Source: Flavobacteriales bacterium UBA7430 (GTDB lineage Bacteria > Bacteroidota > Bacteroidia > Flavobacteriales > UBA7430). Taken from it: DNA of 29,887 bases. Below the pieces are notes generated by a model. It was not told the DNA's origin, ran no database searches, and saw only the letters and a program-made list of their open reading frames with translations. Shown here piece after piece: positions 1 through 29,887 of this stretch. Each line of letters begins with the position of its first letter. The first letter of the stretch is position 1. The stretch covers positions 1 to 29,887 of the forward strand of contig DLQO01000017.1 in NCBI GenBank assembly GCA_002478765.1, in the 5' to 3' direction. The position numbers and the translations under genes are program-made.

Positions 1-23
1 ATGAATTTGTAAATTAGCCCGCA

Positions 24-902
24 ATGAGCGCAAAACAAGACAGATTCAATAAAAGAAGACTTCGATCTTCATACCTTTCGGTTGTGGTTAGCATGACTCT
101 CGTCCTTTTTTTAATAGGACTGCTAAGCACCGTACTGTACCATTCTAAAACCATTGCCAACGAGGTTCAAGAAAATATTGCATTCACCGTACTATTGAAC
201 CCCAGTGCAAAGCAAATTGCTATAAAACAGTTTCAACGACAGCTTGAATTAAGTGAACATGTAAAGTATACCGAATTTATTTCTAAAGACGAAGCGAGTC
301 AAAGTCTTGAAAAAGATTTGGGGGAAGATTTCATAAATTTTCTTGGATTCAACCCGCTGACTGATGCTATAGACATTCATTTTCATGCCTACTATACGCA
401 AACCAATAGTCCCGATGGAATTGAAAAAGAGCTGTTGAAGGTCCCTGTTGTTCGTGAGGTTATTTATGATAAATCATTAATTAATTTATTAAATGACAAT
501 CTTCAAAAGCTGTCATACGCTCTTTTACTACTAAGTGTACTTTTTAGCCTTATTGCCATTGCTTTAATCAATTCATCGATTCGATTGACCATTTACTCTA
601 AACGATTCCTGATAAAAACCATGCAATTGGTAGGTGCAACAAAAAAGTTTATCCGAAAGCCTTTTATTAAAAAAAGTCTTCAACACGGATTACTGGCTTC
701 TGGCTTAGCAATATTGTCCCTAGATTTACTTATTAGATACAGCACTAACTTACTACCTGAAATTCAAAGATTGCACACCGTCGAAGATCAAATAATCTTG
801 TATTCTTCGATACTTCTTATTGGGTTTTTCATCCCTTGGGTATGCACCTACTTTGCCGTAAGGAAATACTTAAAATTAACAACTGACGAACTACATTATT
901 GA
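24..902 (+). CDS. ftsX: Cell-division ABC transporter permease FtsX
   Basis: This is the inner-membrane subunit of the FtsEX complex, which in other bacteria couples the divisome to activation of peptidoglycan hydrolases. The 292 residues show the FtsX layout: a short basic N-terminus, a first membrane helix at about residues 17-40, an extracytoplasmic domain of about 120 residues, then three helices near 163-183, 223-243 and 258-280. The conserved stretch before helix 3 contains TMQLVGATKKFIRKPF (about residues 202-217), typical of the FtsX core. FtsE is not in the window, as is usual for Bacteroidota where the two genes are often apart. The next gene starts one base after this stop, so ftsX probably heads an operon with the DUF3098 gene and uppP. 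The start at 24 gives a normal N-terminus; only 23 bases of upstream sequence are available to judge its promoter. Confidence 0.9.
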   Translation: MSAKQDRFNKRRLRSSYLSVVVSMTLVLFLIGLLSTVLYHSKTIANEVQENIAFTVLLNPSAKQIAIKQFQRQLELSEHVKYTEFISKDEASQSLEKDLGEDFINFLGFNPLTDAIDIHFHAYYTQTNSPDGIEKELLKVPVVREVIYDKSLINLLNDNLQKLSYALLLLSVLFSLIAIALINSSIRLTIYSKRFLIKTMQLVGATKKFIRKPFIKKSLQHGLLASGLAILSLDLLIRYSTNLLPEIQRLHTVEDQIILYSSILLIGFFIPWVCTYFAVRKYLKLTTDELHY

Positions 903-903
903 T

Positions 904-1137
904 ATGGAAAATAAAAAGTTTTTATTTGAGAAGAGGAATTATCAAATCATGCTAATTGGAATTTTATTCATCGTTACGGGGCTCGTATTGATGGCTGGCG
1001 GCGATACAGGAGATGAAACAAGTTTCAATCCAGAAATATTTAATTTTAGACGAATTACACTGGCTCCAATCCTAATCGTTGCTGGTTTTACAATAGAAAT
1101 ATTCGCTATTATGCACAAGCCAAAAAATAAATCTTAA
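904..1137 (+). CDS. DUF3098 small membrane protein
   Basis: This 77-residue protein has two hydrophobic helices (about residues 14-32 and 50-69) joined by a polar loop, with a basic N-terminus and a basic tail (HKPKNKS). Length, topology and position directly after ftsX and before uppP fit the DUF3098 family of Bacteroidota, whose function is not known to me. The gene begins one base after the ftsX stop, and its stop overlaps the uppP start (TAATG at 1135-1139), so translation is probably coupled. The neighbours suggest a role in the cell envelope or division, but nothing in the sequence shows a catalytic site. Confidence 0.8.
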   Translation: MENKKFLFEKRNYQIMLIGILFIVTGLVLMAGGDTGDETSFNPEIFNFRRITLAPILIVAGFTIEIFAIMHKPKNKS

Positions 1138-1925
1138 TGGGAATATTAGAAGCTATTATTCTTGGTGTAATTCAAGGGTTAACAGAGTTTTTACCTGTAA
1201 GTAGTAGTGGGCATTTAGAATTGGCTAAAGAAATCCTTAATATATCAGCGCAAGAACAAAATTTATTAATGACCATAAGCCTTCATGCTGCTACAGCATT
1301 AAGCACAGTGTTTATTTTCCGGAAAGACATACTCGAAATATTCAATGGTCTGCTCCAACTCAAATGGAACGAAGAGTTTAAGTTCTCCCTCAAAATTATA
1401 TTATCAATGCTTCCTGCCGCACTTGTAGGCTTGTTTTTTGAAAGTGAAATTGAACAATTATTTGGAGGCCAAATTCTACTTGTGGGTTTTATGTTAATGG
1501 TCACAGGGCTGCTGCTTTTTTTGGCAGATCAAGCAAAAAAAACAAATCGAAAAGTAGGCTTTGTCAATGCCATTCTAATCGGAGTCTCTCAAGCTGTTGC
1601 GATTTTACCGGGGATCTCAAGGTCTGGAGCAACCATATCTACCTCAGTTTTACTGGGAATTGACAGAGAAAAAGCAGCTCGTTTTTCTTTTCTTATGGTC
1701 GTTCCTTTAATTTTTGGGAAAATGGCTAAAGACATCATCGGCGGCAATATTGACCCAGAAACTACAACACTGCTTCCCTTAATCGTAGGATTTATTGCCG
1801 CTTTTTTTACAGGACTAATTGCCTGCAATTGGATGATTCGATTGGTCAAAAATAGTCAATTGAAATACTTTGCTTATTACTGCTTCGTAGTTGGTGCAAT
1901 TTCAATTGCAACAACCCTTACATAG
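1137..1925 (+). CDS. uppP: Undecaprenyl-diphosphatase UppP (BacA family)
   Basis: This integral membrane enzyme removes a phosphate from undecaprenyl pyrophosphate, regenerating the lipid carrier for peptidoglycan and other surface polymers. Both family signatures are visible: LTEFLPVSSSGHLE at about residues 15-28 (acidic residue, serine cluster, His26) and PGISRSGAT at 158-166 with its arginine. The 262 residues match the usual family length, and most of the chain is hydrophobic helix. The start overlaps the stop of the DUF3098 gene. UppS, which makes the carrier precursor, is encoded near the other end of the window (26813-27559). Confidence 0.95.
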   Translation: MGILEAIILGVIQGLTEFLPVSSSGHLELAKEILNISAQEQNLLMTISLHAATALSTVFIFRKDILEIFNGLLQLKWNEEFKFSLKIILSMLPAALVGLFFESEIEQLFGGQILLVGFMLMVTGLLLFLADQAKKTNRKVGFVNAILIGVSQAVAILPGISRSGATISTSVLLGIDREKAARFSFLMVVPLIFGKMAKDIIGGNIDPETTTLLPLIVGFIAAFFTGLIACNWMIRLVKNSQLKYFAYYCFVVGAISIATTLT

Positions 1926-1940
1926 AAATTCATTTTACAT

Positions 1941-1948
1941 TATCTTTG
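1941..1948 (+). promoter_or_regulatory. Bacteroidota-type -7 box for the ketoacyl-synthase gene
   Basis: TATCTTTG matches the phylum -7 consensus TAnnTTTG. It ends only 4 bases before the ATG at 1953, so transcription would begin at or inside the annotated start. The mRNA is therefore leaderless, or translation begins at the second Met codon (1965). I see no clear -33 TTTG. Confidence 0.6.
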
Positions 1949-1952
1949 GCGC

Positions 1953-3116
1953 ATGCAGGATAAGATGATTATAAGCGGAATGGGGAGTCTCTCTGCATTG
2001 GGGAGTAACTCTGAAGAAATATGGAAACATTATCAAGATGAAACAACTCGAATCACAAATTGTTGTTTTAACGAACTTGACACTCCGGTAGGAAAACTCT
2101 ATCCCGAAGATGAGAATCTTATCAGTAAACTACGTGAAGAGAAATCTCACTACAAACGCCTTGATAAAACGGTGCTCTTGGGGATTCTTGCCGGAAGAAA
2201 AGCTTTCAAACAAGCTTCCTGGAAAGAAGATGAAAATGTAAGCATTAACTTAGGCTCATCCAGAGGAGCTACACAACTTTTTGAGAAATACCACAAGAAC
2301 TTTGTCACCAATGACGAGAAGCGTTTGAGCGCTCTTGTATCACCTACAACAACACTTGGAAACATATCTTCCTGGCTAGCTTACGACCTAGGAGTTAAAG
2401 GTGCCAGCTTTTCTCATTCCATAACTTGTAGCACCGCACTTCACTCCGTTCTAAATGCAATAGCTTGGCTACAATCTGGTATGGCAGAGAAATTCTTAGT
2501 CGGTGGGTCTGAAGCTCCATTAAGTGATTTTACGATTGCCCAAATGCGTGCTTTGAAAATTTATGCTGAAAAAAGTGACTCATTCCCTTCATTACCCCTA
2601 CAAAAAGACAAACACCGAAGCTCACTTGTACTTGGGGAAGGGGCTGCAGTATTTTGTATGGAAAGAGATCAAGGGCAAAATAGAATTGCTAAAATAGCAG
2701 GTGTTGGATATGCAACCGAGCTTATTGAGCACAACGTCTCACTTTCTGCAGAAGCTGAGTGTCTTCAAAAATCCATGAAAATGGCCCTTAAAAATGCCAA
2801 TCTTACCTCCGTAGATAGCATTGTGATGCATGCTCCAGGAACTTTGAGGGGAGACCAAAGTGAATACAAAGCGATTCAAAAACTTTTTGGCAAAGAACTC
2901 CCTCATATAATTTCCACAAAATACACAACAGGACATACTTTTGGAGCTTCAGGAGCATTGAGTATGGAGTTGGCAATACTGATGTTGCAACATCAAAAGA
3001 CAATTAAATTACCCTACGAAAGTGAGTCTTGTGGGGATCCAAAATCTCTTGAAAACATCATGATAAATGCTACAGGGTTTGGTGGAAATGCCGTCAGTAT
3101 CATTTTATCTAAATAA
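1953..3116 (+). CDS. Beta-ketoacyl synthase-like enzyme next to bioB
   Basis: This 387-residue protein has the thiolase-fold condensing-enzyme architecture of the FabB/FabF group. The candidate catalytic residues are Cys159 in SITCSTALHS, His293 in MHAPGTLRGD, Lys323 in the STKYTTGH segment, and His328 in GHTFGASG. The His293 loop reads HAPGT where FabF enzymes usually have HGTGT; the histidine and the following GD are kept. It is shorter than housekeeping FabF (about 410 residues), so it is probably a specialised paralogue. It lies directly ahead of bioB. From memory, several Flavobacteriia carry such a gene within biotin clusters, so a role in making the pimeloyl precursor is a reasonable guess, not a demonstrated function. 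Met5 (1965) is an alternative start giving the typical N-terminus MIISGMGSLSALG. Confidence 0.85.
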   Translation: MQDKMIISGMGSLSALGSNSEEIWKHYQDETTRITNCCFNELDTPVGKLYPEDENLISKLREEKSHYKRLDKTVLLGILAGRKAFKQASWKEDENVSINLGSSRGATQLFEKYHKNFVTNDEKRLSALVSPTTTLGNISSWLAYDLGVKGASFSHSITCSTALHSVLNAIAWLQSGMAEKFLVGGSEAPLSDFTIAQMRALKIYAEKSDSFPSLPLQKDKHRSSLVLGEGAAVFCMERDQGQNRIAKIAGVGYATELIEHNVSLSAEAECLQKSMKMALKNANLTSVDSIVMHAPGTLRGDQSEYKAIQKLFGKELPHIISTKYTTGHTFGASGALSMELAILMLQHQKTIKLPYESESCGDPKSLENIMINATGFGGNAVSIILSK

Positions 3117-3140
3117 AAACGAATAGCAAAAAAGAAGCTT

Positions 3141-3148
3141 TATATTTG
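3141..3148 (+). promoter_or_regulatory. -7 box of the bioB promoter
   Basis: TATATTTG is a perfect TAnnTTTG match 20 bases before the bioB ATG, in the gap after the ketoacyl-synthase gene. It suggests that bioB and the downstream barrel gene are transcribed on their own. No clear -33 element is visible. Confidence 0.65.
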
Positions 3149-3168
3149 AGCATAAATCAAGAATAATC

Positions 3169-4278
3169 ATGACGGACAAAAGAAAAAACTGGACGAAAGA
3201 AGAAGTCTTCGAACTTTATAACAAACCTCTACTCCAGCTGGTATTTGAAGCCGCTAAGGTTCATCGCGAAAATCACGATCCACAGGAAGTACAAGTGAGT
3301 ACATTACTCTCCATAAAAACAGGCGGATGTCCTGAAGATTGTGGCTATTGTCCTCAAGCGGCTCGATACCATACTGACATTGAAAAAAATGATTTGATGT
3401 CTGTTCAAACCGTCAAAGCTCAGGCACTTCGTGCTAAAAGCTCGGGATCTTCAAGAGTATGTATGGGAGCAGCTTGGAGAAATGTTAAAGAAGGGGCCGA
3501 TTTTGACCAAGTTTTAGAAATGGTTCGCACCGTTCGCGATTTAGACATGGAGGTTTGTTGTACGCTTGGTATGTTAACACAAGATCAAGCACGTAGACTT
3601 TCCGATGCAGGATTGTATGCATACAATCATAACTTAGACACCTCCGAAGAGCATTATAAAAAAGTAATCTCTACCAGAGGTTATGAAGACCGTATTGAAA
3701 CCATAGGAAATGCTCGAAAAGCAGGTTTAACTGTTTGCTCTGGTGGGATTATAGGAATGGGAGAAACTCCTGAAGACAGAGCGGCTATGTTGGTTACACT
3801 ATCCTGCTTGAACCCTTACCCAGAATCTGTTCCCATCAATGCACTTGTTGCTGTTGAGGGCACACCTATGGAGGATCAAGAACAAATTCCAATTTGGGAT
3901 ATGGTGCGAATGGTAGCTACGACTCGTATTGTTCTTCCAAAAACTACCGTTCGACTTTCTGCAGGTAGAACACAAATGAGTGATGAAGGACAAGCATTAT
4001 GTTTCATGTCTGGAGCTGGATCCATATTTGCAGGTGACAAACTATTAACCACCCCTAACCCTGACATCAATAAGGATATGGAGTTGTTTAACATCTTAGG
4101 GTTAACGCCTCAAAAGGCATACAAAAAAGGAGATAAACCTGAAGTAAACGAGAATTATAAAAACAGTTGCACAAACGACAAAAATGAGAAGTGGTCAAGA
4201 CCGGCTCATACAATAGAAGCAAATGTTAAAGCAACGATTAGTGCAAAAGAGAAACGTAAATTGAATCATAAATTATGA
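3169..4278 (+). CDS. bioB: Biotin synthase BioB
   Basis: This radical-SAM enzyme inserts sulfur into dethiobiotin, the last step of biotin synthesis. The [4Fe-4S] cluster motif CxxxCxxC is Cys54, Cys58 and Cys61 in GGCPEDCGYCPQAA. The ligands expected for the second [2Fe-2S] cluster are also present: Cys98 (RVCMGAAW), Cys130 (EVCCTLGML), Cys190 (LTVCSGGIIGMGE) and Arg262 (TVRLSAGR). At 369 residues it is longer than E. coli BioB (346); the surplus is mostly a hydrophilic, lysine-rich C-terminal tail from about residue 325. A -7 box lies just upstream, and the stop overlaps the start of the following barrel gene (ATGA, 4275-4278). The other biotin genes (bioA, bioD, bioF) are not in the window. 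Confidence 0.97.
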   Translation: MTDKRKNWTKEEVFELYNKPLLQLVFEAAKVHRENHDPQEVQVSTLLSIKTGGCPEDCGYCPQAARYHTDIEKNDLMSVQTVKAQALRAKSSGSSRVCMGAAWRNVKEGADFDQVLEMVRTVRDLDMEVCCTLGMLTQDQARRLSDAGLYAYNHNLDTSEEHYKKVISTRGYEDRIETIGNARKAGLTVCSGGIIGMGETPEDRAAMLVTLSCLNPYPESVPINALVAVEGTPMEDQEQIPIWDMVRMVATTRIVLPKTTVRLSAGRTQMSDEGQALCFMSGAGSIFAGDKLLTTPNPDINKDMELFNILGLTPQKAYKKGDKPEVNENYKNSCTNDKNEKWSRPAHTIEANVKATISAKEKRKLNHKL

Positions 4279-4892
4279 AAAAAATAATCTTATCATTATG
4301 GGTTGTTGGATCAAGCATGTGCCTCTCAGCTCAAAGCTTTGATTGGGGTGCAAAAGTAAATGTTGGATCTCCCAATGTATCTGTCGAAGACATCACAAAC
4401 CTTTCAAATTCAGGAAATGGTGGCGGAGATCTTTTAGAAATAAATGACGCCTCGCTTAACTGGCAACTCGGTCTGTTTGCGCGACTCAAACTTCTTGGGT
4501 TTTATATTCAACCAGAAGCCATGTTTAGCTACACAAATTCGGAACTAAAATATGGTAATGAGTCCGGGGATGTTAAAATAACCAAACTCGACATACCTGT
4601 TATGATAGGTAAACGTTTTTTAAGAGTGTTTAGAGTAAACGCAGGACCCGTGTTTAGTATTAAACTGAATCAAAGTATTAAAAGTACGGCTAATGAAATC
4701 AGCTCCAACTACAAAAATACTACAGTTGGCCTTCAATATGGAATCGGTATAGACGTATCAAAAATAAGTATTGATCTTCGTGTTGAAAAAGGATTACAAT
4801 CGATCTCTAATGATTTGAAAATCGCAGGCGAAACGTTTGCCACTGACCAAAGGTTAAACCAAGTTATGCTTGCCCTAGGGTACAGATTCTAA
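4275..4892 (+). CDS. Small outer-membrane beta-barrel protein (porin/PorT-like family)
   Basis: This 205-residue protein has a signal peptide (MKKIILSLWVVGSSMCLSAQ, cleavage likely near residue 20). Alternating hydrophobic and polar strands with glycines and aromatics follow (for example FDWGAKVNVGSP and LNWQLGLFARLKLLGFYIQPEAM), and the chain ends in a strand closing with YRF, typical of barrels assembled by BamA. It resembles the PorT-like outer-membrane barrel domain common in Bacteroidota; such proteins are rarely characterised. The start codon sits inside the bioB stop (ATGA), so translation is probably coupled to bioB. A link to biotin (uptake or export) is possible but not shown. The gene is followed by a hairpin terminator. 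Confidence 0.75.
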   Translation: MKKIILSLWVVGSSMCLSAQSFDWGAKVNVGSPNVSVEDITNLSNSGNGGGDLLEINDASLNWQLGLFARLKLLGFYIQPEAMFSYTNSELKYGNESGDVKITKLDIPVMIGKRFLRVFRVNAGPVFSIKLNQSIKSTANEISSNYKNTTVGLQYGIGIDVSKISIDLRVEKGLQSISNDLKIAGETFATDQRLNQVMLALGYRF

Positions 4893-4911
4893 AAGCATTC
4901 GCGTCAGAATG

Positions 4912-4940
4912 AAAAAGAGGTTATATATAGGCCTCTTTTT
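4912..4940. terminator. Bidirectional hairpin terminator
   Basis: AAAAAGAGG (4912-4920) pairs perfectly with CCTCTTTTT (4932-4940) around an 11-base loop, and a run of T continues to 4944. It lies between convergent genes, so it can serve the bioB/barrel transcript on the plus strand and the rsgA-dtd-mazG-like transcript on the minus strand. Confidence 0.85.
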
Positions 4941-4960
4941 TTTTATCCACATGAACCCAT

Positions 4961-5287
4961 TTACTTCAATTTTTCATTGTCATGATGACGATGATTGTCT
5001 CTTTCTGTTTTCTTTTCAAAATTCTTGATCACAGCGGATTCCAAGTCGATTCCAGTTTGATTTGCGATGCAAGTAAGAACCCACAAAACATCGGCAAGTT
5101 CATCCGCCAATTCTTTATCTGTATCAGAAGGCTTTTCAGACTGCTCTCCATAACGCCTTGCCATAATTCGAGCAACTTCTCCAACCTCTTCGGTCAAAAT
5201 AGCCATGTTGGTAAGTTCACTGAAATATCGAACTCCATATTTCTGAATCCAATCATCAACTCTTTTTTGCAATTGATTAAGCTCCAT
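4961..5287 (-). CDS. MazG-like nucleotide pyrophosphohydrolase
   Basis: This is a 108-residue, single-domain all-alpha NTP pyrophosphohydrolase of the MazG/dUTPase-like superfamily, presumed to hydrolyse an unidentified (d)NTP to the monophosphate. The metal-binding pattern is present: EEVGE at residues 33-37 and the second acidic helix ELADELADVLW, with Glu63 and Asp66, at about 59-69. It is much shorter than E. coli MazG (two domains, about 260 residues). The start overlaps the dtd stop (TAATG on the minus strand), and with rsgA and dtd it forms a three-gene operon. The shared theme is quality control of nucleotides, tRNA and ribosomes. The substrate cannot be read from the sequence. Confidence 0.85.
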   Translation of the reverse strand: MELNQLQKRVDDWIQKYGVRYFSELTNMAILTEEVGEVARIMARRYGEQSEKPSDTDKELADELADVLWVLTCIANQTGIDLESAVIKNFEKKTERDNHRHHDNEKLK

Positions 5288-5739
5288 TATTCTCTATTTT
5301 TAGAATCCATATTAAGCGTTACCGGCCCATCGTTACACAAGAAAACTTTCATGTCTGCACCAAATTCACCTGCTGGCACAGGCTTTCCTAACAAAACCTC
5401 CAAACGATTGTGAAACAGTCTGTATAGAGTAATAGCAGTGTCTGGACGAGCAGAACGAATGTAAGAAGGTCTATTTCCTTTTTTAGTGCTAGCAAATAGA
5501 GTAAACTGACTCACAAGTAGAATGTCTCCATTGACATCAGTAATTGACTTATTCATTTTACCAAACCCGTCAGAAAAAATTCTTAATGCCAAAATCTTAT
5601 TACAAAGCCACTCTACATCAGCTTCACCATCCTCTTTACCAATACCAATAAGAACAAGCAACCCCTGATTTATTTGAGATGTTGTCTTTTGATTAATCTG
5701 CACCGAAGCTTCACGGACCCTTTGTATCGTTAATCTCAT
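5287..5739 (-). CDS. dtd: D-aminoacyl-tRNA deacylase Dtd
   Basis: Dtd hydrolyses D-amino acids mischarged onto tRNA, and Gly-tRNA(Ala). The 150 residues are the normal family length. Both hallmark segments are visible: SQFTLFA at 77-83, and NDGPVT at 136-141, which holds the Gly-Pro dipeptide that enters the active site of the partner subunit. The N-terminus MRLTIQRVREASV is typical, which supports the chosen start. The gene overlaps both neighbours by single bases (TGATG with rsgA, TAATG with the mazG-like gene), indicating tight co-translation. Confidence 0.95.
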   Translation of the reverse strand: MRLTIQRVREASVQINQKTTSQINQGLLVLIGIGKEDGEADVEWLCNKILALRIFSDGFGKMNKSITDVNGDILLVSQFTLFASTKKGNRPSYIRSARPDTAITLYRLFHNRLEVLLGKPVPAGEFGADMKVFLCNDGPVTLNMDSKNRE

Positions 5740-6671
5740 CAGTGGTACTTTGACTCTCTATATTGCCCTCCATCATCTTCCAAAATAGTTAAATAACTAT
5801 CATATCGAACCGGATGAATATGTCCTGCATCAACAGCATCTTTAATCGCGCACTTGGGTTCATTAACATGGATGCAATTGTGAAATTTACATTGACCTTT
5901 GAGCGCCCTCATCTCTGGGAAATAATCGGCTAATTCAGAATCATCCATTTCTACAAGGCCTAATCCTTTTATCCCTGGAGTGTCAATGATATATCCACCA
6001 AAAGCCAACTCAAACATTTCCGCGAAGGTCGTCGTGTGCATTCCCTTTTGATGTGCGTCAGATACTTTTTGCGTCTCCAAGTGTAAGTTCCCGTCAATCG
6101 CATTAACCAGCGTCGATTTACCAACGCCCGAGTGTCCAGAAAGTAAGGTTACCTTATCTATCATAAGGTCTGTAAGAGACTTTAAATTTTGTTGGTTTAA
6201 TGCCGAAACCTCAATACAATTGTAACCGGCATCTGAATACATTTTAGCGATTTGGTCGTGGTATTCACGATCAAATTCATCGTATAAATCTATTTTGTTA
6301 AACACCAGATAAGCAGGTATTTGGTAGGCCTCAGCTGTAACTAAAAACCGGTCAATAAATCCAATGGTTGTAGCGGGCGAAGCCAAAGTGATGATTAAAA
6401 AGGCCTGATCCATATTTGAAGCAATGATGTGCACCTGCTTTGACAAATTAACAGATTTTCGGATGATGTAGTTCTTACGGTCAAGAATTTCTGTAATGAG
6501 GTAGTCGTTGCCTTCTAGAGAGAGTATTACGTGATCTCCAACAGATATTGGATTGGTACTTTTTAAACCTTTGATACGAAACTTTCCACGGATACGACAC
6601 TCGACTTGACTACCATCCTGTATTCGAACATTGTACCAACTTCCTGTCGATTTTACTACCACACCTTCCAT
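5739..6671 (-). CDS. rsgA: Ribosome small-subunit biogenesis GTPase RsgA
   Basis: RsgA is a circularly permuted GTPase that checks late maturation of the 30S subunit. The domain order is an N-terminal OB fold (ending near residue 80), a GTPase with permuted motifs, and a zinc finger. In numbering from the upstream ATG at 6695, the motifs are NKID (133-136), GHSGVGKST (187-195), DTPG (238-241) and the zinc ligands Cys269, Cys274, His276 and Cys282. I chose the internal ATG at 6671 (Met9 of the longest frame, giving 310 residues, MEGVVVKSTGSWY). The -7 box TATATTTG lies between the two ATGs, so the longer form would not be transcribed from it. It is the first gene of an operon with dtd and the mazG-like gene. 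Confidence 0.95.
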   Translation of the reverse strand: MEGVVVKSTGSWYNVRIQDGSQVECRIRGKFRIKGLKSTNPISVGDHVILSLEGNDYLITEILDRKNYIIRKSVNLSKQVHIIASNMDQAFLIITLASPATTIGFIDRFLVTAEAYQIPAYLVFNKIDLYDEFDREYHDQIAKMYSDAGYNCIEVSALNQQNLKSLTDLMIDKVTLLSGHSGVGKSTLVNAIDGNLHLETQKVSDAHQKGMHTTTFAEMFELAFGGYIIDTPGIKGLGLVEMDDSELADYFPEMRALKGQCKFHNCIHVNEPKCAIKDAVDAGHIHPVRYDSYLTILEDDGGQYRESKYH

Positions 6672-6675
6672 TGAA

Positions 6676-6683
6676 CAAATATA
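6676..6683 (-). promoter_or_regulatory. -7 box of the rsgA operon, nearly touching the start codon
   Basis: On the minus strand TATATTTG is a perfect TAnnTTTG box ending 4 bases before the rsgA ATG at 6671. The transcript should start at or within a few bases of that ATG, giving a leaderless mRNA. This decides the start codon in favour of 6671 over 6695. Confidence 0.6.
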
Positions 6684-6735
6684 AGCTTTGCCCACTGAGA
6701 AATAAAATTTATCTCACTTTTACAAATAAGCACAA

Positions 6736-6762
6736 AAAAAGGGCCCCATTTGGGCCCTTTTT
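6736..6762. terminator. Strong perfect hairpin with U tracts on both strands
   Basis: AAAAAGGGCCC (6736-6746) and GGGCCCTTTTT (6752-6762) form an uninterrupted 11-bp stem around the loop CATTT. On the minus strand it ends in seven U residues (6740-6734), on the plus strand in five. It sits between two divergent gene starts, so it probably ends an unannotated transcript, most simply the minus-strand RNA candidate. Confidence 0.8.
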
Positions 6763-6764
6763 CA

Positions 6765-6788
6765 CATTTACTCGCCCCTCGAGAAATG
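6765..6788 (-). other. Bulged hairpin next to the terminator
   Basis: CATTT (6765-6769) plus CTCG (6771-6774) pair with CGAG (6780-6783) plus AAATG (6784-6788). This is a 9-bp stem with one bulged base at 6770 and a 5-base loop. It lies 2 bases from the terminator hairpin, so a minus-strand transcript would carry two stacked hairpins. Confidence 0.5.
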
Positions 6789-6811
6789 CTCATTTTCATT
6801 ATTATATTAAC

Positions 6812-6843
6812 TAAATATAGCCTACAAAGCATTGATTTACAAA
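6812..6843 (-). promoter_or_regulatory. Candidate minus-strand promoter for the small RNA
   Basis: On the minus strand, TTTG (6843-6840), 20 bases and TATATTTA (6819-6812) match the Bacteroidota pattern TTTG / N19-21 / TAnnTTTG with one mismatch, the final G. Its direction points towards the two hairpins. Confidence 0.4.
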
Positions 6844-6869
6844 TGTTTTTAAAGTAAAAGTCGGTAATC

Positions 6870-6925
6870 TTGAGGCATCGGTATATATCATTGAGGCATC
6901 GGTATGAATTTTGAGTAATCGGTAT
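6870..6925. repeat. Three direct repeats of a 15-base unit
   Basis: TTGAGGCATCGGTAT occurs at 6870-6884 and 6891-6905, and a two-mismatch copy, TTGAGTAATCGGTAT, at 6911-6925. The periods are 21 and 20 bases, close to two helical turns. A degenerate core (TCGGTAA) lies at 6861-6867. The array lies between the small-RNA candidate and gldA, so it could be a protein-binding array for either promoter. There are too few copies, and no spacers, for a CRISPR. Apart from the elements listed, I see nothing else in the gap 6672-6993. Confidence 0.75.
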
Positions 6926-6981
6926 ACTTTGACTGGCCTAAGTCCTTTAGAAGTTCCTTAATCAGAAAAATTAAAATAAAC

Positions 6982-6989
6982 TATATTCG
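6982..6989 (+). promoter_or_regulatory. Imperfect -7 box ahead of gldA
   Basis: TATATTCG differs from TAnnTTTG at one conserved base and ends 4 bases before the gldA ATG. The spacing is like that of the rsgA and ketoacyl-synthase boxes, which is the main reason to list it. Confidence 0.35.
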
Positions 6990-6993
6990 TAGT

Positions 6994-7893
6994 ATGTCTA
7001 TCAAAGCAGAAAACATCTCTAAAGTATATGGGAAACAAAAAGCACTACAAGAAATTTCCTTTGAAATAAAAAAAGGAGAAATTGTTGGCTTTTTAGGGCC
7101 AAATGGTGCGGGGAAATCTACCCTCATGAAAATTCTTACCGGATCTGTAAGCCCCACGAAGGGAGTGGCAAAAATTTGCGGTTCTAATGTCTCAGAGCAT
7201 GCTATAGAAGTAAAGCGTAAAATCGGTTATCTTCCTGAACACAATCCACTTTATCTTGATATGTATGTTGAAGAATCTTTAAATTTTACAGCCGACATAT
7301 TCGGAGTTAAGCGAGAACAAGTTAAAGCAATCATTGAAAAAACAGGCTTAACCAATGAACAAAATAAAAAAATTAATATTCTATCGAAGGGTTACCGGCA
7401 AAGAGTAGGTCTTGCTCAAGCACTCATTCACAATCCAGAAGTACTCATCTTAGATGAACCGTCTTCAGGATTAGATCCAAATCAACTTATAGAAATTCGA
7501 TCATTGATTAAAGACATCGCTAAGGAAAAAACAGTCATGCTATCCACACACATTATACAAGAAGCGGAAGCAATCTGCGATCGAGTAATCATCATCAATA
7601 AGGGAGAAATCATCGCTGACAAACCTATAAATGAACTTCAAAAGACGCCCGACAATACGAAAATAATTACGGTTGAATTCGATCAAGAGATTGCGATTGA
7701 AAAACTCAAACGCATTGAGAGCATACTCGAAATTGTGAAGCTTACAAGTCATAAATTTCAAATCATTTCCGAATCTAAATTTGATTTAAGACCCGATCTA
7801 TTCCAATTTGCTGTGTCATACAAAGCCACCATACTTCAAATGAATGTGGAAGAAGAAAAACTAGAAACTATTTTCAACAATCTAACGAAGTAA
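6994..7893 (+). CDS. gldA: Gliding-motility ABC transporter ATPase GldA
   Basis: This is the ATP-binding subunit of the GldAFG ABC transporter needed for gliding in Flavobacterium. The 299 residues show Walker A GPNGAGKST (35-43), the signature LSKGYRQ (130-136), Walker B LILDEP (151-156) and the H-loop histidine His186. Assignment to GldA rather than a generic ABC ATPase rests on close agreement with remembered Flavobacterium GldA: the start MSIKAENISKVYGKQKAL, the Q-loop region IGYLPEHNPLYLDMYVEE, and SSGLDPNQLIEIR after Walker B. The membrane partners gldF and gldG are not adjacent, as in Flavobacterium johnsoniae. Some non-gliding relatives also keep gldA, so gliding itself is not proven. 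Confidence 0.85.
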   Translation: MSIKAENISKVYGKQKALQEISFEIKKGEIVGFLGPNGAGKSTLMKILTGSVSPTKGVAKICGSNVSEHAIEVKRKIGYLPEHNPLYLDMYVEESLNFTADIFGVKREQVKAIIEKTGLTNEQNKKINILSKGYRQRVGLAQALIHNPEVLILDEPSSGLDPNQLIEIRSLIKDIAKEKTVMLSTHIIQEAEAICDRVIIINKGEIIADKPINELQKTPDNTKIITVEFDQEIAIEKLKRIESILEIVKLTSHKFQIISESKFDLRPDLFQFAVSYKATILQMNVEEEKLETIFNNLTK

Positions 7894-7918
7894 TAAAATA
7901 TTAAATCAATCTTATTCT

Positions 7919-7926
7919 TATCTTTG
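7919..7926 (+). promoter_or_regulatory. -7 box of the metK operon
   Basis: TATCTTTG matches TAnnTTTG. The expected transcription start is a few bases downstream (about 7931), just before the first base pair of the riboswitch at 7934. This is the arrangement needed for the whole aptamer to be transcribed. Confidence 0.7.
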
Positions 7927-7933
7927 CAAACGC

Positions 7934-7980
7934 AGTGGATAAATTTGACTGATTGCAACCACTATAAAAAAGGCTAAAGC
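7934..7980 (+). promoter_or_regulatory. SAM-II riboswitch aptamer upstream of metK
   Basis: The P1 stem is AGTGG (7934-7938) with CCACT (7959-7963). The loop contains AAATTTGACTGATTGCAA, matching the conserved AUUUG...UUGCAA pattern of SAM-II, and the 3' part ends in GGCTAAAGC (7972-7980), carrying the conserved GCUAAAG. TTGC (7953-7956) can pair with GC-AA of that 3' element across the bulged T, as in the H-type pseudoknot of the class. SAM-II binds S-adenosylmethionine and usually blocks translation; its location upstream of SAM synthetase fits feedback control. The class is best known from Alphaproteobacteria, with Bacteroidota examples to my recollection. Confidence 0.88.
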
Positions 7981-8045
7981 AGTATTCTCTACCGCAAAGC
8001 CCAGATCAGACTTTAATTTTTAATACTTCATTTAAAGAATACGAT

Positions 8046-9308
8046 ATGTCGTACTTTTTTACTTCCGAATCTGTGTCAGAAGGGCACCCAGATAAGGTAG
8101 CTGATCAGATTTCAGATGCTATACTTGATGCATTCCTTGCTCAAGATCCCGAATCTAAAGTAGCATGTGAAACACTTGTAACCACAGGATTGGCAGTTCT
8201 AAGTGGGGAGATAAACTCCAAAGCAAAGGTAAACATTGAAAAAGAGGCTCGAGACGTTATCAAGAAAATAGGGTATACAAATCCTGCGTATAAATTTGAA
8301 GCGGACTCATGCAAAATCATGTCTGTCGTTCACGAACAATCCCCAGACATCCTTCAGGGCGTTATTGAAGGAAAAGGCTTACACGCAGAACAAGGAGCTG
8401 GAGATCAAGGCATCATGTTTGGTTATGCGACCAATGAAACCGAAAACTTCATGCCCTTAGCTTTGAGTCTTTCGCACATGCTCCTTCAAGAGCTGGCTGT
8501 CATAAGACGTGAAGATCACAAGGTAATGCATTACCTTCGTCCTGATGCAAAGTCCCAAGTAACCATTCAATATTCAGATCAACACCTGCCTGAACGGATC
8601 GACACCATTGTCATATCAACACAACATGATGACTTTGATGAGGAATCTAAAATGTTAGCCAAAATAAAAAATGACATCGTCAACATACTTGTAGAGCGTG
8701 TTAAGCAAAAACTACCCGAGCATATCGTAGCCCTTTTTGACGATACGATTACCTATCATGTAAATCCTACCGGTAAATTCGTTATTGGAGGCCCTCATGG
8801 AGATACCGGTTTGACGGGTAGAAAAATTATTGTTGACACATACGGCGGTAAAGGTGCGCACGGTGGAGGTGCTTTTTCAGGGAAAGATCCATCAAAAGTA
8901 GACCGATCTGCCGCCTACGCCACGAGGCATATTGCAAAAAACCTAGTAGCATCTGGAGTTTCAGACCAAATCCTCGTACAAGTAGCTTATGCTATTGGTG
9001 TGGCCGACCCGATGAATATTTTCATTGATACTTACGGCACATCAAAAGTTGCTTTTAGCGACAGTGAAATTGCTAGAAAAGTAAGCCAACTATTTGACAT
9101 GCGACCTGCTGCAATTGTCAATCGATTTAAACTGAAGGACCCAATATATTCTGAAACTGCAGCCTATGGACATATGGGGCGTGACTCAGAGTTGAAAACA
9201 GTTACATTTAAAGTAAATAAAGAAGAATCTATACACAAAGAAATTGAGACCTTCCCTTGGGAAAAACTTGATTTTGTTGAGAAAATAAAACCCCAGTTTG
9301 GGCTCTAA
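8046..9308 (+). CDS. metK: S-adenosylmethionine synthetase MetK
   Basis: MetK makes S-adenosylmethionine from ATP and methionine in the cytoplasm. The 420 residues are a little longer than E. coli MetK (384). Clear signatures are SEGHPDKVADQISDAILDAF near the N-terminus (His14 in the ATP site), GAGDQGIMFGYA near residue 117, and GGGAFSGKDPSKVDRSAAY near residue 275, the phosphate-binding glycine loop. The ATG at 8046 gives the canonical start MSYFFTSESVSEGHPDK. A SAM-II riboswitch and a -7 box lie upstream, so expression should fall as the product accumulates. The methyltransferase gene follows after 3 bases. Confidence 0.98.
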   Translation: MSYFFTSESVSEGHPDKVADQISDAILDAFLAQDPESKVACETLVTTGLAVLSGEINSKAKVNIEKEARDVIKKIGYTNPAYKFEADSCKIMSVVHEQSPDILQGVIEGKGLHAEQGAGDQGIMFGYATNETENFMPLALSLSHMLLQELAVIRREDHKVMHYLRPDAKSQVTIQYSDQHLPERIDTIVISTQHDDFDEESKMLAKIKNDIVNILVERVKQKLPEHIVALFDDTITYHVNPTGKFVIGGPHGDTGLTGRKIIVDTYGGKGAHGGGAFSGKDPSKVDRSAAYATRHIAKNLVASGVSDQILVQVAYAIGVADPMNIFIDTYGTSKVAFSDSEIARKVSQLFDMRPAAIVNRFKLKDPIYSETAAYGHMGRDSELKTVTFKVNKEESIHKEIETFPWEKLDFVEKIKPQFGL

Positions 9309-9311
9309 GCA

Positions 9312-10406
9312 ATGACGTATTCATACCAAGGAAATAGCTATTCCATCAGTCGCTATCCAAAATCCGACAACAAATCTTTAAAAGCATGGAGCGCGGCAGA
9401 TGAACATCTGTTGAAGTATCTGTCAGAAAGCACCAAGGATTGGCAAAAACCAATCTTGTACAACGATCGATTTGGCTTTCTAAGCATCTTTCTATCGCAA
9501 CATCAAACGTCTGTAGTCGTGAACTTCAAAAGTCAAGAAAAGGCTCTTGAGACCAATCTAAAAGACAACGGTCTTGAAGCTAATGTGGTCCATAGAATAA
9601 ACCCGTTAGATAATCAAAGTAATGCGCACGATCTGGCCTTGATAAAAGTTCCAAAATCGTTAGAGCTTTTTAAATCCCAACTTAGCCAAGCACACGAGCT
9701 TCTGAATGATGATGGCGAAATCATCTGCGCGTTCATGACCAAGTACTTCAGCCCAAAAATTATTAATATCGCAAAAGAGTATTTTGAAGAGTGCCATCAA
9801 TCCAAAGCATGGAAAAAATCGAGATTACTCGTTCTAAAAAAGAAAAAAAAATCGCCCGAAAAAAGTGAAATAAACACCATTAATTTCGATGGTGTAAAGG
9901 AATTCAAACAACATCCCGGTGTTTTTTCTGGTAAAAACATTGACTATGCTACCCAATTTTTGATAGAGCATTTGGAGGTAAAAGCAACAGACAACAAAAT
10001 TCTCGATTTGGCTTCTGGGAATGGAGTATTGGCTCATGTTGCGCTTTCCAAAAACCCCAACGCTGAAGTAAGTTTACTTGACGATTCGCTCTTAGCAATC
10101 GAGTCATCAAAGATGAATTTGAAAAGTCCAAATGCAAGCTTCTACTTCAATGATAACTTGGATAATTTTGAAAATAACACCTTTGATTTAGTTATTTCTA
10201 ACCCTCCTTTTCATTTCGATCATGAAACAAACATTGAAATTGCTTTAAGTTTGTTCATCGATGTAAAAAGATGCCTTAAGAAAGGGGGCGTTTTTCAATT
10301 GGTTACGAGTAATCATCTGAATTTAAAAACACACCTTTATAAGCTGTTTCACAAGGTTAAAATCGTTGCGAAAAATGACAAGTTTGTCGTTTATCTCTGT
10401 GAATGA
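9312..10406 (+). CDS. RlmG/RsmC-like rRNA guanine-N2 methyltransferase
   Basis: This 364-residue class I SAM-dependent methyltransferase has the two-part build of RlmG/RsmC: a divergent N-terminal half, a lysine-rich linker near residues 175-185 (KKKKKSPEKS), and a catalytic C-terminal domain. Motif I is LDLASGNGVLAHVAL near residue 231, followed by LLDDSLLAIESSKMNL and the catalytic SNPPFHF near 295-301. The LDDSLLAIESS stretch is more like RlmG (23S m2G1835) than RsmC (16S m2G1207), and length agrees with RlmG (378 in E. coli), but I cannot settle the target nucleotide. It lies 3 bases after metK and so probably shares its riboswitch-controlled transcript. Confidence 0.75.
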   Translation: MTYSYQGNSYSISRYPKSDNKSLKAWSAADEHLLKYLSESTKDWQKPILYNDRFGFLSIFLSQHQTSVVVNFKSQEKALETNLKDNGLEANVVHRINPLDNQSNAHDLALIKVPKSLELFKSQLSQAHELLNDDGEIICAFMTKYFSPKIINIAKEYFEECHQSKAWKKSRLLVLKKKKKSPEKSEINTINFDGVKEFKQHPGVFSGKNIDYATQFLIEHLEVKATDNKILDLASGNGVLAHVALSKNPNAEVSLLDDSLLAIESSKMNLKSPNASFYFNDNLDNFENNTFDLVISNPPFHFDHETNIEIALSLFIDVKRCLKKGGVFQLVTSNHLNLKTHLYKLFHKVKIVAKNDKFVVYLCE

Positions 10407-10455
10407 TTTCTTCGTTTGGCAATTGCTAAAGTAATCTTACTGCTTAAAGAAAAAT

Positions 10456-11046
10456 TCACACGTCTAAGGAATCTTGGCTCAATAAAAATTCCAATTGAGA
10501 ACAAGCTCTCGTCAATTTTTGGGTCAAATCTTTTCGATCTCTTCTCAAAAAATAAACTTCTGCAGCATTTTCTATACTTTTCTGCATAGCCTCTCTGGGG
10601 TAAGGTTTAGAAATGTACTTGTAAACCTGCCCTTGGTTTATTGAGTTGATGACCGCTGTAATATCGGAGTATCCTGTCACGAGAACGCGAACAGGATCTG
10701 GATACTCGTCAACGATGGATTCTAAAAATTCAACCCCAGTCATTAAATCCATCCTCTGGTCCGTAAGCACTACATGAACATCTTTTGTTTTCATAATTTC
10801 ATACGCTCGATCAGGCGTAGAGGCTATGTAAACATCAAAAATGCGTCTAAATAAACTCTGAAAACTTTCCAACTCATCACGTTCATCATCTAAGTAGAGT
10901 AATCGTATCTTCTCTCTTGGCTCTATAAAATCTTGTCCGTATGATTTTATTTGTTTTTGAATTTCTTCATCCGTGTACACCTTCTTAAACTTTTCTAATT
11001 CCGACTTTAGATGTGAGCCCGTTAGTTTTTTATTTTTATTTTTCAT
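10456..11046 (-). CDS. Stand-alone response-regulator receiver protein
   Basis: This protein has a single receiver domain. From the longest frame (ATG at 11064, 202 residues) the phosphorylation-site residues are all present: acidic pair Asp59-Asp60 (YLDDE), phosphoacceptor Asp102 (LTDQRM), Thr130 (VTGYSD) and Lys153 (ISKPY). Ahead of it is a charged stretch of about 50 residues and behind it a short helical tail of about 30 residues; there is no DNA-binding, HD-GYP or other output domain. I prefer Met7 (11046, MKNKNKKL) because the six residues before it are hydrophobic and atypical. The gene diverges from the four-gene cluster with two histidine kinases, so it is a candidate phosphate acceptor for them. 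The YKYISKPY ending resembles receivers paired with HD-GYP or kinase modules. Confidence 0.85.
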   Translation of the reverse strand: MKNKNKKLTGSHLKSELEKFKKVYTDEEIQKQIKSYGQDFIEPREKIRLLYLDDERDELESFQSLFRRIFDVYIASTPDRAYEIMKTKDVHVVLTDQRMDLMTGVEFLESIVDEYPDPVRVLVTGYSDITAVINSINQGQVYKYISKPYPREAMQKSIENAAEVYFLRRDRKDLTQKLTRACSQLEFLLSQDSLDV

Positions 11047-11179
11047 ATAAATCACCAATAACATTCATGTAAATGTAAATAATTATATATATTTATCCTA
11101 TATTAATATAATATTTCCTATGCTCTCCTGATTAAAGTGCCCGTCACTGTATAAATAATAATTAATCCGAACCAATGTA
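11047..11179. promoter_or_regulatory. Divergent AT-rich control region with a 12-base palindrome
   Basis: The region separates the receiver gene (-) from the acyltransferase-like gene (+), so both promoters should lie here. No TAnnTTTG box is visible on either strand. TATATTAATATA (11099-11110) is a perfect palindrome in very AT-rich surroundings, which makes chance occurrence fairly likely. Confidence 0.3.
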
Positions 11180-11965
11180 ATGTTGCCGACAATTGGTCAA
11201 AAAGACATTGCTAAATTTAGCATAAGAGCTTTAAAAGCTATTGAAGAGCCCCATGTATGCCTGTTATTTCTTAAAAAGCATCACGAAATACTGAAGCATT
11301 ATGGTATCGACATGGTAACCTCTAACAACATCAGTTGGCCCCTCAATCCTAATGTGTACGTACTGGTGGCTGAATCTCTAACGACAGGAGAAATGATGGG
11401 CGGAGTTCGAATTCACATAGCTACCCCAGAATTCCCCTTACCCATAGAAGATGCTGTGGGTTGTATGGACGCAAAAATCGCTCATTTAATAAAGCAATAT
11501 TCAGAATACGGAGGCATTGGTGAAACCTGTGGTCTGTGGTGCTCCTCTTATCATAAAAAGAAGGGCTCAACGGGGCAGAAAATTGGATTGGGCCATCGTT
11601 TAACAAGAGCAGCTGTAGCTGTATCCAATCAGTTTAAGTTAACCACATTAATGGCCATCGTGGGTCAACCTACCCTCCAAAGCTGCCGGAATATAGGCTT
11701 TGTTGAAAGTACTGCATTGGGTGACAACGGTACCTTCCCCTATCCTAAAAAAGACATGGTCGCATGGACTTTGGGTGTTATGAATGCCAAAACACTTGAG
11801 CAAGCTTCGCCCTTGGACAAAAGAATTATTTTAGACTTGAGACAAAACCCTTGTCAATTAAAAAAAGAACAGACCAAAATATCGGAAATAGAAATCAACT
11901 ATCAATTGAATTTGAAACTTGAAGACAAAAATAAATATTTAAATGACAAAAGATTTAATCAATGA
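11180..11965 (+). CDS. GNAT-fold acyltransferase-like protein, autoinducer-synthase-like layout
   Basis: I do not recognise a named family, but this 261-residue protein has GNAT features. A hydrophobic strand pair (VYVLVAES...MMGGVRIHIA, 59-81) leads to the acetyl-CoA loop QKIGLG (133-138), an exact Q-x-x-G-x-G motif, then a helix (HRLTRAAVAVSNQF), a strand (LTTLMAIV) and a QPTLQSCRNIGF segment like GNAT motif B. The order (R-x-I strand before a proline-rich stretch, ETCGLWCSS strand, then acyl-carrier loop) also recalls LuxI/FeeM-type acyl-amino-acid synthases, but the invariant LuxI residues are not clearly present. There is no signal peptide, so it is probably cytoplasmic. It overlaps the next gene by 23 bases and leads a cluster with two histidine kinases. 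Substrate unknown. Confidence 0.6.
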   Translation: MLPTIGQKDIAKFSIRALKAIEEPHVCLLFLKKHHEILKHYGIDMVTSNNISWPLNPNVYVLVAESLTTGEMMGGVRIHIATPEFPLPIEDAVGCMDAKIAHLIKQYSEYGGIGETCGLWCSSYHKKKGSTGQKIGLGHRLTRAAVAVSNQFKLTTLMAIVGQPTLQSCRNIGFVESTALGDNGTFPYPKKDMVAWTLGVMNAKTLEQASPLDKRIILDLRQNPCQLKKEQTKISEIEINYQLNLKLEDKNKYLNDKRFNQ

Positions 11966-13523
11966 TTTTTTAAACTTCCCCGGTTTGGGAAGCATTAAAA
12001 TTATTACTTCTGCAGAAGATTTAAAAAGGTACCATAAAAATACTATGGGTGTTCATAGAAAGATCCTAGCGGCAATACAGGTAACAGAATCGAAACAAAT
12101 AACTGAAATACTAAAGATTGCAAATAAACACCTGCTTTCTATTTATCCAATTAGTACCGGGAATAATTGGGGATATGGCAGTTCAAATCCGGTTAAAAAT
12201 AATTCAATCATCCTAGATCTTTCTAACTTAAATCAAATATTGAATTTTGATGATGAATTAGGTTATGTGACTTTAGAACCTGGTGTTACTCAAAAAATGT
12301 TACACGACTATTTTAAGAAAAAAAAAGTTCGTTATCTGGTCCCAACAACAGGTGCCGGACCTAATTGCAGCATTTTGGGGAATGCTATTGAGCGTGGGTA
12401 CGGAATTACTCCATTTTCTGATCATTTCGCTTCGCTTATTTCTTTAGAAGCTATACTACCAGATGGATCCCTGTACAAATCACCATTAAGTGATTTTAAA
12501 GCGACAGAAGTAGCTGAAATTTTCAAATATGGAATAGGTCCGTATTTAGATGGAATTTTCACTCAATCCAATTTTGGTATTGTAACGAAAATAACCATCG
12601 CTCTTGCCAAAAAAACCGAACACACAGAAATTTTCATGTTTTCTATTAAAGAAGCAAAAGAGCTAAGTAAAACCATTAAAATTATTAGAGAGATAAAACA
12701 GGAACTGGGAAGTATAATTGGTGGTGTTAATCTGATGAATAGAGAGAGAATGAAAGCCATGTTTGGTGATAAGCATCAAAATAAAAGCATCATATGGACT
12801 TGTGTGGGAGGCTTATATGGACCTGTTGAAATAATTAAACAAGCCAAACGAATACTCAAAAGAAAACTAGATAATTTATCTTCATCAGTTGTTTTTCTCA
12901 ATAAAAAAACAATCCGACTGAAAAACAATCTACCTAACTTCATCAACAAATATTTTTATGGAATTCCAAAGGAAACCAAAATTATGGAAAATTTCCTCAA
13001 AATACTTGATGGGGTTCCCTCTGAAATGGCTTTAGCTCTTGCCTACTCGAAATCTAACAAGACGCATAGCTTAAAAGGAAACGCAAATCCGGCGATTGAT
13101 GATTGTGGTTTAATTTGGTTTTCACCTCTTCTTCCTATTCGACCAAATATAGTCGAGGTTTTCGTGAAAAAAATCATTTCGATTTGCAAAAAGCATAAGA
13201 TCGCTCCATTAATTACCCTAACTACGATTTCTAACCATTGCTTTGATTCTACTATACCTATTTTGTATGAAAAAAATAATATCAACGATAAAAAAAATGC
13301 ACAATCTTGTTACGATGAACTTTTCAAGGAATGCCGAAATATGGGCCTTATGCCGTATCGTTTAAATATAGATTCCATGAAAATTTACAATAACGAACAT
13401 GATTTAACATCCGTTAAATTAATTGATACGATTAAAAATGCAATTGATGTAAATCAAGTATTAGCACCAGGAAGGTACAGCTCAACCTTATCCAAAAAAA
13501 GTGATTTCACAAACAATATTTAA
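11943..13523 (+). CDS. FAD-linked oxidoreductase of the VAO/4-cresol dehydrogenase family
   Basis: This 526-residue flavoprotein has an N-terminal PCMH-type FAD-binding domain and a C-terminal cap/substrate domain. The FAD loop PISTGNNWGYGSS (69-81), the LEPGVT segment (111-116), the GNAIERGYGITPFSDHF region (about 146-162) and IGPYLDGIFTQSNFGIVTK (about 197-215) align by eye with 4-cresol dehydrogenase and vanillyl-alcohol oxidase, as does the C-terminal IDVNQVLAPGRYS (about 501-513). Members oxidise para-substituted phenols or related alcohols. I cannot tell whether the residue that binds FAD covalently is kept. The start lies within the acyltransferase-like gene (23-base overlap, different frame). 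The gene is visibly AT-rich: one 60-base block counted by hand had 28% G+C. Substrate unknown. Confidence 0.8.
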   Translation: MTKDLINDFLNFPGLGSIKIITSAEDLKRYHKNTMGVHRKILAAIQVTESKQITEILKIANKHLLSIYPISTGNNWGYGSSNPVKNNSIILDLSNLNQILNFDDELGYVTLEPGVTQKMLHDYFKKKKVRYLVPTTGAGPNCSILGNAIERGYGITPFSDHFASLISLEAILPDGSLYKSPLSDFKATEVAEIFKYGIGPYLDGIFTQSNFGIVTKITIALAKKTEHTEIFMFSIKEAKELSKTIKIIREIKQELGSIIGGVNLMNRERMKAMFGDKHQNKSIIWTCVGGLYGPVEIIKQAKRILKRKLDNLSSSVVFLNKKTIRLKNNLPNFINKYFYGIPKETKIMENFLKILDGVPSEMALALAYSKSNKTHSLKGNANPAIDDCGLIWFSPLLPIRPNIVEVFVKKIISICKKHKIAPLITLTTISNHCFDSTIPILYEKNNINDKKNAQSCYDELFKECRNMGLMPYRLNIDSMKIYNNEHDLTSVKLIDTIKNAIDVNQVLAPGRYSSTLSKKSDFTNNI

Positions 13524-13534
13524 CACGAAAAACC

Positions 13535-15733
13535 ATGCAACATATAGTGAATAAGGGTTTATTACGTGTCTGGAAAAAAAAGACTAAATGTTTAGTGAAA
13601 TTTCATCTTTTATACACCTTAACTTTTGTTTTAATACCGCAAATTTTATTCGCTCAAGAATCCACTGTTATAGATAATCAAACTACTATTTACAAAATAA
13701 AAAACTACATCCTATACGAAGATAAAAGTAACCAAACCCAAATAAACGACCTTCTAATTGACTCTTTAGAGCATTCAGACCAAACAAACTTAAACATAGG
13801 GCTAAGCTACTCTACTTTTTGGGTGAAATTTGAAATAATAAACAACACTTCTGAACCATCTTTATTGTTGGATGTAAAACATCCAACAATAGATATTGTA
13901 GAACTTTATTCTTATTACCCAAACAAAGAAAAAATAATAGCTCAAGAAATTAGTGAATACAAAGACTTTGCAAAAAGAAAACACAATCATCCCAATTATT
14001 TATTTGACATTTATGCGCCAAAAAACTCCTCTGTGACATGCTTCTTAAAAATTAAAAGTAATGAGCAAATTAATGTCCCTATCTACATTGGAACTTCAAT
14101 AACAACTCTAAAATCAATAATAGATAGAGAATTAATAATGGGGATGTACATGGGGATTATTTTAGTAATGCTTTTTTACAATATGTTCGTATACATTACT
14201 TTAAGTGACAAAATATACCTGTACTACGTACTTTACATATTTTTTGTTGGATTAGCTCAATTATCTCTTCACAATTATACCTACAAATTATTTTGGCCAG
14301 AAATTCCAGCGCTAACCAGATACAGCGCCTATTTACTACCCTCTTTAGCGGGCGTCACAGTTACCATTTTTATTCAAAAATTTTTGAAAACTAAAGAGGG
14401 AACTAAAAAAATACACAACATTTTAAATGTTATAATTGGTCTGTTTATAATCTCTGCAGTTCTCCCACTGTTAAAAAAATACCATATTGGTTACCAAGGG
14501 GTTCAACTATCTACAGCTGCAATTTCATTTTTTGGTCTTTATGTCGGCTTTTCCAGACTCCGGGATGGATACAAACCAGCTAAATACTTCATTTTGGGGT
14601 GGAGTGCATTGTTGATTGGAGCTTTAATGTATGTTTTAAAGGACGTTGGGCTTCTTCCTTATAATTTTATCACCGTAAATTCAATGCAAATAGGTTCAGC
14701 AATAGAAGTAGTTCTTCTTTCTTTCGCTCTTGCTGACCGAATAAACATTCTGAAAGAAGAGAAAGAAAGCGCTCAAGCAGAGGAATTGAAACAACGAGAA
14801 GAAAACCAAGAAATTTTACTAAAACAAGCAGATACCTTAAAGTATAAAGTTGAAGAAGCAACTACTGAATTAAGAAACAAAAACAACAAATTAGAAATCG
14901 CTTACCTACGCATTGAAGCTGCAGAAGTTGAGTTAATTCAAAAAGAAAAGATTTCGGCACTTGGTCTTATGGCCGCAGGAACATCTCATGAATTTAACAA
15001 TGCAAACACATCGATTCAACTAGCCGTAGATGTCATCGAACTAAATACCGAGCTTCAAGAAAAATACGACCATAAAATAGACGGAATCTTATCTCAAGCA
15101 AGTAATCTTGAGCCTCAATTAACCGAACTTAAAACATTCAAAAAGGAGATTGAATACAACTCTATAAAAGGAGATATAAAAGATGCTATAAATAAAGCAA
15201 ACAAGGGTTTGAAAAAAATAGCTGTGAATACGAAAAAACTAAAAGATTTTTCGAAAATCGATAATGAAGGTTGGGTAATTACAAATGTAAATGAAGACCT
15301 CATTAACTTATCTGACTTGTGGAAGTCAAATCTTGGAGCCATCAAATTAAACCTTGATCTTAATGAACAGGTTCCTCGATTGAATTGCAATGCACAAATG
15401 ATCAATGATTGCTTTAAAAGTGTTTTGCAAAATTCCATTGAATCTATTAAAGAAAAAAATATCCCTAATAAAGTTGGTGAAATTTCAATTAGAACGGAAT
15501 TAATAGCTGCATGTATTGTCATCTCTTTTGAAGACAATGGAAGCGGGATGACAAAAGAAGTTCAAGAAAGGGCGTTTGATATGTATTTCACAACCAAAGG
15601 GGTCCAAAGGACAGGGACAAGTTTAACAATTGTCCAATCAACTTTAATGGCACACAGTGGACTAGTTGAAATAGATACAAAGATTAATGTCGGAACTACA
15701 ATTAGACTAATCATTCCAATGGAAAAAAAATAA
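13535..15733 (+). CDS. 7TM-DISM receptor histidine kinase with degenerate catalytic boxes
   Basis: This is a 732-residue membrane sensor. The order is a basic N-terminus and hydrophobic signal segment (about 22-41, ending FAQES), an extracytoplasmic all-beta domain of the 7TMR-DISMED2 type (about 50-190), seven membrane helices (about 200-400), a glutamate-rich coiled coil (about 405-480), a histidine phosphoacceptor helix and a C-terminal HATPase domain. DISM receptors are thought to sense carbohydrates or other small ligands. The H-box reads GTSHEFNNANTSI rather than HEINNPL, and the G2 box reads RTGTSLTIVQS rather than GTGLGL. The N-box (LQNSIESI) and G1 box (EDNGSGM) look intact. Weak or altered kinase activity is possible. 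It lies 11 bases after the flavoprotein gene and 11 bases before the second kinase. Confidence 0.88.
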   Translation: MQHIVNKGLLRVWKKKTKCLVKFHLLYTLTFVLIPQILFAQESTVIDNQTTIYKIKNYILYEDKSNQTQINDLLIDSLEHSDQTNLNIGLSYSTFWVKFEIINNTSEPSLLLDVKHPTIDIVELYSYYPNKEKIIAQEISEYKDFAKRKHNHPNYLFDIYAPKNSSVTCFLKIKSNEQINVPIYIGTSITTLKSIIDRELIMGMYMGIILVMLFYNMFVYITLSDKIYLYYVLYIFFVGLAQLSLHNYTYKLFWPEIPALTRYSAYLLPSLAGVTVTIFIQKFLKTKEGTKKIHNILNVIIGLFIISAVLPLLKKYHIGYQGVQLSTAAISFFGLYVGFSRLRDGYKPAKYFILGWSALLIGALMYVLKDVGLLPYNFITVNSMQIGSAIEVVLLSFALADRINILKEEKESAQAEELKQREENQEILLKQADTLKYKVEEATTELRNKNNKLEIAYLRIEAAEVELIQKEKISALGLMAAGTSHEFNNANTSIQLAVDVIELNTELQEKYDHKIDGILSQASNLEPQLTELKTFKKEIEYNSIKGDIKDAINKANKGLKKIAVNTKKLKDFSKIDNEGWVITNVNEDLINLSDLWKSNLGAIKLNLDLNEQVPRLNCNAQMINDCFKSVLQNSIESIKEKNIPNKVGEISIRTELIAACIVISFEDNGSGMTKEVQERAFDMYFTTKGVQRTGTSLTIVQSTLMAHSGLVEIDTKINVGTTIRLIIPMEKK

Positions 15734-15744
15734 CGATAAAAATT

Positions 15745-16662
15745 ATGTCACTGACCAATAAAAAAAATCATTCCACACAAAAAAGTAAAAGTCTTAAAAG
15801 AATCATTCAAAGACTTAAGTCTGAAAATTCCAAATTGCACCTTCAGATACTTTCTTTGAAAGAAAAAAATTCTAACTCAGATCTAGAATATGTTTATCAT
15901 GAAAAAGCATCTGAAATAGCCCATGAAATTAATAACCCCATTAACTTAGTGAGTAACTCCATAAGTAACCTGGAAATAAACATACAGTACATCATCAAAT
16001 TAACGTATCTGTATCAAGAACTTAAGAACGATAAAAGTGGAACCACTCTCGAAGATGTCATCAGGTTTGAAGAAGAAACAAACATCAAGTTAACGGTCAA
16101 GGAATTAACGAAATCAGTCGACCGAATTAGAAAAGGAATCAGCAGGGTTCACGAAGTCTCAGAGAACTTAGCATTCATGGGTAAATCGGGGGGGAAATTA
16201 CGATTGAAAACCGATATTAATGAAAATATCAAAAGCACACTTACACTAATCGACGAAGTATTTGACGAAAATATTAAGCTGAGAACTCAATTCGCGGATC
16301 TTCCAATATTGAAAACTGTGAGAGGTAAACTCAACCAAGTTTTTACAAATCTCATTGAAAATGCAATTGAGGCAATCCAAGAAAAACCCCTTGTTAAAAA
16401 CAACTATTTGTCAATAACTACAAGGGCTGATAATAATTACATCGTCGTAGAAATTGAAGATAGTGGTATCGGAATGACCCCCGAAACTAAAAAAAGATTG
16501 TTTGAGAAGTTTTACACAACAAAGAGCCCTGAAAAAGGAACCGGTTTGGGCATGTCCATATCAAAGCAAATTATTGAGGAACACAATGGGGTTCTTGAGG
16601 TAGATTCTACGTTTGGCCAAGGAACTAAATTAACGATCAGGCTGCCTATCACACAACTCTAA
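15745..16662 (+). CDS. Soluble histidine kinase with canonical boxes
   Basis: This 305-residue kinase has no signal peptide or membrane helix. A basic coiled-coil stretch (about 5-40) precedes the H-box SEIAHEINNPIN (phosphoacceptor near residue 60). A long helical hairpin follows, then the HATPase domain with N-box NLIENAIEAI (about 200), G1 box EDSGIGM (about 241), the F-box region LFEKFYTTK and G2 box GTGLGMSIS (about 270). Unlike its neighbour upstream, all boxes are canonical. Its C-terminal half resembles that neighbour, which suggests duplication or co-operation, for example phosphorylating in trans or forming mixed dimers. No PAS or GAF sensor domain is visible, so its input probably comes from a partner protein. 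It ends 3 bases before convergent hemW, with no obvious terminator between. Confidence 0.9.
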   Translation: MSLTNKKNHSTQKSKSLKRIIQRLKSENSKLHLQILSLKEKNSNSDLEYVYHEKASEIAHEINNPINLVSNSISNLEINIQYIIKLTYLYQELKNDKSGTTLEDVIRFEEETNIKLTVKELTKSVDRIRKGISRVHEVSENLAFMGKSGGKLRLKTDINENIKSTLTLIDEVFDENIKLRTQFADLPILKTVRGKLNQVFTNLIENAIEAIQEKPLVKNNYLSITTRADNNYIVVEIEDSGIGMTPETKKRLFEKFYTTKSPEKGTGLGMSISKQIIEEHNGVLEVDSTFGQGTKLTIRLPITQL

Positions 16663-16665
16663 ATG

Positions 16666-17796
16666 TTAATCCAATAAAAATAAGTCTGCCGAAATTCGAT
16701 CTGCAAGCAACTTTCCGTCATCAGAAAGTGTGAAGACACCTTTATCTTCTGTTACGAGGCCATTTTGAATATGTTTTTGGATTTCAGACTTAAACCCATC
16801 ATTGATTGTTTTTGAGAACTCGGCTTCCATTTGACTGACATGACATCCCCACTTAGTCCTCAGAGAAGTCATCACGTATTCATTATAACGATCACGTTCG
16901 CTCAATACTTCCAATTCTAGTGGGACTATCCCGGCCGATAATGATTTTATATATTTTGTGTTATTAGAAACATTCCACAACCTTGAGTTTCCTATAAAAG
17001 AATGCGCTGAAGGGCCTAATCCTAAATAATTATCTTTGCTCCAATACGCGCTATTATGGCGACTGTAGGCATTTGATTTACAGAAATTAGAAATTTCATA
17101 TTGCTCGTAACCATTTTCGGACATCTCTCTCATCAATATCTCAAATTGTCTTGCACTCTGTTCTTCAGAAAGAGGAGCCATTTTTTTCGATTTGATTTGT
17201 TGATGTAACAATGTTTTTTCCTCAACAGTTAATGCATAAGAGGATAAATGAGGTATGTTAAGGTCAAAACTTTTGTGTAAATTTTGAATCCAAGCTCCAT
17301 CCGTCATCCCAGGGGTTCCATATATCAAATCAATCGTAAGATTTTCAAACCCCGCGTCTTGAACCATGACAATGGACTGTATGGCGTTTTCTGCCGTATG
17401 AGCTCTATTCATGAACTTCAAATCATCATCTCTAAAAGACTGAACTCCAATGCTTAATCTATTGATGGGACTTTCTTTAATTTCAGCAATTTTTTCGAAA
17501 GTAAGATCATCGGGATTCGCTTCTAAAGTGATTTCTGCTCGCTCAGAAATATTGAAACTGTCAGAAAGTTTCTCAAAAATGATTTTTAACTCATCCTTTG
17601 TCAATAAAGAAGGGGTTCCACCTCCAAAATAGATGGTCGAGACTTCTTGTCCAGAAAAAACAACTTTACGTAAATCTATTTCCATGATAAGAGCATCCAT
17701 AAACTCAGCTTTCATCTTCAAAGAAGTTGAAAAATGAAAATCGCAATAAGTACAAGCCTTTTTGCAAAACGGGATGTGTATGTAAATTCCAGCCAT
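16666..17796 (-). CDS. hemW: Radical SAM heme chaperone HemW
   Basis: HemW resembles the coproporphyrinogen dehydrogenase HemN but is thought to bind and deliver heme rather than oxidise coproporphyrinogen. The 376 residues begin MAGIYIHIPFCKKACTYCDF, with the cluster motif Cys11-x3-Cys15-x2-Cys18 followed by Asp-Phe. HemN proper has an N-terminal extension and CxxxCxxCxC, which is absent here. Later landmarks are the YFGGGTPSLL segment (about 56-65), LSIGVQSF (about 134) and a HemN C-terminal domain. The start overlaps the stop of the upstream sensor kinase gene (TAATG), so the two are co-transcribed. Confidence 0.93.
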   Translation of the reverse strand: MAGIYIHIPFCKKACTYCDFHFSTSLKMKAEFMDALIMEIDLRKVVFSGQEVSTIYFGGGTPSLLTKDELKIIFEKLSDSFNISERAEITLEANPDDLTFEKIAEIKESPINRLSIGVQSFRDDDLKFMNRAHTAENAIQSIVMVQDAGFENLTIDLIYGTPGMTDGAWIQNLHKSFDLNIPHLSSYALTVEEKTLLHQQIKSKKMAPLSEEQSARQFEILMREMSENGYEQYEISNFCKSNAYSRHNSAYWSKDNYLGLGPSAHSFIGNSRLWNVSNNTKYIKSLSAGIVPLELEVLSERDRYNEYVMTSLRTKWGCHVSQMEAEFSKTINDGFKSEIQKHIQNGLVTEDKGVFTLSDDGKLLADRISADLFLLD

Positions 17797-18950
17797 TAGC
17801 CTTTGGAGAGACTTATTCTAAATGTCGTTCCTTTTTCGAGTTCGGATTGCAAAACATACACCTCACCTTTGTGATAGTCTTCAACAATTCTTTTCACCAA
17901 AGAAAGCCCCAAACCCCAACCGCGATGCTTGGTTGTAAACCCTGGTTCAAAAACAGTATTTAGATGTCCTGTTTTTATACCCCTTCCGGTATCTGAAATA
18001 TCTACGTACACCTTCTTTTCCTTACTTGAAACTCGTAGACTAATTTCTCCTTTACCTTGAAGCGCATCAATAGCATTTCGCATGATATTTTCAACAACCC
18101 AACCAAAAAGCTGTGTGTTTAGTGCACACATTAACTCTGATTCATAAACCTCTAATTTGAACTTTATTTTCTCAGAACTTCGATCTTTCATGTAGTAAAA
18201 AGAACGTTCTACAACCTTGTTGAGATCCTTTAAATGAAGTTCTGGCTGAGAACCTATCTTTGAAAAGCGTTCTGTAATCGTTTGTAATCTGTAGATGTCT
18301 TTATTCATCTCAGAGACAATTTCTTCATTTTGACTCTGAGCTTTGAGCAATGTAATCCAACCCATTAAAGATGATAGTGGAGTACCTATTTGATGTGCTG
18401 TTTCACGAGCCATCCCTGCCCAAACCTTATTTTGTTCTGACTTTCTTGTAGCACTGAAAGCATAGTACGCAATCATAACAAATAAGCTTACAACAATTAA
18501 AATAACGTATGGGAAATACTTCAGTCTGGTAAGTAAAATAGAGTCTTTGTAATAAATTTTATTGTTTTGTCCGTCAGCATACTCAAAAATGATTGGTTCA
18601 TGCGTAGCTTGCATCAATCGGAGCTGTTTCTTTAAGTATCCTTTACTTTTGGCTTTCTTTTCAGGAAAGTTTTTGTGGTAAAGAATTTCACCATGCTCGT
18701 CGGTAAGTATTACGGGAATGGTATTGTTGTGGTTGATCACCTCAAACACGAAACTTATGTCCTCATTAAGGTTGTCAATATCTGTAGTTTGCTCGGTAGC
18801 TTTTGCCCAAATTTTGACTTTGGTTCTCTCTTCTCTACTCAAGTCATCCACCAATCGATTGGTGAAAAAAAACACTGCCACACCGATAATCAGTGCGATT
18901 AGCATTAACAATTGCTTACTTAATCTCTTTATTTGAAAATTAGAAATCAT
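17796..18950 (-). CDS. Two-transmembrane sensor histidine kinase
   Basis: In numbering from the upstream ATG at 18971 (391 residues), it has a first membrane helix at 21-39, a periplasmic part of about 110 residues, a second helix at 153-172, an H-box ETAHQIGTPLSSL (phosphoacceptor His193), an HATPase N-box near residue 280 (ENIMRNAIDAL), a DTGRGI G1 box and a GWGLGLSLVKRI G2 box. The motif AHQIGTPLSSLMGW marks a kinase subfamily common in Flavobacteriales whose stimulus is not known to me. There is no HAMP or PAS domain. I chose Met8 (18950, MISNFQIKRLSKQ) as start because it gives a short basic N-terminus just ahead of the membrane helix. No response regulator is adjacent. The stop overlaps the start of hemW. 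Confidence 0.9.
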   Translation of the reverse strand: MISNFQIKRLSKQLLMLIALIIGVAVFFFTNRLVDDLSREERTKVKIWAKATEQTTDIDNLNEDISFVFEVINHNNTIPVILTDEHGEILYHKNFPEKKAKSKGYLKKQLRLMQATHEPIIFEYADGQNNKIYYKDSILLTRLKYFPYVILIVVSLFVMIAYYAFSATRKSEQNKVWAGMARETAHQIGTPLSSLMGWITLLKAQSQNEEIVSEMNKDIYRLQTITERFSKIGSQPELHLKDLNKVVERSFYYMKDRSSEKIKFKLEVYESELMCALNTQLFGWVVENIMRNAIDALQGKGEISLRVSSKEKKVYVDISDTGRGIKTGHLNTVFEPGFTTKHRGWGLGLSLVKRIVEDYHKGEVYVLQSELEKGTTFRISLSKG

Positions 18951-19063
18951 ATTTAAAAAAACGAAATGCACAGAACATTATTGCAAGCCATATCTGTTAT
19001 GTATGATGAGCTGTAAACAAGCTTACCTCTAATGTTTTGATGTGAAAATACTAAAATTCTCAA

Positions 19064-19996
19064 CTATAACATGCGGAGAAGTTCCAAGTCTTTTTTGTCA
19101 AGATGTTTCCAGGAACCTCGTTTGACGTCTTTTTTGGTAAGATTTCCAAAAACTACTCGGTCAAGATGCATTACTTCGTAACCTAAGCTTTCAAATATTC
19201 GTCGCACAATTCTATTCCTTCCAATATGCAATTCGATACCTACTTGGTTGTGTGAGGATCCATCAATGTATGACAACTCATCAATATTTGCAGGACCATC
19301 ATCTAAAGTCAGTCCGCTAACAATAGCATTGAAGTGATGTTTCGCTAATTTTTTATCCAGAGTTACATGATAAATTTTACGAACACCGTGTTTAGGGTGT
19401 GCCAGTTTCTTAGCCAAATCTCCATCGTTTGTAAAAAGCAATAATCCGGTTGTATTTCTATCGAGTCGACCAACAGGATATATACGCTCTGAACAAGCAT
19501 TTTCAACCAATTGCATCACCGTTTTTCGGCCCAAATCATCAGATGTTGTCGTTATAAAATCTTTTGGCTTATTCAAAAGAACGTATTTCTTTTTTTCTCC
19601 TCTAATGGTTTGTCCATTAAATTTTACCAAATCTGAGGGAGACACCCGGTAGCTTAAATCTGTAACTACTTTCCCATTGATAACAACAGCCCCGGCAGTA
19701 ATAAATTTCTCGGCTTCTCTTCGGGAACAGGTCCCTCCTTGAGCTAAAAACTTATTAATCCGTATTTTATCACTAGGAACGGTCCCTTCTTTTACTTTAC
19801 TGAAGGCCGTGTTTGTGTTCTTTTTAGTAAACTTTGAATACGGTTTCTTGTTCTCCGCTGCACGTCTACGATCTTCACTACGTTTATCTGGATCAAAGTG
19901 ACGATTTTTCTGATCTACTGCTTTTTGTAGCTCATCTGCTTTGTAGGCTTTACTTTTTCCTACTCGCTTTTCTGATCTGAAGTTATTTTTGGTCAT
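19064..19996 (-). CDS. rluB: Large-subunit rRNA pseudouridine synthase, RluB/RsuA type
   Basis: This enzyme isomerises a uridine to pseudouridine in rRNA. The first 77 or so residues are a basic, low-complexity and probably disordered extension. An S4 RNA-binding domain follows (IRINKFLAQGGTCSRREAEKFI, about 78-99), then the catalytic domain with the nucleophile Asp in YPVGRLDRNTTGLLLFTNDG (about 176-195) and the closing RIFESLGYEVMHLDRV. The family in E. coli comprises RluB, RluE, RluF and RsuA; RluB is the best guess from the large-subunit-type catalytic region. The -7 box TATCTTTG lies 15 bases upstream of the start. Confidence 0.85.
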   Translation of the reverse strand: MTKNNFRSEKRVGKSKAYKADELQKAVDQKNRHFDPDKRSEDRRRAAENKKPYSKFTKKNTNTAFSKVKEGTVPSDKIRINKFLAQGGTCSRREAEKFITAGAVVINGKVVTDLSYRVSPSDLVKFNGQTIRGEKKKYVLLNKPKDFITTTSDDLGRKTVMQLVENACSERIYPVGRLDRNTTGLLLFTNDGDLAKKLAHPKHGVRKIYHVTLDKKLAKHHFNAIVSGLTLDDGPANIDELSYIDGSSHNQVGIELHIGRNRIVRRIFESLGYEVMHLDRVVFGNLTKKDVKRGSWKHLDKKDLELLRML

Positions 19997-20010
19997 GCGT
20001 TTAATTTGTG

Positions 20011-20018
20011 CAAAGATA
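20011..20018 (-). promoter_or_regulatory. -7 box of the rluB promoter
   Basis: On the minus strand TATCTTTG is a perfect TAnnTTTG match, 14 bases from the rluB ATG at 19996. No clear -33 element is visible. Confidence 0.6.
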
Positions 20019-20113
20019 AAAATACATACGGAGAAGCTATCATAAAGATACAGCTAGTCTTAACATTCAACGAAGAGATGCGTTATCAAAGACATTTAAT
20101 CTGTAATTATAGC

Positions 20114-20121
20114 TAGATTTG
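20114..20121 (+). promoter_or_regulatory. -7 box of the tadA promoter
   Basis: TAGATTTG matches TAnnTTTG and ends 14 bases before the tadA ATG at 20136. It is followed by an A-rich leader containing AAAGAGAA. Confidence 0.6.
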
Positions 20122-20135
20122 TAAAAAAAGAGAAC

Positions 20136-20582
20136 ATGATTCAGGAAAAATCGGATGACTATTTCATGAAAGAAGCCCTCAAAGAAGCCCAAAAAGCTTT
20201 TGATCAGGATGAAATCCCTATTGGAGCTGTGATTGTTTCTGAAGGGGAAATCATTGCTCGCGCTCATAATTTAACGGAGCGTCTGAATGATGTAACTGCT
20301 CATGCAGAAATGCAAGCATTTACATCAGCTGCAGAATTCTTAGGAGGCAAATACCTGCATCAATGCACACTGTATGTTACTGTTGAGCCTTGTGTGATGT
20401 GCTCTGGAGCATCCTATTGGACGCAAATTGACAGAATCGTAGTGGGGACTAAAGACAAAAAAAGAGGAGCCAGTCAATTACCTGTGAAATTGACTCACCC
20501 AAAGACCAAATTAAAAACAGGAATATTAGAGCAGGAATGCGCTGATTTGATGCAAAAATTTTTCAAACAAAAAAGGTCCTAA
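20136..20582 (+). CDS. tadA: tRNA adenosine(34) deaminase TadA
   Basis: TadA converts adenosine to inosine at the wobble position of tRNA-Arg(ACG), so that one tRNA reads three arginine codons. The 148 residues carry the zinc deaminase motifs HAE at 56-58 (zinc ligand His56, proton shuttle Glu58) and PCVMC at 85-89 (zinc ligands Cys86 and Cys89). The sequence around them (TVEPCVMCSGA, and DKKRGASQ further on) fits the family. A second ATG at residue 11 is possible, but the first start agrees with the promoter spacing. The gene is single, divergent from rluB and convergent with gatC. Confidence 0.95.
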   Translation: MIQEKSDDYFMKEALKEAQKAFDQDEIPIGAVIVSEGEIIARAHNLTERLNDVTAHAEMQAFTSAAEFLGGKYLHQCTLYVTVEPCVMCSGASYWTQIDRIVVGTKDKKRGASQLPVKLTHPKTKLKTGILEQECADLMQKFFKQKRS

Positions 20583-20637
20583 TTGATCTCGCATACCTTA
20601 TAATTTTCAAGGAGTACAAAGGAATCGCTAACAACTG

Positions 20638-20928
20638 CTACTTCTTGATGACTTTAGGAATTCGGATGTAATCTGTATCTCGTTTGGGTGCATTCTGCAA
20701 TGCTTTTTTCTGAGACACCATACCCTTCACTTTATCTTCACGCAATACATTCGTCTCTCCACTCATATAAACAAGCGGCTCAACACCTTCAGTATCAACT
20801 TTCTCCAATTTCGTAACAAAATCTAATATCTTTTCGAAATCAAATTTCATTTTCTCCTTAGATGCATCATCAAACTCTAAACGTGACAAATGGGCCAAAT
20901 GCTCAACCAAGTTGTTATCTACTTTCAT
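20638..20928 (-). CDS. gatC: Asp-tRNA(Asn)/Glu-tRNA(Gln) amidotransferase subunit GatC
   Basis: GatC is the small subunit that stabilises the GatCAB amidotransferase, which makes Gln-tRNA(Gln) and/or Asn-tRNA(Asn) by the indirect route. The 96 residues show the typical pattern: VEHLAHLSRLEF near the start, an amphipathic helix, a central VDTEGVEPLVYM (about 44-55), then an LREDKV-type turn and the closing KRDTDYIRIPKVI. The start lies inside the end of plsC (14-base overlap), so the two are one transcript. gatA and gatB are not in the window. The overlap with a lipid-synthesis gene looks like an operon of convenience. Confidence 0.92.
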   Translation of the reverse strand: MKVDNNLVEHLAHLSRLEFDDASKEKMKFDFEKILDFVTKLEKVDTEGVEPLVYMSGETNVLREDKVKGMVSQKKALQNAPKRDTDYIRIPKVIKK

Positions 20929-21655
20929 AATCTGTCAATTTGTTGTTAATAATGTCGTAAACATCTTTTTTAAATTCATGTATCTTCTGAAGGTCATAGC
21001 CTTCAGCAGCAATTGGCTTGTGAACGAATACGCGTAATTTTCCGGGTCTACCGCCCACATAACCGCACGGAAATCTCTTCTTATTATCCACAAAGGTTAC
21101 TGGAACTATATCTACCTGATGTTCCAAAGCTAGTCTAAATGCTCCAGATTTGAATCTGTTTAATTTAACCTCAGCATCTGGAATGCCTCCTTCTGGATAA
21201 ATTGTTATGCCTATGCCACTCTCTATTCGATCAGACGCATGCTTGTATGCATTGTATGAACTCCTGTTACTGGAACGATCAACTAAAATCATCGTCTTTT
21301 TATAGACCCAGCCAAAAATGGGTATTTTAGACAATGATTTCTTGCCCACAAAAACAAACACACTTGGCATTATCGCAAAGATAACTGGTATATCTATATA
21401 CGACACATGATTGGGGCAAATAATATAGGCTTGTTTTGGGTCTAAGACTTCCTCATACTCAACATCCAAACGCAAACCGGAGCAAAGCAAAATAAATCGA
21501 GACCAACTCTTACATAAGGAATGAAAAATTCCGTACCAGTTTTTGTTCAACAAAAGCACCCACATGAAGGGAAAGAATACAATCAATCCAAAAAATACGA
21601 TTGCGGCAAACCAAATCCGCCAAACAACCTGCAAAAGATTATGCAAAAATTTCAT
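20915..21655 (-). CDS. plsC: 1-acyl-glycerol-3-phosphate acyltransferase, PlsC family
   Basis: This membrane-bound acyltransferase probably adds the second acyl chain to lysophosphatidic acid. The HX4D catalytic motif is His83 to Asp88 in CPNHVSYIDIP. The phosphate-binding motif, usually FPEGTRS, is YPEGGIPD near residue 154. An N-terminal membrane helix spans about residues 12-35. The 246 residues are normal for the family. Other members acylate ornithine lipids or other lysolipids, so the substrate is not certain. Its stop lies 14 bases inside gatC. Confidence 0.88.
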   Translation of the reverse strand: MKFLHNLLQVVWRIWFAAIVFFGLIVFFPFMWVLLLNKNWYGIFHSLCKSWSRFILLCSGLRLDVEYEEVLDPKQAYIICPNHVSYIDIPVIFAIMPSVFVFVGKKSLSKIPIFGWVYKKTMILVDRSSNRSSYNAYKHASDRIESGIGITIYPEGGIPDAEVKLNRFKSGAFRLALEHQVDIVPVTFVDNKKRFPCGYVGGRPGKLRVFVHKPIAAEGYDLQKIHEFKKDVYDIINNKLTDYESR

Positions 21656-21745
21656 CTTGTAAAAATATAAACTTTTAACGAATAGGAATTAGAAAGATGT
21701 CAAAGCCTTTTCTATTTTTACAAACTGAGACTATAAAAAAAGACT

Positions 21746-22714
21746 ATGGCAAGAATACTTACAGGAATCCAAAGTAGTGGTGTCCCTCATCTTGGGAATC
21801 TTTTGGGAGCAATTGTTCCAGCAATCGAATTATCCAAAGATGCAAACAACGAATCTTTATTCTTCATCGCTGACATGCACTCACTAACAACCATTCGTGA
21901 TGCAAACCTATTGAAAGAAAATACCTTTGCTACTGCCGCTGCATGGTTGGCCTTTGGATTTAACACCAATGATAATCTTTTTTATCGTCAATCAGACATT
22001 CCGGAAGTGAGTGAACTTATGTGGTATTTAAATTGTGTCACTCCTTATCCAATGCTTGCAAATGCCCATTCATTTAAAGACAAGTCGAGTAAGCTGCATC
22101 ATGTCAATGCAGGTTTATTTACATACCCAGTTCTGATGGCTGCAGACATATTACTCTACGACGCTGAAATTGTTCCCGTAGGAAAAGATCAAAAGCAACA
22201 CCTAGAAATGACTCGAGATATGGCCAAAGCATTCAACCATACCTATGGTGAAACACTCATTGAGCCTGAATCACGAATTGATGAGCGGGTGATGATTATC
22301 CCAGGTACAGACGGTCAAAAGATGAGTAAATCTTACGACAACTTCATCAATATATTTTTACCCGACAAAAAGCTTCGTAAACAAATTATGGGAATCCAAA
22401 CGGACTCTACACCTATGGAAGACCCAAAAGAGCCATCAACTTGCAATGTCTTCAAAATCTATAAATTACTCGCAACAGATAAGCAAATCAGCGAAATGGA
22501 AGTTAATTACAAATCGGGTAATTATGGTTATGGTCATGCAAAACAAGCATTATATGAAGTTATTATTGACAAATATGAACAAGAAAGAGCTCGTTTTAAT
22601 AAATTCATGGGCAATACCGAACTTATTGAAATCGAACTTCAAAAAGGAGCGAAAAAAGCAAGACTGATTGCACAAAATGTTCTAAGTCGGGTGAGAACAA
22701 AAATTGGATATTGA
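21746..22714 (+). CDS. trpS: Tryptophanyl-tRNA synthetase
   Basis: This class I aminoacyl-tRNA synthetase charges tRNA(Trp). The 322 residues show the HIGH-like motif PHLGN at 14-18, within GIQSSGVPHLGNLLGAI, and the KMSKS loop at about 192-196, within GTDGQKMSKSYDNF. The VGKDQKQHLEMTRDMA segment is the conserved tryptophan/ATP pocket region. The gene diverges from plsC and converges with the hydrolase gene. No TAnnTTTG box is apparent immediately upstream. Confidence 0.96.
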   Translation: MARILTGIQSSGVPHLGNLLGAIVPAIELSKDANNESLFFIADMHSLTTIRDANLLKENTFATAAAWLAFGFNTNDNLFYRQSDIPEVSELMWYLNCVTPYPMLANAHSFKDKSSKLHHVNAGLFTYPVLMAADILLYDAEIVPVGKDQKQHLEMTRDMAKAFNHTYGETLIEPESRIDERVMIIPGTDGQKMSKSYDNFINIFLPDKKLRKQIMGIQTDSTPMEDPKEPSTCNVFKIYKLLATDKQISEMEVNYKSGNYGYGHAKQALYEVIIDKYEQERARFNKFMGNTELIEIELQKGAKKARLIAQNVLSRVRTKIGY

Positions 22715-22734
22715 TTGTTCGCTAAGTATTTGAT

Positions 22735-23505
22735 CTAATAAATCAGGAAACGGCTAACTTCCTCAAAAAACTTTTTTGGATTTTCAGCATGCACCCAATG
22801 TCCTGCATTTTCTATTTCGGTAATTTCAGAGTCAGGAAAGTGTTTTTCAATCAATTCTTCATCATCTGGGGTAATGTAATCTGAAACTTGACCTTCAATA
22901 AATAGGGTTGATCCAGTAAAAAAGGCCGCATCTGGTAGCGCTTCTCCTACATTACCTATCTCCTTGGAGAGCACACTAAGGTTGAATTTAAACCTCATCT
23001 CATCATCATTTGTTCGATGCAAATTTTTTAACAAAAACTGCCGAATTCCTACTTGAGAAAAGTGTTTTGACAAAACCTTATCTGCCTCATTTCGGGAAGA
23101 AGGCCCGGAGCTCTCTACGGCATGCAAACCTTCTAAAATTTCCTGATGATGGGGTGCGTAATACTTCGGAGCAATGTCTACAACCACCAATTTATCAACT
23201 CTTTCTGGGTACTGACTTGCAAATAACATGGCAGTTTTCCCGCCCATAGAATGCCCTAACAACGAGATTTTGCTCAATCCCTTTGCATCGAGATATCGCA
23301 ATAAATCGGCACTCATCAACTCATAAGTGTGATTGGCTGCATGGAAAGATTTTCCATGATTACGCTGATCAACAATGTGAGTTTCAAAAAACTGCCCAAA
23401 TTGCTTAGCCAAGCCCTGCCAATTATCCAACATACCGAACAAACCGTGAAGGATGACTAATGGCTTTCCTTCTCCAAAGACTTTTGAGTGTAAGATTTCA
23501 GCCAT
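22735..23505 (-). CDS. Alpha/beta hydrolase, YbfF-like
   Basis: This 256-residue alpha/beta-hydrolase-fold esterase has its nucleophile elbow at GHSMGG (Ser86), the oxyanion region HGLFGMLDNWQGLA (20-33) and the catalytic His in NAGHWVHAENP (about 237). The acid is probably one of the aspartates in the VSDYITPDDEE segment. The DNWQ and DQRNHGKS pattern (46-53) resembles the YbfF acyl-CoA esterase group of E. coli. The true substrate is unknown. It overlaps the end of pdxJ by 8 bases and is probably translated from the same mRNA. Confidence 0.85.
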   Translation of the reverse strand: MAEILHSKVFGEGKPLVILHGLFGMLDNWQGLAKQFGQFFETHIVDQRNHGKSFHAANHTYELMSADLLRYLDAKGLSKISLLGHSMGGKTAMLFASQYPERVDKLVVVDIAPKYYAPHHQEILEGLHAVESSGPSSRNEADKVLSKHFSQVGIRQFLLKNLHRTNDDEMRFKFNLSVLSKEIGNVGEALPDAAFFTGSTLFIEGQVSDYITPDDEELIEKHFPDSEITEIENAGHWVHAENPKKFFEEVSRFLIY

Positions 23506-24214
23506 TCAATCGTGCTAAATACATTTGTACTGTATTTTCAAGACCGTAATAGAGCGCATCAGATATTAAAGCATGCCCTATGGAAACCTCTTCCAAAGAA
23601 CGTAGATTTTCAGCAAAATACTTTAGGTTCTCTAAGTTTAAATCGTGACCGGCATTTAAGCCCAAACCAAGGTTGTTGGCAAGCTCCCCTGCCTCAACAA
23701 AGGTTTGTATCGCTCGTTTTTTATCCTGAGCATAAGTGTCTGCATAAGGTTCTGTATACAATTCAACACGGTCAGCTCCAACAGTTTTAGCTCCCTCTAT
23801 AAATTTCAACTCAGTACCAACAAAAATTGATGTACGAATTCCTTGACTCTTAAAATCGTCAATAACATCTGTTAGTAATTGTTGATTTGCTATCGTATCC
23901 CAACCTGAACTTGATGTCAAAGCACCCGGTGGATCCGGAACTAAAGTTACTTGAGCGGGCTTGACTTCTTTTACTAGATCCACAAAACTCTTACTCGGAT
24001 ACCCCTCCACATTAAATTCCACACTCAAAACACCACTTAATTCCCTAACATCAGCATATCGAATGTGTCGCTCATCAGGCCTGGGGTGTACCGTTATTCC
24101 CTCGGCACCAAAACGCTCTAAATCTTTGGCTACCTGAATTAAATTTGGGGTATTACACCCTCTTGCGTTCCGAAGTGTTGCAACTTTATTGATGTTTACA
24201 CTTAATTGTGTCAT
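23498..24214 (-). CDS. pdxJ: Pyridoxine 5'-phosphate synthase PdxJ
   Basis: PdxJ condenses 1-deoxyxylulose 5-phosphate with 3-amino-2-oxopropyl phosphate, giving pyridoxine 5'-phosphate, in the DXP-dependent vitamin B6 pathway. The 238 residues form a TIM barrel with family landmarks: LSVNINKVATLRNARG (4-19), TVHPRPDERHIRYADV (about 40-55), EFNVEGYPS and the late GLNAGHDLNLENL (about 186-198). It is the first gene of a two-gene unit with the hydrolase gene. A TAACTTTG -7 box lies 20 bases upstream. Confidence 0.96.
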   Translation of the reverse strand: MTQLSVNINKVATLRNARGCNTPNLIQVAKDLERFGAEGITVHPRPDERHIRYADVRELSGVLSVEFNVEGYPSKSFVDLVKEVKPAQVTLVPDPPGALTSSSGWDTIANQQLLTDVIDDFKSQGIRTSIFVGTELKFIEGAKTVGADRVELYTEPYADTYAQDKKRAIQTFVEAGELANNLGLGLNAGHDLNLENLKYFAENLRSLEEVSIGHALISDALYYGLENTVQMYLARLNG

Positions 24215-24234
24215 GATGATGAATTTTGTTGTTG

Positions 24235-24242
24235 CAAAGTTA
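24235..24242 (-). promoter_or_regulatory. -7 box of the pdxJ promoter
   Basis: On the minus strand TAACTTTG is a perfect TAnnTTTG match, ending 20 bases before the pdxJ ATG at 24214. Confidence 0.6.
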
Positions 24243-24376
24243 CTTATATCTTGTGAATTAAGTGCTGATTACTAACTCTTCGATAAAAAATACCGTCTAA
24301 AAAGTACTTTGAAACTACATTCGGCATAATTAACCAAGATTAACACAAAGGCGGCGGAAAGAAGTATAAAAAATAC

Positions 24377-24384
24377 TAAATTTG
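24377..24384 (+). promoter_or_regulatory. -7 box of the CBS/nadK promoter
   Basis: TAAATTTG matches TAnnTTTG and ends 17 bases before the ATG at 24402. Between this box and the pdxJ box I see no further structure. Confidence 0.6.
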
Positions 24385-24401
24385 TTTGAAGCGATAATGA
24401 T

Positions 24402-25064
24402 ATGGTTGTAGGCAATTTAATACATAGCGAAATTCCGACACTCCAACTACTGGATCATGTGTCTACGGCTCTAAACTTTTTTGACGATTACAAGCTAACA
24501 CAAGTTCCTGTGATTGGTCCGGAGGGTTACTTAGGCCTAATTAGTGAAGATGCTGTATTGAATGCATCCGTAAATAGTCACATAGAGGATTTGAAGAAAA
24601 CGCTCATCAAAACTCAAATCAATGACGAACAGAATTTATTTGATGCTTTGCGTGTTTTTAGAGAAGAAAACCTCTGCATTTTACCCGTAACAGATAAAAA
24701 CAATCACTACTTAGGTTGTGTTCACGAAAGTGATCTGCTACAAAAGGTTTGCGATTGGCTTAAGGTCAGTGAGCCTGGAGGATTATTGCATATTGAAGTA
24801 AGTATGAGAGATTACAGCCTCGCTCAAATTGCCCAAATTGTCGAAGGTAATGGCGCCAAAATACTAAACGCCTTGTGCCTTCCTCACCCATCTAACTCGA
24901 AAATGATTGAGGTTTTGATAAAAATAAATCAAGAAGAATTATCGGGAATCATACAAACCTTTGAGAGGTATGAATATCAAATTATCGCCTCATTTCACAA
25001 AAACATTTACGACAAAGGTTTAGAAGATCGCTTTAATTCTTTTATTCGTTACCTGAATACCTAA
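24402..25064 (+). CDS. CBS-domain protein
   Basis: This 220-residue protein has an N-terminal pair of CBS motifs (about residues 1-55 and 65-120), which typically bind adenosine nucleotides or SAM and act as regulatory modules. A C-terminal part of about 80 residues (from about 130, SEPGGLLHIEVSMRDYSLAQIAQIVEG) has the look of an ACT-like fold. No catalytic domain is present. It lies 2 bases ahead of nadK, a neighbourhood I recall from other Bacteroidota, so a role in sensing nucleotide state for NAD kinase or the envelope operon is possible but unproven. Confidence 0.8.
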   Translation: MVVGNLIHSEIPTLQLLDHVSTALNFFDDYKLTQVPVIGPEGYLGLISEDAVLNASVNSHIEDLKKTLIKTQINDEQNLFDALRVFREENLCILPVTDKNNHYLGCVHESDLLQKVCDWLKVSEPGGLLHIEVSMRDYSLAQIAQIVEGNGAKILNALCLPHPSNSKMIEVLIKINQEELSGIIQTFERYEYQIIASFHKNIYDKGLEDRFNSFIRYLNT

Positions 25065-25066
25065 AG

Positions 25067-25945
25067 ATGAAAGTAGCAGTTTACGGAAAACAATTTCAAC
25101 CCGAAGTGGCTCCCTTTGTCCACGAACTATTCGTAGAATTGGAGAAAGCTCACATGCAAGTGTTGGTCTATGAACCTTTTTACAACTTCCTCTCACAACA
25201 AATAAACTTAAATCTTTTTTTAGGGACCTACAATTCTTATGAGGAGTTAAAGGATAACGTCGACCTGTTTATTAGTGTCGGTGGAGATGGAACGATCTTA
25301 GATGCAACAACACTCATCAGGGATACAAAAATACCAATCATTGGGGTCAATACGGGAAGGCTGGGGTTTTTAGCCGATGTTGCCAAAGACCAAATCCCAA
25401 AGACCATCAAGCAGTTATTGAATAAACAGTATCGGATCGATCAACGGACTTTAATAAGACTTGAAACAGAGGCCCAAATTTTTGGCGATTTAAATTTCGC
25501 ACTAAATGAGGTTGTCATCTCTAGAAAAGATACAACTTCCATGATTACAATTACAACATACATCAACGATCAATACCTCAACTCTTATTGGGCCGATGGG
25601 TTAATTATTTCCACCCCTACAGGGTCTACCGGCTATTCATTAAGTTGCGGAGGACCAATTGTTATGCCAGCGTCAGAAAACTTCATAATCACTCCAATTG
25701 CACCTCACAATTTAAACGTTCGGCCACTCGTTATTAGTGACAAATATGAAATCAAGGTGAAAGTTGAAGGCCGAGCAAATCAGTTCCTTGTGGCACTTGA
25801 TTCTCGGATACAAACCATTGATGCTAGTATTACACTAAACATCAAAAAAGAAGATTTTAAAATCAATATGATTGAGACGAACTCTCAAGATTTTTCAAGT
25901 ACGCTTCGCAATAAATTACTCTGGGGCTTAGACAAACGCAATTAG
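25067..25945 (+). CDS. nadK: NAD kinase
   Basis: NadK phosphorylates NAD to NADP. The 292 residues contain the GGDGT motif (72-76, VGGDGTILDATTLI), the GVNTGRLGFLADV segment, NEVVISRKDTTSM (about 142-154) and STPTGSTGYSLSCGGPI (about 184-200), all diagnostic. The gene follows the CBS-protein gene after 2 bases. Its stop codon forms part of an inverted repeat (25942-25958) ahead of the next promoter. Confidence 0.96.
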   Translation: MKVAVYGKQFQPEVAPFVHELFVELEKAHMQVLVYEPFYNFLSQQINLNLFLGTYNSYEELKDNVDLFISVGGDGTILDATTLIRDTKIPIIGVNTGRLGFLADVAKDQIPKTIKQLLNKQYRIDQRTLIRLETEAQIFGDLNFALNEVVISRKDTTSMITITTYINDQYLNSYWADGLIISTPTGSTGYSLSCGGPIVMPASENFIITPIAPHNLNVRPLVISDKYEIKVKVEGRANQFLVALDSRIQTIDASITLNIKKEDFKINMIETNSQDFSSTLRNKLLWGLDKRN

Positions 25946-25958
25946 GTTGTAAACCTAA
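25942..25958. promoter_or_regulatory. Perfect inverted repeat at the nadK stop
   Basis: TTAGGTT (25942-25948) and AACCTAA (25952-25958) are perfect complements around GTA. The left arm includes the nadK stop and the TTG at 25947-25949, which lies 18 bases before the -7 box at 25968. It could be an operator over the -33 region. It is weak as a terminator because there is no T tract. Confidence 0.4.
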
Positions 25959-25975
25959 GTAAATGACTATATTTG
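25947..25975 (+). promoter_or_regulatory. Promoter of the DUF6089/uppS/bamA genes
   Basis: The -7 box TATATTTG (25968-25975) is a perfect match, with TTG at 25947-25949 and 18 bases between, close to the expected -33 spacing. The ATG of the next gene is 22 bases further on, after a stretch containing AAGAGGA (25984-25990). Confidence 0.6.
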
Positions 25976-25997
25976 CAGCCCCTGAAGAGGACAAATC

Positions 25998-26813
25998 ATG
26001 ATTAAAAAAATCCTTATCACCGCCTTACTCTTTATCTCTGGAGTATCTCTTGCTCAAAAACATGAGCTTGGAGTATTTATTGGTGGATCTGGATATCTTG
26101 GAGACATTGGGGATGATCAAATTGGAGAGGTTCTATCACATCAAAGTCCTGCCATTGGTTTTATTCACAAAGTTAACTTACACGAACACCTTAGTTTACG
26201 TTCAAGCATTCAAACAGGACTGATTAAGGGAAGTGATTTTTCATCAAAGGACCCAAACCAGCAAGCGCGAAATTTAAGCTTTCAATCCAAAATTTTTGAT
26301 TTCAGTATGGGTTTAGAATTCAACTTTTATGAATTTACGGTGCGTCGACATGAAATCTCATACAGTCCATTTGTTTTTGCTGGGTTCTCTTTTTTCTCAT
26401 TCAACCCCCAAGCAAAAAACAAACAAGGCAAATGGGTTGACCTCCAATCTATTGGTACAGAGGGTCAAGGAACACTTACCTCCAATAAGGGCAAGTACGA
26501 CTTAACAAGTTGGGCCATCCCATTTGGACTTGGCTACAAAGCGAATGTTGGCGACAAATTAGGCTTGAGTATTGAATGGACTTGGCGAGCGACTAAAACA
26601 GACTACCTGGATGATGTGAGCTCCTATTACCCAGACCCTAAGCACCTTACTGAAGAAGCTGTCGAATTTTCAAATCCAGGCAGTATTGATGATGTCGTGG
26701 GCAAAACAAGAGGAAATCCAAATCTAAACGATTGGTATAATTTTACTGGAATCACAATAACTTATAAGATTACAAATAAACTAAAACAATGTCCTAGAGC
26801 GTTACAACTTTAA
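25998..26813 (+). CDS. DUF6089-type outer-membrane beta-barrel protein
   Basis: This 271-residue protein has a signal peptide (MIKKILITALLFISGVSLAQ, cleavage near 20) and a mature part beginning KHELGVFIGGSGYLGDIGD. This start, the alternating beta strands, the glycine-rich loop after the second strand and the position between nadK and uppS match the DUF6089 family of Bacteroidota. These proteins are predicted outer-membrane barrels of unknown function. The protein ends FTGITITYKITNKLKQCPRALQL, where the last strand is followed by a short hydrophilic tail. Its stop overlaps the uppS start (TAATG). Proximity to bamA suggests an envelope role. Confidence 0.85.
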   Translation: MIKKILITALLFISGVSLAQKHELGVFIGGSGYLGDIGDDQIGEVLSHQSPAIGFIHKVNLHEHLSLRSSIQTGLIKGSDFSSKDPNQQARNLSFQSKIFDFSMGLEFNFYEFTVRRHEISYSPFVFAGFSFFSFNPQAKNKQGKWVDLQSIGTEGQGTLTSNKGKYDLTSWAIPFGLGYKANVGDKLGLSIEWTWRATKTDYLDDVSSYYPDPKHLTEEAVEFSNPGSIDDVVGKTRGNPNLNDWYNFTGITITYKITNKLKQCPRALQL

Positions 26814-27559
26814 TGAAGGATCTATTCGGAAATATCAATAAAAATCAAATACCAAAACACGTAGCCGTTATTATGGACGGAAACGGACGATGGGCTAAAA
26901 AAAATGGTCTAATCAGGACCATAGGGCACTCAAATGGTGTGAAATCTGTTCGAGAAGTTGTTGAAGCTTCCACAGAACTTGGTATTTCTATTCTCACGCT
27001 CTATGCTTTTTCTTCGGAAAATTGGAATCGTCCTAGGCTTGAGGTAAATGCCCTACTTGAGCTTCTTGTAAAATCACTCAACAAAGAACTGCCCACATTT
27101 CAAAAAAACAACATTCGACTTGAGGCCATTGGAGAAATTCATAGTTTACCAAAGTATTGCCATAAAATACTGCAAGAAACCATTCAAAAGACCTCAAAGA
27201 ATACCGGATTAAAACTTGTACTTGCCTTGAGTTATAGTTCCAAATTAGAAATCTTAAACTCGGTAAAAAAAATTGCTCAGAAAGTTGCCGATGAAAAAAT
27301 AAACCCGGAGGATATTAATGAGGACACCATTTCAAAGGAATTGTACACAGCAAATTACCCTGACCCTGACCTACTAATTAGAACCAGTGGTGAATGTAGA
27401 ATAAGCAACTTTTTATTGTGGCAAATTGCCTATGCAGAGTTGTATTTTAGTCCTAAATTGTGGCCTGATTTTAAGAAAGATGATTTTTTTGAAGCGATCA
27501 TTGAATACCAAGGCAGAGAACGTAGGTTTGGAAAGACCGCTGAACAAATAAAAAGATAA
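26813..27559 (+). CDS. uppS: Isoprenyl transferase, undecaprenyl pyrophosphate synthase type
   Basis: This cis-prenyltransferase extends farnesyl pyrophosphate with isopentenyl units to make undecaprenyl pyrophosphate. The catalytic-site motif AVIMDGNGRWAKK (18-30) contains Asp22, the magnesium ligand, and Asn24/Arg26. Later landmarks are TLYAFSSENWNRP (about 63-75), DLLIRTSGECRISNFLLWQ (about 181-199) and AYAELYFSP. The 248 residues are typical. UppP, which recycles the product, is encoded at 1137-1925. The gene is coupled to the DUF6089 gene and lies one base ahead of bamA. Confidence 0.95.
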   Translation: MKDLFGNINKNQIPKHVAVIMDGNGRWAKKNGLIRTIGHSNGVKSVREVVEASTELGISILTLYAFSSENWNRPRLEVNALLELLVKSLNKELPTFQKNNIRLEAIGEIHSLPKYCHKILQETIQKTSKNTGLKLVLALSYSSKLEILNSVKKIAQKVADEKINPEDINEDTISKELYTANYPDPDLLIRTSGECRISNFLLWQIAYAELYFSPKLWPDFKKDDFFEAIIEYQGRERRFGKTAEQIKR

Positions 27560-27560
27560 A

Positions 27561-29887
27561 ATGAAAAAAATATTGTTGTTTATAAATTGTTTATTTCTGT
27601 TGCTTTCTGGTATCGGACATGCTCAGATTAACAAGGAAAATAATCTGGAGAATATTTCTTACGAAAGACCTATAGAGTATACCATTGGGGGTATTGAAGT
27701 AAATGGAACTCAAAATTTAGACAAAAATGCAATTGTTACACTCTCTGGATTATCTGCGGGGAATAAAATCATGGTGCCTGGTGAAGACATTTCAAAAGCC
27801 GTAACAAATCTTTGGGATCAAAATTTATTCAGCGACATTCAAATAGATGTGAGTCAGATCAAAGAAAATTCTATATTTCTAGTCATTAGACTTCAAGAAC
27901 TTCCAAAACTTTCCAAATTTACATTTACAGGCATTTCAAAATCAGAAACGGATAATTTAAGAGACAAAATTGACTTAATCCGTGGTGAAATTGTTACTGA
28001 AAACCTCGTCAACAACACCAAGAACATCATCCAAAAATTCTTTGAAGATAAAGGGTATCTAAACACCCGAGTCAATATTGGTGAAACATTTGACTCTACC
28101 TTAGTCTCAGGAATTATACTCGACATCAACATTCGAAAGGGTGAAAAGGTAAAAATTAATAACATAAATATCTTGGGAGCTCAGGCTTTTTCAGAAAAAA
28201 AATTAAAGCGGCAGCTTAAGGAAACCAAAGAAAAAAAGCCTTTTAGAATATTCAAAAGCTCCAAATTCATTCAAGAATCTTTCGAAACAGACCTCGACCA
28301 GGTTATTAACCTTTACAAAGAGAAGGGGTACAGAGATGCGCGAATCATAAAAACAGAGAAAAAATATAACACAAAAAAAACACTTGATATTGACATCCTT
28401 ATTGAAGAAGGAACTCAATACTATTTCAGAGATATAAGTTGGCTGGGGAACACGAAGTACAAATCTGAATACCTCGACCAATTACTCGGAATCAAATCTG
28501 GTGACCTCTACGATGAAAAGATGATGAATGAACGCCTACAAATGAGTATGTCCGGAACAGACGTCAGCTCATTGTATATGGATGATGGTTATCTTTTCTT
28601 CAACATTGATGCCGTCGAAGTTCTTGTTGAAGAAGATTCTATTGATTTTGAAATTAGAGTTTATGAAGGAAAACAAGCAACCATCAATAAAGTAACGGTT
28701 GTCGGGAACACCAAAACCAATGAGCACGTAATCATGCGTGAGATAAGGACTAAACCTGGAGAGCTTTTTCGACGATCAGACATCATAAGGTCTCAAGAAG
28801 AGCTAAATCGTCTAAACTATTTTAACCCTCAAACTCTTGGTGTTAACCCAAAACCCGACCCAAAAACTGGTAATGTTGACATTGAGTATTCTGTAGAAGA
28901 AAAGCCATCTGATCAAGTTGAACTTCAAGGAGGTTGGGGAGCCGGAAGAGTGATGGGAACCTTTGGTGTGACATTCAACAACTTCTCCGTGAAAAATATT
29001 TTTGACAAGAGCACATGGAGCCCTCTACCATCCGGAGATGGTCAAAGAATCTCTTTAAGAGCTAGCTCCAATGGTTCTTATTACCAAAACTATTCTTTCT
29101 CTTTCACGGAGCCTTGGCTCGGAGGAAACAAACCCAATTCTTTAACCTTTTCAGCTTATCACTCCATTCAAGACTACAGTACAAATGAAGAGGATAACCG
29201 AATGGATATTACAGGAATCAATGTGGGGCTAGGGAAAAGATTAACCTGGCCTGACGATTATTTCTCTTTGAGCCAATCTATTAGTTTCCAGAGGTACAAT
29301 CTTAAAAATCGCACACTAGTTACCGGATTTGACAACGGTATATCTAAAAACATAACCTACAAACTAGTCCTATCTAGAAGTTCCGTTTTCGACCCTGTAT
29401 TCCCAAAAACAGGCTCTAAGTTTACATTCACAGGAGACTTCACCCCACCTTATTCTTTATTCAATGATAAAGACTATGCTAATATGTCACTCAAAGAAAA
29501 ATACGAGTGGTTGGAATACTTTAAGGTGAAATTGAACGGAACTTGGTATGCAAATCCATTTGCTAATTTGGTTGTGAAAGCTCACAGTGAATTTGGTTTC
29601 TTGAGTGCATACAACTCTGATATTGGGATTCCTCCCTTCGAACGCTTCTATGTTGGCGGTAGCGGACTTACATCAGGCTACAATTTAAACGCTAGAGAAA
29701 CCATTGGCTTGAGAGGCTACAACGATGGAATGGTTTCCAACCATTTGGAAGGAGGAGCAAGCATTTACTCCAAATACATACTTGAGTTGCGATACCCATT
29801 ATCACTGAATCCTAGCTCAACCATATACGCAACAGCATTTGCTGAAGCGGGAAATGCTTGGGGGCAATTCAATGACTTCAATCCTTT
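27561..29887 (+). CDS. bamA: Outer-membrane protein assembly factor BamA (3' end outside the window)
   Basis: BamA inserts beta-barrel proteins into the outer membrane. I translated 775 codons from the ATG at 27561 by hand without a stop; the gene runs off the end. The signal peptide (MKKILLFINCLFLLLSGIGHAQ) is followed by several POTRA domains with EVNGTQN-type starts (for example about residues 44-50, and VVGNTKTNEHV near 381). A 16-strand barrel follows from about residue 450 (VELQGGWGAGRVMGTFGV). The landmarks FYVGGSGLTSGYN (about 696-708) and GLRGYNDG, a variant of the lid-loop VRGF motif, are near the end. It is the last of the DUF6089/uppS/bamA genes. The missing part should be roughly 70-100 residues. 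Confidence 0.93.
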   Translation, partial: MKKILLFINCLFLLLSGIGHAQINKENNLENISYERPIEYTIGGIEVNGTQNLDKNAIVTLSGLSAGNKIMVPGEDISKAVTNLWDQNLFSDIQIDVSQIKENSIFLVIRLQELPKLSKFTFTGISKSETDNLRDKIDLIRGEIVTENLVNNTKNIIQKFFEDKGYLNTRVNIGETFDSTLVSGIILDINIRKGEKVKINNINILGAQAFSEKKLKRQLKETKEKKPFRIFKSSKFIQESFETDLDQVINLYKEKGYRDARIIKTEKKYNTKKTLDIDILIEEGTQYYFRDISWLGNTKYKSEYLDQLLGIKSGDLYDEKMMNERLQMSMSGTDVSSLYMDDGYLFFNIDAVEVLVEEDSIDFEIRVYEGKQATINKVTVVGNTKTNEHVIMREIRTKPGELFRRSDIIRSQEELNRLNYFNPQTLGVNPKPDPKTGNVDIEYSVEEKPSDQVELQGGWGAGRVMGTFGVTFNNFSVKNIFDKSTWSPLPSGDGQRISLRASSNGSYYQNYSFSFTEPWLGGNKPNSLTFSAYHSIQDYSTNEEDNRMDITGINVGLGKRLTWPDDYFSLSQSISFQRYNLKNRTLVTGFDNGISKNITYKLVLSRSSVFDPVFPKTGSKFTFTGDFTPPYSLFNDKDYANMSLKEKYEWLEYFKVKLNGTWYANPFANLVVKAHSEFGFLSAYNSDIGIPPFERFYVGGSGLTSGYNLNARETIGLRGYNDGMVSNHLEGGASIYSKYILELRYPLSLNPSSTIYATAFAEAGNAWGQFNDFNP

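What the first reader, a model, noticed from the sequence alone, without database searches (positions are those of the whole stretch)
10456..16662. Candidate self-contained chemical signalling system: two small-molecule enzymes, two kinases and a receiver
Four plus-strand genes, with only 11 bases or an overlap between them, encode a GNAT-like acyltransferase, a VAO-type flavoprotein, a 7TM-DISM receptor kinase and a soluble kinase; a stand-alone receiver diverges from them. The packing implies one transcript. Biosynthetic enzymes next to sensors suggest that the cluster makes a small molecule and senses it or its precursor. I do not recall this combination from Bacteroidota. The grouping is seen in the sequence; the role is inference.
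Basis: partly seen in the sequence, partly recalled or inferred. Interest (0 to 1): 0.75.

Follow-up and report, generated by a model that had tools for sequence, protein, structure and literature searches.

The report
Fatty amino-acid signal operon with receptor
This bacterium keeps the genes that probably make a fatty-acid-tagged amino acid directly beside genes for a membrane receptor and signalling proteins, and many relatives across the same large group keep the same pairing, which makes these lipids a testable candidate for a bacterial chemical signal.

The parts
10456..11064 (-). stand-alone receiver (REC), 202 aa, divergent from the operon; phospho-acceptor and switch residues intact
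   Evidence: PF00072 E 6e-15; [TS]DQRM phospho-acceptor motif in at least 56 of 65 aligned operon receivers, window included (the five commonest variants were printed); 81-82% identical in G001 and G002
11065..11116 (.). conserved block between receiver and GNAT, likely control region
   Evidence: nearly invariant in three congeneric genomes, unlike the rest of the gap; function inferred
11180..11965 (+). N-acyl amino acid synthase-like GNAT (FeeM fold), 261 aa
11943..13523 (+). 4-phenol oxidoreductase (VAO/PCMH subfamily) flavoprotein, 526 aa
13535..15733 (+). 7TMR-DISM receptor with a degenerate histidine-kinase domain, 732 aa
   Evidence: PF07695 E 2e-54, PF07696 E 8e-24; N-box SVLQNS and G2 box RTGTSL, where the other 66 operon DISM kinases outside the genus have GTGLGL, GTGLGM or (one) GMGLGL
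15745..16662 (+). soluble histidine kinase HK2, 305 aa, canonical H, N, G1 and G2 boxes
   Evidence: PF02518 E 8e-26; HEINNP, NLIENA, DSGIGM, GTGLGM

Best explanation
The operon makes an N-acyl amino acid and carries a dedicated receptor circuit for it or for its precursor. Step 1 (inferred from fold): the GNAT joins a fatty acyl group to the amino group of an aromatic amino acid, most likely tyrosine. Step 2 (inferred from active site and gene position): the flavoprotein binds the phenol of N-acyl-tyrosine and oxidises the benzylic carbon through a p-quinone methide, giving N-acyl-dehydrotyrosine or a hydroxylated form. In most related operons the tailoring enzyme is instead a ThiF cyclase, with or without a fused FMN desaturase, that would make an N-acyl oxazolone. 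Step 3 (inferred): the lipid reaches the DISM receptor, which has lost the ATP-lid glycines and so acts as a sensing scaffold that controls the canonical soluble kinase beside it. Step 4 (inferred): phosphate passes to the stand-alone receiver and from there to targets outside the operon. Shown here: gene content, the class-wide linkage of synthase, tailoring enzyme, receptor and receiver, the conserved active-site residues, and the kinase-motif loss.
For: FeeM is the top solved structure for the GNAT model. Linkage: DISM within two genes downstream in 66 of 71 loci, receiver within five genes in 62, ThiF enzyme in 62; background 0 of 370. GNAT and ThiF enzyme co-occur in 69 genomes (78 have the GNAT, 71 the ThiF enzyme, of 396), within 212 bases in 65. 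The ThiF-nitroreductase partner is the TrzS/Rv1355c family (E 3.8e-247), shown to make N-acyl oxazolones in PMC12856293 (abstract; sections 4, 7, 8). The tailoring enzyme is exchanged while synthase and receptor stay: a methyltransferase in 5 loci needs 5 changes on the synthase tree (at least 3 forced), the VAO 1. In G001 a 4-phenol oxidase only 28% identical to the window's stands in the VAO's place, although G001's GNAT is 83% identical, while G002 keeps an 85% identical one; the window's and G001's types both keep the phenolate triad (G002's own copy was not aligned).
Confidence: 0.5

Rival explanations
1. The kinases sense an unrelated outside cue (for instance a carbohydrate or membrane stress) and switch on production of an N-acyl amino acid lipid that works as an antimicrobial, surfactant or membrane lipid. 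The product is an output, not the signal.
For: Stieleriacines, N-acylated tyrosines, alter species composition in marine biofilms (PMC7293339, title and start of abstract in the listing). DISMED2 is recalled to be a carbohydrate-binding-like domain. No regulator with an output domain is in the operon.
Against: Synthase and receptor stay together through repeated changes of the tailoring enzyme, as expected of a matched pair, though co-regulation would also do this.
Confidence: 0.32
2. A catabolic or detoxifying unit for environmental phenols: the VAO oxidises an algal or lignin phenol, the GNAT acylates an amine, and the kinases sense the phenol.
For: The VAO belongs to the 4-phenol oxidoreductases, many of which act on lignin phenols (titles and abstracts in the listing).
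Against: In 62 of 71 related loci the GNAT's partner is a ThiF or ThiF-desaturase enzyme of a biosynthetic family, the GNAT has the N-acyl amino acid synthase fold, and none of the other genes scanned between 8046 and 19996 looks like phenol degradation (the rest of the window was not scanned for domains).
Confidence: 0.1
3. The genes are merely neighbours without a shared function.
For: The VAO was found in this place only in one genus.
Against: Class-wide linkage of GNAT, DISM and receiver; overlap and 11-base gaps; retention between the same flanking genes in G001 and, up to a contig end, in G002.
Confidence: 0.04

Closest known systems
trzAS / tyzACB N-acyl oxazolone clusters of actinobacteria (PMC12856293, PMC10404671) and OxzAB of Pseudoalteromonas (named in those papers)
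   Same: FeeM-type N-acyl amino acid synthase beside an aromatic-lipid tailoring enzyme; the related Bacteroidia loci carry the same ThiF-desaturase family
   Different: The window genome has no such ThiF enzyme or fusion but a 4-phenol oxidase; it and its relatives add a dedicated DISM receptor kinase and receivers. 'Histidine kinase' and 'two-component' occur 0 times in the main texts of these two papers and of PMC12479983
[quoted passage not shown]
   Same: N-acyl (dehydro)tyrosine products; synthase with a proposed desaturase
   Different: There a nitroreductase-family protein is proposed to desaturate (section 6); here a VAO-type enzyme is proposed, and a receptor circuit is attached
LuxI-type acyl-homoserine lactone synthases with a cognate receptor
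   Same: Related GNAT fold (TofI 14.6, LasI 14.5, BjaI 13.4); synthase next to receptor
   Different: No Autoind_synth Pfam hit; membrane DISM kinase instead of LuxR
RetS/GacS kinase pair of Pseudomonas (recalled; only search listings seen)
   Same: DISM receptor controlling another kinase
   Different: Here receptor and supposed partner lie in one operon and the receptor's ATP lid is degenerate; interaction untested
VAO, eugenol oxidase and p-cresol methylhydroxylase

Membership tests
N-acyl amino acid synthase (FeeM type) | FeeM-like GNAT fold | tested here: met
N-acyl amino acid synthase (FeeM type) | acyl transfer to an amino acid | not testable with these tools
   needs an assay
LuxI acyl-homoserine lactone synthase | sequence membership of Pfam Autoind_synth | tested here: not met
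   no Pfam family at E 0.01
4-phenol oxidoreductase (VAO/PCMH subfamily) | fold and FAD-binding domain | tested here: met
4-phenol oxidoreductase (VAO/PCMH subfamily) | phenolate-binding Tyr + Tyr-Arg (P-cluster) | tested here: met
   Y78, Y472, R473 align with PCMH 95, 473, 474 and are invariant in 24 sequences; role from passages of PMC11148156, PMC5646868, PMC12909556
4-phenol oxidoreductase (VAO/PCMH subfamily) | covalent flavin anchor | not tested
   anchor residue not mapped
N-acyl oxazolone cluster (trz/tyz/oxz) | ThiF cyclase of this family, alone or fused to an FMN desaturase, in the window's genome | tested here: not met
   no Rv1355c-family match over the cut-off in G000-G002, only weak partial ones; none in G000 at 1e-60. 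G000 is rated 86% complete. Met in 62 of 71 related loci
7TMR-DISM receptor histidine kinase | DISMED2 + 7TM domains | tested here: met
   PF07696 and PF07695 over their cut-offs
7TMR-DISM receptor histidine kinase | intact glycine-rich ATP lid (G2 box) in the DISM gene's own kinase domain | tested here: not met
   RTGTSL in G000, KTGVSL in G001, also degenerate in G003 (SGTSLTI); glycine-rich in the 66 DISM kinases outside the genus
Quorum-sensing or autocrine signalling system | synthase and candidate receptor co-located | tested here: met
   66 of 71 loci outside the genus
Quorum-sensing or autocrine signalling system | product released and sensed by the receptor | not testable with these tools
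   needs deletion and feeding experiments
Quorum-sensing or autocrine signalling system | output regulator in the operon | tested here: not met
   the only regulator is a receiver without a Pfam output domain

The most novel reading that the evidence does not exclude
Across Bacteroidia there is a so far undescribed class of cell-cell signalling in which the signals are N-acyl oxazolones or N-acyl dehydro-amino acids and the receptors are 7TMR-DISM kinases. Exchanging the tailoring enzyme (ThiF cyclase, cyclase-desaturase fusion, methyltransferases, 4-phenol oxidase) creates chemical dialects. In the window's lineage a flavoprotein phenol oxidase has replaced the oxazolone enzymes, and the receptor has become a pseudokinase that steers a separate kinase.
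Probability: 0.35. Interest if true: 0.9.

Novelty: new variant of a known kind. Interest (0 to 1): 0.72.

Why it matters
The role of bacterial N-acyl oxazolones is called a major unresolved question by those who worked out their biosynthesis (PMC12856293, section 8). A class-wide operon that ties the same enzymes to a dedicated membrane receptor kinase gives that question a direct test: delete the synthase, watch the receptor's targets, add the product back. It would also give Bacteroidota, where self-made small-molecule signals with matched receptors are poorly known (recalled), a candidate system present in about a fifth of the sampled class genomes (78 of 396, own genome included). The exchange of tailoring enzymes within a fixed synthase-receptor frame would show how signals diversify.

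Tried and rejected
Rejected: (1) the operon as a one-off combination; the core is widespread. (2) LuxI-type AHL synthesis as the first choice; no Autoind_synth hit and FeeM ranks first, although AHL synthases are close behind. (3) HK3 (17796-18971) as part of the system: it stays beside HemW in G008 and G009, where in the stretches read GNAT and VAO gave no match and DISM or HK2 queries matched only HK3 itself. (4) HK2 as a worn-down REC-kinase: its kinase core is 33.6% identical on average to the operon DISM kinases and 17.1% to the REC-kinases. The tree does not settle whether it arose by duplication of the DISM kinase (supports 0.70 and 0.86), so I do not claim that.

Led nowhere: sigma-70-type promoters and terminators were no more frequent than in shuffles; the Bacteroidota-type motif TANNTTTG (recalled) has no hit in the receiver-GNAT gap. 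Papers: searches (all 10 allowed). No title or abstract start that was listed reports this operon, a histidine kinase tied to oxazolone genes, or a VAO acting on N-acyl tyrosine; several searches listed only part of their hits (20 of 36, 20 of 238, 20 of 727, 10 of 12). The library is open-licence only; the Pseudoalteromonas OxzAB paper was not read.

Limits of counts: of the 77 genomes other than G000 that matched, I fetched neighbourhoods for 60; the other 17 were left out, mostly as congeners of ones taken or as contig-end hits. With 13 that makes 73; my ORF caller found no GNAT ORF in L105 and L121, so 71 were counted. L033, L079, L091 and L102 are cut by contig ends and count as misses where a gene is not seen. 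The gene labels come from small profiles built from the loci, which are among the 71. L126 (G339) is a weak relative (E 2.5e-18, very long branch) and has no DISM. The co-occurrence test treats related genomes as independent.

Full report
Observation. Pfam supports all but the GNAT, which has no Pfam hit at E 0.01, no NCBIfam hit at 0.001 and no sequence relative in the PDB at E 1. Upstream lie metK and an RlmG-like gene, downstream HemW (-), kinase HK3 (-) and a pseudouridine synthase. The block sits between the same flanks in the congeneric G001; in G002, up to a contig end inside the DISM gene, the upstream side is the same.

A class-wide operon. I read 73 neighbourhoods outside the genus and counted 71, as my ORF caller found no GNAT in two. 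Downstream on the same strand, within two genes, comes a DISM kinase in 66; within five genes there is a receiver of the window's type in 62, a REC-kinase hybrid on the same strand in 59, and a ThiF-domain enzyme in 62 (34 fused to a nitroreductase-type domain, 28 without it). The ThiF gene usually stands before the GNAT, but after it in five loci (L068, L069, L077, L078, L119). A VAO was in 0. In the same stretches, more than five genes from the GNAT, 0 of 370 genes were long DISM kinases. A search for the ThiF-desaturase family in the same 396 genomes found 71; 69 of them also have the GNAT, in 65 within 212 bases. Of the other four, two (G270, G197) have the pieces on different contigs with one at a contig end, one (G484) has a tandem second GNAT in between, and one (G344) is truly apart. 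Two ThiF genomes (G327, G404) have no GNAT match, and nine GNAT genomes, G000 among them, no ThiF match at 1e-60.

What the usual partner does. The fused enzyme matches NF005901, the Rv1355c family, over nearly its whole length (E 3.8e-247). PMC12856293 (abstract; sections 4, 7 and 8 read) shows that this enzyme, TrzS, turns N-acyl-tryptophan from an acyltransferase, TrzA, into an N-acyl oxazolone: ATP-dependent cyclisation by the ThiF part, O2-dependent desaturation by the FMN part. PMC10404671 (abstract and section 5) shows the same for tyrosine with separate enzymes and reports FeeM and BjaI as close structures of its acyltransferase, as found here. D163, D165, R174, K186 and D233 of the ThiF part, which I take for the catalytic set by recalled analogy with ThiF and MoeB, are kept in 63 of 63 sequences. 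The authors call the role of oxazolones a major unresolved question and note the likeness to AHLs (section 8). 'Histidine kinase' and 'two-component' occur 0 times in the main texts of three papers on this chemistry.

Exchanges around a fixed pair. In five loci (L090, L096, L102, L106, L108) the ThiF enzyme is missing and a methyltransferase with a UbiE-type domain follows the GNAT (two of the five scanned with Pfam); the five are homologous to each other (31-42% identity). In one more (L100) an ICMT-like methyltransferase stands there. None of these six genomes has a ThiF-family match at 1e-60. On the synthase tree the methyltransferase label needs 5 changes (at least 3 forced by well supported branches), the fused and unfused ThiF types need 15 and 14 (at least 9 and 10), and the VAO group is one supported clade of 3 rows (100/100), in a supported set of 26 with 23 ThiF-type rows. 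Synthase and DISM receptor thus mostly stay while the chemistry changes. This fits a signal with dialects; it also fits a regulated, diversifying natural product.

The kinases. The 66 DISM kinases of the other operons have an HE[ILV]NNP phosphoacceptor box and a glycine-rich ATP lid (GTGLGL or GTGLGM in 65, GMGLGL in one). The window and G001 have HEFNNA, N-box SVLQNS and RTGTSL or KTGVSL; the sister genus G003, whose contig starts inside the DISM gene, is degenerate too (SGTSLTI). HK2 keeps HEINNP, NLIENA, DSGIGM and GTGLGM in G000 and G001, and the same boxes in G003. The likely reading is a receptor pseudokinase that controls a separate kinase; no interaction was tested. The receiver keeps its phospho-acceptor. 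The usual REC-kinase and third receiver do not appear in the G001 block, and in the window HK2 is followed by HemW.

History. G003 carries DISM and HK2 beside HemW, cut by a contig end; no VAO match was found in that genome, but it is in about 220 contigs, so this says little. In G008 only the end of the receiver remains beside HemW (residues 121-202; 111-202 with three stops inside); GNAT, VAO and DISM gave no match in the 14 kb read and HK2 matched only HK3, which looks like loss; that genome is rated 71% complete.

Verdict. A real, conserved operon that couples N-acyl amino acid biosynthesis to a receptor kinase; the window is a divergent variant. Biosynthesis type: likely. Receptor senses product: plausible, untested. 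I rate it a new variant of a known kind: the enzymes are known; the receptor-linked operon and the flavoprotein exchange I did not find in print (searches listed under tried and rejected).

Noticed in passing
window 7929-7987 (+): SAM-II riboswitch (Rfam RF01726, 66.3 bits) directly upstream of metK.
   Followed up: no
window 11040-11116: A block at the start of the receiver gene and in the adjoining gap is nearly invariant in three congeneric genomes although the rest of the gap diverges; possible shared control region. The receiver's start may be six codons too early (second Met at residue 7).
   Followed up: partly
L143 5924-6169 (G008): Receiver remnant (residues 121-202, 73% identical) beside HemW with GNAT, VAO and DISM not matched in the 14 kb read: apparent loss of the operon; the RlmG-like, RluB-like and two other matches also break into several pieces there.
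   Followed up: partly
L072 (G484): Two tandem copies of the GNAT between the ThiF-desaturase fusion and the DISM kinase.
   Followed up: no
G000:C61:12609-15326: The genome's two other 7TMR-DISM matches lie close together on another contig.
   Followed up: no
L144 4621-5886 (G003:C143): Two receivers related to the window's (34% and 41% identity) side by side in the sister genus, on another contig than HemW; their partners were not identified.
   Followed up: no
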